Made by a program: the position numbers and the translations under genes. The notes below the pieces were generated by a model that was not told the origin of the DNA, did not search any database, and saw only the letters and a program-made list of their open reading frames with translations. A stretch of DNA of 55,709 nucleotides from Clostridiaceae bacterium (GTDB lineage Bacteria; Bacillota; Clostridia; Clostridiales; Clostridiaceae), in NCBI GenBank assembly GCA_014380625.1, contig JACMJL010000117.1:1-55709 (forward strand), written 5' to 3'. Below are positions 1 to 55,709 of this stretch, piece after piece (positions within the stretch are counted from its first letter, which is position 1; each line of letters starts with the position of its first letter).

Positions 1-289
1 AAGCAGAATTACGATTACACCAGAGGAACTTAGAACATCAGCTAGTAACTTTACAGCGAAATCAGGACAGGTAACTGATATAATCACATTTTTACAAAAT
101 GAGGTAAGTCGTTTAGAGAGTACATGGGAGGGCGCAGCACAAGATCAATTTTTCTTAGCTTTCACCGACATGGTTAAGGTTTTACAGCAATTTCCAGAAG
201 TTTGTAATGGGGTAACTGGACAATTAAATACAGTTGCTCAAACAATTGAAGATACAGATGCAGCTTTAGCTAGTTCACTTAAGGGTTAG
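1..289 (+). CDS. WXG100 family T7SS protein (5' end cut by window edge)
   Basis: Reading frame 2 is open from the window edge to a TAG at 287-289, giving 95 visible residues. WXG100 (ESAT-6-like) proteins are about 95-105 aa helical hairpins exported by type VII secretion, so only the start codon and perhaps a few residues are missing. The diagnostic W-x-G turn is visible as STWEGAAQD near the middle, with two amphipathic helices on either side and the usual early TPEEL segment. It has no signal peptide, as expected. Followed by a hairpin terminator and then the effector/immunity-like genes, it likely serves as the secreted partner for that locus. Whether the secretion ATPase (EssC) lies upstream cannot be seen here. 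Confidence 0.85.
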   Translation, partial: SRITITPEELRTSASNFTAKSGQVTDIITFLQNEVSRLESTWEGAAQDQFFLAFTDMVKVLQQFPEVCNGVTGQLNTVAQTIEDTDAALASSLKG

Positions 290-625
290 TTTAAAATACT
301 GTAATAAGCATGAAGTAAAAGAATATAAAAAAGTGTTTATGATTCTTGAGATAACAGAAAAACACTAACAAAAACATAAAGGCGCTGTCTTCAAAGGAAT
401 AAATAGGCTTGAGAAGGCAGCTTCCTTTTTTAAGGGAATAAAAATAATGAATAATGTAAATTGTATCTTGGTGAATAACCCAAGTATAGATGGGTGAGTA
501 GTCGAGATTTTTAATAAATAATTATAAAAGAATCTAAATATAAGATGCGTCAAATTAATATTCATAGAAATGCACTACGGATACTACTATCCGCTAATAA
601 ACTAATAAATCTAGGGGGTTAAAAT
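290..625. other. Intergenic stretch between WXG100 gene and small membrane gene
   Basis: No convincing gene is visible in these 336 bases on either strand. It holds a loose hairpin (AGTGTTT paired with AAACACT, about 332-367), a better terminator-like hairpin at 384-431, and an SD-like AGGGGG at 613-618 that belongs to the next small gene. A 66-codon minus-strand frame here lacks an SD and overlaps the hairpin, so I treat it as chance. Confidence 0.5.
384..431 (+). terminator. Rho-independent terminator after WXG100 gene
   Basis: GCTGTCTTC (384-392) pairs with GAAGGCAGC (413-421), nine pairs with one G-T, loop of 20, followed by TTCC and a T6 run. It lies about 95 nt after the WXG100 stop. 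The long loop lowers confidence. Confidence 0.5.
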
Positions 626-760
626 ATGAATTACAAAAGTAAGTTTTCTTTAACTAAGTTTAATAAAATATTTTTAAGAAGGGCTCTGATTATTGGAGGC
701 CCAGGAGCTATATTTTTTATTTACTTTCTTTTATGGTATTACCTAGAAGATAAACTCTAA
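626..760 (+). CDS. Small single-pass membrane protein (44 aa)
   Basis: ATG at 626 is preceded by AGGGGG with good spacing; the frame ends in TAA at 758-760. The 44-residue product has a basic N-terminus (several Lys/Arg before residue 20), one hydrophobic helix at about residues 21-39 (from ALIIGG to FLLWYY) and a short acidic tail, so it should be an inner-membrane peptide with the N-terminus inside. I recognise no family. It sits between the WXG100 gene and a zinc-ribbon membrane protein in the T7SS-like locus and could be an accessory or immunity peptide, but nothing in the sequence proves that. Confidence 0.5.
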   Translation: MNYKSKFSLTKFNKIFLRRALIIGGPGAIFFIYFLLWYYLEDKL

Positions 761-858
761 GTATCAGTATTAATTACAATCAAAGAATTTTACAAAAGTC
801 ATATATTTTTGAAGCTGAATTTGATAAAGAAAATTTAGTTTAAAGGAGCGATATAACT

Positions 859-1389
859 ATGAAATGTAGTAAATGTGGAGTAGAGATTGGTGAAAGCTCA
901 GATTTTTGCACCATATGTGGGAGTCAAATAAAGTTGAAAAATATGTCACGAGTATATGATTTTGATAAGCTACATCCAAAGGCTAGAATGGTACCTATAG
1001 TTTTGTTTGGGGTTTTGTCTCTCTGTTTTTTTGTTTTGCTTTTAATAGATAGTGCATTTATCTATTTATTTTGCCTTGTTGGATTTTTATTACTTTTATT
1101 TAGAAACACAGTTAATTATAAAAAAGGTAAGACAATTATATTTACAGATTATTATATAAAAATAAATTGGACATCATTAATGCAATCAACTTCTGAGACA
1201 ATATACGCTACAAAAATTAAAAATATCCAGCTTGGATTAGACCCACTAGAGAAGGGAATGACTTTTTGTCTCGACATAGCCACTTCCTATAAAAAAACAA
1301 AATTTAGGATTAGTATGGTTCAATACAATGAGTTGTGGGAATATTTCGAATGGTTTTGTAAGCTTCATAAAATAGAGTTACGTAAGTGA
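859..1389 (+). CDS. Zinc-ribbon membrane protein (176 aa)
   Basis: The N-terminus is a small zinc ribbon with CxxC pairs at C3/C6 and C17/C20 (KCSKCG and FCTICG). Two adjacent hydrophobic segments follow at about residues 46-62 and 66-81, then a soluble C-terminal part of roughly 90 residues rich in beta-type sequence, reminiscent of a bacterial PH-like domain. Start ATG at 859 has AAAGGAG ahead of it. Zinc-ribbon plus two-TM proteins occur widely in Firmicutes with unknown roles. Its place between the WXG100 gene and the effector-like gene suggests membership of the secretion/effector locus. Function not assigned. Confidence 0.75.
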   Translation: MKCSKCGVEIGESSDFCTICGSQIKLKNMSRVYDFDKLHPKARMVPIVLFGVLSLCFFVLLLIDSAFIYLFCLVGFLLLLFRNTVNYKKGKTIIFTDYYIKINWTSLMQSTSETIYATKIKNIQLGLDPLEKGMTFCLDIATSYKKTKFRISMVQYNELWEYFEWFCKLHKIELRK

Positions 1390-1514
1390 TTAATATAATT
1401 CATGCTATAGAGTTAAGTGACTAGGTAAAATAGGTACATTAGAACGGAATTACAGCAGCGGTAGCGGTGGTTTTTGATGAATAGGCAAAATATATACAAG
1501 TATAGGAGGGAATT

Positions 1515-2756
1515 ATGAGCGTATTGGTTGTTGATTATGGAGCATTAAGTAATTTAAATTCAACTGCTACTAGGTTAGCTAGTAAATTTCAAAAAAGAAT
1601 GGGGGATAATGAAGGTATAATTAAAAATTTAAATTCCATACCTACATCACGAGGCAATCTAGGTAATGCTAATTAATTTATTAAGAAAAAGAATGAGCAG
1701 TATCAGGCTAAAATTAATAAACTGAATGCATTTAAAACAAGGATAAGTGAGTTTTCTAAGGAGGTTGAAGAAACAGATAAAAGAGTTGCTAACCGTATTA
1801 CCCAGGAAACCAATGCGTTTAAAAAGGCAAATGGTATAAAGATTAGCATTTTTTCTGTTATTTGCAATGGTATTAAGACTACACTATTCCCTTGGACAAA
1901 GACACTTTTGGGAAGAAGAATTGAAAGCTGGATTGAACAAGGTGTAACAGATATAAAAAATGGAATTAAAGATTGGTATAAGAATGGTGGGAAATATCTA
2001 ATTAAAATTGTAAAAGTTGTTGCATTTGCAGCATTGGTAGTTGCAATAACAATATTAACTTTAGGAACTGGTGTAGCACTTTTTTTTGCTATATTATCCT
2101 TAGTTTTGTTAGCAATAAATACAGGCTCTTCAGTGTATTATAATATTAAAGCTTATCAAAATGGAGATAATAGGATAGAGGCAGAGAGGTTATCTGAAAA
2201 AAGTGGCTTTGAAATGGTAACGGCTACAGGTAAAGGATTGGATTGGTTATTCAACACAAATTATTTTGAAAAGAGTTTTTGTACCGTGTTCGTTGTAGCG
2301 AGCGTTATGGATTTTGGTTACGGAATTTTTAAATTGGGAACATCATTTAAAACTGAATTTAAAAATATTAAATTAGCTATGAAGTATGGCAATAGAAATG
2401 GCTCATTTGTAACTGGAGCTAAACATTTATTGAAAAAATCTTATACTTCCGTAAATGCGAAATTCACAAGAGACAACACAACTAAGATTTTAAAGCCGAT
2501 ACAGAAAATACTAAAAACTAGAACTCAAAATTACTACCCAGTTAGAAAAGTTATTAATAATGTATTAAAGCCTTATAAATATTATGTACAAGTAATAGAT
2601 AATTATACTTTAGTTCCTAAGTATAATAAAGGAAAGAAAATTGCTAAAAGAGTGGTTGATGCGATAAATGGTGATTTTAATATAAATTCTTCGTCAATGC
2701 CCAAAATTAACATACATCCAAGAATGAATATACCAAACTATAATAATATTAGGTGA
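1515..2756 (+). pseudogene. T7SS effector-like gene interrupted by an in-frame TAA
   Basis: ATG at 1515 has an excellent SD (TAGGAGGGAATT). The frame runs 53 codons to a TAA at 1674-1676 and then stays open, in the same frame, for 359 more codons to 2756. The second part has no ATG or plausible SD near its beginning; the first usable triplet is a TTG at 1908 without an SD. Read through, the product would be about 413 aa: a long helical N-terminal region (about 1-110, heptad-like, Lys/Glu rich) like the export domains of T7SS effectors, a strongly hydrophobic segment at about 155-190 with Gly-Thr-Gly spacing, a second weaker hydrophobic patch near 250-275, and a basic C-terminal region with no enzyme motif I recognise. 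CAA to TAA in the NAN-FIKKK context is the simplest origin. The downstream membrane proteins are its likely immunity partners. An active-effector reading would need readthrough or a sequencing error. Confidence 0.65.
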
Positions 2757-2766
2757 GGAGGCTGTT

Positions 2767-3534
2767 ATGAATACTTCAGAAAAACTTCATGAAATAAAAA
2801 ATCTACTTTCTAATAAAGGAGACACTAGGTATGAAGATTATCTAGATAAGGTCTTCAATTGTGTGGACTGTGAATTAGATACTTTTGTATATCAACAGTT
2901 AGAACTTGTACTTACGCAGTTTTGGAATAATAAGAATAATTTAGATGAGACCATGGAAAAAATAGAAGACTTAATTAGTAGCCGCAATGGAAAGAAGTAC
3001 CAAGAAAAATTGGGAATGGTAAGATATGAATTCGATAAGGCTAAATTCATTAAAGGCAATAAATATATTCTTTATATTATTTGCATACCGTTACTACTCT
3101 GCGTTTTGAGAATGCTATACCTTGAATTATATATGGGGGTTAGCAGGACAGTTAGCCAGTGGTTAATTGGATTCATAATTGTAATAGTTTTTATGTTGTT
3201 TATTCCATACCTATTTACTTATAATGCAAAAAAGGCTAAGTATAAAACAAATTTTATTGAAATTAAAGATAATATATGTATATATAACAAGATGCAGTCT
3301 GCACAATTTTTGACTGGTGTGGAGAGAAGAATGTACTACTTAAATAAAGTTTCAAAAATAGATTCGAATTCTAAATATGTGTTCCTATATGGAGAGATTG
3401 AGGTTAAAAAACATACAGAGGGATCAAAAAAAGTTGAACCTTATAAGACAATAAACAAATTGAAAATTCCTAATTATTATAAGAATATTGATGAAGTTAT
3501 TACCTTTATTTCTTTGAAAATCGTTAAGGACTAA
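2767..3534 (+). CDS. Tandem paralog 1 of immunity-like membrane protein (255 aa)
   Basis: First of three near-identical tandem genes; start ATG preceded by GTGAGGAGG 11 nt after the effector-like gene, so probably co-transcribed with it. The protein has a soluble acidic N-terminal helical domain (about 1-95, containing the invariant TQFWNNKNNLD stretch), a two-helix membrane hairpin (about 100-120 and 133-155), then a soluble basic domain beginning at TYNAKKAKYKTN and ending near KIPNYYK. I do not recognise a named family. Location directly after a T7SS effector-like gene, membrane anchoring and tandem duplication fit immunity proteins, as described for multi-copy membrane immunity genes beside staphylococcal T7SS toxin loci; that role is inferred. 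Confidence 0.75.
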   Translation: MNTSEKLHEIKNLLSNKGDTRYEDYLDKVFNCVDCELDTFVYQQLELVLTQFWNNKNNLDETMEKIEDLISSRNGKKYQEKLGMVRYEFDKAKFIKGNKYILYIICIPLLLCVLRMLYLELYMGVSRTVSQWLIGFIIVIVFMLFIPYLFTYNAKKAKYKTNFIEIKDNICIYNKMQSAQFLTGVERRMYYLNKVSKIDSNSKYVFLYGEIEVKKHTEGSKKVEPYKTINKLKIPNYYKNIDEVITFISLKIVKD

Positions 3535-3586
3535 AAGATACAATAATATAATTTAAAAATAAATATGAAATTGTGAGGAAGCTTTT

Positions 3587-4354
3587 ATGAATACTTCAGA
3601 AAAACTTCATGAAATAAAAAATCTGCTTTCCGATAAAGGAGACACTAGGTATGAAGATTATCTAGATAAGGTCTTCAATTGTATGGACTGTGAATTCGAT
3701 ACTTTTGTATATCAACAACTAGAACTTGTACTTACACAGTTTTGGAATAATAAGAATAATTTAGATGAGACCATGGAAAAAATAGAAGACTTAATTAGTA
3801 GCCACAATGGAAAGAAGTACCAAGAAAGATTAGGAATGGTAAGGTATGAATTCGATAGGAATAAGTTCTATAAAAACAACAAATATATTCTTTATATTAT
3901 TTGTATACCGTTAATGCTCTGCGTCCTGAGAATGATATATATCAAATTATATATGGGGGATAGATCCACATTTAGTTCGTGGCTAATTCCATTCATAATT
4001 GTAATAGTTAGCACTATGTTTATTCCATATCTTTTTACTTACAATGCAAAAAAGGCTAAGTATAAAACAAATTTTATTGAAATTAAAAATAATATTTGTA
4101 TATATGATAAGGCACAGTCTGCATCTATAGAAGCAGGGTTGGAGAGAAGAATGTACTACTTAAATAAAGTTTCAAAAATAGATTCGAATTCTAAATATGT
4201 GTTCCTATATGGAGAGATTGAGGTTATAAAACATACAGAGGGATCAAAAAAAGTTGAACCTTATAAGACAATAAACAAATTGAAAATTCCTAATTATTAT
4301 AAGAATATTGATGAAGTTATTACCTTTATTTCTTCGAAAATCATTAAAGACTAA
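3587..4354 (+). CDS. Tandem paralog 2 of immunity-like membrane protein (255 aa)
   Basis: Same length and architecture as the preceding copy and nearly identical in both soluble domains. Differences concentrate in the membrane hairpin and its loop: copy 1 has ELYMGVSRTVSQW where this copy has KLYMGDRSTFSSW, and a short stretch after the second helix changes from MQSAQFLTG to AQSASIEAG. SD GTGAGGAAG lies 8 nt before the ATG. The upstream spacer (about 3560-3586) closely matches the spacer before copy 3, showing that the duplication unit is gene plus leader. Likely an immunity variant that recognises a different effector allele. Confidence 0.75.
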   Translation: MNTSEKLHEIKNLLSDKGDTRYEDYLDKVFNCMDCEFDTFVYQQLELVLTQFWNNKNNLDETMEKIEDLISSHNGKKYQERLGMVRYEFDRNKFYKNNKYILYIICIPLMLCVLRMIYIKLYMGDRSTFSSWLIPFIIVIVSTMFIPYLFTYNAKKAKYKTNFIEIKNNICIYDKAQSASIEAGLERRMYYLNKVSKIDSNSKYVFLYGEIEVIKHTEGSKKVEPYKTINKLKIPNYYKNIDEVITFISSKIIKD

Positions 4355-4407
4355 AAGATACTGAAAATGTAATTTAGAAAGAAATATGAAATTGTGAGGA
4401 TGCCATT

Positions 4408-5175
4408 ATGAATACTTCTGAAAAACTTCATGAAATAAAAAATCTACTTTCAGATAAAGGAGATACTTTATATGAAGATTATCTAGATGACGTATACGAT
4501 TATATTGACTGTAAATTCAATGCTTTTGTATATCAGCAGTTAGAACTTGTACTTACACAGTTTTGGAATAATAAGAATAATTTAGATGTGACCATGGAAA
4601 AAATAGAAGACTTAATTAGCAGTCCTAATGGAAGGGAATACCAACGAAAATTGGGAATGGTAAGGTATGAATTCGATGGGGATAAGTTCTATAAAAACAA
4701 CAAATATATTCTTTATATTATTCCTATACCCGCAATAATCTCCAATTTAAGAATGATATATTATCAGTTATCTATAGGGATTAACATGACATTTGGCGAT
4801 TTGCTAATTGATCTCGGAACAACAATAGTTTTTTTATTGCTATTACCTTACCTATTTACTTACAATGCAAAAAAAGCTAAGTATAAAACAAATTTTTTTG
4901 AAATTAAAGATAACATATGTATATATAATAAGGCACAGTCTGCATCTATTAAAGCAGGGTTGGAGAGACGAATTTATTACTTGAATAAAGTTTCAAAAAT
5001 AGATTCGAATTCTAAATATGTGTGCCTATATGGAGAAATTGAGGTAAAAAAACATACAGAGGGATCAAAAAAAGTTGAACCTTATAAGACAATAGACAAA
5101 TTGAAAATTCCTAATTACTATAAGGATATTGATGAAGTTATTACCTTTATTGCTTCGAAAACCGTTAAAAACTAA
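4408..5175 (+). CDS. Tandem paralog 3 of immunity-like membrane protein (255 aa)
   Basis: Third and most diverged copy. The N-terminal domain differs at about ten positions (for example LYEDYLDDVYDYIDC) and the membrane hairpin is largely rewritten (IPIPAIISNLRMIYYQL; DLLIDLGTTIVFLLLL), whereas the C-terminal soluble domain remains almost unchanged. SD GTGAGGATG precedes the ATG. A strong hairpin at 5252-5294 closes the array. The gradient of divergence (1 and 2 close, 3 further away) suggests at least two successive duplications. No enzymatic motifs are visible. Confidence 0.75.
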   Translation: MNTSEKLHEIKNLLSDKGDTLYEDYLDDVYDYIDCKFNAFVYQQLELVLTQFWNNKNNLDVTMEKIEDLISSPNGREYQRKLGMVRYEFDGDKFYKNNKYILYIIPIPAIISNLRMIYYQLSIGINMTFGDLLIDLGTTIVFLLLLPYLFTYNAKKAKYKTNFFEIKDNICIYNKAQSASIKAGLERRIYYLNKVSKIDSNSKYVCLYGEIEVKKHTEGSKKVEPYKTIDKLKIPNYYKDIDEVITFIASKTVKN

Positions 5176-5251
5176 AAGAAGTTTGCATAAAGCAATAGCA
5201 AGAAAAGGTAGATGAGAATTAAATATATGGTTCAAACCTAATAGCAAAAAC

Positions 5252-5310
5252 ACTAAGGAAGTCATCTCTAAGGGGAAGAAATGACTTCCTTAGTTCATTA
5301 AATATTTTTT
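5252..5310 (+). terminator. Terminator closing the immunity-like array
   Basis: A perfect 14-bp stem: ACTAAGGAAGTCAT (5252-5265) pairs with ATGACTTCCTTAGT (5281-5294), loop 15 nt, with a T6 run further on at 5305-5310. It separates the T7SS-like locus from the radical SAM operon. Confidence 0.75.
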
Positions 5311-5369
5311 ATAGTAAATTACAATATGAAAACAATGTAACTTCCTGTATTTCTATAGTTACCCATTTA

Positions 5370-5378
5370 TGGTACAAT
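5370..5378 (+). promoter_or_regulatory. Extended -10 promoter of the radical SAM operon
   Basis: TGGTACAAT is a TGn-extended -10 element, 41 nt before the first start codon of the operon. The matching -35 position holds only a weak TTTCTA. It is the only good promoter I see between the array terminator and 5419, so it probably drives the whole 10-kb operon. Confidence 0.5.
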
Positions 5379-5418
5379 TTAATGAAGTACCCTTAAACAA
5401 AGGAGGAAATTAGAGAAT

Positions 5419-6126
5419 ATGATTAATTTAACTGGAGAAATTTTAGAAATAAAAGAATTAAGCAATGAAGATATAGATGTAATGTATAAATTAATGGATG
5501 AATTCTATGACAATATGACCTTTGAGGATTTTGGAAATGACTTAAAAGAAAAGGACTATTGCATTGTATTAAGAGACAATCTTAAATTTATAAAAGGCTT
5601 TTCAACACAAAAAATTATAGAAGTGTGTGTAAAGGATAAGAAAATACATGGTGTTTTCTCAGGAGATACTATCATACATAAGGATTATTGGGGAAGTTTT
5701 GAATTACATAAGGTATTTGCTAAATTTTTCTTTGATTATGCAGAGAAATATGAGGAGTTTTATTGGTTTTTAATTTCTAAAGGATACAAGACCTATAAGA
5801 TGTTACCAACATTTTTTAAGAAATCCTATCCTAACTATAGAGAGGAAACACCTAAATATATTAAAGATATTATTAATGCTTTTGGCAAGACCGCATATTC
5901 TGAGGACTTTGATGAAGCCTCAGGGGTAATAAAATATAAGCATGTAAAGGACAAGCTAAAAAAGGGTGTAGCAGATATCGATGATAAAAAACTAAAAGAT
6001 AAGGACATAAAATTTTTCGTGGAAATTAACCCAGCCTATTTAAAGGGCAATGATTTAGTATGTTTAGCAAAGATCCAAAAGGATAACTTAAAACCAACTG
6101 TAAAACGACTTTTTTATGGGCGGTAA
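5419..6126 (+). CDS. GNAT-like acyltransferase, first gene of radical SAM operon (235 aa)
   Basis: SD AAAGGAGGAA sits before the ATG. The protein looks like a divergent GNAT (N-acetyltransferase) fold: an N-terminal helix pair, a central strand/turn segment VFSGDTIIHKDYWGS where GNAT proteins bind the CoA pyrophosphate, and the later FLISKGYKTYKML strand-helix. A basic C-terminal extension of about 90 residues follows. GNAT enzymes transfer acyl groups from CoA or carrier proteins to amines or hydroxyls. Its stop lies 4 nt before the chosen start of the GH3-type gene, so the two are translationally linked. The substrate is unknown; the assignment rests on fold-like features and context, not on a complete motif. 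Confidence 0.55.
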   Translation: MINLTGEILEIKELSNEDIDVMYKLMDEFYDNMTFEDFGNDLKEKDYCIVLRDNLKFIKGFSTQKIIEVCVKDKKIHGVFSGDTIIHKDYWGSFELHKVFAKFFFDYAEKYEEFYWFLISKGYKTYKMLPTFFKKSYPNYREETPKYIKDIINAFGKTAYSEDFDEASGVIKYKHVKDKLKKGVADIDDKKLKDKDIKFFVEINPAYLKGNDLVCLAKIQKDNLKPTVKRLFYGR

Positions 6127-6130
6127 TTCT

Positions 6131-7660
6131 ATGATAGAAAAATTATATTGTTATTTAGTTAACTCCCTATGCTGTGCCTTATACAGAAGGGAATATAGGA
6201 AATATATTAATAATGAGAGCATTGGAGAAGTTCAAAAAGAAAAGTTATTTAAAATTATTAAAGATAATAGTGAAACGGACTATGGCTTGAAATATGGATT
6301 TAAGGATATTAAAACTGTTGAAGAGTTTCAAGAAAAGGTACCCTTTACAGACTATGAGGATTACTTACCGTACATTGAAGAAATAAAAAAGGGTAAAAAA
6401 AATATATTAACAAGTGAAGATGTATTATTATTAGAAAAAACTAGTGGCTCAGTATCAAGTAGTAAACTAATTCCTTATACTGACTCCTTAAAGAGAGAAT
6501 TTCAATGTGGAATAAAACCTTGGGTCTATAATCTATATACAAGTATCCCTAGGGTAAAATGGGGGAAAAGTTATTGGTCGGTTACTCCCATAGAAACTGA
6601 AAAGGAATATACAGAAGGCGGGATACCCATTGGATTTGAAGAGGATAGTGAATATTTTGGAAAGATAGAAAAGCTGTTAATGAATAAAATTTTTGTAACT
6701 CCAAAGGATATTGCAAAAGAAAGTGATATAGAAAGCTTTCAGTTTAAAACAATGCAGGCTCTATTAAAGTGTAAAAATCTAACACTTATATCAATATGGA
6801 ATCCAACCTTTTTCCTTCTATTACTGGAATATTTAGATGGAAATAGTGAAAATCTACTTTTGTCACTTAAAAAGAGTAGAAGAGAAGAAATATTTCAATA
6901 TATAAAAGCAAAAGAATACACAAAAATTTGGCCTAACTTAAAGGTTATTAGTTGTTGGATGGATGGGAACGCTAAGGTCTATGGAGAAAGATTACAAGAA
7001 GTTTTTAACGGGGTTATCATTCAGTCTAAAGGTCTTCTTGCAACAGAAGGGTTTGTTTCCTTTTCCTTTACTAAGGAAAAAGGCTCTAGATTAAGTTATA
7101 ATTCGCATTTTTTTGAATTCATTTCTTTGAAGGATGGAGAAGTATATTTAGCTGAAGAGCTGAAAGAAAATCAGAGATATGAAGTTGTCTTAACCACAAG
7201 TGGAGGGTTATATAGATATAAAATTAAGGATGTTATAGAAGTTTGTGGTTTTTCCAAGGAAACCCCAAGAATTATTTTTACTGGCAGAAGGGACAAGGTA
7301 TCTGACCTTTTTGGTGAAAAATTGAATGAAGACTTTATTAAAAACATGATAGAAGATTTGAATATAAAAAAGGATTTTTTTATGATTGCCCCAGAAGAAG
7401 ATAGATATGTATTATACCTAAAGACTAAAGAAGAATTGCCAGAAATAGATGAACTATTTAGAAGGAATTTTCATTATGATTATTGCAGGAAACTTGGACA
7501 ACTTAAAAAACTAAGAATATTTTTATTACAGGGAAATCCAGAAAAAGAGTATATAGATGAATGTATTAAAAGAGGACAAAGAATGGGAGATGTAAAACCA
7601 ATAATTCTATCCTTAAAGGGTGGATGGGATAAGGTTTTTACAGGACATTACCTGGACTGA
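6131..7660 (+). CDS. GH3-family acyl-acid amide synthetase (509 aa)
   Basis: The ATG at 6131 (product begins MIEKLYCYLV) is preferred because GGGCGG lies 7 nt upstream; an earlier in-frame ATG at 6116 has no SD. The protein matches the GH3 branch of the ANL adenylating superfamily: N-terminal helices, ATP-binding loop LEKTSGSVSSSKLIPYT (about 101-117), a GLLATEGFVSF acceptor/adenylate motif (about 300), and the YRYKIKDVIEVCGF...TGRRDKVS hinge leading to a short C-terminal domain. GH3 enzymes adenylate a carboxylic acid and join it to an amine, best known from plant auxin and jasmonate conjugation; bacterial homologues occur in biosynthetic loci. Here it probably activates or conjugates the acid intermediate of the operon's pathway. 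Full family length, no visible damage. Confidence 0.85.
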   Translation: MIEKLYCYLVNSLCCALYRREYRKYINNESIGEVQKEKLFKIIKDNSETDYGLKYGFKDIKTVEEFQEKVPFTDYEDYLPYIEEIKKGKKNILTSEDVLLLEKTSGSVSSSKLIPYTDSLKREFQCGIKPWVYNLYTSIPRVKWGKSYWSVTPIETEKEYTEGGIPIGFEEDSEYFGKIEKLLMNKIFVTPKDIAKESDIESFQFKTMQALLKCKNLTLISIWNPTFFLLLLEYLDGNSENLLLSLKKSRREEIFQYIKAKEYTKIWPNLKVISCWMDGNAKVYGERLQEVFNGVIIQSKGLLATEGFVSFSFTKEKGSRLSYNSHFFEFISLKDGEVYLAEELKENQRYEVVLTTSGGLYRYKIKDVIEVCGFSKETPRIIFTGRRDKVSDLFGEKLNEDFIKNMIEDLNIKKDFFMIAPEEDRYVLYLKTKEELPEIDELFRRNFHYDYCRKLGQLKKLRIFLLQGNPEKEYIDECIKRGQRMGDVKPIILSLKGGWDKVFTGHYLD

Positions 7661-7686
7661 TTTAATTTAGAAAGGACTGAAATAAA

Positions 7687-9030
7687 ATGAAAATAGCTTT
7701 ATTAGCTCCAGCAGGAGCAATGCATAGATATAATGGAATGTTCCATAAGAATTTACACTATGCACCCATCACTCTAGCCTTACTTGCGGCATTAGTTCCT
7801 GAAGAGTTTCATGCGGAGGTGAAAATCTATGATGAGACGGCGGAAGCAATTCCACTTGACTTAGATGTGGATATTATAGGAATTACCTGTATAACTGGGA
7901 CTGCCTCAAGATGTTATAAATTTGCTGATTATTTTAGAAAAAAAGGTATAAAAGTAATTTTGGGTGGAGTTCATCCTTCACTAATGCCTGAGGAAGCTAT
8001 GGAACATGCGGATAGTGTTATTGTGGGTCTTGGCGAAGATAATTTTCCAAAGGCCTTAAGGGACTTTAATGAAAATAAAATGCAAAGGATTTACTATCAG
8101 GATAAATGTACTCATATCGAAAATAGACCTATGCCAAGAAAAGACTTACTAAATAAAAAGAAATACATAACCTTAAATACCGTTGAGGCAATCCGAGGTT
8201 GTCATCATACCTGTACCTTTTGTGCCTACCCTGTAGCCTTTGGAACTAAGGTGTATAAGAGAACCGTAGAGGACATTATTGAAGAGATAAAAACTTTAAA
8301 AGGAAAGTTAGTAATATTTCCAGATGTTAATTTGATTTCGGATGTCACCTTTGCTAAGGAATTATTTACAGCAATGATTCCCTTAAAGAAATGGTGGTTT
8401 GGACTTACCACCACAGTAATAGGAGAAGATGAAGAATTATTAGATGTTTTTCAAAAGAGTGGTTGCAAAGGTATATTGCTTGGATTTGAATCAGTTAATC
8501 AAGAAACACAAAAAAATATTAATAAGGGAGTAAACAAGGTTAATCAATATAAAGAACTAATGAATAAATTACACCGCCATGGAATTATGGCAATGGGATG
8601 TTTTGCCTTTGGTAGTGATGAAGATAAAAAAGATGTATTTAAAAGAACCGTTGATTTGTGTAATGAAGCAAAAATAGATCTACCACGGTTTGCAATTATA
8701 ACACCCTTTCCAAGTACTCCTTTTTACAAAGAATTAGAGGCGCAAAAAAGGATTGTTGAAAAAGATTGGGCTATGTATGATGTGGAACATGTTGTTTACA
8801 ACCCAAACCATATGACAAAGGAAGAACTTCAAGAAGGCATTTCCTGGGCTTGGAAGGAAACTTATTCTATAAAGAATATACTTAAACGTATTGATCTAAG
8901 GAACCTTTGGAAAATCAATATTTTATATTCCATATATTTTGGCGCCAACATTGGATACAGAAAATATGCAAAGGCCTTTGAAGCTTATGATAAAGATATA
9001 ATGGCAGATAATAGCGATATACCACAATGA
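7687..9030 (+). CDS. Cobalamin-binding radical SAM enzyme 1 (447 aa)
   Basis: An N-terminal B12-binding Rossmann-like domain (about 1-140, with VILGGVHPSLMPEEA typical of this class) is followed by a radical SAM barrel with the [4Fe-4S] cysteines C172, C176 and C179 in GCHHTCTFC. FPDVNLIS, GILLGFES and a C-terminal DUF4070-like tail follow, as in BchE- and HpnJ-like class-B enzymes. The classical DxHxxG B12 motif is absent, which is common in this class. Such enzymes use methylcobalamin and SAM to methylate unactivated carbons or to make C-C or ring bonds. SD AAAGGA before the ATG; the stop overlaps the next start (ATGA). It groups with enzyme 4 (YAPITLALLAALVP; DVEHVVYNPNHMT). Confidence 0.9.
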   Translation: MKIALLAPAGAMHRYNGMFHKNLHYAPITLALLAALVPEEFHAEVKIYDETAEAIPLDLDVDIIGITCITGTASRCYKFADYFRKKGIKVILGGVHPSLMPEEAMEHADSVIVGLGEDNFPKALRDFNENKMQRIYYQDKCTHIENRPMPRKDLLNKKKYITLNTVEAIRGCHHTCTFCAYPVAFGTKVYKRTVEDIIEEIKTLKGKLVIFPDVNLISDVTFAKELFTAMIPLKKWWFGLTTTVIGEDEELLDVFQKSGCKGILLGFESVNQETQKNINKGVNKVNQYKELMNKLHRHGIMAMGCFAFGSDEDKKDVFKRTVDLCNEAKIDLPRFAIITPFPSTPFYKELEAQKRIVEKDWAMYDVEHVVYNPNHMTKEELQEGISWAWKETYSIKNILKRIDLRNLWKINILYSIYFGANIGYRKYAKAFEAYDKDIMADNSDIPQ

Positions 9031-10355
9031 AGATAGCATTTATTAAACCAAGTATGTTTGGGGAAATAGCAAAGGATGCAATGATGCCCTTAGTATTTTC
9101 AATTATAAAGCCATTAACCCCTGAAGATGTAGATATAGTTTTTTATGATGAGAGAATAGAAAGTATACCCACAAAATTAGATGTGGATGTAATAGCCATG
9201 ACCGTTGAAACTTTTTCTGCTAAAAGAGCATATAATCTTGCCGTAAAATATAAAAAGGAAAATAAAACAATTATCATGGGGGGCTTCCACCCAACTATGC
9301 TACCAGAGGAAAGCCTAAAGTATGCAGATTCGGTAATTATAGGGGAAGCAGAGGATACTTGGACAACAGTTATCAAGGATTTAAAAAATAATAATTTACA
9401 GAAAAAATATATTAGTGGAAATGATTTTGATTTATCTAAAATAAAATACGATTATTCTGTTTTTAAGGGGAAAAAGTACAATAAGATAGGCCTACTCCAA
9501 TTTAGCAGGGGCTGTAAATTTAATTGCAATTTCTGCTCAATACATGCCTTTTATAAGGATGGAATTAGATGCAAACCCATAGAAACAATTATAGATGAAC
9601 TAAAAAATATGAAAGAAAAACATGTGTTTTTTATAGATGATAATTTGTTTTCAAATGAGGTAGCAGCAAAGAAATTATTTGAGGCCTTAGTTCCTCTTAA
9701 GAAAAAATGGTTTTGTCAAATCAGTATTGATATTGCTCAAAATAAAGAATTACTAAGGCTAATGAAAAAAAGCGGATGTTTGTTAGTTATAATCGGTTTT
9801 GAATCCTTAAATGTTGAAAACTTAAAACAGATGGGCAAGGGTGCAAATATAAAATATAGTGATTATGAAAAAGTAATCCATAATATTTATGAAGCAGGTA
9901 TTATGATTTATGGAACCTTTGTGGTAGGTTACGATTATGATACTGCCTTAAGTACAAAAAAACTAGTTGATTTTGCCATAGATAATAAATTTGCCATAGC
10001 TAATTTTAACCCACTTATGCCTATGCCAGGGACTAAGTTGTATGAGAGATTAGATAAGGAAAAGGGATTAATCTATAAAAAGTGGTGGCTAAATCCTGAA
10101 TATAGGTACGGAGATGCAATGTTAACGCCAAAGGGAATGACTGAACAGGAACTCATGGAGAGTTGTAAAAATGCCAGATTTACCTTTAATACTTATAAAA
10201 ATATCTTTAAGAGATTGTTAAACTTTAAAGCCAATGGAAGAAATTTTGAAAATGTTACTATCTTTTTAATAACAAATTTAATTTCTCGATTTGAGATTAA
10301 AGCAAAACAAGGGAAAAGGCTGGGGGGAACTGTAAATGAAGATCACATTAATTAA
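9027..10355 (+). CDS. Cobalamin-binding radical SAM enzyme 2 (442 aa)
   Basis: Same architecture as its neighbours: B12-binding domain (about 1-130, IIMGGFHPTMLPEES), radical SAM cluster cysteines C163, C167 and C170 in GCKFNCNFC, then FFIDDNLFS, VIIGFESL and a DUF4070-like C-terminus. It carries the signature AMTVETFSAKRAY shared only with enzymes 3 and 5, and the WWLNPEYR segment in the tail, which marks subgroup B of the operon. Start overlaps the previous stop by 4 nt and its own 3' end overlaps the next gene by 20 nt, so translation is coupled. Reaction unknown; methylation or C-C bond formation on a shared intermediate is plausible. Confidence 0.88.
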   Translation: MKIAFIKPSMFGEIAKDAMMPLVFSIIKPLTPEDVDIVFYDERIESIPTKLDVDVIAMTVETFSAKRAYNLAVKYKKENKTIIMGGFHPTMLPEESLKYADSVIIGEAEDTWTTVIKDLKNNNLQKKYISGNDFDLSKIKYDYSVFKGKKYNKIGLLQFSRGCKFNCNFCSIHAFYKDGIRCKPIETIIDELKNMKEKHVFFIDDNLFSNEVAAKKLFEALVPLKKKWFCQISIDIAQNKELLRLMKKSGCLLVIIGFESLNVENLKQMGKGANIKYSDYEKVIHNIYEAGIMIYGTFVVGYDYDTALSTKKLVDFAIDNKFAIANFNPLMPMPGTKLYERLDKEKGLIYKKWWLNPEYRYGDAMLTPKGMTEQELMESCKNARFTFNTYKNIFKRLLNFKANGRNFENVTIFLITNLISRFEIKAKQGKRLGGTVNEDHIN

Positions 10356-11682
10356 ACCCAATATAGGTAGAAGAGAACATAGTATGTATGTGGATGAAAG
10401 TAGAATGGAACCCTTACAATTAGGGGTACTTGCTGCACTTACCCCAAGGGATATTGAGTTGGTAATGTATGATGATAGAATGGAACAAATACCCTTTGAT
10501 GAACCAACAGATCTAGTAGGAATAACAGTTGAAACCTTTACCGCTAGGAGAGCCTATGAGATTAGTGAAGAGTATAGGAAAAGAGGGGTAAAGGTATTAA
10601 TGGGTGGTATGCATGTTAAATTAATACCTGAAGAAGTAAAAGAACACTGTGACAGCATAATGATAGGCGATGCAGAAGATAAATGGGCCGAGATGATTGA
10701 AGATTTGAGAAAAGGTTACTTAAAAGAAGAGTATGTCTGTAATCCTGTTTTAGTTCCTCAGGATGGAATTATCACTAGAAGAGATATTTTTGAAGGAAAA
10801 GCATATTTACCTATTACGCTTTTACAATTTAGCAGAGGCTGTAGGTTTAGCTGCCATTATTGTGCCTCAAGTGTTTACTTTAACAAACACCATTATTGTA
10901 GAAATGTTGATGAAGTAATTAAAGAAATTAAAGATCAAAAGCGGAAAATATTATTTTTTGTGGATGACAATATAGTTGGTGACAAGGAAAAAGCAAAAGA
11001 GTTATTTAGGGCGTTAATACCACTAAAGGTAAAATGGGTGAGCCAAGCAAGTATTGATATGTTAGAGGACAAAGAATTAATGGAGCTAATGATGAAGAGC
11101 GGATGCTTAGGACATGTTATAGGCTTTGAATCTATAAAAATAGAAAATATAACTTTGATGAAAAAAGGTGTCAATAAAACCTATGTGGAAAACGATTATA
11201 GAGAAGCCATTAAAGAACTTAGAAATTGGGGCTTACAAACCTGGGCAGCCTTTACTGTAGGACATGACAACGATACCTTGACTAGTATTAAAGAAACCTA
11301 CAAATTTGCCTTGGAAAATAAGTTTACCTTTGCAGCTTATAATATTTTAATGCCTTATCCAGGTACTCCTTTATATAATCAATTAAAAGAGGAAGGAAGG
11401 CTATTATATGATGAAAAGTGGTGGCTACATCCGGAATATAGATTTAACTATGCTTCCTTTCTCCCCAAGAATATGACAGCAGATGAACTAACAGAAGTTT
11501 CCTTTTGGTGCAGAAAAAATTACAATTCTATGAAATCAATTATATACAGGGCTTTCGATTTAAAAACTAATATGAGAAGCCCCTATAGATTTGCCACCTA
11601 CTGTGTTTATAATCCAGTATTTAAAAAAGAAGTTTTTAGAAAGCAAGGCATGGAATTTGGGTTTAAGGATGTGAAAAAGTAA
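10336..11682 (+). CDS. Cobalamin-binding radical SAM enzyme 3 (448 aa)
   Basis: B12-binding domain (VLMGGMHVKLIPEEV, about 87-101) and radical SAM cysteines C169, C173 and C176 in GCRFSCHYC; then FFVDDNIVG, HVIGFESI and a DUF4070-like tail with WWLHPEYR. The GITVETFTARRAY stretch places it in subgroup B with enzymes 2 and 5. SD GGGGGAA lies inside the end of the preceding gene. The last base of its TAA is the first base of the next ATG. Like the other four it has no signal peptide or membrane helix and should be cytosolic. Intact at normal family length. Confidence 0.88.
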   Translation: MKITLIKPNIGRREHSMYVDESRMEPLQLGVLAALTPRDIELVMYDDRMEQIPFDEPTDLVGITVETFTARRAYEISEEYRKRGVKVLMGGMHVKLIPEEVKEHCDSIMIGDAEDKWAEMIEDLRKGYLKEEYVCNPVLVPQDGIITRRDIFEGKAYLPITLLQFSRGCRFSCHYCASSVYFNKHHYCRNVDEVIKEIKDQKRKILFFVDDNIVGDKEKAKELFRALIPLKVKWVSQASIDMLEDKELMELMMKSGCLGHVIGFESIKIENITLMKKGVNKTYVENDYREAIKELRNWGLQTWAAFTVGHDNDTLTSIKETYKFALENKFTFAAYNILMPYPGTPLYNQLKEEGRLLYDEKWWLHPEYRFNYASFLPKNMTADELTEVSFWCRKNYNSMKSIIYRAFDLKTNMRSPYRFATYCVYNPVFKKEVFRKQGMEFGFKDVKK

Positions 11683-12989
11683 TGAAAATTCTGTTGGTGA
11701 TGCCCTGGGAAAAAGGTTATAAAAGTTATAGAGATATATTTTCAAAGCTTAATGCCTATGCACCATTAACCTTGCCAACCCTTGCTGGCATTATACCAAA
11801 GGATATGAATATTGAAGTGGTCGCTTGTGATGAGATGATAGAAAATGTAGAGAAATATTATAAAAATCATTATGATATAGTGATGATTGCATTTATAACT
11901 TCCTCTAGTTTGAGGGCTTACAAAATAGCAAAGGAATTTAAGACAAGGGGCTCATACATAGTATTTGGTGGTTATCATACTACTTTCATGCCTGAAGAAG
12001 CAAAAGAGCATGGGGATACAATAATTATTGGAGAAGCTGAAGTATCAATTCCAATTTTCTTAAAGGATTATTTAAATAAGGAACCAAAGGGAATTTATAA
12101 TTACCCTGATGTAAAAGAGAGTGATAGAAAAAGACCAGATAGAACTGTTTTAAAAAAACATAAGTATTCAGGGGTACCTACAATAATTGCAAATAAAGGT
12201 TGTTCAAATAATTGCGAATTTTGTGCTATTAGTAGAATGTCAAATCAGGTGCCAAGATGTATTAATGATGTAATCGAAGAAATGAAAAGCTTAAAGAAAA
12301 AGCTATTTATCTTTTTTGATCCTAACTTTTTTGGCAACAGGCAGTATGCAATTAATTTGATGACTGAGATAGCAAAGTTAAAAGTAAAATGGATGGGGGC
12401 AGCTACTATAAATAGCGCCTTTGATGAAGAGATAATGGCATTAGCCGAAAAGAGTGGCTGTATAGGTCTGTTAGTAGGAATAGAGTCTATGAATAAACAA
12501 TCCCTAGATAGTGTAAATAAAAAGTTTGTAGATCCAAATAAGTGTAAGGAAGCTATTTCAATAATGCAAAAACACGGTATTAGTGTTAACTGTTGCTTTG
12601 TTTTAGGCTTTGATACAGATACAGAAGAGGAATTAATGTCCTTACCTAAACAGGTAGAATATCTAAATCTTAACTTTGTAAGATATTTCATCTTAACTCC
12701 AGGACCTAATTCATCTCTATTTAATAGGCTTGAAGCGGAGGGTAGAATACTTACAAAAGATTGGAGTAAATACAATCAAAATGAGGTAGTCTTTACACCT
12801 AAAAATATGTCAAAGGAAAAACTAGAAGAAATCTATAAATATGTATGGAAAGAAAGTTTTAGAATAGGGAATATATTTAGAAGAGCAAGAAATATGCAAA
12901 ATGCAAATTTATATAAAAAGTTTTTGATATTCACTTTAAATGTGGGTTTTAAATTTGTAGGAACCGGTGAATATAAGGAGGCAAACTAA
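11682..12989 (+). CDS. Cobalamin-binding radical SAM enzyme 4 (435 aa)
   Basis: B12-binding domain (YIVFGGYHTTFMPEEA) and radical SAM cysteines C164, C168 and C171 in GCSNNCEFC; FFDPNFFG replaces the usual acidic DDN motif, and LLVGIESM follows. The N-terminus (YAPLTLPTLAGIIP) and tail (YNQNEVVFTPKNMS; VWKESFRIGNIF) align with enzyme 1 rather than 2, 3 and 5, defining subgroup A. It lacks the WW segment of subgroup B. SD AAGGATGTG precedes the ATG. Its different active-site neighbourhood suggests a step chemically distinct from that of subgroup B. Confidence 0.88.
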   Translation: MKILLVMPWEKGYKSYRDIFSKLNAYAPLTLPTLAGIIPKDMNIEVVACDEMIENVEKYYKNHYDIVMIAFITSSSLRAYKIAKEFKTRGSYIVFGGYHTTFMPEEAKEHGDTIIIGEAEVSIPIFLKDYLNKEPKGIYNYPDVKESDRKRPDRTVLKKHKYSGVPTIIANKGCSNNCEFCAISRMSNQVPRCINDVIEEMKSLKKKLFIFFDPNFFGNRQYAINLMTEIAKLKVKWMGAATINSAFDEEIMALAEKSGCIGLLVGIESMNKQSLDSVNKKFVDPNKCKEAISIMQKHGISVNCCFVLGFDTDTEEELMSLPKQVEYLNLNFVRYFILTPGPNSSLFNRLEAEGRILTKDWSKYNQNEVVFTPKNMSKEKLEEIYKYVWKESFRIGNIFRRARNMQNANLYKKFLIFTLNVGFKFVGTGEYKEAN

Positions 12990-12990
12990 A

Positions 12991-14331
12991 ATGAAAATAA
13001 CATTTATATTACCTGCCATAGGTAAAAAAAGCAATGAAAGATATTTAAAATCCTGGCTTATGGAGCCTCTTACAATTGCAGTATTAAATAAACTTACACC
13101 GAAAAAATATGATAGGGTATTTTTCGATGATAGAGTTGAGAATATTGATTTTGATGAAGACACTGATGTAGTTGCAATTACAGTTGAAACCTATACTGCT
13201 AAAAGAGCTTATGAAATTGCCCGTAGATATAAAGAAAAGGGAAAACTTATTATTATGGGGGGATATCATGCTACTTTAATGCCAGAGGAAGTATTAGAGT
13301 ATGCAGATATTGTGATTAAGGGTAATGCGGAAGAGGTATGGGAACAAGTATTAGAGGATATCGAAAATAAAAATTATAGGGATATCTATGAAGGAAATAC
13401 CTGTTTAGATTATGGACTAGCAGATCCTAGTATTTATAAAGACAAGGTGAAAAAATATCTACCTATATCCTTAATTGAAATTGGTAGAGGTTGCGGTCAC
13501 AAATGTGAATTTTGCGCTATAAATGCCTACTATAAGGGAAATTATAAACATAGGAAAATAGAGCATATTATTGAAGAAATAAAACAAAGTAAAAATAAAG
13601 TTTTTTTCTTTGTGGATGACAGTATTTTTTCTGATAAAGAATTTGCAAAACAACTTTTCATTGAGGTAGCAAAACTTAATATCACCTGGGTTACCCAGGT
13701 CACCCTAGATATCGCTCGGGATGAAGAAGTGTTAAGGCTAATGAAAAAAAGTGGCTGTGAGATGATTTTAATTGGCTTTGAATCAATAGATCCCAAAAAC
13801 TTAGAACAAATGAACAAAACCTGGACCACTAAGTTAGGGGAACGTGATGAACTAGTTGAAAGAATCCATAAAAATGGAATAAGTATTTATGCAAGTTTTG
13901 TATTTGGCTTTGACTTTGATAATGAAGAAAGCTTTAGAAGTAATTTGGAGTTTTGTAAAAAACACCAATTTTATATAACAGCCTTTAATCATCTCCTTGC
14001 ATTTCCAAACACAGAAACCTATGAAAGATTTAAAAGAGAGGGCAGATTGCATAATGAAAGATGGTGGCTTTCAGAAGGCTATACCTTTGGAACCATATCC
14101 TTTAAGCCAAAGTTGATTTCTGATCAGGAATTAAAAAGATTGTGCAAATTGTATAAGACTAAATTTTTTACCTTTGGATCAATTTTTAAAAGGGGAATTA
14201 CACTTTTTAAAAGGACAAAAAACCCTTTAATTAATTTAATTTTTTGGCAGATGAATATTTTGTTTCATTTCGAAGTGGACAAGCGAGCAGGAATCCCAAT
14301 TGGTGAAAACCTTGATGAAAGGAAAAAATAA
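12991..14331 (+). CDS. Cobalamin-binding radical SAM enzyme 5 (446 aa)
   Basis: ATG at 12991 is chosen over an in-frame ATG 24 nt upstream because AAGGAGG lies at the right distance and the product then begins MKITFILPAIG like its paralogs. B12-binding domain (IIMGGYHATLMPEEV), cluster cysteines C168, C172 and C175 in GCGHKCEFC, FFVDDSIFS, ILIGFESI, and a DUF4070-like C-terminus with WWLSEGYTF. AITVETYTAKRAY assigns it to subgroup B. It starts 1 nt after the previous stop and its own stop overlaps the next start, so it is fully embedded in the operon. Intact. Confidence 0.88.
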   Translation: MKITFILPAIGKKSNERYLKSWLMEPLTIAVLNKLTPKKYDRVFFDDRVENIDFDEDTDVVAITVETYTAKRAYEIARRYKEKGKLIIMGGYHATLMPEEVLEYADIVIKGNAEEVWEQVLEDIENKNYRDIYEGNTCLDYGLADPSIYKDKVKKYLPISLIEIGRGCGHKCEFCAINAYYKGNYKHRKIEHIIEEIKQSKNKVFFFVDDSIFSDKEFAKQLFIEVAKLNITWVTQVTLDIARDEEVLRLMKKSGCEMILIGFESIDPKNLEQMNKTWTTKLGERDELVERIHKNGISIYASFVFGFDFDNEESFRSNLEFCKKHQFYITAFNHLLAFPNTETYERFKREGRLHNERWWLSEGYTFGTISFKPKLISDQELKRLCKLYKTKFFTFGSIFKRGITLFKRTKNPLINLIFWQMNILFHFEVDKRAGIPIGENLDERKK

Positions 14332-15401
14332 TGAATAATAAGGTAATCTCTGCCACAACTATGGATGGAGAAGAAATGCTAAAAATAATTGAAGCAAAAT
14401 CTACAAAGGGTAACTTTCAACTTATTTATACTAGAAGACCTAATGCATATGAGTCTTACTTGAGGGAAAGCGATAGGGTAAATATTGGATTAATAAAAGA
14501 TAAGAATGGGAAAATTGCTATGCAAACTACTTGTATAGGGAAGGATTATTATATTAATGGAAAAAAAACAACCATAGGCTATGTAGGCGGAGTTAGGAAG
14601 AGAGAAGATTATGAAGGTTTTTTTAACTGGAAAGATCTTTCGGACTTTGTAAAGGCAAGCAATTATGATATGTATTATTGTTCATTTCTAACTTCTAATG
14701 ATAGTTCAATTGAAATTTTTACAAAGAAGAGAAAAAACTTCCCGCAACTTTTCCCTGTGGATGAGTATACAACTTATATTATTAATCCAAAGGTATTTAA
14801 TAAGGAAAAGAAGCCAATGAATTCAAAATACAATTTTAGATGTATTGAGGAAGTAGATTTAGAAAGGGTATATGCTTTTCTTAATAAAGAAGGGAGTAAA
14901 TATAATTTTGCTCCTGTTGTGGAGGATTTAGAAAAACAATTTACTGATCTTTTACTGAAGGATTGTTTTATCTTAGAGGATGAGGGTGAAATTCTAGCCT
15001 TTGGTGCCTTGTGGAACCAGACTGGTTACAAACAGTATATTGTAACAAAGTATACAGGCTTCCTGAAGATTCTAAGTAAGTTTTCAAGAATTACTGAAAA
15101 ATTAGGCTACATAGCAATTCCTAAGGAAAATGAAATAATGGATTTCCCTATATTATCATTATTTTTTTCCAAGGACCATAATCCAGATTATTATAATTGT
15201 TTTTTGAGTAAAATTTCAGAGGTAATAAAGGAAAACTATAAAATGTTTGTAATTGGTATTAATAACAAGGACCCTAATAATCAGGTATATAAAAAACTAA
15301 GAAGTATAAAGTTTAAAAGTAATATATATTTTGTTCGCTATGATAAAGATATTACATTGGATGAGGGAAAAAATATTCATATTGAATGTGGGTTTTTATA
15401 G
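14331..15401 (+). CDS. GNAT-like acyltransferase, last gene of radical SAM operon (356 aa)
   Basis: SD AAAGGA before the ATG, which overlaps the preceding stop. The protein has the layout of a long GNAT protein: an N-terminal acyltransferase-like half (RVNIGLIKDKNGKIAMQTTC, then GKKTTIGYVGGVRKREDYEG, the position of the CoA-binding loop) and a second, less conserved half with FILEDEGEILAFGALWNQ, another GNAT-like strand pair. It may install an acyl group on the metabolite made by the upstream genes. The TAG stop at 15399-15401 is followed in the same frame by 46 open codons containing a 12-codon tandem repeat (described separately), so the C-terminus may have been longer. Substrate unknown. 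Confidence 0.6.
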   Translation: MNNKVISATTMDGEEMLKIIEAKSTKGNFQLIYTRRPNAYESYLRESDRVNIGLIKDKNGKIAMQTTCIGKDYYINGKKTTIGYVGGVRKREDYEGFFNWKDLSDFVKASNYDMYYCSFLTSNDSSIEIFTKKRKNFPQLFPVDEYTTYIINPKVFNKEKKPMNSKYNFRCIEEVDLERVYAFLNKEGSKYNFAPVVEDLEKQFTDLLLKDCFILEDEGEILAFGALWNQTGYKQYIVTKYTGFLKILSKFSRITEKLGYIAIPKENEIMDFPILSLFFSKDHNPDYYNCFLSKISEVIKENYKMFVIGINNKDPNNQVYKKLRSIKFKSNIYFVRYDKDITLDEGKNIHIECGFL

Positions 15402-15416
15402 AATATTATCCATGCA

Positions 15417-15481
15417 GGAAAATATGTCATCAATGATTATAGACTAAATGAGGGAAAATATGTCATCAATGATTATAGACT
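15417..15481 (+). repeat. Direct repeat, 29 bp twice with 36-bp period
   Basis: GGAAAATATGTCATCAATG and the ten following bases occur at 15417-15445 and again, identically, at 15453-15481. The period is 36 bp (12 codons). In the frame of the preceding gene, the copies encode GKYVINDYRL twice, and a diverged relative (DEGKNIHIECG) forms the annotated C-terminus of that gene. The open frame runs to a TGA at 15540-15542. Confidence 0.85.
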
Positions 15482-15602
15482 TGTAATGAGTATCTTCAAG
15501 TTGAATGAAACCATCACATGTAATATTATAGAATTAACCTGATGTAAAGGATTTCTGGCCAGAGATTATTAATGAGGGAATATGATTATGGGGGGAAATA
15601 TT

Positions 15603-16985
15603 ATGTCTAATTCAAAGACAAATAGATCAACACATGAAATGGTTCAGAAATTCGGAAGATTTTTAAGTGGTATGGTAATGCCAAATATAGGAGCATTTAT
15701 TGCATGGGGTCTTATAACGGCAATCTTTATACCCGCAGGGTGGATGCCAAATGCAAAAATTGCTACCTTAGTTGGCCCATTTGTACATTATGTTCTACCA
15801 TTACTTATTGGTTATACCGGCGGTAAGAATGTGGGCGGAGTGAGAGGCGGAGTTTTAGGAGCTATAGCAACTATAGGTATAATAGTAGGTTATCCAGACA
15901 TTCATATGTTCCTGGGTGCAATGATCATGGGTCCTTTAGGAGGATATTTAATTAAGAAGTTTGATGAACTTATAGAAGACAGTATTCCAGCTGGTTTTGA
16001 AATGTTAATTAACAATTTCTCAGCAGGTATTATTGGTGCAGGTATTGCCATTGCTGGTCTCTTAGGAATAGGACCAATAATTGCAACCATAACAGCTTTG
16101 TTAAAGGGTGGATTACAGGCAATAATGAATGCTGGATTATTACCACTTGTATCCTTAGTTATAGAACCAGCAAAAATACTCTTTCTTAATAATACTATTA
16201 ATCACGGAATACTAGGACCCCTAGGTTTATCACAAACAGTAGAAACAGGAAAATCCATAATGTTTTTATTAGAAACAAATCCAGGACCAGGACTTGGTAT
16301 ATTATTAGCCTACTGGTTATTTGCAAAGGGAGCAGCAAAAGAATCAGCACCTGGAGCGATCATAATACATTTCTTTGGAGGAATTCATGAAATATATTTC
16401 CCATTTGTGCTAATGAACCCTATATTAATCCTTGCAGTAATAGCAGGCGGAGTAAGTGGAGTGTTTACCTTCTCAGTATTAGGAGCAGGATTAGTAGCAG
16501 CACCTGGAGTAGGAAGTATACTTTCAATAATGGCAATGTCTCCAAGGGGTGGATTATTACCTGTACTAGCTGGAGTTCTAGTGGCAACTGTTGTATCTTT
16601 CGTAGTTGCAGCCTTCTTTATTAAGATATCTGGTGATAAATCAGATGAGACTGAATTAGATAATGCTAAGGGGAAAATGACCGAATTAAAGGGAAAAGCT
16701 CTAAAAAAATTAAACATAAGCGCAGTAATATTTGCCTGTGATGCTGGTATGGGGTCTAGTGCTATGGGGGCTACAACCTTAAAAAACAAGTTTAAAAAGG
16801 CAGGTTTAGATATTGATGTAGTACACTGTCCAGTAGATGAGGTGCCAGCAAATGCTGAGATAGTTATTACTCATGAAAGTCTTACAGATAGAGCAAGAGC
16901 AAAGGCTCCCAAAGCAGAGCATATTTCAATAACAAACTTTATGAATGCTCCGCAGTATGATGCTCTAGTAAATAGATTTAAATAA
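15603..16985 (+). CDS. mtlA: PTS mannitol-type EIICB permease (460 aa)
   Basis: ATG at 15603 follows GGGGGGAAA; two upstream in-frame ATGs lack that spacing. The EIIC membrane domain (about 1-345) carries the mannitol-family sequences FLSGMVMPNIGAFIAWG, NNTINHGILGPLG and GGIHEIYFP; the EIIB domain (about 375-460) has the phospho-acceptor cysteine in FACDAGMGSSAMG. It imports and phosphorylates a hexitol, presumably mannitol, at the membrane. There is no EIIA domain, so it would need EIIA from elsewhere, perhaps the fused EIIA of the second paralog downstream. No mannitol-1-phosphate dehydrogenase gene lies nearby. Closely related to the second copy over the whole EIICB part, indicating duplication. 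Confidence 0.92.
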   Translation: MSNSKTNRSTHEMVQKFGRFLSGMVMPNIGAFIAWGLITAIFIPAGWMPNAKIATLVGPFVHYVLPLLIGYTGGKNVGGVRGGVLGAIATIGIIVGYPDIHMFLGAMIMGPLGGYLIKKFDELIEDSIPAGFEMLINNFSAGIIGAGIAIAGLLGIGPIIATITALLKGGLQAIMNAGLLPLVSLVIEPAKILFLNNTINHGILGPLGLSQTVETGKSIMFLLETNPGPGLGILLAYWLFAKGAAKESAPGAIIIHFFGGIHEIYFPFVLMNPILILAVIAGGVSGVFTFSVLGAGLVAAPGVGSILSIMAMSPRGGLLPVLAGVLVATVVSFVVAAFFIKISGDKSDETELDNAKGKMTELKGKALKKLNISAVIFACDAGMGSSAMGATTLKNKFKKAGLDIDVVHCPVDEVPANAEIVITHESLTDRARAKAPKAEHISITNFMNAPQYDALVNRFK

Positions 16986-16996
16986 ACTCATATTAA

Positions 16997-17034
16997 TAGT
17001 AGAGCAGTGAAACTTCTAGTGCACTGTTCTACTA
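16997..17034 (+). other. Hairpin between mtlA and mtlR
   Basis: TAGTAGAGCAGTG (16997-17009) pairs with CACTGTTCTACTA (17022-17034), 13 pairs with one G-T and a 12-nt loop. No T-run follows, so it is more likely an mRNA-stability or processing element, or a weak attenuator, than a full terminator. Confidence 0.5.
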
Positions 17035-17073
17035 CCATATTAAAAAATTATTTAAAAATGAAAGGTGATGAAA

Positions 17074-19206
17074 ATGAAAAATATTCAAATTACCTTACGC
17101 CAAAAAAGCATATTGCAGGATATCTGCAGCTCAGGAGACTATATAACAATTTCAAGCATAGCTAAACATTTAGATGTTAGTGGTAGGACAGTTCTTAGAG
17201 AGCTGGATGAAATTGAAAAGTGGCTTGAGTATTATGGTCTTGCACTTGATAAAAAAACACACTTTGGAATCAGAATTCATGGTGATGAAGAGGATCGTGG
17301 ATTTATAGCTGATATGCTTAAGGCGGAAAAGGGAAAGAATATTTATTCTGCTGAAGAACGACAGAAAATAATAATTATAGAATTATTAAAAAACCAGGAA
17401 CCCGTTAAGTTATATAATTTTTCTAGTATGTTAAATGTAACTGAAGCTACTATAGGTAATGATTTGGATAAGGTAGAAGAGTGGCTTATAAATAATAAAC
17501 TTAAGTTAACAAGAAAACCCGGAATTGGCATTTATGTTGAGGGGGAAGAGAAATTAATCAGAAAAGCAATAATTAATATTATTTATGAAAATATAAATGA
17601 AGGTGAATTATTAAGTTTTATTAATGGAGTGCTTACGGATAAAGCAAAAAGTTACGAAAGCAAGGAACATAGAACAAATAGCAGATTACTCTATTTAATA
17701 GATAAGAATACAATCTCTAAACTAGAGAAATTAATTTATGAGCTAGAGAAAAAAATAGGGTGTAAATTTGCAGACAATGCCTATATAGGATTTATTGTTC
17801 ATCTTGCGTTAGCCATTGAAAGAATAAGGAAAGATGAAAAAATTTTAATGGATAAAGACTTCTTGGAGGATTTAAAGAAATATCCTGAGTATGGCATTGC
17901 AGAAGAACTTGCTGTGGACTTGGGCAAAATATTTGATGTAAACATTCCAAGGGATGAAATCGGATATATTACTATGTATATAAAAGGAACTAAAAATTTT
18001 GGCAGCGGTCGTAAGAGTAACATTGTAGGAAATTTTGAGTTAGTAAAGCTGTCCCAGCAGATTATTAAAGTTGCTGAAGAGGAAACTGGATCCTTTCTAC
18101 AACATGACGAGAGATTACTAGCTGGTTTAGTAAATCATATTGGTCCTGCAATTAATAGAATGAAGTTAGGAATGGATATCAGAAACCCACTTTTAGAAGA
18201 AATAAAAGAACATTATTCTCACTTGATGAGGATAGGTAAAAAAAGTGTACATGGGCTTGAAAAGTATTTAGGAATGGAAGTGCCTGAATCAGAGATAGCA
18301 TACATTGCTATGCATCTTGGATCAGTTTTGGAGAAAAAGGTAGTAGCAGTGAAAAAAGTATATAGAATTGTAGTTGCTTGTGCCACTGGCATAGGAACAT
18401 CTGGACTACTAGCGACTAGAATTGAAAAGGAATATGACAATATTGAGGTTGTTGATATTATTTCAATAATTCATATTGATGAGAAAGTTTTGAATGAAAA
18501 GGGGATTGACTTTATTATTTCCACAATGACCATCGAGGATATTGGAATTCCAGTTGTTGTTGTTAATCCATTACTTTTCAAAGAAGATATAGATAAACTC
18601 AATAAGTTTATAAAAAATTATAAAGATGTTAATAAAAAAAATATTATAAGTAAAGATGAAAGGATTAACTTTAGAGAGAAAGTTTCTAAACTTAAGTGTT
18701 ATTTAGATGCTACCGGGAAGATTCTTGATAATTTTTTCTTGAAAGATTGTTATAAGTTTGAATCTATAAATGAAATTATTGATGAGGCGTCTAAGGTAAC
18801 AACTAACTCTCTTAATGAGCAACAAATAATTTTTGAAGCTTTATCAGAAAGAGAGAAAAGAGGGGCAACAATTATATCTGGTAAAAAGTTTATACTAGTC
18901 CACGGAAGTGTAGCTATAAAAGCCTTTGCCTTTGGGATAATCAGAATTAAAGAAGGGCTAAAATGTAAGAACAACAACGGAGAAGAAGAAGTGATTGATA
19001 TGGCTGTAATTATGCTTCTTTCCGATGTGTACGACAAAGAATATATGGAAGTTATGAGTTATATAAGTAGGGCAATTATAGAGAGGAATAATTTCCTTAA
19101 AGAGTTAAGAGAAGAAAAGTTTGAACATGTGTATGTACAGTTATGCAATATATTGGAGGAATTCTGTAATGCGAAGAATATAAGAACTGATGGAGATGTT
19201 GGATAA
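17074..19206 (+). CDS. mtlR: MtlR-type PRD transcriptional activator (710 aa)
   Basis: ATG at 17074 is chosen for its AAAGGTGAT SD. Domains in order: two N-terminal DNA-binding helix regions (about 5-65 and 95-155), PRD1 (about 190-305), PRD2 (about 315-420), a Gat-type EIIB-like domain with its cysteine at about 436 (VVACATGIGTSG), and a mannitol EIIA-like domain with its histidine at about 610 (ILVHGSVAI). This is the MtlR layout; such regulators activate mannitol genes when phosphorylated by HPr and dephosphorylated by the PTS. PRD1 His is present in FIVHLALA, PRD2 histidines in LVNHIG and YIAMHLG, but the second PRD1 His position reads YITMYIKG (Tyr). It lies between two mtlA genes and ends 1 nt before the second. 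Confidence 0.9.
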   Translation: MKNIQITLRQKSILQDICSSGDYITISSIAKHLDVSGRTVLRELDEIEKWLEYYGLALDKKTHFGIRIHGDEEDRGFIADMLKAEKGKNIYSAEERQKIIIIELLKNQEPVKLYNFSSMLNVTEATIGNDLDKVEEWLINNKLKLTRKPGIGIYVEGEEKLIRKAIINIIYENINEGELLSFINGVLTDKAKSYESKEHRTNSRLLYLIDKNTISKLEKLIYELEKKIGCKFADNAYIGFIVHLALAIERIRKDEKILMDKDFLEDLKKYPEYGIAEELAVDLGKIFDVNIPRDEIGYITMYIKGTKNFGSGRKSNIVGNFELVKLSQQIIKVAEEETGSFLQHDERLLAGLVNHIGPAINRMKLGMDIRNPLLEEIKEHYSHLMRIGKKSVHGLEKYLGMEVPESEIAYIAMHLGSVLEKKVVAVKKVYRIVVACATGIGTSGLLATRIEKEYDNIEVVDIISIIHIDEKVLNEKGIDFIISTMTIEDIGIPVVVVNPLLFKEDIDKLNKFIKNYKDVNKKNIISKDERINFREKVSKLKCYLDATGKILDNFFLKDCYKFESINEIIDEASKVTTNSLNEQQIIFEALSEREKRGATIISGKKFILVHGSVAIKAFAFGIIRIKEGLKCKNNNGEEEVIDMAVIMLLSDVYDKEYMEVMSYISRAIIERNNFLKELREEKFEHVYVQLCNILEEFCNAKNIRTDGDVG

Positions 19207-19207
19207 A

Positions 19208-21103
19208 ATGGAGGTTAATAAAACAGAACTAAATACAAAACTATTAGCACAGGATAAGGTTCAAAAATTCGGAAGATTTTTGAGTGGAATGGTAATGCCA
19301 AATATCGGAGCCTTTATAGCCTGGGGACTTATAACGGCAATCTTTATACCAGCAGGATGGATGCCAAACGCAAAAATTGCTACCTTAGTTCACCCAATTG
19401 TACATTATGTTCTGCCATTACTTATTGGTTATACCGGTGGTAAGAGTGTGGGAGGAGTAAGAGGAGGCGTTTTAGGAACTATAGCAACAATAGGTATAAT
19501 AGTAGGTTATCCTGACATTCATATGTTCATGGGTGCAATGATCATGGGACCATTAGGAGGCTATTTAATTAAGAAATTTGATGAACTTGTAGAGGGCAAG
19601 ATTCCAGCAGGTTTTGAAATGTTAGTTAACAATTTCTCTGCTGGTATTATTGGTGCAGGTATTGCCATTACTGGTCTTTTAGGAATAGGACCAATAATTG
19701 CAGCAATAACAGCTGTGTTAAAGGGTGGGCTACAGGCAATAATGAATGCTGGATTATTACCGCTTGTATCCTTGGTTATAGAACCTGCAAAAATACTTTT
19801 TCTTAATAATACTATTAACCACGGAATATTAGGACCACTAGGTTTATCACAAGCAGTAGAAGCAGGAAAGTCAGTAATGTTTTTATTAGAAACAAATCCA
19901 GGGCCAGGACTAGGAATATTATTAGCATACTGGGCATTTGCAAAGGGAGCGGGAAAAGAATCAGCACCAGGAGCAATTATAATACATTTCTTAGGTGGAA
20001 TACATGAAATATACTTCCCATATGTATTAATGAATCCTATATTAATACTTGCAGTAATAGCAGGGGGAGTCAGTGGAGTATTTACATTTACTATATTAGG
20101 AGCCGGATTAGTAGCAGCACCCGGAGTAGGAAGTATACTTGCATTAATGGCAATGTCTCCAAAGGGTGGATTAATCCCAGTACTTACTGGAGTGCTAGTA
20201 GCAACAGCTGTATCCTTCATAGTTGCAGCCTTCTTTATTAAAAAATCTAACGATAAATCAGATGTAACAAAATTAGTTGATGCTATAGAAAAAGCGAAGG
20301 AATTAAAGGGGAAGGTAAATGCTTTTGATTGGAATGTGGATTTACAAGGCAACACCTCTAGAAGGAATATTAAAAAAGTAATCTTCGCTTGTGATGCAGG
20401 TGTGGGTTCTAGTGCGATGGGAGCAACTACCTTAAGAAATAAATTGAGAAAAAATGGGATAAATATTGAAGTAACAAATTGCCCTGTAGATGACTTGCCT
20501 TATAATGCTGAGGTTGTAATCACTCATGAGAGTTTAGCAGGAAGAGCAAAAGCTTGTGCACCAAAGGCAGACTATATATCAGTCAGGGATTTTATTAATA
20601 ATGATGCCTTTGAAAAATTGCTTGAAATACTTGGGTTGACAGCTGGATTAGAGGTTGAAGAGGAAGATACAAATTCTGTATTAAGAAAGAAAAATATCAA
20701 ACTTAACTTAAAAGCAGCAGATAAATATGAAGCAATAAGAACTGCAGGACGTCTTCTTGTAGATGGAGGATATGTAGAGGAAGGGTATATCGAAGCTATG
20801 ATAGATAGAGAAAATGATCTTTCAACTTACGTAGGTCAAGGCGTAGCCATTCCTCATGGAGTTGGGGCTGCAAAGGAGAAAATAATTAATTCAGGTATGA
20901 TAGTTCTTCAATATCCAGAGGGAGTATTATTTGGTGAAGAATTAGCGTATATAGTAGTTGGAATTGCCGGTGTTGGTGATAAACACCTAGGCATACTTGG
21001 TAATATTGCAATGGCCATTGGTGAGGCAAATGAAGAAGTACTCAATAAATTAAGACATACAGAGGATATTAAATTTATATACGAGCTTTTTACAAAGAAT
21101 TAA
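19208..21103 (+). CDS. mtlA: PTS mannitol-type EIICBA permease (631 aa)
   Basis: ATG at 19208 lies 1 nt after the mtlR stop with GGAG 12 nt upstream; an in-frame ATG at 19190 has no SD. The EIIC domain is nearly identical to the upstream paralog; EIIB has its cysteine in FACDAGVGSSAMG; a C-terminal EIIA domain (about residues 490-631) has the phospho-histidine in VAIPHGVGAAK. It is thus the complete, three-domain mannitol permease like that of E. coli. Its EIIA could also serve the EIIA-less first copy. Overlap-like spacing with mtlR indicates one transcript. No mtlD or free mtlF follows. Confidence 0.92.
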   Translation: MEVNKTELNTKLLAQDKVQKFGRFLSGMVMPNIGAFIAWGLITAIFIPAGWMPNAKIATLVHPIVHYVLPLLIGYTGGKSVGGVRGGVLGTIATIGIIVGYPDIHMFMGAMIMGPLGGYLIKKFDELVEGKIPAGFEMLVNNFSAGIIGAGIAITGLLGIGPIIAAITAVLKGGLQAIMNAGLLPLVSLVIEPAKILFLNNTINHGILGPLGLSQAVEAGKSVMFLLETNPGPGLGILLAYWAFAKGAGKESAPGAIIIHFLGGIHEIYFPYVLMNPILILAVIAGGVSGVFTFTILGAGLVAAPGVGSILALMAMSPKGGLIPVLTGVLVATAVSFIVAAFFIKKSNDKSDVTKLVDAIEKAKELKGKVNAFDWNVDLQGNTSRRNIKKVIFACDAGVGSSAMGATTLRNKLRKNGINIEVTNCPVDDLPYNAEVVITHESLAGRAKACAPKADYISVRDFINNDAFEKLLEILGLTAGLEVEEEDTNSVLRKKNIKLNLKAADKYEAIRTAGRLLVDGGYVEEGYIEAMIDRENDLSTYVGQGVAIPHGVGAAKEKIINSGMIVLQYPEGVLFGEELAYIVVGIAGVGDKHLGILGNIAMAIGEANEEVLNKLRHTEDIKFIYELFTKN

Positions 21104-21111
21104 AATAACCA

Positions 21112-21132
21112 TGGGGACGGGGTTGTTGTCAT
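21112..21132 (+). repeat. Half copy of the GGGGACGG palindrome family
   Basis: The CATGGGGACGGGGTTGTTG stretch after the second mtlA resembles the left arm of the large palindromes at 41237 and 49626 (same ATGGGGACGGG core as the latter), but the right arm is missing. It may be a decayed element. Confidence 0.45.
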
Positions 21133-21169
21133 AAGAAATTTATAAGAAATATACTAGGAGGGCGCATCC

Positions 21170-21733
21170 ATGGATTATATAAAAGAGATTATTGAGTTTG
21201 TTCCTGGAAACGAACAAGAAAGCCAAGATAAAAAGGTAATTATTAATTTTATAGAGAAATTTCCACATAACGTTTTGTTAAGAGAAAATGAATTTGCCCA
21301 TATAACAAGTTCAGGATTTATAATGAACAAAAAATTGGATAAAGTGCTAATGGTTCACCACAATATTAGAAACACCTGGGCTTGGACTGGTGGGCATGTT
21401 GATGGAGATCCAGATTTTTTACAGGTTGCAATTAAAGAAGCAAAAGAAGAAACTGGTATAAATGTTGTGAAGGCTCTTACAAAAAATATCGTCTCTATTG
21501 AAGTTCTTCCTGTATATGGGCATATGAAAAGGAATAAGTATGTTAGTGCACACTTACACCTTTCTATAGCATATGTTCTTATTGCAAGTGAAGAAGAAAA
21601 ACTCATAGTAAAGGAAGATGAAAATAGCGATGTAAATTGGTTTTCTTTGGATAGGTTTACTGAAGATTATTTTGATGCTAATGATGTTTATTTATATAAC
21701 AAGTTAATTTGTAGAGCCAAACAAATTAAGTAA
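21170..21733 (+). CDS. Nudix hydrolase family protein (187 aa)
   Basis: SD TAGGAGGG before the ATG. The Nudix box is recognisable at residues 75-97 (GHVDGDP then KEAKEETGI): the metal-binding EE pair (E93, E94) is intact, but the upstream conserved Glu is Pro (P81) and the usual Arg is Lys (K89). Nudix enzymes hydrolyse nucleoside diphosphate-linked compounds. The N-terminal 40 residues are acidic and helical, and VNWFSLDRF near the end is a typical C-terminal element of this group. Single gene between mtlA and a lipoprotein; substrate not predictable. Confidence 0.85.
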   Translation: MDYIKEIIEFVPGNEQESQDKKVIINFIEKFPHNVLLRENEFAHITSSGFIMNKKLDKVLMVHHNIRNTWAWTGGHVDGDPDFLQVAIKEAKEETGINVVKALTKNIVSIEVLPVYGHMKRNKYVSAHLHLSIAYVLIASEEEKLIVKEDENSDVNWFSLDRFTEDYFDANDVYLYNKLICRAKQIK

Positions 21734-21773
21734 AATCAATAGGTGTACACTGGTTATGAAAAGGAGTAATTAT

Positions 21774-21934
21774 ATGGGGTTTTCTTCAATTCGGTTAGCA
21801 ATTATCAGGATATAGTAATTAATATCTGGACTGTTTTGATGGTAATTAGTATTATAGTATATTATGGACTCTGGATTAGATATGTGGTAAATATGGAGGT
21901 ATTTTATGAAAAACAAGAAAACATCTACATTTAA
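21774..21934 (+). pseudogene. Possible frameshifted small membrane protein (about 53 aa if repaired)
   Basis: An ATG at 21774 with a good SD (AAGGAG) is followed by a GGGG run and reads only 13 codons. One extra G in that run would shift into a frame open to a TAA at 21932, giving a peptide with a clear membrane helix (NIWTVLMVISIIVYYGLW) and a charged tail. The end overlaps the next gene's start. Either a slippage mutation, a sequencing error in the homopolymer, or chance. Confidence 0.3.
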
Positions 21935-22334
21935 AAACATTATCCTTCTATTAATATTAATATTAATATTAAGTAGCTGCGCAACAAAAGGATCAAAGAA
22001 TACTGAGAAAGATTTAGATAATTTAGACCAAGTCTTAGAAATACTTAGGGAAAACGGTGCTGATATCAATATCAAAGAACGAGAGAAAATACAGCCGCAT
22101 TTAAATTATTCAAAGAATTTTATTACAGTTAATGAAGAAACAGTTCAAGTATATGAATGTACTGATAGTAATACAGCACAAAAGGAATTAAAGAACATTG
22201 CTAATAGTGCAATTAATTGGAACAGTACTCCTAACTATTTTCAAAAGGATAAAATTTTCATTATATATATTGGTAAGACAGATTCTTTAATAAATTTACT
22301 GAAGTTAGTTGCTGGTGAACCTCAATATAATTGA
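21906..22334 (+). CDS. Predicted lipoprotein (142 aa)
   Basis: SD TGGAGG before the ATG. The N-terminus is a lipoprotein signal peptide: basic MKNKKTSTFKN, hydrophobic ILLLILILIL and lipobox LSSC with the lipidated Cys near residue 25. The mature part (about 118 aa) is soluble and acidic at first (LDQVLEILRENGADI), then mixed alpha/beta ending in a hydrophobic LINLLKLVAG. I recognise no named family. It would sit on the outer face of the cytoplasmic membrane. No obvious operon partner apart from the possible small gene upstream. Confidence 0.8.
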   Translation: MKNKKTSTFKNIILLLILILILSSCATKGSKNTEKDLDNLDQVLEILRENGADINIKEREKIQPHLNYSKNFITVNEETVQVYECTDSNTAQKELKNIANSAINWNSTPNYFQKDKIFIIYIGKTDSLINLLKLVAGEPQYN

Positions 22335-22374
22335 AATTGCAATTTAGGTTTTCAAAGGTATATAATGTTAATAA

Positions 22375-22614
22375 AATATAGGATTAGCAGATAAAGGAAT
22401 TGAGCACAATTACTTCGATGTCACGCTATTTTGTGCAAACGTTATCTCACCAACCTTTTTTAAATTTAATCTCATAATGTCTATATATAAACTAGCACTT
22501 ATTACTCTGAATATTCTAGTAGGGATCATAGGGAAAAATATAATTGGACCAGTAGTACTAGGTATTATATTTTTGTTATGTTTCGCGGTTTTAGGTCTTA
22601 ATTCAATTAAATAA
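22375..22614 (+). pseudogene. Possible remnant of a membrane protein gene
   Basis: The gap between the lipoprotein and the MacA-like gene (22335-22668, 334 nt) contains an 80-codon open stretch between a TAA at 22372 and a TAA at 22612, but its only ATG (22477) lacks an SD. The last 45 residues form two membrane-helix-like stretches (LALITLNILVGIIG and VVLGIIFLLCFAVLGL). It looks like the 3' end of a lost gene. The minus-strand frame over the same bases also lacks an SD. Confidence 0.3.
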
Positions 22615-22668
22615 GGCATATGAAGCAAGCTACACTTTCAACACATAATTTTACTGGGGGTTTATGAA

Positions 22669-23682
22669 ATGAAAAAAAATAAGTTTAAAAGAGTGATTAC
22701 CACTGTGTCCCTTATTGCACTAATAATGTCCCAACTTTCTGGTTGTGGACTTTTTCCTAAGGAAGAAGAAGCTCTGGCACCACCACTGGTACCACCTAAA
22801 AAGCAGGAGTACAAGCAATATAAGGTAGTAAAGAAACCCATTGAGAAAAAATTTACTTCTAGTGGAACTTTAGTATCGGAATCTCAGAGTTCAGTTTATT
22901 TTAAGGACAGCCCTAAAAGAATTAAGCATATTAATGTAAAAGTAGGGGATTTAGTAAAAAAAGGTGACCTATTAGTGGACACTGAAGTTGGAAATATAGA
23001 TACACAAATAAAGATTCAAGAATATAATGTTAAAATGGATGAAATAGATTATACCGAGCTTACTACTAAAGCTGGTATCAGTGCTGGGGATATTGAAAAA
23101 TCTAGACTAAGATTGTTAATTGACCAGACAAAACTGGCGGATTTAAAAAGTCAGCAACAGTCAGCACGTTTAACTTCTCCCATTGGAGGACAAGTTGTTT
23201 TTGTGGAAAATTTAAAGGATGGGGAGACTGTTGATACCTATAAAATCATAGTTACAGTAGGGGATCAGAAAAAGTTAATGGTATATAGTGAAGGTAAAGA
23301 CATGGAAAGTATTAAACTGGGAATGAAGGCAAAGGTTACTGTAAATGATCAGAGTTTAGAGGGTACTGTAATTGCCACTCCTTCAAGTTCACAATTGACA
23401 AAAGATGAAACTTTGAAAAAAGGAATAAATATAAAGCTAAATAATGTACCCACAGGATCAAAAATTGGAGATAATGCTAATATTGAAATTGCACTGGAAA
23501 CAAAAACTAGCGCATTGGTAATTCCTATTGAAGGGCTGAGAACTTTTTCAAACAGTAGTACTGTTGAAGTTTGGGATGGTACAAGTAAAAAGGAGTTACA
23601 AGTTCAAACTGGTATTAAAACAGCAACAGAGGTTGAAATAATTTCAGGGTTAAATGAAGGACAACAAATAATTTTGAATTAG
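22669..23682 (+). CDS. MacA-like periplasmic-adaptor lipoprotein of an ABC exporter (337 aa)
   Basis: Lipoprotein signal with lipobox LSGC at about residues 23-26. The mature protein shows the membrane-fusion-protein pattern: a beta-barrel strand region (YKVVKKPIEKKFTSSGTL), a lipoyl half-motif (IKHINVKVGDLVKKGDLL, about 85-105), a short coiled-coil hairpin, a second lipoyl half (ARLTSPIGGQVVFVE, about 165-180) and a C-terminal barrel. In Gram-positives such adaptors work on the outer surface with an FtsX-type permease and MacB-type ATPase. It is first in a four-gene set with the permease starting 13 nt later. Likely an exporter of peptides, lipids or drugs. Confidence 0.88.
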   Translation: MKKNKFKRVITTVSLIALIMSQLSGCGLFPKEEEALAPPLVPPKKQEYKQYKVVKKPIEKKFTSSGTLVSESQSSVYFKDSPKRIKHINVKVGDLVKKGDLLVDTEVGNIDTQIKIQEYNVKMDEIDYTELTTKAGISAGDIEKSRLRLLIDQTKLADLKSQQQSARLTSPIGGQVVFVENLKDGETVDTYKIIVTVGDQKKLMVYSEGKDMESIKLGMKAKVTVNDQSLEGTVIATPSSSQLTKDETLKKGINIKLNNVPTGSKIGDNANIEIALETKTSALVIPIEGLRTFSNSSTVEVWDGTSKKELQVQTGIKTATEVEIISGLNEGQQIILN

Positions 23683-23695
23683 GAAGGGATAGATT

Positions 23696-26623
23696 ATGGT
23701 ACTTTTAAGAATGATTCTTAGAAAAATGATGAAAAATAGAGTATTTATCTTTTTCCTTGCGGTGGGATTATTAATTTCGGCGGCTCTTTTAAGCTCAATA
23801 CCAATGTATACAGATGGAGCTCTTCAAAGACTTTTAATTAAAGATATGGAAGATTTTCAGATTAGTGAAAATAAGTTCCCAGGTTCTATAACAGCTTTCT
23901 ATAACGCCAAAAACAATGATATAGATGAAGTTATAAAGGGAATAGGTAAAATGGACAAATCTATGTTTAACTATGATAAGGTTCAGCAGGAATATACAAA
24001 ACGCCTTGAAGTATTTAATAAGGTGGATAAGTATTCTAAGAATGAGCTTAGCTCAAAACTTGGGGTTCAAATATTAACCAAGTTCGCTAATTATTCAACA
24101 GATCCAAGAACTCTAGTTCATGATAATTTTAAAGCAGGAGACAGTAAAGAAGGAAACTTTGTTAAATTAGAATCTTTTACTGACTTTAATAAGCATATAA
24201 AAATTATTGATGGAAGATTGCCAAGCAAACCAAAGGATGGGATTTACGAGGTTCTTGTATCTGATTTAGCTTTAAATAAATTAAATATAACTATAAATAA
24301 AGTGTACCTTTTAGGTGACCCAAGAAGAAATGGTTTCGAAAATATTAAAGTAAAACCAGTAGGTACCTATGATGCTAAAGAACTAAATGACCCTTATTGG
24401 GCATATGTAAAGCCAATTTCTCTTGAAGAAAGTATGATTTTAGATGAAGAAACTATGGTTGGAGACTTTATAGAAAAGAAGCCTATTCAAATAACAAAAG
24501 GTGTCTGGTTTTATGCTATTGATTACCATGGACTAACAATTAATAATCTTAATAAATTGGTTAATGGTATTCAAACTGTTGATGAAGATATTCATAGTAT
24601 TACTGAAGAGACTAATCTTGATGTACCAGCATCAAGTATCTTAGGGAATTATAATTTTAAAAAGCAACAAATTACTAATATGATGTGGTCTCTGAATGTC
24701 CCTGTTATTGTAATACTTTGTCTTTATATGTTTATGATCTCTGGACTTACAATAGAAAGAGAGAAAAATGAAATTTCTCTTTTATCAAGTCGTGGAGCTT
24801 TTACCTATCAGATAATCTTTGGTTACTTTATAGAGGGAGCACTACTTGGAGGCTTAGCAATTATTTTAGGACCAATACTCGGATATTATTTATGTAAGCT
24901 ATTAGGGGCCTCTAGTGGATTCTTAGAATTTGTAGACCGGAAGTCTATTTCTATTAGTATAAATTTCAATTCCTATGTTTATGTACTTATAGCAGTATTC
25001 GTATTTATGATAACTTTAATAATACCTGCTTATAGAGCAGCTAAAAATAGTATTGTAGACTACAAAAGAAAGATAGGTAGAAGAGCTGACATGCCTTTTT
25101 GGGAGAAGTTTTTTGTGGATATGTTATTACTTGCTATTGTAGGCTATGGATATTATAACTTTCTTCAGAGGCAAAGTGTAATTAAAGATACTGGGATTTC
25201 TGCACTTAGCTTAAGTGTGGATCCCCTGTTTTTTCTTGTTCCAGTACTGTTTATCTTAGGTATTGGCTTATTATTTTTAAGAATATATCCTCTGATTATT
25301 AAACTAATATATTCTGTGGGTAAAAAGTATTGGCCTACCTCAATGTATACAGCGCTTATTCAAGTTGGAAGGAATGCACGAAGTTATAATTTTTTAATGA
25401 TATTTTTGATGCTAACACTTTCTGTAGGTATATTTAGTGCTAACTCAGCAAGAACTATTAATCAAAATGCTGAAGAAAGAATTATGTACAATAATGGAGC
25501 AGATATAAGTTTAGAAAATGTTTGGACGGCAAAAAATCCACCTGCACCAGCGACACCAGGTCAAGCAACGACAAATAACACTTCGGCTGAAAAACTAATA
25601 TATTTTGAACCCTCCTTTACCCCTTATACCAATATTAATGGAATAGAACACGCTGCAAAAGTATTTTCAAATAACAAGTCACAGATAAGTTTTAAAGGCA
25701 AAAATTATACTGGCTTTAATTTTATGGCCATTGATCCTTATGACTTTGGGCAAGTGGCTTGGTATAAAAATGGGTTGATGCCTCATCATATTAATGAATA
25801 TCTTAATATATTGGCAACTGAGCCAACTGCTTGTCTTATATCTAAGGCTGTAAGTAAAAATTGTAACATAAATGTGGGGGATAATTTTACTCTTGGGTGG
25901 GACACCAATAAAGGAACAATTTTTAATGTCTATGGTATTGTTGATTACTGGCCTTCCTTTAACCCAAATGAAAAGACCTCTGGAAGTAGTTTTAAAGATT
26001 CTATGCTAATTGTGGCTAATTTACCCTACGTGCAAAATAATTCTGGGGTGGAACCTTATAAAATATGGCTTAAAATGAAACTAAATGCCACTAGTAAAGA
26101 TGTTTATGAGGGTTTAAAGGCAAATAATCTAATTCCTGAAAAACTTACTGATTCAAAACAACAAATAATTAAATTGAAAAATGATCCTTTTCAACTAGCA
26201 ATTAATGGCTCCTTAACAATGGGTTTCTTGATTAGTGGGTTAATATGTTTTATGGGCTTTGTGTTATATTGGGTTTTGTCACTAAAATCAAGAACACTGC
26301 AATTTGGAGTTCTTAGAGCTATGGGTTTAACTTCCCTTCAATTAAAAATTATGATTATATGGGAACAAATATTAACTTCAGGTGTGGCCATGTTTATGGG
26401 CGTAGTAATTGGACTTATCACCAGTAATACTTTTGTACCATTTTTTCAATTATCCTTTAGTGGGAGTTCTCAAGTTCCACCCTTTAGTGTTGTTTCTAAT
26501 TCAAATGATAAAATTAAAGTATATTGTTTTATAGGTTTTACAATTTTATTAGGGACAGGTGTTTTAATTTATTTACTTTCAAAGATAAAGATAAGTAATG
26601 TTATTAAGTTAGGAGAGGATTAG
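23696..26623 (+). CDS. FtsX/MacB-type ABC transporter permease (975 aa)
   Basis: A long permease: one N-terminal helix (about 15-35), a large extracellular domain (about 36-325), a helix cluster at about 330-450 (MFMISGLTIEREKNEISLLSSRGA is the typical FtsX cytosolic loop), a second set of helices at about 470-590, a second large extracellular domain (about 600-845), and a C-terminal group (about 850-965) with RTLQFGVLRAMGLT. Two FtsX cores in one chain fit large Gram-positive exporters that extract substrates mechanically rather than through a channel. SD AGGAAGGG. Ends 1 nt before the first ATPase gene. Confidence 0.88.
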   Translation: MVLLRMILRKMMKNRVFIFFLAVGLLISAALLSSIPMYTDGALQRLLIKDMEDFQISENKFPGSITAFYNAKNNDIDEVIKGIGKMDKSMFNYDKVQQEYTKRLEVFNKVDKYSKNELSSKLGVQILTKFANYSTDPRTLVHDNFKAGDSKEGNFVKLESFTDFNKHIKIIDGRLPSKPKDGIYEVLVSDLALNKLNITINKVYLLGDPRRNGFENIKVKPVGTYDAKELNDPYWAYVKPISLEESMILDEETMVGDFIEKKPIQITKGVWFYAIDYHGLTINNLNKLVNGIQTVDEDIHSITEETNLDVPASSILGNYNFKKQQITNMMWSLNVPVIVILCLYMFMISGLTIEREKNEISLLSSRGAFTYQIIFGYFIEGALLGGLAIILGPILGYYLCKLLGASSGFLEFVDRKSISISINFNSYVYVLIAVFVFMITLIIPAYRAAKNSIVDYKRKIGRRADMPFWEKFFVDMLLLAIVGYGYYNFLQRQSVIKDTGISALSLSVDPLFFLVPVLFILGIGLLFLRIYPLIIKLIYSVGKKYWPTSMYTALIQVGRNARSYNFLMIFLMLTLSVGIFSANSARTINQNAEERIMYNNGADISLENVWTAKNPPAPATPGQATTNNTSAEKLIYFEPSFTPYTNINGIEHAAKVFSNNKSQISFKGKNYTGFNFMAIDPYDFGQVAWYKNGLMPHHINEYLNILATEPTACLISKAVSKNCNINVGDNFTLGWDTNKGTIFNVYGIVDYWPSFNPNEKTSGSSFKDSMLIVANLPYVQNNSGVEPYKIWLKMKLNATSKDVYEGLKANNLIPEKLTDSKQQIIKLKNDPFQLAINGSLTMGFLISGLICFMGFVLYWVLSLKSRTLQFGVLRAMGLTSLQLKIMIIWEQILTSGVAMFMGVVIGLITSNTFVPFFQLSFSGSSQVPPFSVVSNSNDKIKVYCFIGFTILLGTGVLIYLLSKIKISNVIKLGED

Positions 26624-26624
26624 T

Positions 26625-27311
26625 ATGGGCCCAATAATATATACAGAAAATTTGAATCGTCAGTTTAAGGCAGGTAAGGAAGCTATACATGCTCTCAAAG
26701 ATATCAATATTAGTATTGAACCTAGAACTTTAACAATATTAAGAGGCCGTTCTGGTTCAGGAAAAACCACCTTGATTAATACCTTAGGTGCTTTAGATAG
26801 ACCAAGCAGTGGTAAGGTATATTTTAATTACTTAGAAATATCTAATTTAGTTGAAAAAAAACAAGATGAACTAAGAAAAAACTCAATGGGTTTTGTATTT
26901 CAGTCCTTTGCCTTAATTTCATTAATGTCTGCTTATGAGAATGTAGAGTTTCCACTAAGACTATTAGGTATAAAACCAAATGAAAGAAAAGCTAGAGCTA
27001 TAGAATGTTTGTCCATGGTTGGATTACACAAAAGAATGGAGCACAGACCTAGTGAATTATCTGGGGGAGAGCAACAAAGGGTAGCTATAGCACGAGCAAT
27101 AATTCATAGACCCAAGGTTATTTTTGCAGACGAACCCACCGCAGAACTAGATACACATATGGCAATTCAAATAATGAAGGTGTTTAGAGAACTTGTAGAA
27201 AAAGAGGGTATTACTGTAGTAATGACAACTCATGACCCAAACATGATGGAACTAGGGGATTTTGTTTATACCCTTGAAGATGGAGAAGTTATAGATAATT
27301 ATAGTGTTTAA
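26625..27311 (+). CDS. MacB/LolD-type ABC transporter ATPase (228 aa)
   Basis: Complete nucleotide-binding domain: Walker A GRSGSGKTT (about 40-48), Q-loop in VFQSF, signature LSGGEQQR (about 141-148), Walker B VIFADEPT, switch His in MTTHD. Length is typical of stand-alone MacB-like ATPases. SD AGGAGAGG lies at the end of the permease gene. It should energise the upstream permease and adaptor. A second, different ATPase gene follows after 15 nt, so the exporter may use two distinct ATPases, one for each FtsX core, as a heterodimer. Confidence 0.93.
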   Translation: MGPIIYTENLNRQFKAGKEAIHALKDINISIEPRTLTILRGRSGSGKTTLINTLGALDRPSSGKVYFNYLEISNLVEKKQDELRKNSMGFVFQSFALISLMSAYENVEFPLRLLGIKPNERKARAIECLSMVGLHKRMEHRPSELSGGEQQRVAIARAIIHRPKVIFADEPTAELDTHMAIQIMKVFRELVEKEGITVVMTTHDPNMMELGDFVYTLEDGEVIDNYSV

Positions 27312-27326
27312 AGGAGGCATACTGTA

Positions 27327-28220
27327 GTGATAGTATGTGATAATCTTGTTAAAATATATAAAACTGGAGATATTGAAGTAGTAGCCCTCCAGGGCTTAGA
27401 TCTAACTGTTGAAGATGGAGAATTTATGGCTATAATCGGAAGTAGTGGTAGTGGTAAATCTACCTTGTTAAACATGCTAGGTGGTTTAGATAGACCCTCT
27501 GCAGGTACTCTATTAGTAGACGGCACGGATTTATTAAAAGCTAATGACAAACAGATGCGTCAATATAGGAAGGATACCGTAGGCTTTATGTGGCAGAATA
27601 ATGCCAGAAATCTTATTCCCTATTTAACTGCCGTGGAAAATGTAGAACTTCCTATGTTTTTAAAGGGAAAAGTCAATAGAAATAGAGCCTTAGAACTTTT
27701 AGATATGGTGGGTATGGTACATAGAAAAAACAGCAAACTTAACCAGCTATCAGGGGGAGAACAACAAAGAATTGCCATGGCAATTTCAATTGCCAATAAT
27801 CCAAGGTTATTATTAGCAGATGAACCAACAGGGGCAGTGGATACAAAAACTTCAGGTATGGTTATGGATGTGTTCCGCGATTTAAATAAAAACCTAGGAG
27901 TTACAATTATTATTGTTACCCATGATTTAAAACTTTCTAAAAAGGTAAATCGTGTTGTGGCTATAAGAGACGGTAGAACAAGTAGCGAGTTTATAAGAAA
28001 GTCCTATAAAGAGGAAATGCAAAACTCAGAAAATATGTTTTTACAAGAAGAGGAAGAAGATAAGGAAGAACTTGTGGTGGTAGACCGTGCAGGTAGGCTT
28101 CAAATTCCTAAGGAATACCTTGAAAAATTAGGACTTACAGGTAAAAATAAACTCAAGGTGGAAATAGAAAATGGACAGATAATTATTAAGGCTCCAGACA
28201 TGGATAAAATCAAAAATTGA
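27327..28220 (+). CDS. ABC transporter ATPase fused to a C-terminal AbrB-like domain (297 aa)
   Basis: GTG start at 27327, chosen because AAAGGAGG lies 10 nt upstream. Residues 1-225 are a full ABC ATPase: Walker A GSSGSGKST, Q-loop FMWQN, signature LSGGEQQR, Walker B LLLADEPT, switch His in VTHD. An acidic linker follows (QEEEEDKEE, about 235-248), then about 45 residues resembling a SpoVT/AbrB swapped-hairpin: VVVDRAGRLQIPKEYLEKLG ending ENGQIIIKAP. AbrB domains dimerise and often bind DNA, so the tail could dimerise the ATPase or link transport to gene expression. The fusion is read directly from one open frame. Confidence 0.88.
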   Translation: MIVCDNLVKIYKTGDIEVVALQGLDLTVEDGEFMAIIGSSGSGKSTLLNMLGGLDRPSAGTLLVDGTDLLKANDKQMRQYRKDTVGFMWQNNARNLIPYLTAVENVELPMFLKGKVNRNRALELLDMVGMVHRKNSKLNQLSGGEQQRIAMAISIANNPRLLLADEPTGAVDTKTSGMVMDVFRDLNKNLGVTIIIVTHDLKLSKKVNRVVAIRDGRTSSEFIRKSYKEEMQNSENMFLQEEEEDKEELVVVDRAGRLQIPKEYLEKLGLTGKNKLKVEIENGQIIIKAPDMDKIKN

Positions 28221-28309
28221 GAGCCGATAAGATTAAGATTAGGTATAACGATAAGTTGATCCTGTGGAGGATATACTAATAAAGTAAAGACGAAGGTGGG
28301 ATAGAAATT

Positions 28310-28828
28310 ATGAATTATTTACTCCAGCCAATTAGTGAGGAAAAATTTAAAGAGAAAGTAACTATAAGATTTAATAATATCAATGAAGGCCTTAGTAGAT
28401 TTGAAAATTTTATGCTTGAAAGTAAAAATAAAGAGAACTCCGAGGCCAAGTTTATTGTATTTATGGAAAAGCTTTTTGAGTTAAATGGTGAAGAAAACTC
28501 ATATGTGGACTTTTATTTTAGTAGATTAGAGGAAAATGATAAAAAGAATTTATTTGAGTCACTAAATGATGAAGATAAAGAAGTTATAAAAAGACATTGT
28601 AGTGAAATAAAAGATGAAACAATATTTTTTAGGCTGAGCAAAGAAGCCATTCCCTTCATAACAAGACTAAGCACTAGAGAGGTATTTTTCTCCACATTTT
28701 ACTTTACAAAATTGCCCTGTACTATTTGGGGAAATTATAATTTAAAATTCCCCATTTTCTTTAACCATAAAGATATGATGGAAAAATATAAGGAAATTGC
28801 TGGTCAGTGCGGAATTGAAATGAACTAG
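28310..28828 (+). CDS. Hypothetical cytosolic protein (172 aa)
   Basis: SD AAGGTGGGA before the ATG. The product is highly charged, largely helical, without signal peptide or membrane segment; a conserved-looking C-terminal part contains FITRLSTREVFFSTFYF and KLPCTIWGNYNLKFPIF. I do not recognise a family. It stands alone between the ABC exporter and the Fur-controlled feo promoter region and has a terminator-like hairpin 72 nt downstream. Confidence 0.7.
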   Translation: MNYLLQPISEEKFKEKVTIRFNNINEGLSRFENFMLESKNKENSEAKFIVFMEKLFELNGEENSYVDFYFSRLEENDKKNLFESLNDEDKEVIKRHCSEIKDETIFFRLSKEAIPFITRLSTREVFFSTFYFTKLPCTIWGNYNLKFPIFFNHKDMMEKYKEIAGQCGIEMN

Positions 28829-28888
28829 GGGCAATTATAGTAAAAAGTATAAATAATGTCTTTACAAACTTAGTATAATATAGTAAAA

Positions 28889-28903
28889 TGATAATGGTTA
28901 TCA
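28889..28903. promoter_or_regulatory. Upstream Fur-like box
   Basis: TGATAATGGTTATCA is an inverted repeat (TGATAA/TTATCA) like the Fur consensus core. It overlaps the downstream edge of a possible promoter (TTTACA at 28861, TAAAAT at 28884, 17-nt spacer) and the left arm of the hairpin at 28900. Confidence 0.55.
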
Positions 28904-28943
28904 AATGGTAGCGTTTTTCAAATAAACCATTTGATATTTTTTT
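28900..28943 (+). terminator. Terminator between hypothetical gene and feo promoter
   Basis: ATCAAATGG (28900-28908) pairs with CCATTTGAT (28927-28935), followed by a T7 run. It would end the upstream transcript, or attenuate one that begins at the upstream promoter. Confidence 0.65.
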
Positions 28944-28970
28944 ATATAATAATTGATAATGATTATCAAT
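28931..28970 (+). promoter_or_regulatory. feo promoter with consensus Fur box
   Basis: ATTGATAATGATTATCAAT (28952-28970) is a perfect 9-1-9 palindrome and a near-consensus Fur box. It covers the -10 (GATAAT, 28955-28960) of a promoter whose -35 is TTGATA (28931-28936), 18 nt apart. Fur with Fe2+ would block RNA polymerase, so the operon should be on under iron limitation. Confidence 0.8.
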
Positions 28971-29000
28971 ACTAATAAAAAATTTACGAGGAGTGATACT

Positions 29001-29237
29001 ATGCCAAATTTAATATCATTAATTGACGTAGAAATGAAAACTAGGGTTAAGGTAGTAGAAATAGCCTTAGAAAGCAAAGTACGACGAAGAATAATGGACA
29101 TGGGAATAGTTAAGAATACAGAAGTTATTGTGACAGGAAAAGCTCCTATGGGAGATCCTATAGAACTCCAGGTTAGAGGATATGTTTTAAGTCTTAGAAA
29201 AAGTGAAGCAAAGGATATTATGGTGGAATTGATTTAA
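29001..29237 (+). CDS. feoA: Ferrous iron transport protein A, first copy (78 aa)
   Basis: ATG at 29001 has SD GAGGAGTG; a longer in-frame start would overlap the Fur box. The 78-aa product is a FeoA SH3-like barrel: RRRIMDMGIVKNTEVIV is the family's central signature, followed by GDPIELQVRGYVLSLRKSEA. FeoA is a small cytosolic partner thought to interact with FeoB and support Fe2+ uptake. First gene after the Fur-controlled promoter. Confidence 0.92.
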   Translation: MPNLISLIDVEMKTRVKVVEIALESKVRRRIMDMGIVKNTEVIVTGKAPMGDPIELQVRGYVLSLRKSEAKDIMVELI

Positions 29238-29271
29238 TTATAGTTTAAAAATAATAATGGGGGTGCAAATT

Positions 29272-29496
29272 ATGAGTATGTCTTTGAATTTTGTTGGAAT
29301 GGGAAAACTTGCTGAGATTTATAGCGTAGAGGGCGGAGAAGGTATGTGCAAGAAAATCATGGAAATGGGTATGAGTAAAGGTGCCATCATAAAAATTATG
29401 AAAAACGACAGTGGTCCTTTAATTGTAAAGGTTGGAGAAACTAGATTAGTACTAGGACGTGGTATGGCACAAAAGGTTATGGTTCGTGAAGTTTAA
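29272..29496 (+). CDS. feoA: Ferrous iron transport protein A, second copy (74 aa)
   Basis: ATG at 29272 follows GGGGGTG with 6-nt spacing. The protein has the FeoA core KKIMEMGMSKGAIIKIM and a Val/Arg-rich end, clearly diverged from the first copy (about one third identical by eye). Tandem feoA genes before feoB are common in clostridia and suggest two different FeoA partners. Located 34 nt after the first copy and 29 nt before feoB. Confidence 0.9.
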   Translation: MSMSLNFVGMGKLAEIYSVEGGEGMCKKIMEMGMSKGAIIKIMKNDSGPLIVKVGETRLVLGRGMAQKVMVREV

Positions 29497-29525
29497 AAAA
29501 TAATATGAAATCATGGGGGAATGAA

Positions 29526-31574
29526 ATGAGTAAAGACTTAGTAATAGCGTTAGCGGGTAATCCTAATTGTGGAAAAACTAGTTTGTTTAATTCACTAACA
29601 GGATCTAAACAACATGTAGGTAACTGGCCAGGAGTTACAGTTGAAAAAAAAGAGGGTAGCTTTAAATTTGAAGGTAGAAATATAATTGTTGTAGATTTAC
29701 CCGGAACCTATAGTCTTGGAGCCTATTCAGAGGATGAAGTAGTAGCTCGTGACTTTATATTAAAAAGTAAGCCTGATGTAGTAATTAATGTGGTCGACTC
29801 CAGTAATATTGAACGAAACTTATATCTAACTATGCAGCTTTTAGAAACTGGCGCAAAAATGGTGTTAGCCCTTAATATGATGGATGAAGCAAGAAATAAT
29901 AACATTGAAATAAATGTTAATAAAATATCAAAAGCTTTAAATATTCCTGTGGTTGCTACCATAGCTACTAAGAGTGAAGGTATAAAAGCACTTATAAAGG
30001 AAGCAATAAGAATTGGTGATTCAAAAGAACATAGCACTTATAAAATAGATTATGGTAAAGACATAGAAAAAGAAATTAAGCTAATGGAAGAAACTTTTTC
30101 AGAAATTTCATCAACACTTGAATACCCTCTGCAATGGACATCACTTAAGCTTTTAGAAGGTGATGAATATATTAAGAAATATATAAATGGGAAAGAAAAT
30201 CCTGATAAGATAAATATTGCACTACAAAAAAGTATAGAGAACCTAATTGTAAAAATAGGTTATGAACCAGATGCCTTTATAATAGATAAAAGATATGAAA
30301 TAATAGGTAAAATAGTACAAGAGTCTGTTAAAAAAGAAATGTCAAATGAAGAAAGTATTTCTGATAAAATTGATAGATGGACTACTCACAAGTGGTTTGG
30401 AATTCCAATATTTGCAGTAGTAATGTTTTTAATGTATCAGATAGCTATGACCTTTGGAAATGGATTTTTAGGGGGATTAGTAGATAGTGGATTTAGTGCT
30501 TTAGGAGAGTTTGTACGAAGCATTTTAGCTAGTATGGGAGCACCTGAACTTTTGATATCCTTTATAACTGATGGAATAATAGGAGGTCTTGGGTCTGTGT
30601 TTGTCTTTACTCCTATGATTTTTACTATGTATTTCCTTATAGCAATACTTGAGGATAGTGGATACATGGCAAGGGCAGCATATATAATGGACAAGTTTAT
30701 GAATTCCATAGGACTTCATGGTAAAACAGCAGTATCACTAATAATCTCTAGTGGTTGTAATGTAGCTGGAATAATGTCTACAAGAACCTTAGATAGTAAA
30801 AAGGATAGAATGGTAGCTATACTTATAAATCCTTTTGTATCATGTAGTGCAAGGTTACCAGTTTATGCATTATTTGCAGGTGCATTCTTTGCAGGTAAAA
30901 AGATTTGGTTTTTTGATGCAAGTGGAGTTATTGTATTCGGTCTTTACGCACTAGGTATAACTGTTGCAATATTAATGGGTAAATTTCTAAGTGAAAAAGT
31001 ATTTAAGGGAGAAGAATCCTATTTTGTAATGGAACTTCCACCTTATCGTGTACCTACTGCTAAAAGTGTATTTATTCATATGTGGGAAAAGTCCTCTCAT
31101 TTCTTAAAAAAGATGAGTACAATTATATTAGGTTTAGTTATAATTGTGTGGGTACTTTCGAACTTACCTATGGGAGTAGAAGCAGGAACTAAAGATAGTT
31201 TAATCGGCTTCGTAGGTTCAGTTATTGCTCCAATATTTAAGCTGGCAGGTTTTGGAACTTGGCAGGCAGCTGTAGCACTTATAACAGGTCTTGCAGCTAA
31301 AGAAGCAGTAGTTAGTACTTTAGGAACTGTATATGCTGCAGGAGATGGTGCAAGTTTAACCATTGCTGTTCAGCAGGCATTTACACCACTTACTTCTTTG
31401 GCTTTTATGGTAATGACTTTATTATATTGCCCTTGTGCAGCAACTATAGGGGCAATAAGACGAGAAACAAATTCAAGAAAATGGGCAATTATTGCAGTAA
31501 TATATACTTGTGTAATCGGATGGATAGGCGGAGTTTTAGTATATCAAATCGGAATGTTATTAGGCTTTAAATAA
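29526..31574 (+). CDS. feoB: Ferrous iron transporter FeoB (682 aa)
   Basis: ATG at 29526 chosen because GGGGGA lies 6-10 nt upstream and the product begins MSKDLVIALAGNPNCGKTS. The N-terminal G domain has G1 GNPNCGKTS (about 11-19), G3 DLPGTYSL, G4 NMMDEA; a helical GDI-like region follows to about 280; then the Gate-type membrane core with about ten helices, including SGCNVAGIMSTR and the duplicated CSARLPVY and YCPCAATIGA cysteine motifs characteristic of FeoB pores. It imports Fe2+ across the cytoplasmic membrane. Intact, normal length for the clostridial type. Confidence 0.96.
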   Translation: MSKDLVIALAGNPNCGKTSLFNSLTGSKQHVGNWPGVTVEKKEGSFKFEGRNIIVVDLPGTYSLGAYSEDEVVARDFILKSKPDVVINVVDSSNIERNLYLTMQLLETGAKMVLALNMMDEARNNNIEINVNKISKALNIPVVATIATKSEGIKALIKEAIRIGDSKEHSTYKIDYGKDIEKEIKLMEETFSEISSTLEYPLQWTSLKLLEGDEYIKKYINGKENPDKINIALQKSIENLIVKIGYEPDAFIIDKRYEIIGKIVQESVKKEMSNEESISDKIDRWTTHKWFGIPIFAVVMFLMYQIAMTFGNGFLGGLVDSGFSALGEFVRSILASMGAPELLISFITDGIIGGLGSVFVFTPMIFTMYFLIAILEDSGYMARAAYIMDKFMNSIGLHGKTAVSLIISSGCNVAGIMSTRTLDSKKDRMVAILINPFVSCSARLPVYALFAGAFFAGKKIWFFDASGVIVFGLYALGITVAILMGKFLSEKVFKGEESYFVMELPPYRVPTAKSVFIHMWEKSSHFLKKMSTIILGLVIIVWVLSNLPMGVEAGTKDSLIGFVGSVIAPIFKLAGFGTWQAAVALITGLAAKEAVVSTLGTVYAAGDGASLTIAVQQAFTPLTSLAFMVMTLLYCPCAATIGAIRRETNSRKWAIIAVIYTCVIGWIGGVLVYQIGMLLGFK

Positions 31575-31575
31575 T

Positions 31576-31887
31576 ATGAGTATATTGCTTATAGGTGGAG
31601 ATAGTCTTGGTAATATTACTGAAAAATTAATAGCCAATGGATTTGAAGACATTGAGCATATAACTGGTAGAAAAAATGATGCTAAGAACTTCAAAATCCC
31701 TAGAAATATTGATTTAGTAATGGTTTTGGTAGACTTCGTAAGTCATAAATTAACCGCCATCGTTAAAGAAGAATCAAAAAGATCCGATGTGAAGATTGCA
31801 TTTTCTAAACGTTCATGGACACACATGGAAAAGAAGATACAGCAGTGCGCTAAGGAGCTTACGGATGTTAAGAAAGTTATTATTTAG
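31576..31887 (+). CDS. DUF2325 family protein in feo operon (103 aa)
   Basis: Begins 1 nt after the feoB stop, so translation is coupled. The small alpha/beta protein matches the DUF2325 pattern: ILLIGGDSLGNITEKLIANGFEDIEHITGRK, then DLVMVLVDFVSH and a basic KIAFSKRSWTHMEK end. The function of DUF2325 proteins is not established; they appear next to feo genes in other clostridia as well. Its 3' end overlaps the next gene by 23 nt. The family may bind a nucleotide or metal, but no residue here proves it. Confidence 0.85.
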   Translation: MSILLIGGDSLGNITEKLIANGFEDIEHITGRKNDAKNFKIPRNIDLVMVLVDFVSHKLTAIVKEESKRSDVKIAFSKRSWTHMEKKIQQCAKELTDVKKVII

Positions 31888-32479
31888 TTTTAGAGAAAAG
31901 GAAATCTATCATTCCATAATTGAAAGCTTAGTAGCGGCTCTCGAAGCTAAGGATCATTATACTAAAGGTCACTCAGAGAGGGTTGCAATTATGTCTTACG
32001 AGTTATCCAAGCGATTAGGAATAAAGGGTTCTGAATTGGAAAGTATTCACATAGCGGCCCATCTACATGATATAGGTAAAATTGGAGTGCCAGATAAGGT
32101 TTTAAACAAAACTGGAAAACTTCTAGTACATGAATGGGAATATATGAAAATGCATCCTCAAACAGGTTTTGATATTTTAAGTAAGTCAAAAAAACTAGAA
32201 CATATAAGCAAAATAGTTCTCTATCATCATGAGAGATGGGATGGTAAGGGGTATCCTACTGGAATAGCGGATTTTAATATTCCTTTAGGGTCAAGAATAA
32301 TTTCAATATGTGATTCTATAGATGCAATGACCTCAAATAGACCATATAGAGAAGCGATGAGTTTTGAAATTTGTATGAAAGAAATAATCATAAATAAGGG
32401 TATTATGTTTGATCCCGTATTGGTTGAATATGTTGAGGAAAATTTAGATTTTATGAGAGATATAATAGAATTTAAGTAA
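31865..32479 (+). CDS. HD-GYP domain protein in feo operon (204 aa)
   Basis: ATG at 31865 preceded by AAGGAG; the longer in-frame start at 31796 would overlap the previous gene by 92 nt without an SD. An N-terminal basic helix leads directly into a complete HD-GYP domain: YTKGHSERVA, HLHDIGKIGVPD (metal-binding HD pair), MHPQTG, YHHERWDGKGYP (the HHE-GYP signature), SICDSIDAMTSNRPYR. HD-GYP enzymes hydrolyse cyclic di-nucleotides and several contain bi- or tri-nuclear iron centres. In this Fur-regulated operon it could act as an iron-dependent phosphodiesterase tying c-di-nucleotide levels to iron. No sensor domain is attached. Confidence 0.9.
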   Translation: MLRKLLFSFREKEIYHSIIESLVAALEAKDHYTKGHSERVAIMSYELSKRLGIKGSELESIHIAAHLHDIGKIGVPDKVLNKTGKLLVHEWEYMKMHPQTGFDILSKSKKLEHISKIVLYHHERWDGKGYPTGIADFNIPLGSRIISICDSIDAMTSNRPYREAMSFEICMKEIIINKGIMFDPVLVEYVEENLDFMRDIIEFK

Positions 32480-32495
32480 ATTGGGGGTGTACAAA

Positions 32496-32774
32496 TTGTT
32501 AATGAAAGTATTAAAGCGATTAGCTAATGGAGAGCGGTATTCGAATAAGCTAATGGCTAAGGAATTAGGAATAGATGAGGGTATGGTTGAACAGATGGTA
32601 ATACAACTTCAGCAGTTAGGGTATATTGAAAAAGAGGATATGTCAGCTTGTTCGGGTGGCTGTGATTGTGCAAGCAGTTCTAAAAAGCCAAGCTGTTGTA
32701 ATAGTAGTAATGTAAATATAAATATGTGGAGAATTACAAACAAAGGTAAAGAAACTGTACTAAGGCTCCCTTAA
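32496..32774 (+). CDS. FeoC-like winged-helix protein with Cys cluster (92 aa)
   Basis: TTG at 32496 is preferred: GGGGGTG lies 6 nt upstream, the same geometry as the second feoA; an ATG at 32502 is the alternative. The first ~50 residues form a winged helix (VLKRLANGERYSNKLMAKELG, then VEQMVIQLQQLGYIEKED). Then comes CSGGCDC followed by SKKPSCC, six cysteines suitable for an Fe-S cluster, and a WRITNKGKE wing end. FeoC proteins are small winged-helix regulators or chaperones of FeoB, often with Fe-S cysteines. Last gene of the operon, followed by a terminator. Confidence 0.75.
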   Translation: MLMKVLKRLANGERYSNKLMAKELGIDEGMVEQMVIQLQQLGYIEKEDMSACSGGCDCASSSKKPSCCNSSNVNINMWRITNKGKETVLRLP

Positions 32775-32786
32775 AGGGTTATCAAA

Positions 32787-32823
32787 AAATATCATTGCGA
32801 ATTTCATGCAGTGATATTTTTTT
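32787..32823 (+). terminator. feo operon terminator
   Basis: AAATATCATTGC (32787-32798) pairs with GCAGTGATATTT (32808-32819) with one G-T, 9-nt loop, followed by a T7 run. Sits 13 nt after the FeoC-like stop. Confidence 0.85.
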
Positions 32824-32858
32824 ATTTGCTGAAAATTCATATATCTGTGTTTAAAAAG

Positions 32859-33011
32859 TGTGTTGGTGAACAGAGATTTGCGCCCCCTGCTCCATCCAAT
32901 TAATTGTAACACCTTAAGGGGGTTCAACATACTCTATTACATAGGGGAGCTGAAATAAAATAACAAGCAAAATAGACCAGAAGCTAGCTTGTTATTTTTT
33001 TTGAAGCTCCC
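32859..33011 (+). promoter_or_regulatory. Structured leader with nested terminator before lysis cassette
   Basis: Between the feo terminator and the amidase gene lies a GC-richer block (TTTGCGCCCCCTGCTCC, about 32876) enclosed by GTGTT (32860) and AACAC (32908), then a large hairpin: outer GGGAGCT (32945) with AGCTCCC (33005), inner AATAACAAGC (32959) with GCTTGTTATT (32987), and a T8 run at 32995-33002. The inner part is a good intrinsic terminator ending 29 nt before the amidase start. This layout suits an attenuator or riboswitch-type switch, or a separate small RNA. I recognise no known riboswitch class in it. Confidence 0.5.
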
Positions 33012-33031
33012 TAAGATAGGGAGGGATGAGT

Positions 33032-33793
33032 ATGAAAATCGCAGTGGATTTTGGCCATGGTACGGGACAAGACAGAGGAGCTGAAGGCTATTTAAATGAA
33101 GAAAAGGTTGTAAGAGAGTACGGTGCACTAGTAATTACAGGTTTACAAAAGTTAGGTCATACCGTTATAAATGTTACTCCAGTTCAAGGTGGATTGACAT
33201 TAGGACAAAGCTTAGGCTATAGAGTTAATGTGGCCAATAATGCTAGAGTAGATTTATTCGTCAGCTGTCATTTAAATGCATTTAAGACTGATGTGGCTCA
33301 AGGCTGTGAAGTAGAATACATTTCAAAGGCTGGAAAAACATATGCTGATAAAATTTGTACAGAGCTTTCCAAATTAGGCTTCAAGAATAGAGGTAGCCAG
33401 CAAAGACCTAATTTATATGTTTTAAGATATACAGATGCTGTGTCTGTATTGATAGAACCTTTTTTTTGTGATACAAAATCAGATTGTGATAAATATAATG
33501 CGAAAAAACTTGCTAATGCCATCATAAAAGGAATAACTGGTGAAGATGTATACGGAGAATCTCCAGTAGTTGTAACTCAGCCAGTACCAGATGAAAAGAT
33601 ATTTGATACATCTATTCCAGCAGGGGATAATATTACTCGATTTAACGGCGGTATAGGTTATATAGAGACAATTAAAGACCAAGGAAGGGTCATCGTCCAC
33701 TTAGATCGTTACACATATATTAGTATGCAAAATGAGGGTGGTGAAAGCCACATAGATTTATTCTCAAGAACTGAAAATAAGAGATTAATTTAG
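33032..33793 (+). CDS. N-acetylmuramoyl-L-alanine amidase, phage-type (253 aa)
   Basis: ATG at 33032 follows GGGAGGG with good spacing; an ATG 6 nt earlier is too close. An Amidase_3 zinc domain spans about 1-175: DFGHGTGQDRGAEGY (first His and Glu ligands), SCHLNAF (second His), and VLIEPFFCD near the catalytic Glu. It cleaves the lactyl-peptide amide bond of peptidoglycan. There is no signal peptide, so export depends on a holin, which is encoded 12 nt downstream. The C-terminal ~65 residues are a separate beta-rich region (RFNGGIGYIETIKDQGRVIVHLDR is too short to name) that may bind the wall. Confidence 0.88.
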   Translation: MKIAVDFGHGTGQDRGAEGYLNEEKVVREYGALVITGLQKLGHTVINVTPVQGGLTLGQSLGYRVNVANNARVDLFVSCHLNAFKTDVAQGCEVEYISKAGKTYADKICTELSKLGFKNRGSQQRPNLYVLRYTDAVSVLIEPFFCDTKSDCDKYNAKKLANAIIKGITGEDVYGESPVVVTQPVPDEKIFDTSIPAGDNITRFNGGIGYIETIKDQGRVIVHLDRYTYISMQNEGGESHIDLFSRTENKRLI

Positions 33794-33805
33794 GAGGGAT
33801 GTAAA

Positions 33806-34234
33806 ATGACAGACACATTAGTAAATCAAATAATGGGTATTGTAGTACAGGCCGTGCTAATGCTTTTAGGGTTGCTTGCTACTTGGGGAATAAAAGAAGG
33901 CTTAAACTACTTAGAAGGGCAACGAGAATTTTTAATTCAGAAGATAGGTATTGATAAATATAATTTATCCTTTAGTATAGCTAAAAATATATTCTATACA
34001 TTAGAGCAACAATTTAAATTTATTCCACAGTCAGGAAATTTAAAAGCTCAGGAGTTTGATAAGTTACTTTTAAATAAAATTCCTGGATTATCACAAGAAG
34101 AGCTAGACCATTTTAGAGAAGCAGTAGTAGGCGAATTCAATTCACAAGTTTCAAATTCAAAACTATTAGTTCCAGCCTTTGATCCTACTATTCATGAAGC
34201 GAATATAACGCATATTGCAGAACTTGACCTCTAG
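33806..34234 (+). CDS. LLH-type phage holin (142 aa)
   Basis: SD TAGGAGGGA before the ATG. One N-terminal hydrophobic helix (about 9-26, MGIVVQAVLMLLGLLATWG) is followed by a helical soluble domain (LEGQREFLIQKIGIDKY...AKNIFYTLEQQFK), the pattern of LL-H family holins. It should open or energise the membrane for the amidase. It forms a two-gene lysis cassette with no other phage genes nearby, so it is either a prophage remnant or a domesticated lysis/secretion module. Confidence 0.8.
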   Translation: MTDTLVNQIMGIVVQAVLMLLGLLATWGIKEGLNYLEGQREFLIQKIGIDKYNLSFSIAKNIFYTLEQQFKFIPQSGNLKAQEFDKLLLNKIPGLSQEELDHFREAVVGEFNSQVSNSKLLVPAFDPTIHEANITHIAELDL

Positions 34235-34309
34235 TATTTTCTACGATATACAAATCCTGCATCATGAAATTCGATATTGGTGGATTACGCACTGGCTAAG
34301 AAATACTAA

Positions 34310-34355
34310 AGTTGACTTTTGCTAAATCACTAAATCAATTTAACAAAGGTCAACT
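34310..34355 (+). other. Hairpin in the mgtE leader
   Basis: AGTTGACTTTTGCTAAA (34310-34326) pairs with TTTAACAAAGGTCAACT (34339-34355), 17 pairs with two G-T. No T-run follows. It might end the holin transcript or be the first stem of a regulated mgtE leader. Confidence 0.45.
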
Positions 34356-34390
34356 AAGTCTTCTAAAGCTCCTTAGAATAATCTCTGCAT

Positions 34391-34420
34391 CAAATACTAT
34401 GCTACAGGAAATAGTATTTG
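34391..34420 (+). other. Second hairpin in the mgtE leader
   Basis: CAAATACTAT (34391-34400) pairs perfectly with ATAGTATTTG (34411-34420), 10-nt loop GCTACAGGAA. About 95 nt before the mgtE start. I looked for an M-box (ykoK-type Mg2+ riboswitch) and did not see its conserved blocks. Confidence 0.45.
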
Positions 34421-34516
34421 TAGAAATGTTCTATAACTTAATAATAGTTTTGAAAAAAATAAATAATATCGAAGGTTCACAGTGTATAATATATATATAC
34501 AAAGGAGTTGAGTAGC

Positions 34517-35860
34517 TTGAATGAAGGTTTAACAAATTTAGATTTAAAGAAATTATTGATATATAGTAACAAGGGTGAACTAGAACAATATTTAGAAGAT
34601 ATACATCCAGCGGACATACTAGAAGTTTTGAGGGATAAAGAACTTGATAAACTAAAGGTAATGCAAAAGTTACCCGTATGGCTTATAGCTAATGTTTTTG
34701 AAGAAATGGAGGAAGAAGAAAAGGAGGATTTCTTAAATCTATTCTCAGAACTTGAACAGTATAAAATTGTTAATGAAATGACTTCAGATGAAATAGCAGA
34801 TTTACTTTCTAACTTGGAGCCTGAAAGGATAAATAAATTTTTAGGTAATCTAGGAAAAGAGGAAGCAGAAGATGTTAAAGAACTTTTAACCTATGAAGAA
34901 GACACTGCTGGTGGACTTATGGCTTCAGAGTTTGTAGCTATTAAGGAGACTATGAATGTAAAGGAGACCTTAAAATATCTTCAAACCGCAGGCATTGATG
35001 TAGAGACGGCCTATTATCTTTATGTTTTAGATGAAAAAGATATTTTAAAGGGAATAGTATCTCTTAGAGAATTAGTTATATCCACCTTTGATACAAAAAT
35101 AACAAATATAATGCATGAAAATGTTAAAAGCGTTCCCTTAGAAATGGACCAAGAGGAGATTGCAACTTTATTTGAAAGGTATGGTTTTCAAGCAATGCCT
35201 GTTACGGATGAAAAAGGTGAAATGCTTGGGGTAATTACAGTAGATGATATTATTGAGGTAGTAAGAGAGGAAGCAACAGAGGATATCTTACGTCTTGCTG
35301 GAGTTAATGAAGGAGAGGTAATTGATGGATCAACCTTTGCTTCAGTAAGGAGCAGATTACCTTGGCTTTATGTAAATCTAGTTACTGCAATGCTTGCTGG
35401 AGCTACAGTAGGAATTTTTAGTGACACCATTGATAAAGTAGTTATACTGGCAGCTTTTAATCCTATAATTGCTGGAATGGGTGGTAATGCAGGGACTCAA
35501 AGCTTGACTCTAATTGTAAGGGGTATAGCCTTAGGTGAGTTTACAAAAGAAAATGCTAAGAAAGTATTTAGAAAAGAAGCATTAGTAGGATTAGTTAATG
35601 GATTAGCTATAGGAGGCGTTGTAGCAGCAATTGGAATGCTATGGGCTCATAAACCTATGTTTGGTGTAGTTGTTGGGGTTTCCATGCTAGGAAACATGTG
35701 TGTAGCAACCATTGTAGGTTATTTAGTACCAGTAACCTTAAGAAAATTAAAGGTGGATCCAGCACTAGCTTCAGCTGTTTTTGTAACCACCTTTACAGAT
35801 GTGTGTGGCTTCTTTTTCTTTCTTGGATTAGCTACTTTGCTATTAAAATACTTAATATAA
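34517..35860 (+). CDS. mgtE: Magnesium transporter MgtE (447 aa)
   Basis: TTG at 34517 chosen because AAAGGAG lies 9 nt upstream; the TTG at 34508 abuts the SD. N-terminal helical MgtE_N domain (about 20-125, with HPADILEVL and repeated acidic helices), a CBS pair (about 130-255, AGGLMASEFV, then YGFQAMPVTDEKGEMLGVIT), the plug helix, and five membrane helices (about 280-447) with the ion-pore motif NPIIAGMGGNAGTQSLTL. MgtE is a Mg2+-gated dimeric channel in the cytoplasmic membrane. A -10-like TATAAT lies at 34485-34490, very close to the start, so the transcript from it would be nearly leaderless. Confidence 0.95.
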   Translation: MNEGLTNLDLKKLLIYSNKGELEQYLEDIHPADILEVLRDKELDKLKVMQKLPVWLIANVFEEMEEEEKEDFLNLFSELEQYKIVNEMTSDEIADLLSNLEPERINKFLGNLGKEEAEDVKELLTYEEDTAGGLMASEFVAIKETMNVKETLKYLQTAGIDVETAYYLYVLDEKDILKGIVSLRELVISTFDTKITNIMHENVKSVPLEMDQEEIATLFERYGFQAMPVTDEKGEMLGVITVDDIIEVVREEATEDILRLAGVNEGEVIDGSTFASVRSRLPWLYVNLVTAMLAGATVGIFSDTIDKVVILAAFNPIIAGMGGNAGTQSLTLIVRGIALGEFTKENAKKVFRKEALVGLVNGLAIGGVVAAIGMLWAHKPMFGVVVGVSMLGNMCVATIVGYLVPVTLRKLKVDPALASAVFVTTFTDVCGFFFFLGLATLLLKYLI

Positions 35861-35869
35861 GGTATTATT

Positions 35870-36622
35870 TTAAATTATAAATTGATTGGTTTTACCCATA
35901 AAATAAGCAAGTTTAATAATTTCCTTTTCTTCAATAGACATTTTTCTATTGTACATTTTCTCGAATTGAAGAAATAATCCTACAAGATCAACTAAATATT
36001 TTTCGGATTGTTGTCTAGGTTTTTGTTTGTAACTCTCAGGATTGTAGATAGAAGTTTTAAAATCCTCATTATAGGTCTTTTTAAATATTTCTGCAGTATA
36101 GAAAGCATCATTAAGAGCGTTGTGAAATTGAGCTTTAATTGGAAGTTCCAATAATTCTACTGCGTTACGCAAACCTATATGGGTTCCTTTTGGACAGTTA
36201 AAATATTTTGATATATTAGACTGAAGGTCTATATACTCTGTTGGAACTTTAGATGTATCCAATTGATGATATTGTATATTTCTAAATAATTCCTTAATAT
36301 CAGACATACCCCATACACAGAATATACAATTATCATCATCAATAAAATTATATAGATCCTTATATACTTCTTTAAAGGGGGGAGCGTCCTTTAAACTTTC
36401 CATTGTTAAACCAGTTATGTCTTTCACATAAGGATGAATTTCTAAATATATTTCGGGCTTAACAAGAAAATCAAAGTTAGAAATTGTATTTAAGTTCAGG
36501 TCTAGTTTAACAGCGCCTATTTGAATTATTTCAAAAGGGCAACTTAGTGAAGCTATGTTTTTATCTTCTTTTATTGCAGAGTAATGTTGGTTGAACTCTA
36601 AATCAAAAATTAAATAATTCAT
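35870..36622 (-). CDS. DEDDh-type 3'-5' exonuclease (250 aa)
   Basis: On the minus strand, ATG at 36622 preceded by AGGAG. The exonuclease fold is clear: motif I FDLEFNQ (D7, E9), motif II WGMSDIKEL (Asp), and motif III FHNALNDAFYTAEIF with the DEDDh His and Asp. Members of this group trim RNA or DNA 3' ends; the KapD/ERI-like branch shares the phrase HPYVKDITGLT seen here. The C-terminal ~70 residues are a charged extension. The gene converges on mgtE with only 9 nt between the stops and no visible terminator. Confidence 0.88.
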   Translation of the reverse strand: MNYLIFDLEFNQHYSAIKEDKNIASLSCPFEIIQIGAVKLDLNLNTISNFDFLVKPEIYLEIHPYVKDITGLTMESLKDAPPFKEVYKDLYNFIDDDNCIFCVWGMSDIKELFRNIQYHQLDTSKVPTEYIDLQSNISKYFNCPKGTHIGLRNAVELLELPIKAQFHNALNDAFYTAEIFKKTYNEDFKTSIYNPESYKQKPRQQSEKYLVDLVGLFLQFEKMYNRKMSIEEKEIIKLAYFMGKTNQFII

Positions 36623-36740
36623 TTTTTCTCCTATTCATGAAATCCATAAAGTAACTGTAGGCACTCAATATTAGTTTAATTATAACATAGGTTAAAATAC
36701 TAGTTTACAAAATTTAAAATATTTAAAGGGGCGATTCCAT

Positions 36741-37586
36741 ATGAAAAATAATAGGAAACCCGCTAGGTTAATTAGCAGAATTTTACTTTTCAGTTTAATT
36801 GTAATGGTATATTGTTTCTCACAAAATAATTGGATTGAAATTCAAAATATCAAGGTTGAGATAAGCAATTTGCCTAAAGAATTAAGTGGTTTAAAAATTG
36901 CGCATCTTTCTGATGTACATTTACCTAAAAATGCTTCTAACATAGATAGTATTATAACCAAAGTTAAACAACAAAAACCCGATATAATAGTAATGACAGG
37001 AGATTTAATTGATGAAAGTGCAGACTTAAAAGCCTGTGGTTTAGATAAACTATGCAAAGGATTATCAGAGATTACCAATACCTATGCAGTTACAGGGAAT
37101 CATGAGTTTTGGAACGGACAGAGCGATGAATGGACCAATATATTAACAGATAATAATGTTAAAGTTGTTGATAATAAAATAGAAATGTACACAAAGAACA
37201 ACAAAAGTATTGTCATTGCAGGACTAAGTGATGGTAATGAATATAAGATGGAGAAATTTAAAGATATTAATACAATTAAAGACCTACCAATGATTTTATT
37301 AGCACATAGACCTGAATTATTTCCTTCTTATTCTTCAGATTTAAACTTTACTAATCCCGATATAGTTTTTTCTGGACATGCTCATGGAGGTCAGTTTAGA
37401 ATCCCTTTTAGTAACAAGGGTGTAATCGCACCCAATCAAGGTTTATTTCCTAAATATACTTCAGGATTATACACCAGTAATAATGTTAACATGATAGTTA
37501 GCAGAGGTTTAGGAAATAGTATTATTCCTATTAGAATAAATGATAGACCTCATCTGCCTATTATTGAACTAAGGACAACTCGGTGA
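36741..37586 (+). CDS. Membrane-anchored metallophosphoesterase (281 aa)
   Basis: SD AAAGGGGCG before the ATG. One N-terminal hydrophobic helix (about 12-26) anchors it with the enzyme outside. The calcineurin-like phosphoesterase motifs are complete: IAHLSDVHLP (D-x-H), MTGDLID (GD), VTGNHEF (GNH), ILLAHRP, and FSGHAHGGQFR (GHxH). It resembles YkuE-type metal-dependent phosphatases of Gram-positives, which act at the cell surface. It has its own transcript, followed by a bidirectional terminator. Confidence 0.92.
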   Translation: MKNNRKPARLISRILLFSLIVMVYCFSQNNWIEIQNIKVEISNLPKELSGLKIAHLSDVHLPKNASNIDSIITKVKQQKPDIIVMTGDLIDESADLKACGLDKLCKGLSEITNTYAVTGNHEFWNGQSDEWTNILTDNNVKVVDNKIEMYTKNNKSIVIAGLSDGNEYKMEKFKDINTIKDLPMILLAHRPELFPSYSSDLNFTNPDIVFSGHAHGGQFRIPFSNKGVIAPNQGLFPKYTSGLYTSNNVNMIVSRGLGNSIIPIRINDRPHLPIIELRTTR

Positions 37587-37656
37587 ACTTAGTATAGTTT
37601 AGCTATAGCAATTGACAATACATATTATGTCACCTCCTGAATCAAAATTTAAAAAG

Positions 37657-37703
37657 AAATAGATAAGCTATCACTTGGATACTATGAAGCCTATCTATTT
37701 TTC
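37657..37703. terminator. Bidirectional terminator between phosphoesterase and SGNH esterase
   Basis: AAATAGATAAGCT (37657-37669) pairs with AGCCTATCTATTT (37688-37700) with one mismatch; T-rich tracts lie on both outer sides (TTTTTC on the plus, TTTCTTTTT on the minus strand). Confidence 0.75.
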
Positions 37704-37714
37704 TAATTCTAAGG

Positions 37715-39370
37715 TTATTGCACTGGTGTAAATTCTATTACATCAATTCTTCCATATTCATCACCATTATAATTACTGGTAATCTTAACTAGGTTGCTTT
37801 GATTTATATCTACATTACTTATTGTTTTTGTTCTTCTTGTACTACTATCACAGTAGATAGAACCTGAGACTTCATTTGCTACCCAGCTAGATTTTAGATT
37901 GTCCCCCAAATATAAATTATAGGAAGACGCTCCATCAGATTCATCCCAATAAGTAACCTTCACATCATATTTTCCAGGAACACCAGTGAAGGCTTTCGCT
38001 GCAGTTCCTGTAGTATTTTGGTTTACTTTTATTAAAGAACCATTTGTGGCACTGCTGTTACTTTCTACAGTATAATTTGTTAACGTCATGGTCTCAGCCT
38101 CAATTTTTATAGATATTACTTTGGGAATAAATTCTATTATATCAATTCTTCCATACTCATCACCGTTATAATTACTGGTAATCTTAACTAAGTCGCTTTT
38201 ATTTATATCTACATTACTTATTGTTTTTGTTCGTCTTGTGCTGCTATCACAGGAGCTAGAACCTGAAGCTTCATTTGCTACCCAACTAGATTTTAGATTG
38301 TCCGCAAAATATAAATTATAGGAGGACGCTCCATCAGATTCATCCCAATAAGTAACTTTCACATCATATTTTCCACTAACACCAATGAAGACTTTGGTTG
38401 CAGTTCCTATGGTACTTTTGTTTACTTTTATTAAAGAACCGTTTGTGGCACTACTGTTACTTTCTATAGTGTAATTTGTTAATGTCATGTTCTCAGCTTC
38501 TATTTTTACAGAATTTAAACTATTTGTGCTAGGAACTTCACCTAATACTATACCCTGGTTGGAGTTGTTAATTACAACTTTGGCTACGTTCTTTGCATAG
38601 TCAGCGTCTGATTGTGATAAACTGCAGTTTTGTGTAAAATACGTAGGATCAACGCTTGAAATCATAGCTGAATAAATACAAGCAGCCATGTAATGAGAAA
38701 ATTCTGTGTGGTGCTTTCCATCTGCATTCCATATATCACCTTCAGCCTTTACTCCATCACTGTAAAATTTCTGAATTCCTTTTGTATTAGGACCATATTT
38801 AACTCCTAGGGTGGCGGAAATACTTGCATACTTATCGCTTATATCCTTTGCCATTACATTTGTATCTGTATATACTCCATTGGAATTTAAAGATATTTTA
38901 CTAGGGCTATAAGGATTGGTGGAGTGAAGTATAAATTTTGCTCCTAGATTATAAGTATCCGTATCTGTTTTTAGAGTCTTAGTTGCTGCTAACATAGCAT
39001 TATAGTTATCTGCTGGTTCCATGGTATTTCCATTGACAATAATATAATCCCACTTATATCCATTGCAGCCATTTTGTATAGCTAGTCTTGCAGCACTTCC
39101 TGGTTGTGCGTGTTGACTCAAATAATAACCACCGGGAGTCACCTGTTGATATTCCACTGTATAGCCTACCGATTGTAAAATAGATTGGATTTTCGCAGGC
39201 ATGTCACAAAAATAGATCATACTGTTACCTACATATAGTATTCTTATAGTGGCAGGTGTAACCGCTCCTTCTGTTTCTTTCACAGGAAGAGTTAAGCATG
39301 AAATAAAAATAAGACAAAATGACAAGATTAATTGTAATTTTCTTTTGTGTGTGAATTTGGATTTTTTCAA
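37715..39370 (-). CDS. Secreted SGNH-type esterase with two duplicated carbohydrate-binding modules (551 aa)
   Basis: The start is a TTG at 39370 (minus) with AAGGAGG 7 nt upstream; no ATG is available nearby. Signal peptide at about 1-36. The catalytic part (about 40-280) resembles SGNH/GDSL hydrolases: block I YVGNSM (Ser50), N114 in VNGNT, and D217xxH220 in the NADGKHH stretch. Then come two near-identical modules (about 287-417 and 420-549), each starting IEAE and ending IDxIEF, like CBM6/35-type sugar-binding domains. It probably de-acylates plant or microbial polysaccharide outside the cell. Encoded alone with its own upstream region. Confidence 0.82.
   Translation of the reverse strand: MKKSKFTHKRKLQLILSFCLIFISCLTLPVKETEGAVTPATIRILYVGNSMIYFCDMPAKIQSILQSVGYTVEYQQVTPGGYYLSQHAQPGSAARLAIQNGCNGYKWDYIIVNGNTMEPADNYNAMLAATKTLKTDTDTYNLGAKFILHSTNPYSPSKISLNSNGVYTDTNVMAKDISDKYASISATLGVKYGPNTKGIQKFYSDGVKAEGDIWNADGKHHTEFSHYMAACIYSAMISSVDPTYFTQNCSLSQSDADYAKNVAKVVINNSNQGIVLGEVPSTNSLNSVKIEAENMTLTNYTIESNSSATNGSLIKVNKSTIGTATKVFIGVSGKYDVKVTYWDESDGASSYNLYFADNLKSSWVANEASGSSSCDSSTRRTKTISNVDINKSDLVKITSNYNGDEYGRIDIIEFIPKVISIKIEAETMTLTNYTVESNSSATNGSLIKVNQNTTGTAAKAFTGVPGKYDVKVTYWDESDGASSYNLYLGDNLKSSWVANEVSGSIYCDSSTRRTKTISNVDINQSNLVKITSNYNGDEYGRIDVIEFTPVQ
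37718..38512 (-). repeat. Tandem duplication of the carbohydrate-binding module
   Basis: Two copies of about 130 codons with a 399-bp period (copy 1 about 38512-38120, copy 2 about 38113-37718). Long stretches are identical at protein level, for example KYDVKVTYWDESDGASSYNL, suggesting a recent duplication or ongoing gene conversion. Confidence 0.85.
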
Positions 39371-39476
39371 TTAAATGCCTCCTTTAATTTAGTATTTTAT
39401 CATTAATAAATCAACAATTCAAAGCAGTATAATCCAGTAGTTTAAATACATAATATAACATATCTGGTATAGTTTG

Positions 39477-39502
39477 AATTTATGTATAATATACCATAAA
39501 TT
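39477..39502. promoter_or_regulatory. Inverted repeat in divergent promoter region
   Basis: AATTTATG (39477-39484) and CATAAATT (39495-39502) flank TATAATATAC. The repeat lies between the divergent SGNH and EFR1 genes and could be an operator, or only an AT-rich coincidence. Confidence 0.35.
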
Positions 39503-39530
39503 TATGATAAGAAAAAGCTTTAAGAAATTA

Positions 39531-39539
39531 TGCTATAAT
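39531..39539 (+). promoter_or_regulatory. Extended -10 promoter for EFR1 gene
   Basis: TGCTATAAT is a perfect TGn-extended -10 element, 21 nt before the start codon; no -35 match is present at the normal distance. The SD AAGGGGTGA lies between. Confidence 0.6.
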
Positions 39540-39559
39540 TTAATCTAAGGGGTGATAGT

Positions 39560-40348
39560 ATGATATTTTATTTTTCAGGTACAGGAAATTCCCTGTATGT
39601 AGCTAAAAACATAGGTAAATATAATAGTGAGAGGCTAATTTCAATTGCAACGCAAATGAGTAGTTCTGAGATTTCTTTTGAATATGATTTAGAAGATAAT
39701 GAGACTATAGGATTCGTATACCCTGTATACGCCTGGGGTCCACCTAAGATGATCATTGATTTTATAGAAAAGTTAAAACTTAATAACTATAAGAATAACT
39801 ATATTTATACTGTGGCAACCTGTGGAGAAAACATAGGAAACACTATGAAGGTTCTAGATAACTGTTTAAAGAAGAAGAATCTATATCTAAAAAGTGGTTT
39901 TTCCATCGCTATGCCTAATAACTATATAGTTATAGGAAATGTGGATTCAAAAGAAGTAGAGAATAAAAAGCTCATGGTAGCAGAGGAGAGTTTGAAAAAT
40001 ATAAATAAGGTTATTAAGAATAGAGAAGAAGGGATTTATATAATTGAAAAGGGCCCTTTACCTGGTATATTAACAGCTACAGCTAATCCTTTATTTAATA
40101 AAATGAGTAGGAGTGCTAAGAAATTTTATGTTAATGATAAATGCACCAGTTGTGGGCTATGTGAAAGTGTATGTAATAGTAGGAATATTATAGTTAAGGG
40201 CAAACCTAAATGGGGAAATGACTGCAATCAATGTTTAGCATGTATTCATTTATGTCCAGTGAAGGCTATACAGTATGGAAAAGGGACCGAAAATAAGGGA
40301 AGATATAAAAATCCAAATATAAATGTTAACGAGATGAGGATGTTTTAA
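39560..40348 (+). CDS. EFR1-family flavodoxin-ferredoxin fusion protein (262 aa)
   Basis: An N-terminal flavodoxin-like domain (about 1-170; FMN phosphate loop FSGTGNSLYVA at about 5-15, then VYPVYAWGPPKMI) is fused to a C-terminal 2[4Fe-4S] ferredoxin with CTSCGLCESVC and CNQCLACIHLCP. EFR1 proteins are electron-transfer proteins common in anaerobic Firmicutes; partner enzymes are unknown. Cytosolic. Followed by a large perfect palindrome, then a small convergent gene. Confidence 0.92.
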   Translation: MIFYFSGTGNSLYVAKNIGKYNSERLISIATQMSSSEISFEYDLEDNETIGFVYPVYAWGPPKMIIDFIEKLKLNNYKNNYIYTVATCGENIGNTMKVLDNCLKKKNLYLKSGFSIAMPNNYIVIGNVDSKEVENKKLMVAEESLKNINKVIKNREEGIYIIEKGPLPGILTATANPLFNKMSRSAKKFYVNDKCTSCGLCESVCNSRNIIVKGKPKWGNDCNQCLACIHLCPVKAIQYGKGTENKGRYKNPNINVNEMRMF

Positions 40349-40390
40349 TATAGATAATCAGAAATTGATAAGAATATATCTAAAGAAAAT

Positions 40391-40416
40391 GCCCTACTAT
40401 AAGCTTATAGTAGGGC
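40391..40416 (-). terminator. 26-nt perfect palindrome, likely terminator of the minus-strand small gene
   Basis: GCCCTACTATAAG is followed immediately by its reverse complement. On the minus strand the hairpin is followed by ATTTTCTTT, fitting termination of the 77-aa gene; on the plus strand it is followed by AAAATC, so it is a weaker terminator for EFR1. Confidence 0.6.
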
Positions 40417-40438
40417 AAAATCAATGAGTGAACTTTTT

Positions 40439-40672
40439 TTATTTTGTTTTAAATTTATTATTTGACTTTTTCTTTAATTTTATACCAAGGGTAGAATTCA
40501 CGAACAAAGTTATAATTTCTTCTTTAGTAGCTTTTTCTGCTACAAATAAGTTATATCTCTTACAAAGTTTGCTTAAGTCAGATTTAGTTATCTCACAGGT
40601 TTTTATAAAGGTAACAGCAGCTTTAACGCTTTCCATTATCATTATTTTCTTGTATATCTCATCATTAGTCAT
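40439..40672 (-). CDS. Small charged hypothetical protein (77 aa)
   Basis: Minus-strand ATG at 40672 preceded by GAGGTG with 4-nt spacing; a longer TTG start at 40684 overlaps that SD. The product is basic and helical: EIYKKIMIMESVKAAVTFIK, then SDLSKLCKRYNLFVAEKATKEEIITLF, reminiscent of a small SAP/HeH-like helix-extension-helix fold, and a Lys-rich tail. No family recognised with certainty. The plus-strand frame over the same bases has no SD and is taken as a shadow. Confidence 0.65.
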   Translation of the reverse strand: MTNDEIYKKIMIMESVKAAVTFIKTCEITKSDLSKLCKRYNLFVAEKATKEEIITLFVNSTLGIKLKKKSNNKFKTK

Positions 40673-40782
40673 CGTACACCTCAAATTAATTAATTATTTA
40701 ACTATACTTTAACATGAGAAAAATATTTATGTCAAATAGAGTTAGAATTAAGTTATAATATTAATGAAGGGACTGATGAAGA

Positions 40783-41238
40783 GTGTTTAAAAACTATGAA
40801 GAATTTAAAGATAATATTATAAGTACTGTTGGACTAGAAAGAATTGAACATATTGGGATAGGACTTAAATTAGATATTTTAATGGGGACTGATTATGAAT
40901 TTCAGGATGAGACAGATGAGGATTTTCAAAGTGCGGATGAGGTGTTTAATAGTGGATATATTGTTGATTGGTACAATGATGGAGGTAAAATAATTGTTAC
41001 TGAGTGGCAAAAACTTGAATTTATTATAGAAGATTTTATTAATGGTATAGATAATATAAAAAATATTGTTGAAAAAGATAGAAATAATAAATTAAAGAAA
41101 TTTGTATATTATGTGGCTATAAAAAATCATGAGGATAATTCAGGAATGGATAACTTTAAAACTTCAGCCTTAAGTATGCAGCGGAGCTCAGATATAGGCG
41201 GCACAGAAGGTTACACAAGTTATTATTTTAAAGCTTAA
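40783..41238 (+). CDS. Hypothetical acidic protein (151 aa)
   Basis: GTG start at 40783 with AAGGGA about 10 nt upstream. Soluble, acidic, mixed alpha/beta; DEDFQSADEVFNSGYIVDWYNDGG and the GTEGYTSYYFKA end are distinctive, but I recognise no family. Single gene, convergent with the YesL-like gene across a large palindromic terminator. Confidence 0.65.
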   Translation: MFKNYEEFKDNIISTVGLERIEHIGIGLKLDILMGTDYEFQDETDEDFQSADEVFNSGYIVDWYNDGGKIIVTEWQKLEFIIEDFINGIDNIKNIVEKDRNNKLKKFVYYVAIKNHEDNSGMDNFKTSALSMQRSSDIGGTEGYTSYYFKA

Positions 41239-41298
41239 TTAAGGGGACGGTTCATTACTATTTGAAATTTGTTAAATAGTAATGAACCGTCCCTTAAT
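41239..41298. terminator. Large GGGGACGG-family palindrome, bidirectional terminator
   Basis: The arm starting TTAAGGGGACGGTTCATTAC (41239) pairs over about 25 bp with the arm ending AATGAACCGTCCCTTAA (41297), with one bulged base; the loop is GAAATTTGTT. T-rich tracts occur on both sides. It sits between convergent genes. Confidence 0.8.
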
Positions 41299-41299
41299 T

Positions 41300-42016
41300 T
41301 TAGGCTTCTACAACTTCCACATTTTTCTTCAGTTTTTCTTCAATTTCTAATAGTATTTTTTGCTGATAAAACATTATTAAATAACAAATAATACTTGATG
41401 TAAATACTAATACAAAGGTTGAAACCTTGAAAAATACAAAGCCTACAACTAAAAAACTAGCTAAATTTAATAATGTAATATGAACCTTACGAATGGTATA
41501 GTATGAAGCAGTTTTAAGAATGTCTTTTGTTGTTAAATAAAATCTTGAGATTAGTGGAAATACATACAGACCCATTGAAAAGATAAAAGCTATAACCATG
41601 TAAATAAAAATAGTAAAGACTTGTGGATATCCACTTGAAATAAAGAACCTAGTATCAATAAATAGTATACATATTATCATTATTTCTAGAGCGCAAAAAA
41701 ATAATGATTGAAAAAAGTTGGTTTTATAAGCCTTAAAAAAATCTTTTGTAATACTTATATCCTTTTCTCGAATAAGTTTTCCCATGACGCTAAGGAGGGC
41801 TGTTACAGCCGGTCCTAAAGGGAGGCAACATACAATTATAATGGAAGTAAAACCTTGTGGAAGTGGGGTACCACTATTAGATAAAACCACAATTAACATA
41901 AAAAGAAGTGGGATATTCATCAGAAGAAAGTATAAATTCCCTAAAAAAAACCAAAATATATAATTAGTTATTGTAAAAACAGGTCCTGTACCAAATTCTC
42001 TTTTTGAGTTCACCAT
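41300..42016 (-). CDS. YesL/DUF624-like membrane protein (238 aa)
   Basis: Minus-strand ATG at 42016 has GGAGG 8 nt upstream; the longer start at 42034 does not. Five to six membrane helices (about 20-50, 60-85, 105-130, 140-165, 180-215) with the family phrase LGPAVTALLSVMGKLIREKDIS and DFFKAYKTNFFQS between helices 2 and 3, matching YesL/DUF624 proteins. These are often near carbohydrate transporters, but their function is not settled. Alone here. Confidence 0.8.
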   Translation of the reverse strand: MVNSKREFGTGPVFTITNYIFWFFLGNLYFLLMNIPLLFMLIVVLSNSGTPLPQGFTSIIIVCCLPLGPAVTALLSVMGKLIREKDISITKDFFKAYKTNFFQSLFFCALEIMIICILFIDTRFFISSGYPQVFTIFIYMVIAFIFSMGLYVFPLISRFYLTTKDILKTASYYTIRKVHITLLNLASFLVVGFVFFKVSTFVLVFTSSIICYLIMFYQQKILLEIEEKLKKNVEVVEA

Positions 42017-42276
42017 TTTCGCCTCCAACTGCATTCACTTATTAAATGCTCATACTTAGAATGTATCATAAATTCTATAGAATGCAAATAGGTAGAAGGT
42101 ATAAAAAAGATAATTGAAATTTGTAATTTTGTACAGATTATGTTATTAACAGTAATTGTTTACGAAATGTTCATAGTATCAACTCCATACTGACACAGTC
42201 CATTGATATTATCACAATTGAAAAAATAATATAAAAAAGTGATTTAGGGAAAAAATTCTTATAGGGGTGAAGAAAA

Positions 42277-43227
42277 TTGATAGAAATTGAAAATGTAACA
42301 AAACGCTATGGGCAACAAGTAGCATTAGATGGAATTACTTTCACTGTAAAAAAAGGTGAAATATTAGGATTCCTAGGACCAAATGGTGCGGGTAAATCTA
42401 CTACTATGAATATACTTACAGGGTATATCTCCACTACAGAAGGAAATGTAAGAATCGATGGTATAGACATACTTAAAAACCCTGAAGCAGCAAAGAAAAA
42501 AATAGGTTATCTTCCTGAAATACCTCCACTATATTTGGATATGACAGTAGAGGAGTATCTTAAATTCGTACATAGGATAAAAAAGGTTAAATCTGATGCC
42601 ATTGAGCCAAGCATGGTAAAAATAATGTCATTAGTAAAAATATTAGATGTTAGAAAAAGACTTATTAAAAATCTTTCTAAGGGCTACAAGCAAAGAGTTG
42701 GTTTAGCTCAAGCTTTGGTAGGAGACCCAGAGGTACTTGTTCTAGATGAGCCTACAGTAGGATTAGATCCAAAGCAGATTATCGAGATAAGGAATTTGAT
42801 TCAGAAAATAGGTAAAACCCACACTATAATATTAAGTTCTCATATATTATCAGAGGTCAGCGCTATTTGTCATAGAGTTTTAATAATAAATAGGGGTAAG
42901 ATTGTTGCTTCGGGAACTCCTGAGGAATTATCTAAAAAGGTGAATAATAGCAATAAGGTGTTATTACGGGTAAAGGGATCAAAACAAGATATACATAAAA
43001 GGATTAGAGAAATGGAAGATGTGGAATTGGTGAAAGAACTAGGTGTTCATGAACCAGGTACAGTAGACCTACAGGTTGAGGCAAAGAAGGATGTAGATAT
43101 AAGGGAATCATTATTTCTTTCCTTGAGTCATTCCGGATTTATTATATTAATGATGAAGAGTAAAGACATAGACCTTGAAGAAATATTCTTAGAAGTTACA
43201 ACAAGCAATAAAGGAGGGGTTTCATAA
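42277..43227 (+). CDS. GldA-type ABC transporter ATPase (316 aa)
   Basis: TTG start at 42277 with AGGGGTG upstream. The nucleotide-binding domain (1-215) has Walker A GPNGAGKST, signature LSKGYKQRVGLAQAL, Walker B VLVLDEPT, and switch LSSH. A C-terminal ~90-residue extension (RVKGSKQDIHKRI...ESLFLSLSHSG) is typical of this class. A possible promoter lies upstream (TTGATA 42203, TAATAT 42227). First of four overlapping genes with a permease and two surface proteins, the arrangement of gliding-type (GldAFG) ABC systems, which in non-gliding Firmicutes have unknown substrates. Confidence 0.92.
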   Translation: MIEIENVTKRYGQQVALDGITFTVKKGEILGFLGPNGAGKSTTMNILTGYISTTEGNVRIDGIDILKNPEAAKKKIGYLPEIPPLYLDMTVEEYLKFVHRIKKVKSDAIEPSMVKIMSLVKILDVRKRLIKNLSKGYKQRVGLAQALVGDPEVLVLDEPTVGLDPKQIIEIRNLIQKIGKTHTIILSSHILSEVSAICHRVLIINRGKIVASGTPEELSKKVNNSNKVLLRVKGSKQDIHKRIREMEDVELVKELGVHEPGTVDLQVEAKKDVDIRESLFLSLSHSGFIILMMKSKDIDLEEIFLEVTTSNKGGVS

Positions 43228-44090
43228 TGTTAGCTGTATATTTAAAAGAACTTAGAGCATATTTTACATCAGCAATTGGGTATATTTTTATGGCAACGTT
43301 TCTATTAATAACAGGAATATTTTTTGCGATGTATAATTTAGTAACAGCAAATCCTTCTTATATCAATACACTTCAAAGTCTCATTGTTGTTTTTTTGTTT
43401 ATCATTCCTATTCTAACTATGAAAATAATATCTGAAGAAACTAAAACTAAGACAGACCAACTATTATTTACCTCACCTTTAAAAGTAACTGAAATTATTT
43501 TAGGTAAATATTTTGCAGCTTTATCTATTTTCACTATTTCATTATTAATAACAGTTTTGTATCCAATGATTTTAAGTATGTTTGGAACTGTTTCGGCATC
43601 TGAAATTTTCAGTGGATATATTGGTATGTTTTTACTAGGAGCAACTTTAATCTCTATTGGTTTATTTGTTTCAAGTTTGACAGAGAATCAAGTGACTTCT
43701 GCAGTAATATCTTTTGCAACATTACTTTTTATATTCCTAATGGATGGCATACAGCAGGCACTTCCTGCTACTCGAACCTCTAGTATAATTTTTGTTTTAA
43801 TTATGCTAGCTATTTTTGCTGCATTTGTATATTTTTCAACAAAAAATATGTATGCAGCCATAGTTACAGTAATAGCAGGACTGATTGTAATTATAACAAC
43901 CTACTTAGTAAAGAAGGAAGCTTTCGATGGATTACTTCAAAATGTATTTGGTTGGTTTTCTTTAATAAAACGTTATAATCTTTTTTCACAAGGGATATTA
44001 AGCTTGAATTCTGCGGTGTATTACCTTTCATTTATTGTGGCATTTGTATTTTTAACAATAAGAATGATTGACAAGAGAAGATGGAACTAA
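43227..44090 (+). CDS. GldF-type ABC transporter permease (287 aa)
   Basis: The ATG shares a base with the upstream stop; SD GGAGGGG. Seven to eight hydrophobic helices: one at about 12-40, then pairs from 50 to 285, with the cytosolic SEETKTKTDQLLFTSPLKVTEIILGKY motif typical of ABC-2/GldF permeases between helices 2 and 3. Partners the ATPase before it. Confidence 0.9.
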   Translation: MLAVYLKELRAYFTSAIGYIFMATFLLITGIFFAMYNLVTANPSYINTLQSLIVVFLFIIPILTMKIISEETKTKTDQLLFTSPLKVTEIILGKYFAALSIFTISLLITVLYPMILSMFGTVSASEIFSGYIGMFLLGATLISIGLFVSSLTENQVTSAVISFATLLFIFLMDGIQQALPATRTSSIIFVLIMLAIFAAFVYFSTKNMYAAIVTVIAGLIVIITTYLVKKEAFDGLLQNVFGWFSLIKRYNLFSQGILSLNSAVYYLSFIVAFVFLTIRMIDKRRWN

Positions 44091-44103
44091 GGGGTGAATG
44101 AAT

Positions 44104-45516
44104 ATGAAAAAGTTAGATATAAAAAAGTCCTTCAAAAGTAATAAGTCTAAATATGGTGGTTACGCAACAGTACTTACATCTATTGTATTAGTAATATTAT
44201 TAGTTGCTAATTTAATAGTGGATAAAATTGATCTGAAATATGATCTTACAAAGAATAAGTTATATTCTTTATCAGATCAATCTTATAATGTTATGGATAA
44301 GTTAAACAAAGATATTAACATCATTACCTTTAATAAACAAGGTAGTGAAAATATAGGTATTGCTGAGATATTAAATAAATATCGTGATAAAAGCAAAAGG
44401 ATAACATTAAAATATATTGATCCAAATACTAATCCTCAAATTGCAAAAAAATATAGTAGTACTGAAGAGGCAATTTCAACTGGCAGTATAGTTGTTGAGA
44501 GTGGAAGTAAATTTAAAGTGATTAACCAAAGTGAATTATTTAATACCACTCAAGATCAAACTACTGGTCAGGAATCCGTTCAGTCTCTTGCGGTAGAACA
44601 AAAAATTACTAGTGCTATTATGTACGTAGTAAGCGATAAAAGTTCAGTTGTTTACAATTTACAAGGACATAATGAACAAGCTTTTGCGGATGAAGTTAAT
44701 CAGGTTATAAGTAATCAAAACTTCACAGTAAAACCTTTAAATTTATTAGTAGGTGAGTGGAAGCCAACTTCAGAAGATATGCTTCTTGTTAGCTCTCCAA
44801 CAGTGGATATTACAAAAGACGAATTAACTAAGTTAAAGGATTTCTTTTCAAAAGGAGGTCATGGAATATTTTTAATGGATATACAAAAGGTGAAGTTGCC
44901 AAATTTTGATGATTTGATGAGCACCTTTGGAATTCAAATTGAAAAGTCTCTAATCCTAGAAGGAGATTCACAACATTATTATCAGAGTCCAGCGTATCTT
45001 GTACCTGAAATGAGTAGCCATGATATTCTAAGGCCTATGGTTACTGCTAATTTACCAATTCTTTTTCAAGTAGCGCAACCAATAAAACCGGTAAAGGTTA
45101 AGAAAGCTTCAATAAAAATTGAACCTCTACTTACAACTACTGATAAGTCTTGGGCAAAGATAAATTTAGATAGTACGAGTACAGAAAAAGAAGCTGGGGA
45201 CATAAATGGCCCCTTTGATGTTGCAGTGGCAATAACAGATACTCAAGGAACAAGTTCTTCCAAAATTGTTGTTTTCTCATCTTCAAAGTTCCTTAATATA
45301 ACTGGTGGTGGTAACCTAGATTTTTTAGTGAATAGTATGAATTGGGTTCAGGATCTTAAGGAGAATATTTCTATTACACCAAAGGATTTGACTTCAGAAC
45401 CATTAAAAATCACCCAAGGACAAGTTTTAGCATATTCTGCAATGGTTGTAATAATAATTCCTGCTATAGTTATTATCCTGGGAGTTGTTGTTTGGTTAAG
45501 GAGGAGACATTTATGA
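44104..45516 (+). CDS. GldG-like ABC auxiliary surface protein (470 aa)
   Basis: ATG at 44104 is chosen for 7-nt spacing from GGGGTG; an ATG 6 nt earlier is too close. N-terminal membrane helix (about 20-42), then a large extracellular domain of the ABC_transp_aux/GldG family: YDLTKNKLYSLSDQSYNVMDKLNKDI is the family hallmark, and the VYNLQGHNEQAF stretch and the FSKGGHGIFLMD stretch follow; a second membrane helix sits at about 440-465. It probably captures or processes the exported substrate outside the membrane. Its stop overlaps the next start (ATGA). Confidence 0.88.
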   Translation: MKKLDIKKSFKSNKSKYGGYATVLTSIVLVILLVANLIVDKIDLKYDLTKNKLYSLSDQSYNVMDKLNKDINIITFNKQGSENIGIAEILNKYRDKSKRITLKYIDPNTNPQIAKKYSSTEEAISTGSIVVESGSKFKVINQSELFNTTQDQTTGQESVQSLAVEQKITSAIMYVVSDKSSVVYNLQGHNEQAFADEVNQVISNQNFTVKPLNLLVGEWKPTSEDMLLVSSPTVDITKDELTKLKDFFSKGGHGIFLMDIQKVKLPNFDDLMSTFGIQIEKSLILEGDSQHYYQSPAYLVPEMSSHDILRPMVTANLPILFQVAQPIKPVKVKKASIKIEPLLTTTDKSWAKINLDSTSTEKEAGDINGPFDVAVAITDTQGTSSSKIVVFSSSKFLNITGGGNLDFLVNSMNWVQDLKENISITPKDLTSEPLKITQGQVLAYSAMVVIIIPAIVIILGVVVWLRRRHL

Positions 45517-46907
45517 AGAAAGCTAAGAGTATTATTGCTTTAGTTGTTATTTTACTCTTATTGTGCGGAGCTTATTACTATGTCTCCAAACATCCAAATA
45601 AAAGTGAAAATAATTCGAGTACCCCAAGTACTGCCGTAACTACGCAGAAGGTTTGGAAGGTAGATAGCACTAAGGTGTCAAAAATAATTGTTACTTATAG
45701 CGATGGTGAAAATATATTTGTTAAAAGTACCGCGGACTGGAATATTGAAAATTATAATTATAAACTTGATCAAACAGCTATTACAGAAGTCACAGATTCA
45801 TTAATAAATTTATCTGGTACTGTGGTAGAAAAGAATGCTGAAGATTTAGAAAAGTATGGATTAAATAAACCAACTATAAATGTAAAGATAGTTGGAGATG
45901 GTTCAGATAAAGTATTATTAATTGGAGATAAATCTTCGGATGGAAGTAATTTTTATGCAAGTGAAAAGGATAAAAAAGAAGTGTATTTTATAGCTACTAG
46001 TACTGTTGATAGTCTTACTAAAAAGCAGTTAGCTTATAGAGATAAAACTATAACTGCAATTGATGCAACATCACTTTCATATATTAAAATTAGCCAACCT
46101 GGTAGTGCAACTATGGAGATTACAAAGAATGCCAACCAAAGTGCGGAAGAAACAGAAAACAATTATAATTCATGGATTTTGAAGGGTCCATACAGTTTCC
46201 CTTTAGGGGCTGATGACCAAAAGATTTCTGTAATGTCAGCAGGCATAGCTAATCTGAAGGCTTATGATATAATTGAGGATAATCCAAAGGATTTAAGTAT
46301 GTATGGATTAGATAAACCATCACTTGACCTTACCCTAAAGGATAGTAAAAACACTTTACATCTTTTAATAGGTAAAAATAAAGATAGTAATAATGTATAT
46401 TTTAAAAGCTCCGAAGGTAACTCTATATATGTAATAGGTACGACTCTACTTGATGCCTATAGGGTGAAGCCTTTTGATATAGTGACTAAATTTGTTTACC
46501 TAACTAATATAGAAGATGTTGATAAGATAGTTGTTAGTGCAAATAATAGTATGGATACAGTGGTTCTTTCTAGAACTTCAGCTAAGGCTGAAAAATCAGG
46601 AGATCCTGATGTTGTAACTACAACTGTTAAGGTAAATGATAAGAGCATAGAATTAGATAAATTTAAGACTCAATATGAGGAAATGATAGCTCTTAGTGTA
46701 GATGCTGAAAATGATAAGAAATTAGAAGATAAACCAGAAGTCAGCATTACATATAGCCTTAATAAGGGTAGTAAAAAACAACAAACTATTAATTTTGTAT
46801 CTTATAATGACCAGCTCTATGCTGTGTTTAGGGATGGAAAAGCTAATTTTGTAATTGCTAAGGATAAAGTTAATAAAATGATAAGTAATTTGAAGAATCT
46901 AAAATAA
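45513..46907 (+). CDS. DUF4340 extracellular protein of the Gld-type ABC operon (464 aa)
   Basis: ATG at 45513 with AAGGAGGAG upstream, overlapping the previous stop. N-terminal membrane helix or signal (about 7-26), Ser/Thr-rich linker, then two repeated DUF4340 beta/alpha units: the first has NYKLDQTAITEVTDSLINLSG and EDLEKYGLNKPTINVKI, the second AGIANLKAYDIIEDNPKDLS and MYGLDKPSLDLTL. DUF4340 proteins accompany GldG-like proteins in many bacteria; the role is unknown. Followed by a strong terminator. Confidence 0.88.
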   Translation: MKKAKSIIALVVILLLLCGAYYYVSKHPNKSENNSSTPSTAVTTQKVWKVDSTKVSKIIVTYSDGENIFVKSTADWNIENYNYKLDQTAITEVTDSLINLSGTVVEKNAEDLEKYGLNKPTINVKIVGDGSDKVLLIGDKSSDGSNFYASEKDKKEVYFIATSTVDSLTKKQLAYRDKTITAIDATSLSYIKISQPGSATMEITKNANQSAEETENNYNSWILKGPYSFPLGADDQKISVMSAGIANLKAYDIIEDNPKDLSMYGLDKPSLDLTLKDSKNTLHLLIGKNKDSNNVYFKSSEGNSIYVIGTTLLDAYRVKPFDIVTKFVYLTNIEDVDKIVVSANNSMDTVVLSRTSAKAEKSGDPDVVTTTVKVNDKSIELDKFKTQYEEMIALSVDAENDKKLEDKPEVSITYSLNKGSKKQQTINFVSYNDQLYAVFRDGKANFVIAKDKVNKMISNLKNLK

Positions 46908-46914
46908 AATCTTG

Positions 46915-46960
46915 AAAAGGGACTATCTTAAAATGATTATTTTGAGCTAGTTCCTTTTCT
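46915..46960 (+). terminator. Terminator of the Gld-type operon
   Basis: AAAAGGGACTA (46915-46925) pairs with TAGTTCCTTTT (46948-46958) through one G-T; an inner CTTAAAAT/ATTTTGAG stem continues the hairpin after a single mismatch. It is a relative of the hairpin at 54787. Confidence 0.85.
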
Positions 46961-47057
46961 ACTTATAGGTCAAATACATTATCTAGCTTTTTTAAGACAT
47001 CTCAGTTAAATAGTATTATAATATTGTCATACAAAATATATTTAAGGTGGTTTTTAA

Positions 47058-47864
47058 ATGGAAAATAAAAAATATTTTAATCTAGTTACTTTGTTAATTA
47101 CCCTATTGCTTTTTTTAAAAGTTAATTCAATAATTGCAATTATTTTTTTAGTTATTTATATACTAGTTATTAATTATCCAAATATTTTGTATTTTATAGC
47201 TAATAATAAATATTCACAGAACAAAGTAGAGGAAGCAAATAAGTTTTTTGAGAGGTTGAACAGTTGTTTTTATTCACCTACAAAATTAAGAACATCCTAT
47301 GTATATTTTTTAATTTTGCAGGGAGAAATGGATAAAGCAGAAAATTTAATAAAAACGATTTTAAAGAAAAAAGTAAATGATAGTGATAAAATAACTTTAA
47401 GTTTAAATTATTCACTGATTATGTGGAAAAAGAATGATTTAGATAAAGCTATAGATATATTAAATGAAACCTATGCTAATAATAAAAATACTATGGTATA
47501 TCAAAATTTAGGTTACTTTTTAATATTAAAGGGAGACTATAATAAAGCCTTAGAGTTTAATCTAGAGGCACTTGATTATAATTCTTCAAATACTGGTATA
47601 ATGGACAACCTAGCGCAAACTTATTATTACTTGGAAGAGTATGATAACGCTATAAAGTTATATGATGAAGTTGTTTTTAACAAACCTACCTTCGCTACCC
47701 CTTACTATTATTATGCTCTTACACTTATAGAAAAAAATAATAAAGAAAAGGCTCTAGAAGTTTTAAAAAAGGGATTAGACTGCAAATTTACTTCACTAAG
47801 TATTATTAGCAAAGAAAATTTAGAAACAAAGATTTTTGAGTTAGAGGCAATTGAAGAATTATAA
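47058..47864 (+). CDS. Membrane-anchored TPR protein (268 aa)
   Basis: SD AAGGTGG before the ATG; a TATAAT lies at 47017-47022. Two N-terminal membrane helices (about 7-22 and 24-46) are followed by about six TPR-like helix pairs: the pattern is seen in NKVEEANKFFERL, GEMDKAENLIKTIL, NDLDKAIDILNETY, GDYNKALEFNLEALDY, EEYDNAIKLYDEVV and NKEKALEVLKKGL. TPR arrays bind proteins; the partner is unknown. It lies 178 nt before the PrkC-like kinase gene, which has its own promoter. Confidence 0.85.
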   Translation: MENKKYFNLVTLLITLLLFLKVNSIIAIIFLVIYILVINYPNILYFIANNKYSQNKVEEANKFFERLNSCFYSPTKLRTSYVYFLILQGEMDKAENLIKTILKKKVNDSDKITLSLNYSLIMWKKNDLDKAIDILNETYANNKNTMVYQNLGYFLILKGDYNKALEFNLEALDYNSSNTGIMDNLAQTYYYLEEYDNAIKLYDEVVFNKPTFATPYYYYALTLIEKNNKEKALEVLKKGLDCKFTSLSIISKENLETKIFELEAIEEL

Positions 47865-48000
47865 ACATTACAATGGAAGAATATGCGGGTAACAAGAGTT
47901 ACCAGGTTTGTAATTGAACTAGTGCAACGTAGAACAACTCATTTGACAATATAGTAATTACCAATTATTTGAAAAGTTATATGCTCATAAGTCTTCACTA

Positions 48001-48009
48001 TGATATAAT
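48001..48009 (+). promoter_or_regulatory. Extended -10 promoter for the kinase gene
   Basis: TGATATAAT is a TGn-extended -10 element, 33 nt before the start codon. No -35 match stands at the usual distance. Confidence 0.5.
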
Positions 48010-48042
48010 ATTTATGTTAATATTTTTCATTGGAGGATAATT

Positions 48043-49614
48043 ATGGTGGGCAAATTACTTTCAAACAGATATGAGTTATTAGAGAAAATTGGTGAAGGTG
48101 GCATGGGAATTGTTTACAAGGCAAAGTGCCATTTATTAAATAGATTTGTGGCAATAAAGATATTAAAGGCAGAATTAAGTGATGATGAAGGGTTTGTGGC
48201 TAGATTTAAAAAAGAGGCTGATTCTGCCGCCAGGTTATCACATCCAAACATAGTTAATGTTCATGATGTGGGCGCAGAAAATAATATAAATTTTATAATT
48301 ATGGAATATATTAATGGGAAAACCTTGAAACAAGTAATAACGGAAAATGGCAGACTCTCTTATGATAAGTCTTTAGAAATAGCTATCCAAATAGCTAAAG
48401 CACTTGAATGCGCCCATAAAAATTATATAATTCATCGAGATATAAAACCAGATAATATTTTGATAACAGAGGATAATTTAGTTAAAGTCACGGATTTTGG
48501 AATTGCTAAGATGGTAGATTCACAATCGATAACTAATGATAGTATGGTTATAGGTTCTGTACATTATTTTTCTCCAGAACAAGCAAAAGGGAGTTTGATA
48601 GATCTTAGAACTGACATATACTCATTAGGTATTGTAATGTATGAAATGATAATTGGAAGAGTACCTTATGAATCAAAAAATTCAGTTTCCGTAGCTATGA
48701 TGCACATTAAGGAGTCTGTTATTCCACCCATAGAATTTATTAAGGATATACCTGTAAATATTAATCAGGCAATTTTAAAGGCATTAGAGAAGGAACCAAT
48801 TAATAGGTATCAAACCGCTAAGGAAATGGTAGAGCACTTAATTGAAATTAAAAAAGAACCTGACTTTAAGTTGAGCATAAATAATAACTCAAGTGCTGCT
48901 TCAGAACTTATGGAAACAATAGTAATATCTGAGGAAAGAAATGATTTCACAACGATTATGAGGCAGCCTTTAAGTCCTGAAAAATCAATAATTAAAAAGG
49001 ATAAAAAGATAAGGATAATAATTGCCTCAATTATTCTAGTTATAATTATTGGTGGTTTAGTTAAATATATTTCTAAAGGACCTTCTACTGATACAGTACC
49101 TCCACTTGTAAAAACAGAGGTTCCAAAAACAAAGGAGAAGTTACAAGTTGATGAAAAGTTACCAGTAGATGAAAAGAAACTTGTGCCTTCGCTTATTGGA
49201 AGTACTCAAGATATTGCAGAGCAAACCATAGTTGATAATGGATTTTTACTTGGTAATATTTTAAATAGTTATAGCAATAATATTGCTAAGGGAGTAGTTA
49301 TTAGCCAGTCACCAGAGGTAGATACCTCCTATGAAAAAAATGGAAAAATTGATTTAGTTATTAGCAAAGGACAAAAAATTGCCCAGGTAACTGTACCACA
49401 ATTAAAGGGTGAAACAGTAGAGGAGGCCCGGAGAATTCTTAATAGCCTTCAATTAAAACTTGGAGTGGCAACCCCTGTGACCTTAAATGGAAAAGGCTCA
49501 AAAGGAAGTCGTTCAAAAGAAAATAATGGGAAAATATTCAGACAAGAAACTAATGCTGGTACCCTTGTGAATATAGGAACTGAAATAAATGTTTTCTACT
49601 ATAAAACTAAATAA
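48043..49614 (+). CDS. prkC: PASTA-domain Ser/Thr protein kinase (523 aa)
   Basis: SD TGGAGGA before the ATG. Hanks-type kinase domain (about 10-270): glycine loop IGEGGMGIVYKA, catalytic Lys in VAIKIL, HRDIKPDNIL, DFGIAKM, activation-loop SVHYFSPEQ, APE-equivalent and DIYSLGIVMYEMI. One membrane helix (about 325-343) separates the cytosolic kinase from extracellular PASTA domains: one at about 380-445 and a second at about 448-515. PASTA kinases sense muropeptides or lipid II and control division, spores and wall synthesis. Unlike typical prkC it is not next to a PP2C phosphatase, cpgA or ribosome assembly genes here, so it may be an additional kinase rather than the main one. Confidence 0.9.
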   Translation: MVGKLLSNRYELLEKIGEGGMGIVYKAKCHLLNRFVAIKILKAELSDDEGFVARFKKEADSAARLSHPNIVNVHDVGAENNINFIIMEYINGKTLKQVITENGRLSYDKSLEIAIQIAKALECAHKNYIIHRDIKPDNILITEDNLVKVTDFGIAKMVDSQSITNDSMVIGSVHYFSPEQAKGSLIDLRTDIYSLGIVMYEMIIGRVPYESKNSVSVAMMHIKESVIPPIEFIKDIPVNINQAILKALEKEPINRYQTAKEMVEHLIEIKKEPDFKLSINNNSSAASELMETIVISEERNDFTTIMRQPLSPEKSIIKKDKKIRIIIASIILVIIIGGLVKYISKGPSTDTVPPLVKTEVPKTKEKLQVDEKLPVDEKKLVPSLIGSTQDIAEQTIVDNGFLLGNILNSYSNNIAKGVVISQSPEVDTSYEKNGKIDLVISKGQKIAQVTVPQLKGETVEEARRILNSLQLKLGVATPVTLNGKGSKGSRSKENNGKIFRQETNAGTLVNIGTEINVFYYKTK

Positions 49615-49625
49615 GAGTGTGCCAT

Positions 49626-49668
49626 GGGGACGGGTACATTGACACAATGTGTCAATGTACCCGTCCCC
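49626..49668. terminator. Near-perfect 43-nt palindrome of the GGGGACGG family
   Basis: The arm 49626-49646 (starting GGGGACGGGTACATTGAC) is the exact reverse complement of 49648-49668, with only one A at the centre. It lies between convergent genes (kinase and alpha/beta hydrolase). No long T-run follows on the plus strand (CCGACACCTTGTTTTATTT), so its role as a terminator is likely but not sure. Confidence 0.75.
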
Positions 49669-49681
49669 CCGACACCTTGTT

Positions 49682-50452
49682 TTATTTAAGCTCACCTTCA
49701 AGAAAACCAATTGTGTAATCTAGAACCTCATCTTCACATACCTTAGTATTAAAAGTATGATCTCCGTCTTTAACAACATGTAAAGCCCCTCTTGTTTCAT
49801 AGGTTTCCAAGTATTTTTCAGAGGATATCATTGGAACAGTAGCATCTTTATCTCCATGGAGCAGAAGTATATTTTTATCAAACTTAGCTGCCTTTCCATA
49901 GATATTAATCTTCATAATATCCTCCATAAACTCTTTTCCAAGTAATAAACCACCTATATCAGCGTAACCATTTTCTTTCATTGATTTAATGTGCTCTTCA
50001 GTTTGGGTTTGTAATATTAACTCTTTCATATCTCCAGCCGGTGCCCATAGGCAGAGTGACATTATATCTTCTTTTCGATCCCCCGCTAACATACTAGCAA
50101 CGGCTCCACCCATACTAAGTCCTACAACTCCTATTTTTCTTTGATCAACAAAATCTAAAGATTTTACATAATCAAGAATATTCTTAGCATCTTCAAGCTC
50201 CTTTGAAATAGTCATATCCTTGAAATCTCCGTCACTTTCTCCGCTACCACCAAAATCAAATCGTACACTGGCAATACCAACTGATTCTAGCATCCTTGAA
50301 AGTTTTACAAAAATAAAGTGGGGTTCCATTTTATTGCCTGTAAACCCATGAAAGATACAAACTATAGGAGTTTTTTCAATGGCACCACTTGGAATATGTA
50401 ACATTCCTCTTAAAGTTAGTCCATTACTTTGAATTTCAATAGCCTTTTGCAT
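49682..50452 (-). CDS. Alpha/beta hydrolase, esterase-like (256 aa)
   Basis: Minus-strand ATG at 50452 preceded by GGAGGTG. Alpha/beta-hydrolase motifs: oxyanion HGFTGNK, nucleophile elbow GLSMGGAVAS (Ser about 118), acid Asp in LLLHGDKDATVP and His in KDGDHTF. FDFGGSGESDG is typical of the cinnamoyl/feruloyl-esterase and monoacylglycerol-lipase-like branch. Cytosolic, no signal peptide. Single gene; substrate likely a short acyl or aromatic ester. Confidence 0.88.
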   Translation of the reverse strand: MQKAIEIQSNGLTLRGMLHIPSGAIEKTPIVCIFHGFTGNKMEPHFIFVKLSRMLESVGIASVRFDFGGSGESDGDFKDMTISKELEDAKNILDYVKSLDFVDQRKIGVVGLSMGGAVASMLAGDRKEDIMSLCLWAPAGDMKELILQTQTEEHIKSMKENGYADIGGLLLGKEFMEDIMKINIYGKAAKFDKNILLLHGDKDATVPMISSEKYLETYETRGALHVVKDGDHTFNTKVCEDEVLDYTIGFLEGELK

Positions 50453-50602
50453 TTAAACACCTCCAATTTTAATTTTACTCCAAATTAATATATTTAGAAA
50501 TGATTATTGAAAAGTTTTAATTTCCTAATTTAGTTAAATTTTCTAGAGCTACAGCATATCTTATTATTGTAAATATAACAAAAAATATAGGGGGGGTAAA
50601 AA

Positions 50603-51391
50603 GTGGATAAACAAACTTTTATCAATAAGGTAAAAGGTGGGGCTATTGCAGCAATGAATAAATACCAGATTTTAGCCTCACTTACAATTGCTCAGGCGAT
50701 TTTAGAGTCTGGATGGGGAGAGAGTCAACTTGCAAAAGTAGCAAACAATATTTTTGGCATGAAAAGACGGGGTTATGCTGATTATGTTGTTATAACCACA
50801 ATAGAATATAGGGATGGTAATAAAGGTGAAGAGCAGGCAGAATTCAGAAAATATCCGACCTGGGACTACAGTATTGCCGATCATATAGATTATCTGGTCA
50901 AAAATAATCGTTATAAAAACTTGATAGGGATTAAGGATTACAAGATTGCTTGCAGGCTTATTCATCAAGATGGTTATGCCACCGACCCAAATTATTCAAA
51001 TTTACTAATTGGGATAATTGAACAAAATGCACTTGAAAAATATAATTCAACAGTTACATTGAACTTGGCAATAGCTTCAATTCAAGAATTAAGCAACAAA
51101 TTAGGTATTAAGGATAGTCACGGCAATCTACTTGTAGTTGATGGAATAGTTGGTCCTCGTACAAATAGTGTAATTGCTAAACTGTCTTTAGTTAAAAAAG
51201 GAAGCACAGGTGAATTAGTAAAATGGATTCAGGAGAGATTAATAGAGCTAGGATTCACTTGCGGGGTTTATGGTGCAGATGGAAGTTTTGGATACTATAC
51301 TCAAATAGCTACTGAAAACTTCCAATCAAAACGTGGATTAAAACCTGATGGAATAGTTGGACCATTAACTTTTGCTAGTCTATTAAAATAA
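50603..51391 (+). CDS. Glucosaminidase with C-terminal peptidoglycan-binding domain (262 aa)
   Basis: GTG start at 50603 with a G7 SD. The N-terminal 145 residues are a GH73 N-acetylglucosaminidase domain: AQAILESGWGESQLAKVANN holds the catalytic Glu, then NIFGMK and the DYSIADHIDYL stretch. The C-terminus (about 195-262) is a PG_binding_1 repeat with VKKGSTGELVKWIQERL and FQSKRGLKPDGIVGPLTF; a partial similar element precedes it (LVVDGIVGPRTNSVI). It cleaves glycan strands of peptidoglycan. No signal peptide is present, as in phage endolysins, so release depends on lysis, a holin, or another route. Confidence 0.9.
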   Translation: MDKQTFINKVKGGAIAAMNKYQILASLTIAQAILESGWGESQLAKVANNIFGMKRRGYADYVVITTIEYRDGNKGEEQAEFRKYPTWDYSIADHIDYLVKNNRYKNLIGIKDYKIACRLIHQDGYATDPNYSNLLIGIIEQNALEKYNSTVTLNLAIASIQELSNKLGIKDSHGNLLVVDGIVGPRTNSVIAKLSLVKKGSTGELVKWIQERLIELGFTCGVYGADGSFGYYTQIATENFQSKRGLKPDGIVGPLTFASLLK

Positions 51392-51404
51392 TCCTATGAA
51401 ACTT

Positions 51405-51429
51405 AGGGGTACTGTGGGTACTCCTTTTC
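51405..51429 (+). terminator. Terminator of the glucosaminidase gene
   Basis: AGGGGTAC (51405-51412) pairs with GTACTCCT (51418-51425) with one G-T, followed by TTTTCT. Confidence 0.6.
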
Positions 51430-51538
51430 TATTGGAAAATTATTATTAGATATATATTCTTTGTTAGGATATTTGATGATAAGATAAAACAATCATGAAA
51501 TAGATATATGGCTATAATATAGTATTGGAGGAATTGTA

Positions 51539-52120
51539 ATGAACCAAGTAATACAAAATATTTTAACAAGAAGAAGTATCAGGGGCTATAAGGAAGAACA
51601 AATTTCAAACACTGATTTAGAAATAATCATTGAAGCGGCTAAGTATGCACCAAGTGGGGGAAATTCACAATCTTGGAATTTTACTGTCTTGCAAAACAAG
51701 GACAAACTTGAGGAACTGAACAATCTTATTAGAGAAGCCTTTCAAAATATGTTGGTTGATGATGATACATATAGTTCTAAAAAATCAGGTAAAGTAGCAG
51801 CAAGAAATAATGAATATAATTTTTATTATCATGCTCCTACTTTAATAATTGTATCTAATGATAGAAAATATTCAAATGCAATGGCTGATAGTGCGGTGGC
51901 GCTGGAAAATATCTTTTTAGCCTCTCATTCCATAGGGTTAGGTTCCTGTTGGATAAATCAAATTGCTTGGTTCTGTGATGAACCCAAAATACGGAAACTA
52001 CTAAATGCCTGTGGTATTCCAGAAAATTATGTGGTTTGTGGAGCGGCTGCTGTTGGATATAGCTCAATGAATGAGATAAAGCACACATCACGAAAAAAGA
52101 TAGTAGTAAATATTATCTAA
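51539..52120 (+). CDS. Nitroreductase family protein (193 aa)
   Basis: SD TGGAGGA before the ATG; TATAAT at 51513-51518. Family features: ILTRRSIRGYKEEQIS at the N-terminus (FMN phosphate-binding Arg/Ser), APSGGNSQSWNF, VALENIFLASHSIGLGSCWI, and the late AAAVGYSS. Such FMN enzymes reduce nitro groups, quinones or related electrophiles with NAD(P)H. Cytosolic, single gene. Confidence 0.92.
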   Translation: MNQVIQNILTRRSIRGYKEEQISNTDLEIIIEAAKYAPSGGNSQSWNFTVLQNKDKLEELNNLIREAFQNMLVDDDTYSSKKSGKVAARNNEYNFYYHAPTLIIVSNDRKYSNAMADSAVALENIFLASHSIGLGSCWINQIAWFCDEPKIRKLLNACGIPENYVVCGAAAVGYSSMNEIKHTSRKKIVVNII

Positions 52121-52186
52121 TTAAATTTTTTAGAAATTTCATAACCATAATAGTCTTTTCGTAAATCAATCTTAAAATAATTGTAG

Positions 52187-52205
52187 GTATTGTAGGGAAC
52201 AATAC
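52187..52205. promoter_or_regulatory. 7-5-7 inverted repeat before the MEMO-AMMECR1 gene
   Basis: GTATTGT (52187-52193) and ACAATAC (52199-52205) flank AGGGA, 34 nt before the start codon. It is a candidate operator, or a short RNA hairpin if transcribed. Confidence 0.35.
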
Positions 52206-52238
52206 TGTTAAAATTACTAAAATATTGGAGATGATTTT

Positions 52239-53642
52239 ATGACAATACAGGGATTTTATTTAATGCCCCATCCTCCCATAATAATTCCAGAAGTAGGAAA
52301 GGGAAAGGAAGCAAAGATTTTAAGTACCAGTGAGAACTTGTACAAGATAGGTAGAGAAATAGAGAAGATAGCTCCAGAAACTATTATAATAGTAACTCCT
52401 CATGGGACAATGTTCCAAGATGCTATATCGTTAGTTAATGAGGATAACATTCAAGGCAGTTTAAAGAACTTTGGGGTACCACAGGTTTCCATGAATCTTC
52501 AGGTTAATAAAGTACTTACAGAAAGAATACATGAATTAGCCATAGAAGAAAATATACCTACAGTAATGATATCTAATACATTTCTTAAAAGCTATAAGTC
52601 AACCCTTAGTCTAGATCATGGCGTTATTGTGCCTCTCTATTTCGTAAATAAATATTATAATAACTATAAAATTGTTCATATAACTTATGCTCCCCTTAAT
52701 GACATGTCCCTATATAAATTTGGTATTATCTTAAAAAGAGCAGTAGAAGAATTAAAAGAAAAGACAGTTTTTATTGCCAGTGGAGATTTATCTCATAGAT
52801 TAAAAGAAGATGGACCCTATGAATACAGTCCTTTTGGAGAAAAATTTGATACTGAGTTTCTTAATAATCTAAAGGCTGGAGATGTTTGTAGTCTCTTTAA
52901 GATGGATGAGGAAACTGTATGCAGTGCAGGCGAATGTGGAAGAAAATCTGCATTTATTATGCTGGGTGCCTTAGATTGTAAAAGATTTAATGGAGAACTT
53001 CTAAGTTACGAGGGAACCTTTGGAGTAGGCTATGGAGTGATGAAATTAAATATTTTAGGGGAGGAAGAATCTAAACTTAAGGAATTAGAGGAAATTAAAA
53101 ACCTTCGCTATTCTAAAAAGTTAAATCATCAAGATGCTTTTGTAAGGCTCGCCAGAGAGAGTTTGACTCATTTTTTAACCACAGGAGAGCAACTAAAAGA
53201 ACTTCCTGATTATGTTACTGAGGAAATGAGGCAAAATAAAAGAGGGGTTTTTGTTTCATTGAAGAAGTATAGAGAATTGAGAGGATGTATTGGTACAATT
53301 TCTCCAACCACTAACTCTATAGCAGAAGAGATAATAAGAAATGCCATAGAAGCAGCTACTCAAGATCCAAGGTTTTCTACTGTAGAAGAGTCAGAATTAC
53401 TTGATTTAGATTTTTCCGTAGATGTTCTAACTGAGTCCGTTACTGCATCTAAAGAAGAACTAGATCCAAAGAGATATGGCGTTATTGTCACAAGAAAGGG
53501 ACGTCGAGGACTGTTACTCCCAGATTTAGAAGGTGTAAATACTGTAGAGGAACAGTTATCAATTGCATTAAAAAAGGCAGGTATAAGTTCAACCGAGCCT
53601 TATACTATTGAAAAATTTGAAGTTATAAGGCATAAGGAATGA
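52239..53642 (+). CDS. MEMO-AMMECR1 fusion protein of the AmmeMemoRadiSam system (467 aa)
   Basis: SD TGGAGA before the ATG. Residues 1 to about 270 match the MEMO-like protein (AmmeMemoRadiSam system B): HPPIIIPEVGKG, VTPHGTMF, LDHGVIVPLYF, IASGDLSHRL and SAGECGRKSAF, with metal-binding His and Cys positions as in MEMO1. Residues about 285-467 match AMMECR1 (system A), with the hallmark ELRGCIGTISP and FSVDVLTE. The two are separate genes in many organisms. A radical SAM enzyme gene follows 4 nt later. The system's substrate is unknown; recent work links it to redox or modification chemistry, which sequence cannot settle. Confidence 0.92.
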   Translation: MTIQGFYLMPHPPIIIPEVGKGKEAKILSTSENLYKIGREIEKIAPETIIIVTPHGTMFQDAISLVNEDNIQGSLKNFGVPQVSMNLQVNKVLTERIHELAIEENIPTVMISNTFLKSYKSTLSLDHGVIVPLYFVNKYYNNYKIVHITYAPLNDMSLYKFGIILKRAVEELKEKTVFIASGDLSHRLKEDGPYEYSPFGEKFDTEFLNNLKAGDVCSLFKMDEETVCSAGECGRKSAFIMLGALDCKRFNGELLSYEGTFGVGYGVMKLNILGEEESKLKELEEIKNLRYSKKLNHQDAFVRLARESLTHFLTTGEQLKELPDYVTEEMRQNKRGVFVSLKKYRELRGCIGTISPTTNSIAEEIIRNAIEAATQDPRFSTVEESELLDLDFSVDVLTESVTASKEELDPKRYGVIVTRKGRRGLLLPDLEGVNTVEEQLSIALKKAGISSTEPYTIEKFEVIRHKE

Positions 53643-53646
53643 AAAC

Positions 53647-54501
53647 ATGAAAGAAAGCGCAAAATTTTACGAAAAACTTGATAATAAAGTGCACTGTTTC
53701 TTATGTCCTCACAACTGTGTAATTGAAGATGGACATTTTGGGAAATGCAGAGTTAGAACACATGAAAAGGGTGAACTTTATACTATTAACTATGGTGAGA
53801 TAACTTCAATGTCACTAGATCCTATTGAAAAGAAACCTCTACATTACTTTAAACCTTCAACAAATATTTTATCAGTAGGAAGTTTTGGTTGTAACTTTAC
53901 CTGTAGCTTTTGTCAAAATCATACTATCTCTCAACATACTCCCGCAAGTGAATTTGTGCCAAAAGAAAAATTGGTGGAGATGATTTTAAGTTTAAAAGAT
54001 AATATAGGAATCGCATTTACCTATAATGAACCCTCTATTTGGTACGAATATGTATACGATTGTGCTAAACTTTTAAAAGAAACTCAGGATAAAAAATCAG
54101 TGGTATTAGTGACAAATGGGTTTATAAGTGAAGAGCCTTTAAAAGAGTTACTACCATATGTGGATGCAATGAATATTGATTTAAAGGGTTTTAAAAATGA
54201 ATATTATAAGGATATATGTGGAGGCAGGCTAAGTCCAGTTCTAGAGACTATTAAGACCTCTGCAAAAACCTGCCATGTGGAAGTAACTACACTGATTGTA
54301 AGTGGAGAAAATGATAGTTTAGAAGAAGTAAAAGCGATAGCAGAATTTTTGATGAATATTGATAAAGATATACCTCTTCATATTTCAAGATATTTTCCTA
54401 ACTATAAATTAAGTAATCCTCCTACTAGTGTTGATTTTATGCTTAGAGCTGAAGAAACAGCAAAAAAATATCTTAATAGGGTGAGCTTGGGTAATGTATA
54501 G
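53647..54501 (+). CDS. amrS: AmmeMemoRadiSam system radical SAM enzyme (284 aa)
   Basis: Starts 4 nt after the fusion gene. An N-terminal Cys-rich segment (CFLCPHNCVIEDGHFGKC) precedes the radical SAM cluster motif FGCNFTCSFCQN (about 75-86), then IAFTYNEPSIWYEY, DAMNIDLKGF and HISRYFPNYKL. This matches the PflA-like AmrS enzyme that always travels with MEMO and AMMECR1 proteins. The protein may be slightly shorter than the ~330-aa family norm at its C-terminus. Cytosolic. Confidence 0.93.
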   Translation: MKESAKFYEKLDNKVHCFLCPHNCVIEDGHFGKCRVRTHEKGELYTINYGEITSMSLDPIEKKPLHYFKPSTNILSVGSFGCNFTCSFCQNHTISQHTPASEFVPKEKLVEMILSLKDNIGIAFTYNEPSIWYEYVYDCAKLLKETQDKKSVVLVTNGFISEEPLKELLPYVDAMNIDLKGFKNEYYKDICGGRLSPVLETIKTSAKTCHVEVTTLIVSGENDSLEEVKAIAEFLMNIDKDIPLHISRYFPNYKLSNPPTSVDFMLRAEETAKKYLNRVSLGNV

Positions 54502-54588
54502 AAAGCTTCCATACATAACCTAGCTAAATCTACAAAAGCTATTATAGGCAGCAAAATTACAACTATACCTAATGAAAGGAGATTAGTT

Positions 54589-54750
54589 ATGAATAGAAAT
54601 AGAAGAAATGAAAATATTAAAACTAATAAAGCTATTGAGCAAATAGAAACAGTAAATAGTTTTGAGAGTCTCAATGCGCACAAACCTGTACAATATAAGG
54701 AACCTATCCACATTAAAGATAAGAAGGATGACAATGGCGGCTTTAGTTAA
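54589..54750 (+). CDS. Small hydrophilic protein (53 aa)
   Basis: ATG at 54589 has an excellent SD (AAAGGAGATT). The 53-residue product is charged throughout, with an Arg/Asn-rich start (MNRNRRNEN), a short amphipathic helix and a KDDNGGFS end. It resembles the small conserved proteins of clostridia with a DDxGGF-type C-terminus, but I cannot name the family with certainty. It lies after amrS and is followed by a strong terminator. Confidence 0.65.
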   Translation: MNRNRRNENIKTNKAIEQIETVNSFESLNAHKPVQYKEPIHIKDKKDDNGGFS

Positions 54751-54786
54751 AATATTTTTTCCATAGTTACTTCGTTTTCTAAATAT

Positions 54787-54840
54787 AAAAGGGACTATCT
54801 CAAAATATTTAATGCTTTTATTTTGAGATAGTCCCGTCAT
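54787..54840. terminator. Bidirectional GGGACTATCT-family terminator
   Basis: GGGACTATCTCAAAAT (54791-54806) pairs perfectly with ATTTTGAGATAGTCCC (54820-54835), loop 13 nt; A4 before and T-rich sequence after. It separates the 53-aa gene and the convergent Coa1-like gene, and its stem matches the terminator at 46915. Confidence 0.85.
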
Positions 54841-55439
54841 TTTACTTGTATGGTTCTATCACTACCAAAAGGAGATACAGTGATAGATTTAATATTATCT
54901 TTATCATCAAGATCAGCGTGTACTAACATGTAGCCGTCTTTACCTTGTATTGTAATTATAAAAAATTTTCCACCTATACCAAAGTCTATAGATACAGCTG
55001 ACCTCCCAGAATCCATTACCTTATAATGCTCACCCATAAGTTCACTAACCTCATGATTTTTTCTTATTTCTATGAGGGTTTGATTAGTTATGGATACATT
55101 AAATTTGTAAGTCTTGTAATTGTTATGTAACTTAAGCCCAATAATTATCGTAAGAATTATTGCAAATGTCCAACCTGCTCTAGCCCATTTTCTTTGAGTG
55201 GTTTTAAAATCCTCCATATCAATCCATTGTTTATTACTCCAGGCTAGTTCATTACCTTTAGCACCTAAATAAAAGGGAACTACTAAGTTTGCAATTGGCA
55301 GAAAGGCTAATAAAGCAATATAGGACCTATTAGATATCCCCCAAATCCATGTAAGCCAAAAGGCTCCCCAATTCCACTTTTTAATTTCTAAAGGAATTGT
55401 TGTGAAATCCCCATGTCCAGAAGTATTCAAGTTCTCCAT
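54837..55439 (-). CDS. Coa1-like membrane protein (200 aa)
   Basis: Minus-strand ATG at 55439; upstream GGGGTAAGATT is a moderate SD. The N-terminal part (KWNWGAFWLTWIWGI, NRSYIALLAFLPIANLVVPFYLGAKGN is too long to quote in full) holds two hydrophobic helices with the Trp-rich motif seen in DUF2628-like proteins; a third helix lies at about 90-103; the remaining ~90 residues (LIEIRKNHEVSELMG, then GRSAVSIDFGIGG) resemble the Coa1/Tim21-like fold. Bacterial members are annotated as Coa1-family proteins, but a cytochrome oxidase role is improbable in an anaerobe. Function unknown. Confidence 0.7.
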   Translation of the reverse strand: MENLNTSGHGDFTTIPLEIKKWNWGAFWLTWIWGISNRSYIALLAFLPIANLVVPFYLGAKGNELAWSNKQWIDMEDFKTTQRKWARAGWTFAIILTIIIGLKLHNNYKTYKFNVSITNQTLIEIRKNHEVSELMGEHYKVMDSGRSAVSIDFGIGGKFFIITIQGKDGYMLVHADLDDKDNIKSITVSPFGSDRTIQVK

Positions 55440-55573
55440 AATCTTACCCCTATCTTTAGAATTATGTTCTTAGCTAATAATTAATACAATATACAAATTA
55501 TACACTAATTAGAAATATAAGTGTATAATTAATGGTTGAATTATGCAAAAAGTAGGCTTAAAACAACAAGAGA

Positions 55574-55633
55574 ATGAATAAAACCTTTAAAAGGTTTGCA
55601 GAGGAATCTGGACATCAAGCACAAAAATCATAA
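55574..55633 (+). pseudogene. Possible C-terminal remnant (19 codons)
   Basis: A 19-codon frame (MNKTFKRFAEESGHQAQKS) is followed by a terminator but has no SD. A second short frame from 55543 ends just before it. The sequence looks like the end of a lost enzyme gene; I cannot identify it. The rest of 55440-55709 holds an AT-rich region with a TATAAT at 55524-55529. Confidence 0.25.
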
Positions 55634-55645
55634 GAATTATTAAAA

Positions 55646-55667
55646 AAGGTTATTAACCTTCTTTTTT
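55646..55667 (+). terminator. Terminator near window end
   Basis: AAGGTTA (55646-55652) and TAACCTT (55654-55660) form an inverted repeat followed by C and a T6 run. It suggests a short transcript or remnant gene just upstream. Confidence 0.55.
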
Positions 55668-55709
55668 ACGTATAAATAATTGATATTTTCTAAGGACTAG
55701 CGCATAATT

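Follow-up and report, generated by a model that had tools for sequence, protein, structure and literature searches.

The window, meaning the whole 55,709-nucleotide stretch of DNA that was analyzed, carries eight ORFs at positions 5419 to 15401 that are all open and lie on the same strand, forming one compact operon in the order AT1-GH3-R1-R2-R3-R4-R5-AT2. Its features are listed below, with the number of loci in a survey of 80 GH3 loci given for each radical SAM gene.

5370 to 5378, + strand: possible operon promoter, an extended -10-like element, TGGTACAAT, found by eye
5419 to 6126, + strand: AT1, 235 residues, a single-domain protein with a predicted GNAT fold
6131 to 7660 (ORF opens at 6116), + strand: GH3, 509 residues, acyl-adenylate/amide synthetase family
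7687 to 9030, + strand: R1, B12-binding radical SAM enzyme, core member; ortholog group in 67/80 loci
9027 to 10355, + strand: R2, B12-binding radical SAM enzyme, accessory module; 45/80 loci
10336 to 11682, + strand: R3, B12-binding radical SAM enzyme, best conserved of the five; 44/80 loci
11682 to 12989, + strand: R4, B12-binding radical SAM enzyme with a DUF4070 match, accessory module; 30/80 loci
12991 to 14331, + strand: R5, B12-binding radical SAM enzyme, core member; R5 clade in 52/80 loci
14331 to 15401, + strand: AT2, tandem GNAT with a predicted N-myristoyltransferase (NMT) fold and a frozen C-terminal Leu

The GH3 start is likely the ATG at 6131, which matches the 509-residue database form P0001. 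With this start, neighboring genes overlap by no more than 20 bases or are separated by no more than 26. An earlier note on this DNA had described such tight packing together with five intact B12-binding radical SAM genes in a row, and both descriptions hold, R1 to R5 being distinct, open and co-directional. The operon also contains no PKS, NRPS or peptide precursor gene, as had been stated. The single promoter and single terminator proposed for it are retained in part. A strong hairpin at 5252 to 5294 lies 5' of the operon with TGGTACAAT on its 3' side, but a site search of the window found nothing terminator-like 3' of AT2. No consensus -35 was seen by eye for TGGTACAAT, and the element is absent from the computed site list. 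An Rfam scan of the window returned nothing at the gathering threshold.

R1 to R5 all score above the Radical_SAM cut-off and all five match the B12-binding domain, R3 just below the cut-off for that domain (30.7 versus 32.1 bits). The CxxxCxxC cluster motif ascribed earlier to all five is present in each of them and in every member of their groups (65, 43, 44, 27 and 63 proteins in the first tree). By sequence, the five have the class B architecture of an N-terminal B12-binding domain, a radical SAM domain and CxxxCxxC. The DUF4070/B12 radical SAM label given to them stands for the B12-binding domain, but the DUF4070 cut-off is passed by R4 only. R3 is the most conserved of the five, with 194 of 448 positions at ≥97% in 44 proteins. 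None of R1 to R5 reaches the cut-off of any NCBIfam model listed, so that these models assign them no reaction type. The best score against the BchE, HpnJ, HpnR, TIGR04072 and PhpK models is 102 bits, with cut-offs of 360 to 650. HpnJ, HpnR, TIGR04072 and BchE, families that NCBIfam names for hopanoids, ladder-type lipids and bacteriochlorophyll, share the two-domain architecture and are among the top-scoring NCBIfam relatives, yet at 41 to 102 bits only; unlike these systems, the window has five different enzymes in an operon with a GH3 protein and GNATs. R1 has weak sequence matches in the PDB to CysS (1.6e-5), a tryptophan-C2-methyltransferase (7.5e-5) and an apramycin enzyme (1.1e-9), a likeness at the superfamily level only. 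The latter two are presumably TsrM and AprD4; CysS, TsrM and AprD4 belong to other pathways.

The GH3-type adenylating enzyme recognized in the earlier reading is borne out by a match to PF03321 (1.1e-49), accompanied by one to PF23571 (3.4e-20), and by conserved adenylation-type motifs. The Pfam N-terminal, central and C-terminal domains score 169.8, 72.4 and 23.6 bits against cut-offs of 23.6 each, so all three thresholds are reached, the C-terminal one exactly. In the ortholog group, the motif I-like sequence is present in 68/76 proteins and the motif III-like sequence in 75/76, and a strict TEG search finds 34/76. The closest solved structures by sequence are plant GH3 enzymes. The window protein scores 54.2 bits against the OlsH model NF052613, which has an equivalog cut-off of 620. 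The two GNAT-like genes are likewise supported, through relatives that match GNAT models and through predicted models of both proteins. AT1 has no GNAT match itself; Acetyltransf_9 is matched by 5/40 members at E ≤ 0.1 (best 1.4e-4), and its predicted model is a GNAT fold. AT2 also has no GNAT match itself, and Acetyltransf_1 is matched by 15/35 members at E ≤ 0.1 (best 9.6e-8).

The predicted model of AT2 is a tandem GNAT whose whole length aligns with NMT, and residue 356, the final one, pairs with the last residues of yeast (455) and human (496) NMT. AT2 proteins end at a single alignment column in 59/60 and 80/80 cases, nearly always with Leu. Among the other seven operon families, ends at one column range from 4/76 (GH3) to 48/63 (R5), and because R5 is also rather fixed, C-terminal fixation alone is no proof of catalysis. 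NMT, which acylates the N-termini of peptides (PMC7048800), has its C-terminal carboxylate as the catalytic base (PMC4964394, PMC7048800), and a review of GNATs describes this mode of catalysis as unique to the enzyme (PMC4964394). AT2 resembles eukaryotic NMT in its predicted tandem GNAT fold over the full chain and in the C-terminal residue placed at the active-site position; it differs in having ~10% identity, in being bacterial and in lying within a biosynthetic operon. The 10 families that 35 AT2 members match at E 0.1 do not include Pfam NMT. Foldseek ranks 3n7z (E 1.4e-12), an acetyltransferase from a bacterium, first and above NMT, and it also matches AT2 to 5kf1, a glucosamine N-acetyltransferase; with these acetyltransferases among the matches, a long acyl chain for AT2 is not proven. 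The AT2 family may share the C-terminal-carboxylate catalysis of NMT. What is newly recognized here is the combination of a predicted NMT fold over the full length of AT2 with a frozen C-terminus.

A scan of genome contigs with a single GH3 sequence as query gave no match; the survey set of 80 GH3 loci, all in genome records that carry titles, was found by an alignment-based scan of contigs. Presence was recounted without picking the longest ORFs, a procedure in which spurious antisense ORFs could mask real genes; the C-terminus and conservation tables were built on the first gene set, which used that procedure and missed some genes. AT1 is present at 74/80 GH3 loci, AT2 at 68/80, R1 at 67/80, R2 at 45/80, R3 at 44/80 and R4 at 30/80. 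The R5 clade occurs in 52/80, and full-length members outside the five clades occur at 14 loci, mostly in the place of R5. The core AT1-GH3-R1-R5(like)-AT2 is found at 60/80 loci in seven phyla. All eight genes are present at 24/80 loci, and the order is R4-R2-R3-AT1-GH3-R1-R5-AT2 in 24/24; the window departs from it by placing R2-R3-R4 between R1 and R5. Gaps between neighboring system genes are ≤60 bases in 383/421 cases. GH3, R1 and R3 have matches in the same 3/291 genomes of the class, on the same contigs. The earlier note had said that a failure of these genes to co-occur with GH3 in other genomes would refute its idea, and the survey did not refute it: among loci with full context, 17/44 have five B12 radical SAM genes close to GH3 and 41/44 have two or more. 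The recurrence of the same genes in a fixed order in dozens of genomes places the operon far beyond chance. These results establish AT1-GH3-R1-R5-AT2 and the accessory genes as a conserved system. By record title, carriers include rumen and gut Ruminococcus, Oscillospiraceae, Lachnospiraceae, Deferribacterota, Chloroflexota and other phyla. Alkaliphilus serpentinus LacT and Ruminococcus flavefaciens 007c are among the carriers in culture.

Partial forms of the system also occur. Genome G538, 96% complete, has R1-R2-R3-R5-AT2 behind a Trp/Tyr-type permease; no GH3 match was found in this genome at E 0.001, and neither GH3 nor AT1 lies on that stretch. The radical SAM part therefore does not always need GH3. 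Locus L077, in full context, has AT1-GH3 alone and nothing else of the set. Loci L074, L083, L084 and L090, partly on short contigs, show no radical SAM gene. R1 paralogs with 36 to 42% identity occur in 24 further genomes of the 398 in the phylum, and the other system genes are absent beside all 8 of the 24 that were inspected.

Lipid genes lie in or near 4/80 clusters: L094 has a fatty-acid desaturase within the cluster, L089 and L076 have one close by, and in L081 an MFS-PlsC-AMP-ligase fusion immediately precedes R1. None of these is in Bacillota, where few flanks were annotated; the flanking genes of several Bacillota clusters are ordinary-looking neighbors. No family of transporters or regulators is a regular neighbor of the clusters. 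The flanks of 18 loci hold ABC ATPases and those of 12 hold sensor kinases, but only 1/23 and 3/22, respectively, are within 300 bases. At 78 loci, the 3926 small ORFs lying within 2.5 kb include no recurrent precursor peptide; the largest families near the clusters occur at 3 loci and on the opposite strand.

We suggest, at a probability a little short of even, that the operon makes an N-acylated amino-acid-type lipid with a carbon skeleton remodeled by predicted cobalamin-dependent radical SAM enzymes. The NMT-like tandem GNAT AT2 would take a long-chain acyl group from a thioester and place it on an amine, with the carboxylate at its own C-terminus serving as general base. GH3 would activate a carboxylate by adenylation and link it to an amine, in the way that OlsH links fatty acids to ornithine, and another acyl transfer would fall to AT1, a single GNAT. 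R1 and R5 would perform the core carbon chemistry, either methylation of unactivated carbons or C–C bond or ring formation; further steps would come from the R2-R3(-R4) module in those lineages that possess it. Since no exporter or regulator recurs beside the operon, its product is probably retained in the cell envelope. The nearest precedent is OlsH, a bacterial GH3 that makes N-acyl ornithine (PMC12493201). In the OlsH/OlsI system of Singulisphaera acidiphila, a GH3 in a small operon likewise carries out the first step towards an amino-lipid, forming an amide at the expense of ATP; unlike the window, that operon has an α/β-hydrolase O-acyltransferase and an N-methyltransferase, and the terms 'radical SAM' and 'GNAT' are absent from the main text of its description (PMC12493201). 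The earlier idea of an acyl-amide tailored by class B radical SAM enzymes is partly upheld: it fits the conservation, the predicted NMT-type fold and frozen C-terminus of AT2 and the few clusters with lipid genes, while in G538 the radical SAM part occurs without GH3.

Other products were weighed against an N-acylated lipid. A soluble, metabolite- or cofactor-like acyl amide, built by GH3 from a non-fatty carboxylic acid, given short acyl groups by the GNATs and methylated on its core by the radical SAM enzymes, is rather unlikely. The plant GH3 enzymes that are the nearest solved structures act on soluble acids, 3n7z and 5kf1 are tandem-GNAT acetyltransferases with the AT2 fold, the strong conservation of R3 makes a fixed small substrate plausible, and in L114 the cluster follows a Trp/Tyr-type permease. 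The C-terminus of AT2 frozen at the NMT position, the desaturase or PlsC/AMP-ligase genes with four clusters and the lack of a recurrent exporter or regulator family argue against a soluble product. Modification of a ribosomal peptide, by NMT-like or GNAT acylation and radical SAM C-methylation, would resemble the fatty-acylated RiPPs. Nostolysamides, reportedly lanthipeptides acylated on Lys, count in its favor, as do the B12 radical SAM RiPP methylases represented among NCBIfam family names and the peptide N-termini acylated by NMT (PMC7048800). This explanation is improbable and was set aside because no small ORF recurs within 2.5 kb of the clusters at 78 loci, a search that a distant or very divergent precursor would escape. 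Nor does any of the recurrent families checked come within 300 bases of the system genes at more than 3 loci.

The radical SAM enzymes might instead join or cyclize hydrocarbon chains, giving a membrane-spanning or ring-bearing lipid rather than a methylated one. Tes and GrsAB, radical SAM enzymes, join and cyclize archaeal lipid chains, and bacterial Mss has been likened to Tes through structure models (PMC11868695, PMC13274423); extra, different radical SAM genes adjoin the clusters in L069 and L088. The comparison of these proteins with R1 to R5 is by description rather than by sequence, and the PDB matches of R1 also include methylases (CysS and the tryptophan-C2-methyltransferase). We give chain joining a distinctly low probability. 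Accidental adjacency of two unrelated units, one of radical SAM genes and one of GH3 and GNAT genes, would account for the radical SAM/AT2 unit in G538 and for AT1-GH3 alone in L077. It is very improbable and was rejected on the conserved gene order, the single arrangement of the eight-gene loci being accompanied by overlapping genes and by occurrence in the same three genomes of the class.

No description or assigned product of the cluster was found in the mostly open-access literature searched (GH3, B12 radical SAM, GNAT/NMT, ladderane, membrane-spanning and ornithine lipids), in agreement with the earlier statement that no described pathway of this composition is known. More tentatively than for the N-acylated lipid itself, we propose that the operon makes a member of an unrecognized class of bacterial amino-lipids that spread in ancient times, which would be assembled by GH3- and NMT-type enzymes and then C-methylated, cyclized or cross-linked at unactivated carbons by B12 radical SAM enzymes, two to five of them acting in series. 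If true, several phyla would share an orphan pathway to a compound class for which no description was found. Five distinct B12 radical SAM enzymes would work on one product as a testable set, and a bacterial acyltransferase family would use the unusual C-terminal-carboxylate catalysis of NMT.

The eight genes at 5419-15401 of the window form an almost gapless array on a single strand in the order AT1-GH3-R1-R2-R3-R4-R5-AT2, and R1 through R5 are intact B12-binding radical SAM genes that each carry a CxxxCxxC motif, as the earlier note had described. The GH3-family synthetase has a clear Pfam match to PF03321, the acyltransferase-like proteins AT1 and AT2 themselves gave no informative Pfam match, and none of the eight proteins reached the cut-off of the listed NCBIfam models. 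No published description of the cluster was found in the literature searched. Directly upstream lie three tandem 255-aa ORFs (2767-3534, 3587-4354, and 4408-5175) without a Pfam match above cut-off, the first and third copies being 76% identical, and a direct repeat of ~29 bases was seen by eye immediately 3' of AT2 (about 15417-15481).

A 28-protein GH3 alignment (A1) was used to collect 361 GH3-encoding stretches in genome contigs, and gene presence was tallied over all ORFs in the best 80 of the 361. AT1 occurs in 74 of these 80 loci, AT2 in 68, R1 in 67, R5 in 52, R2 in 45, R3 in 44, and R4 in 30. The core five (AT1, GH3, R1, R5, and AT2, with an unplaced radical SAM gene accepted for R5) are found in 60/80 loci and all eight genes in 24/80. 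The 44 full-context loci, with at least 5.5 kb 5' and 5 kb 3' of GH3, contain AT1 in 44, AT2 in 43, and R1 in 40. The co-occurrence of B12 radical SAM genes with GH3, which the earlier note set as a check, is seen in other genomes: at least two are near GH3 in 41/44 full-context loci, at least three in 34/44, and five in 17/44, and L077 is the sole full-context locus with none. Phyla were assigned by hand from record titles, and single-locus phyla depend on binning because the majority of loci are metagenome bins.

Loci with the core five by phylum (best 80 of 361)
Bacillota: 47/58
Chloroflexota: 4/8
Deferribacterota: 2/2
Desulfobacterota: 2/2
Planctomycetota: 2/2
Nitrospirota: 1/1
Acidobacteriota: 1/1
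Unassigned: 1/3

The core five are absent from single loci of Pseudomonadota, Bacteroidota, and Patescibacteria in this set; the Pseudomonadota locus has GH3, AT1, AT2, and radical SAM genes, none of which is R1.

By sequence, R1 through R5 are five separate orthologs rather than recent duplicates. Each window gene falls in its own clade of the radical SAM tree (67, 45, 44, 30, and 52 loci for R1 through R5; supports 0.949 to 1.0), and no locus contributes more than one member to any of these clades. Eighteen sequences lie outside the clades, B12 radical SAM genes of this kind occur in 14/80 loci, and radical SAM ORFs of unsuitable length (short or long) in 11/80 loci were left out of the tree. 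In the first gene set, the five window proteins share 30-41% identity with each other and R3 has a median 70% identity to its own orthologs. All 24 eight-gene loci have the single order R4-R2-R3-AT1-GH3-R1-R5-AT2, and the window order is a rearrangement relative to it.

A class-level survey of 291 genomes (thresholds of E 1e-60 for GH3 and 1e-110 for R3 and R1) returned the identical three genomes for each protein, the window's included, on the same contigs; the R3 match in G132 has 41% identity and sits at the R5 position. GH3 matches were found in 3/58 genomes of the order of G159 and 5/398 genomes of the phylum. R1 at E 1e-90 matched 30/398, of which six at ≥49% identity are the five GH3-positive genomes plus G538 and the remaining 24 are paralogs (36-42%). 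Survey positives mostly overlap the genomes of the 80-locus set, so the added information lies in the negative genomes. AT2 was present in 8/8 genomes tested, which were selected for carrying R1 or GH3; its frame is split in two in G565, and it is on a different contig from GH3 in G489 and G639.

The G538 cluster (G538:C211; L114 1273-9859) reads Trp/Tyr-type permease-R1-R2-R3-R5-AT2. Neither GH3 nor AT1 was found on this stretch and no GH3 match was found genome-wide, which is evidence against GH3 as an obligate partner. The database protein P0199 joins an N-terminal Trp/Tyr-type permease part to the C-terminal half of AT2 and is either an assembly chimera or a deletion fusion. The window's genome has a second GH3 copy (G000:C191:4582-5739; L002 1480-2646; 388 aa, 52% identical) with a shortened C-terminus and, by eye, altered motifs I and II; no radical SAM gene was found in the surrounding 12 kb. 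A further cluster there (G000:C133; L095 3707-10394) combines a SAM methyltransferase and a PF13480 GNAT with three B12 radical SAM genes; it also encodes a 363-aa protein that has no Pfam match.

Lipid-type neighbors include a fatty-acid desaturase between AT2 and the second radical SAM gene (L094), an AurF-like protein, desaturase, and PAP2 protein behind AT1 (L089), a related block with a desaturase adjoining R1 on the opposite strand (L076), and an MFS-acyltransferase-AMP-ligase fusion ending 3 bases 5' of R1 (L081). A SPASM-type radical SAM gene lies within the cluster in L067, L082, and L094, and L069 and L088 have additional radical SAM genes. Eleven non-system gene families recur in at least four loci; three of these are antisense shadows of the system's own genes. 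Each family comes within 300 bases of the system in three loci at most. Judged on the members scanned, ABC ATPases and sensor kinases make up the two largest families. A search for small ORFs near the clusters found none that recurs. A family of 141-168-aa proteins, membrane-like by eye, is near the cluster in four loci of different lineages, and no Pfam match was found for the L088 and L069 members:
L069, 17642
L081, 9919
L088, 14105
L093, 3204

The combination of GH3 with a pair of GNATs suggests amide or acyl chemistry, and the radical SAM proteins point to a carbon-centered modification. The predicted N-myristoyltransferase-like fold of AT2 and its terminus, the lipid neighbors, and the precedent of OlsH, a GH3-family enzyme that makes N-acyl ornithine (PMC12493201), point to a fatty-acylated amino compound. 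We infer the product, its chain length and acceptor, and the type of radical chemistry from these features.
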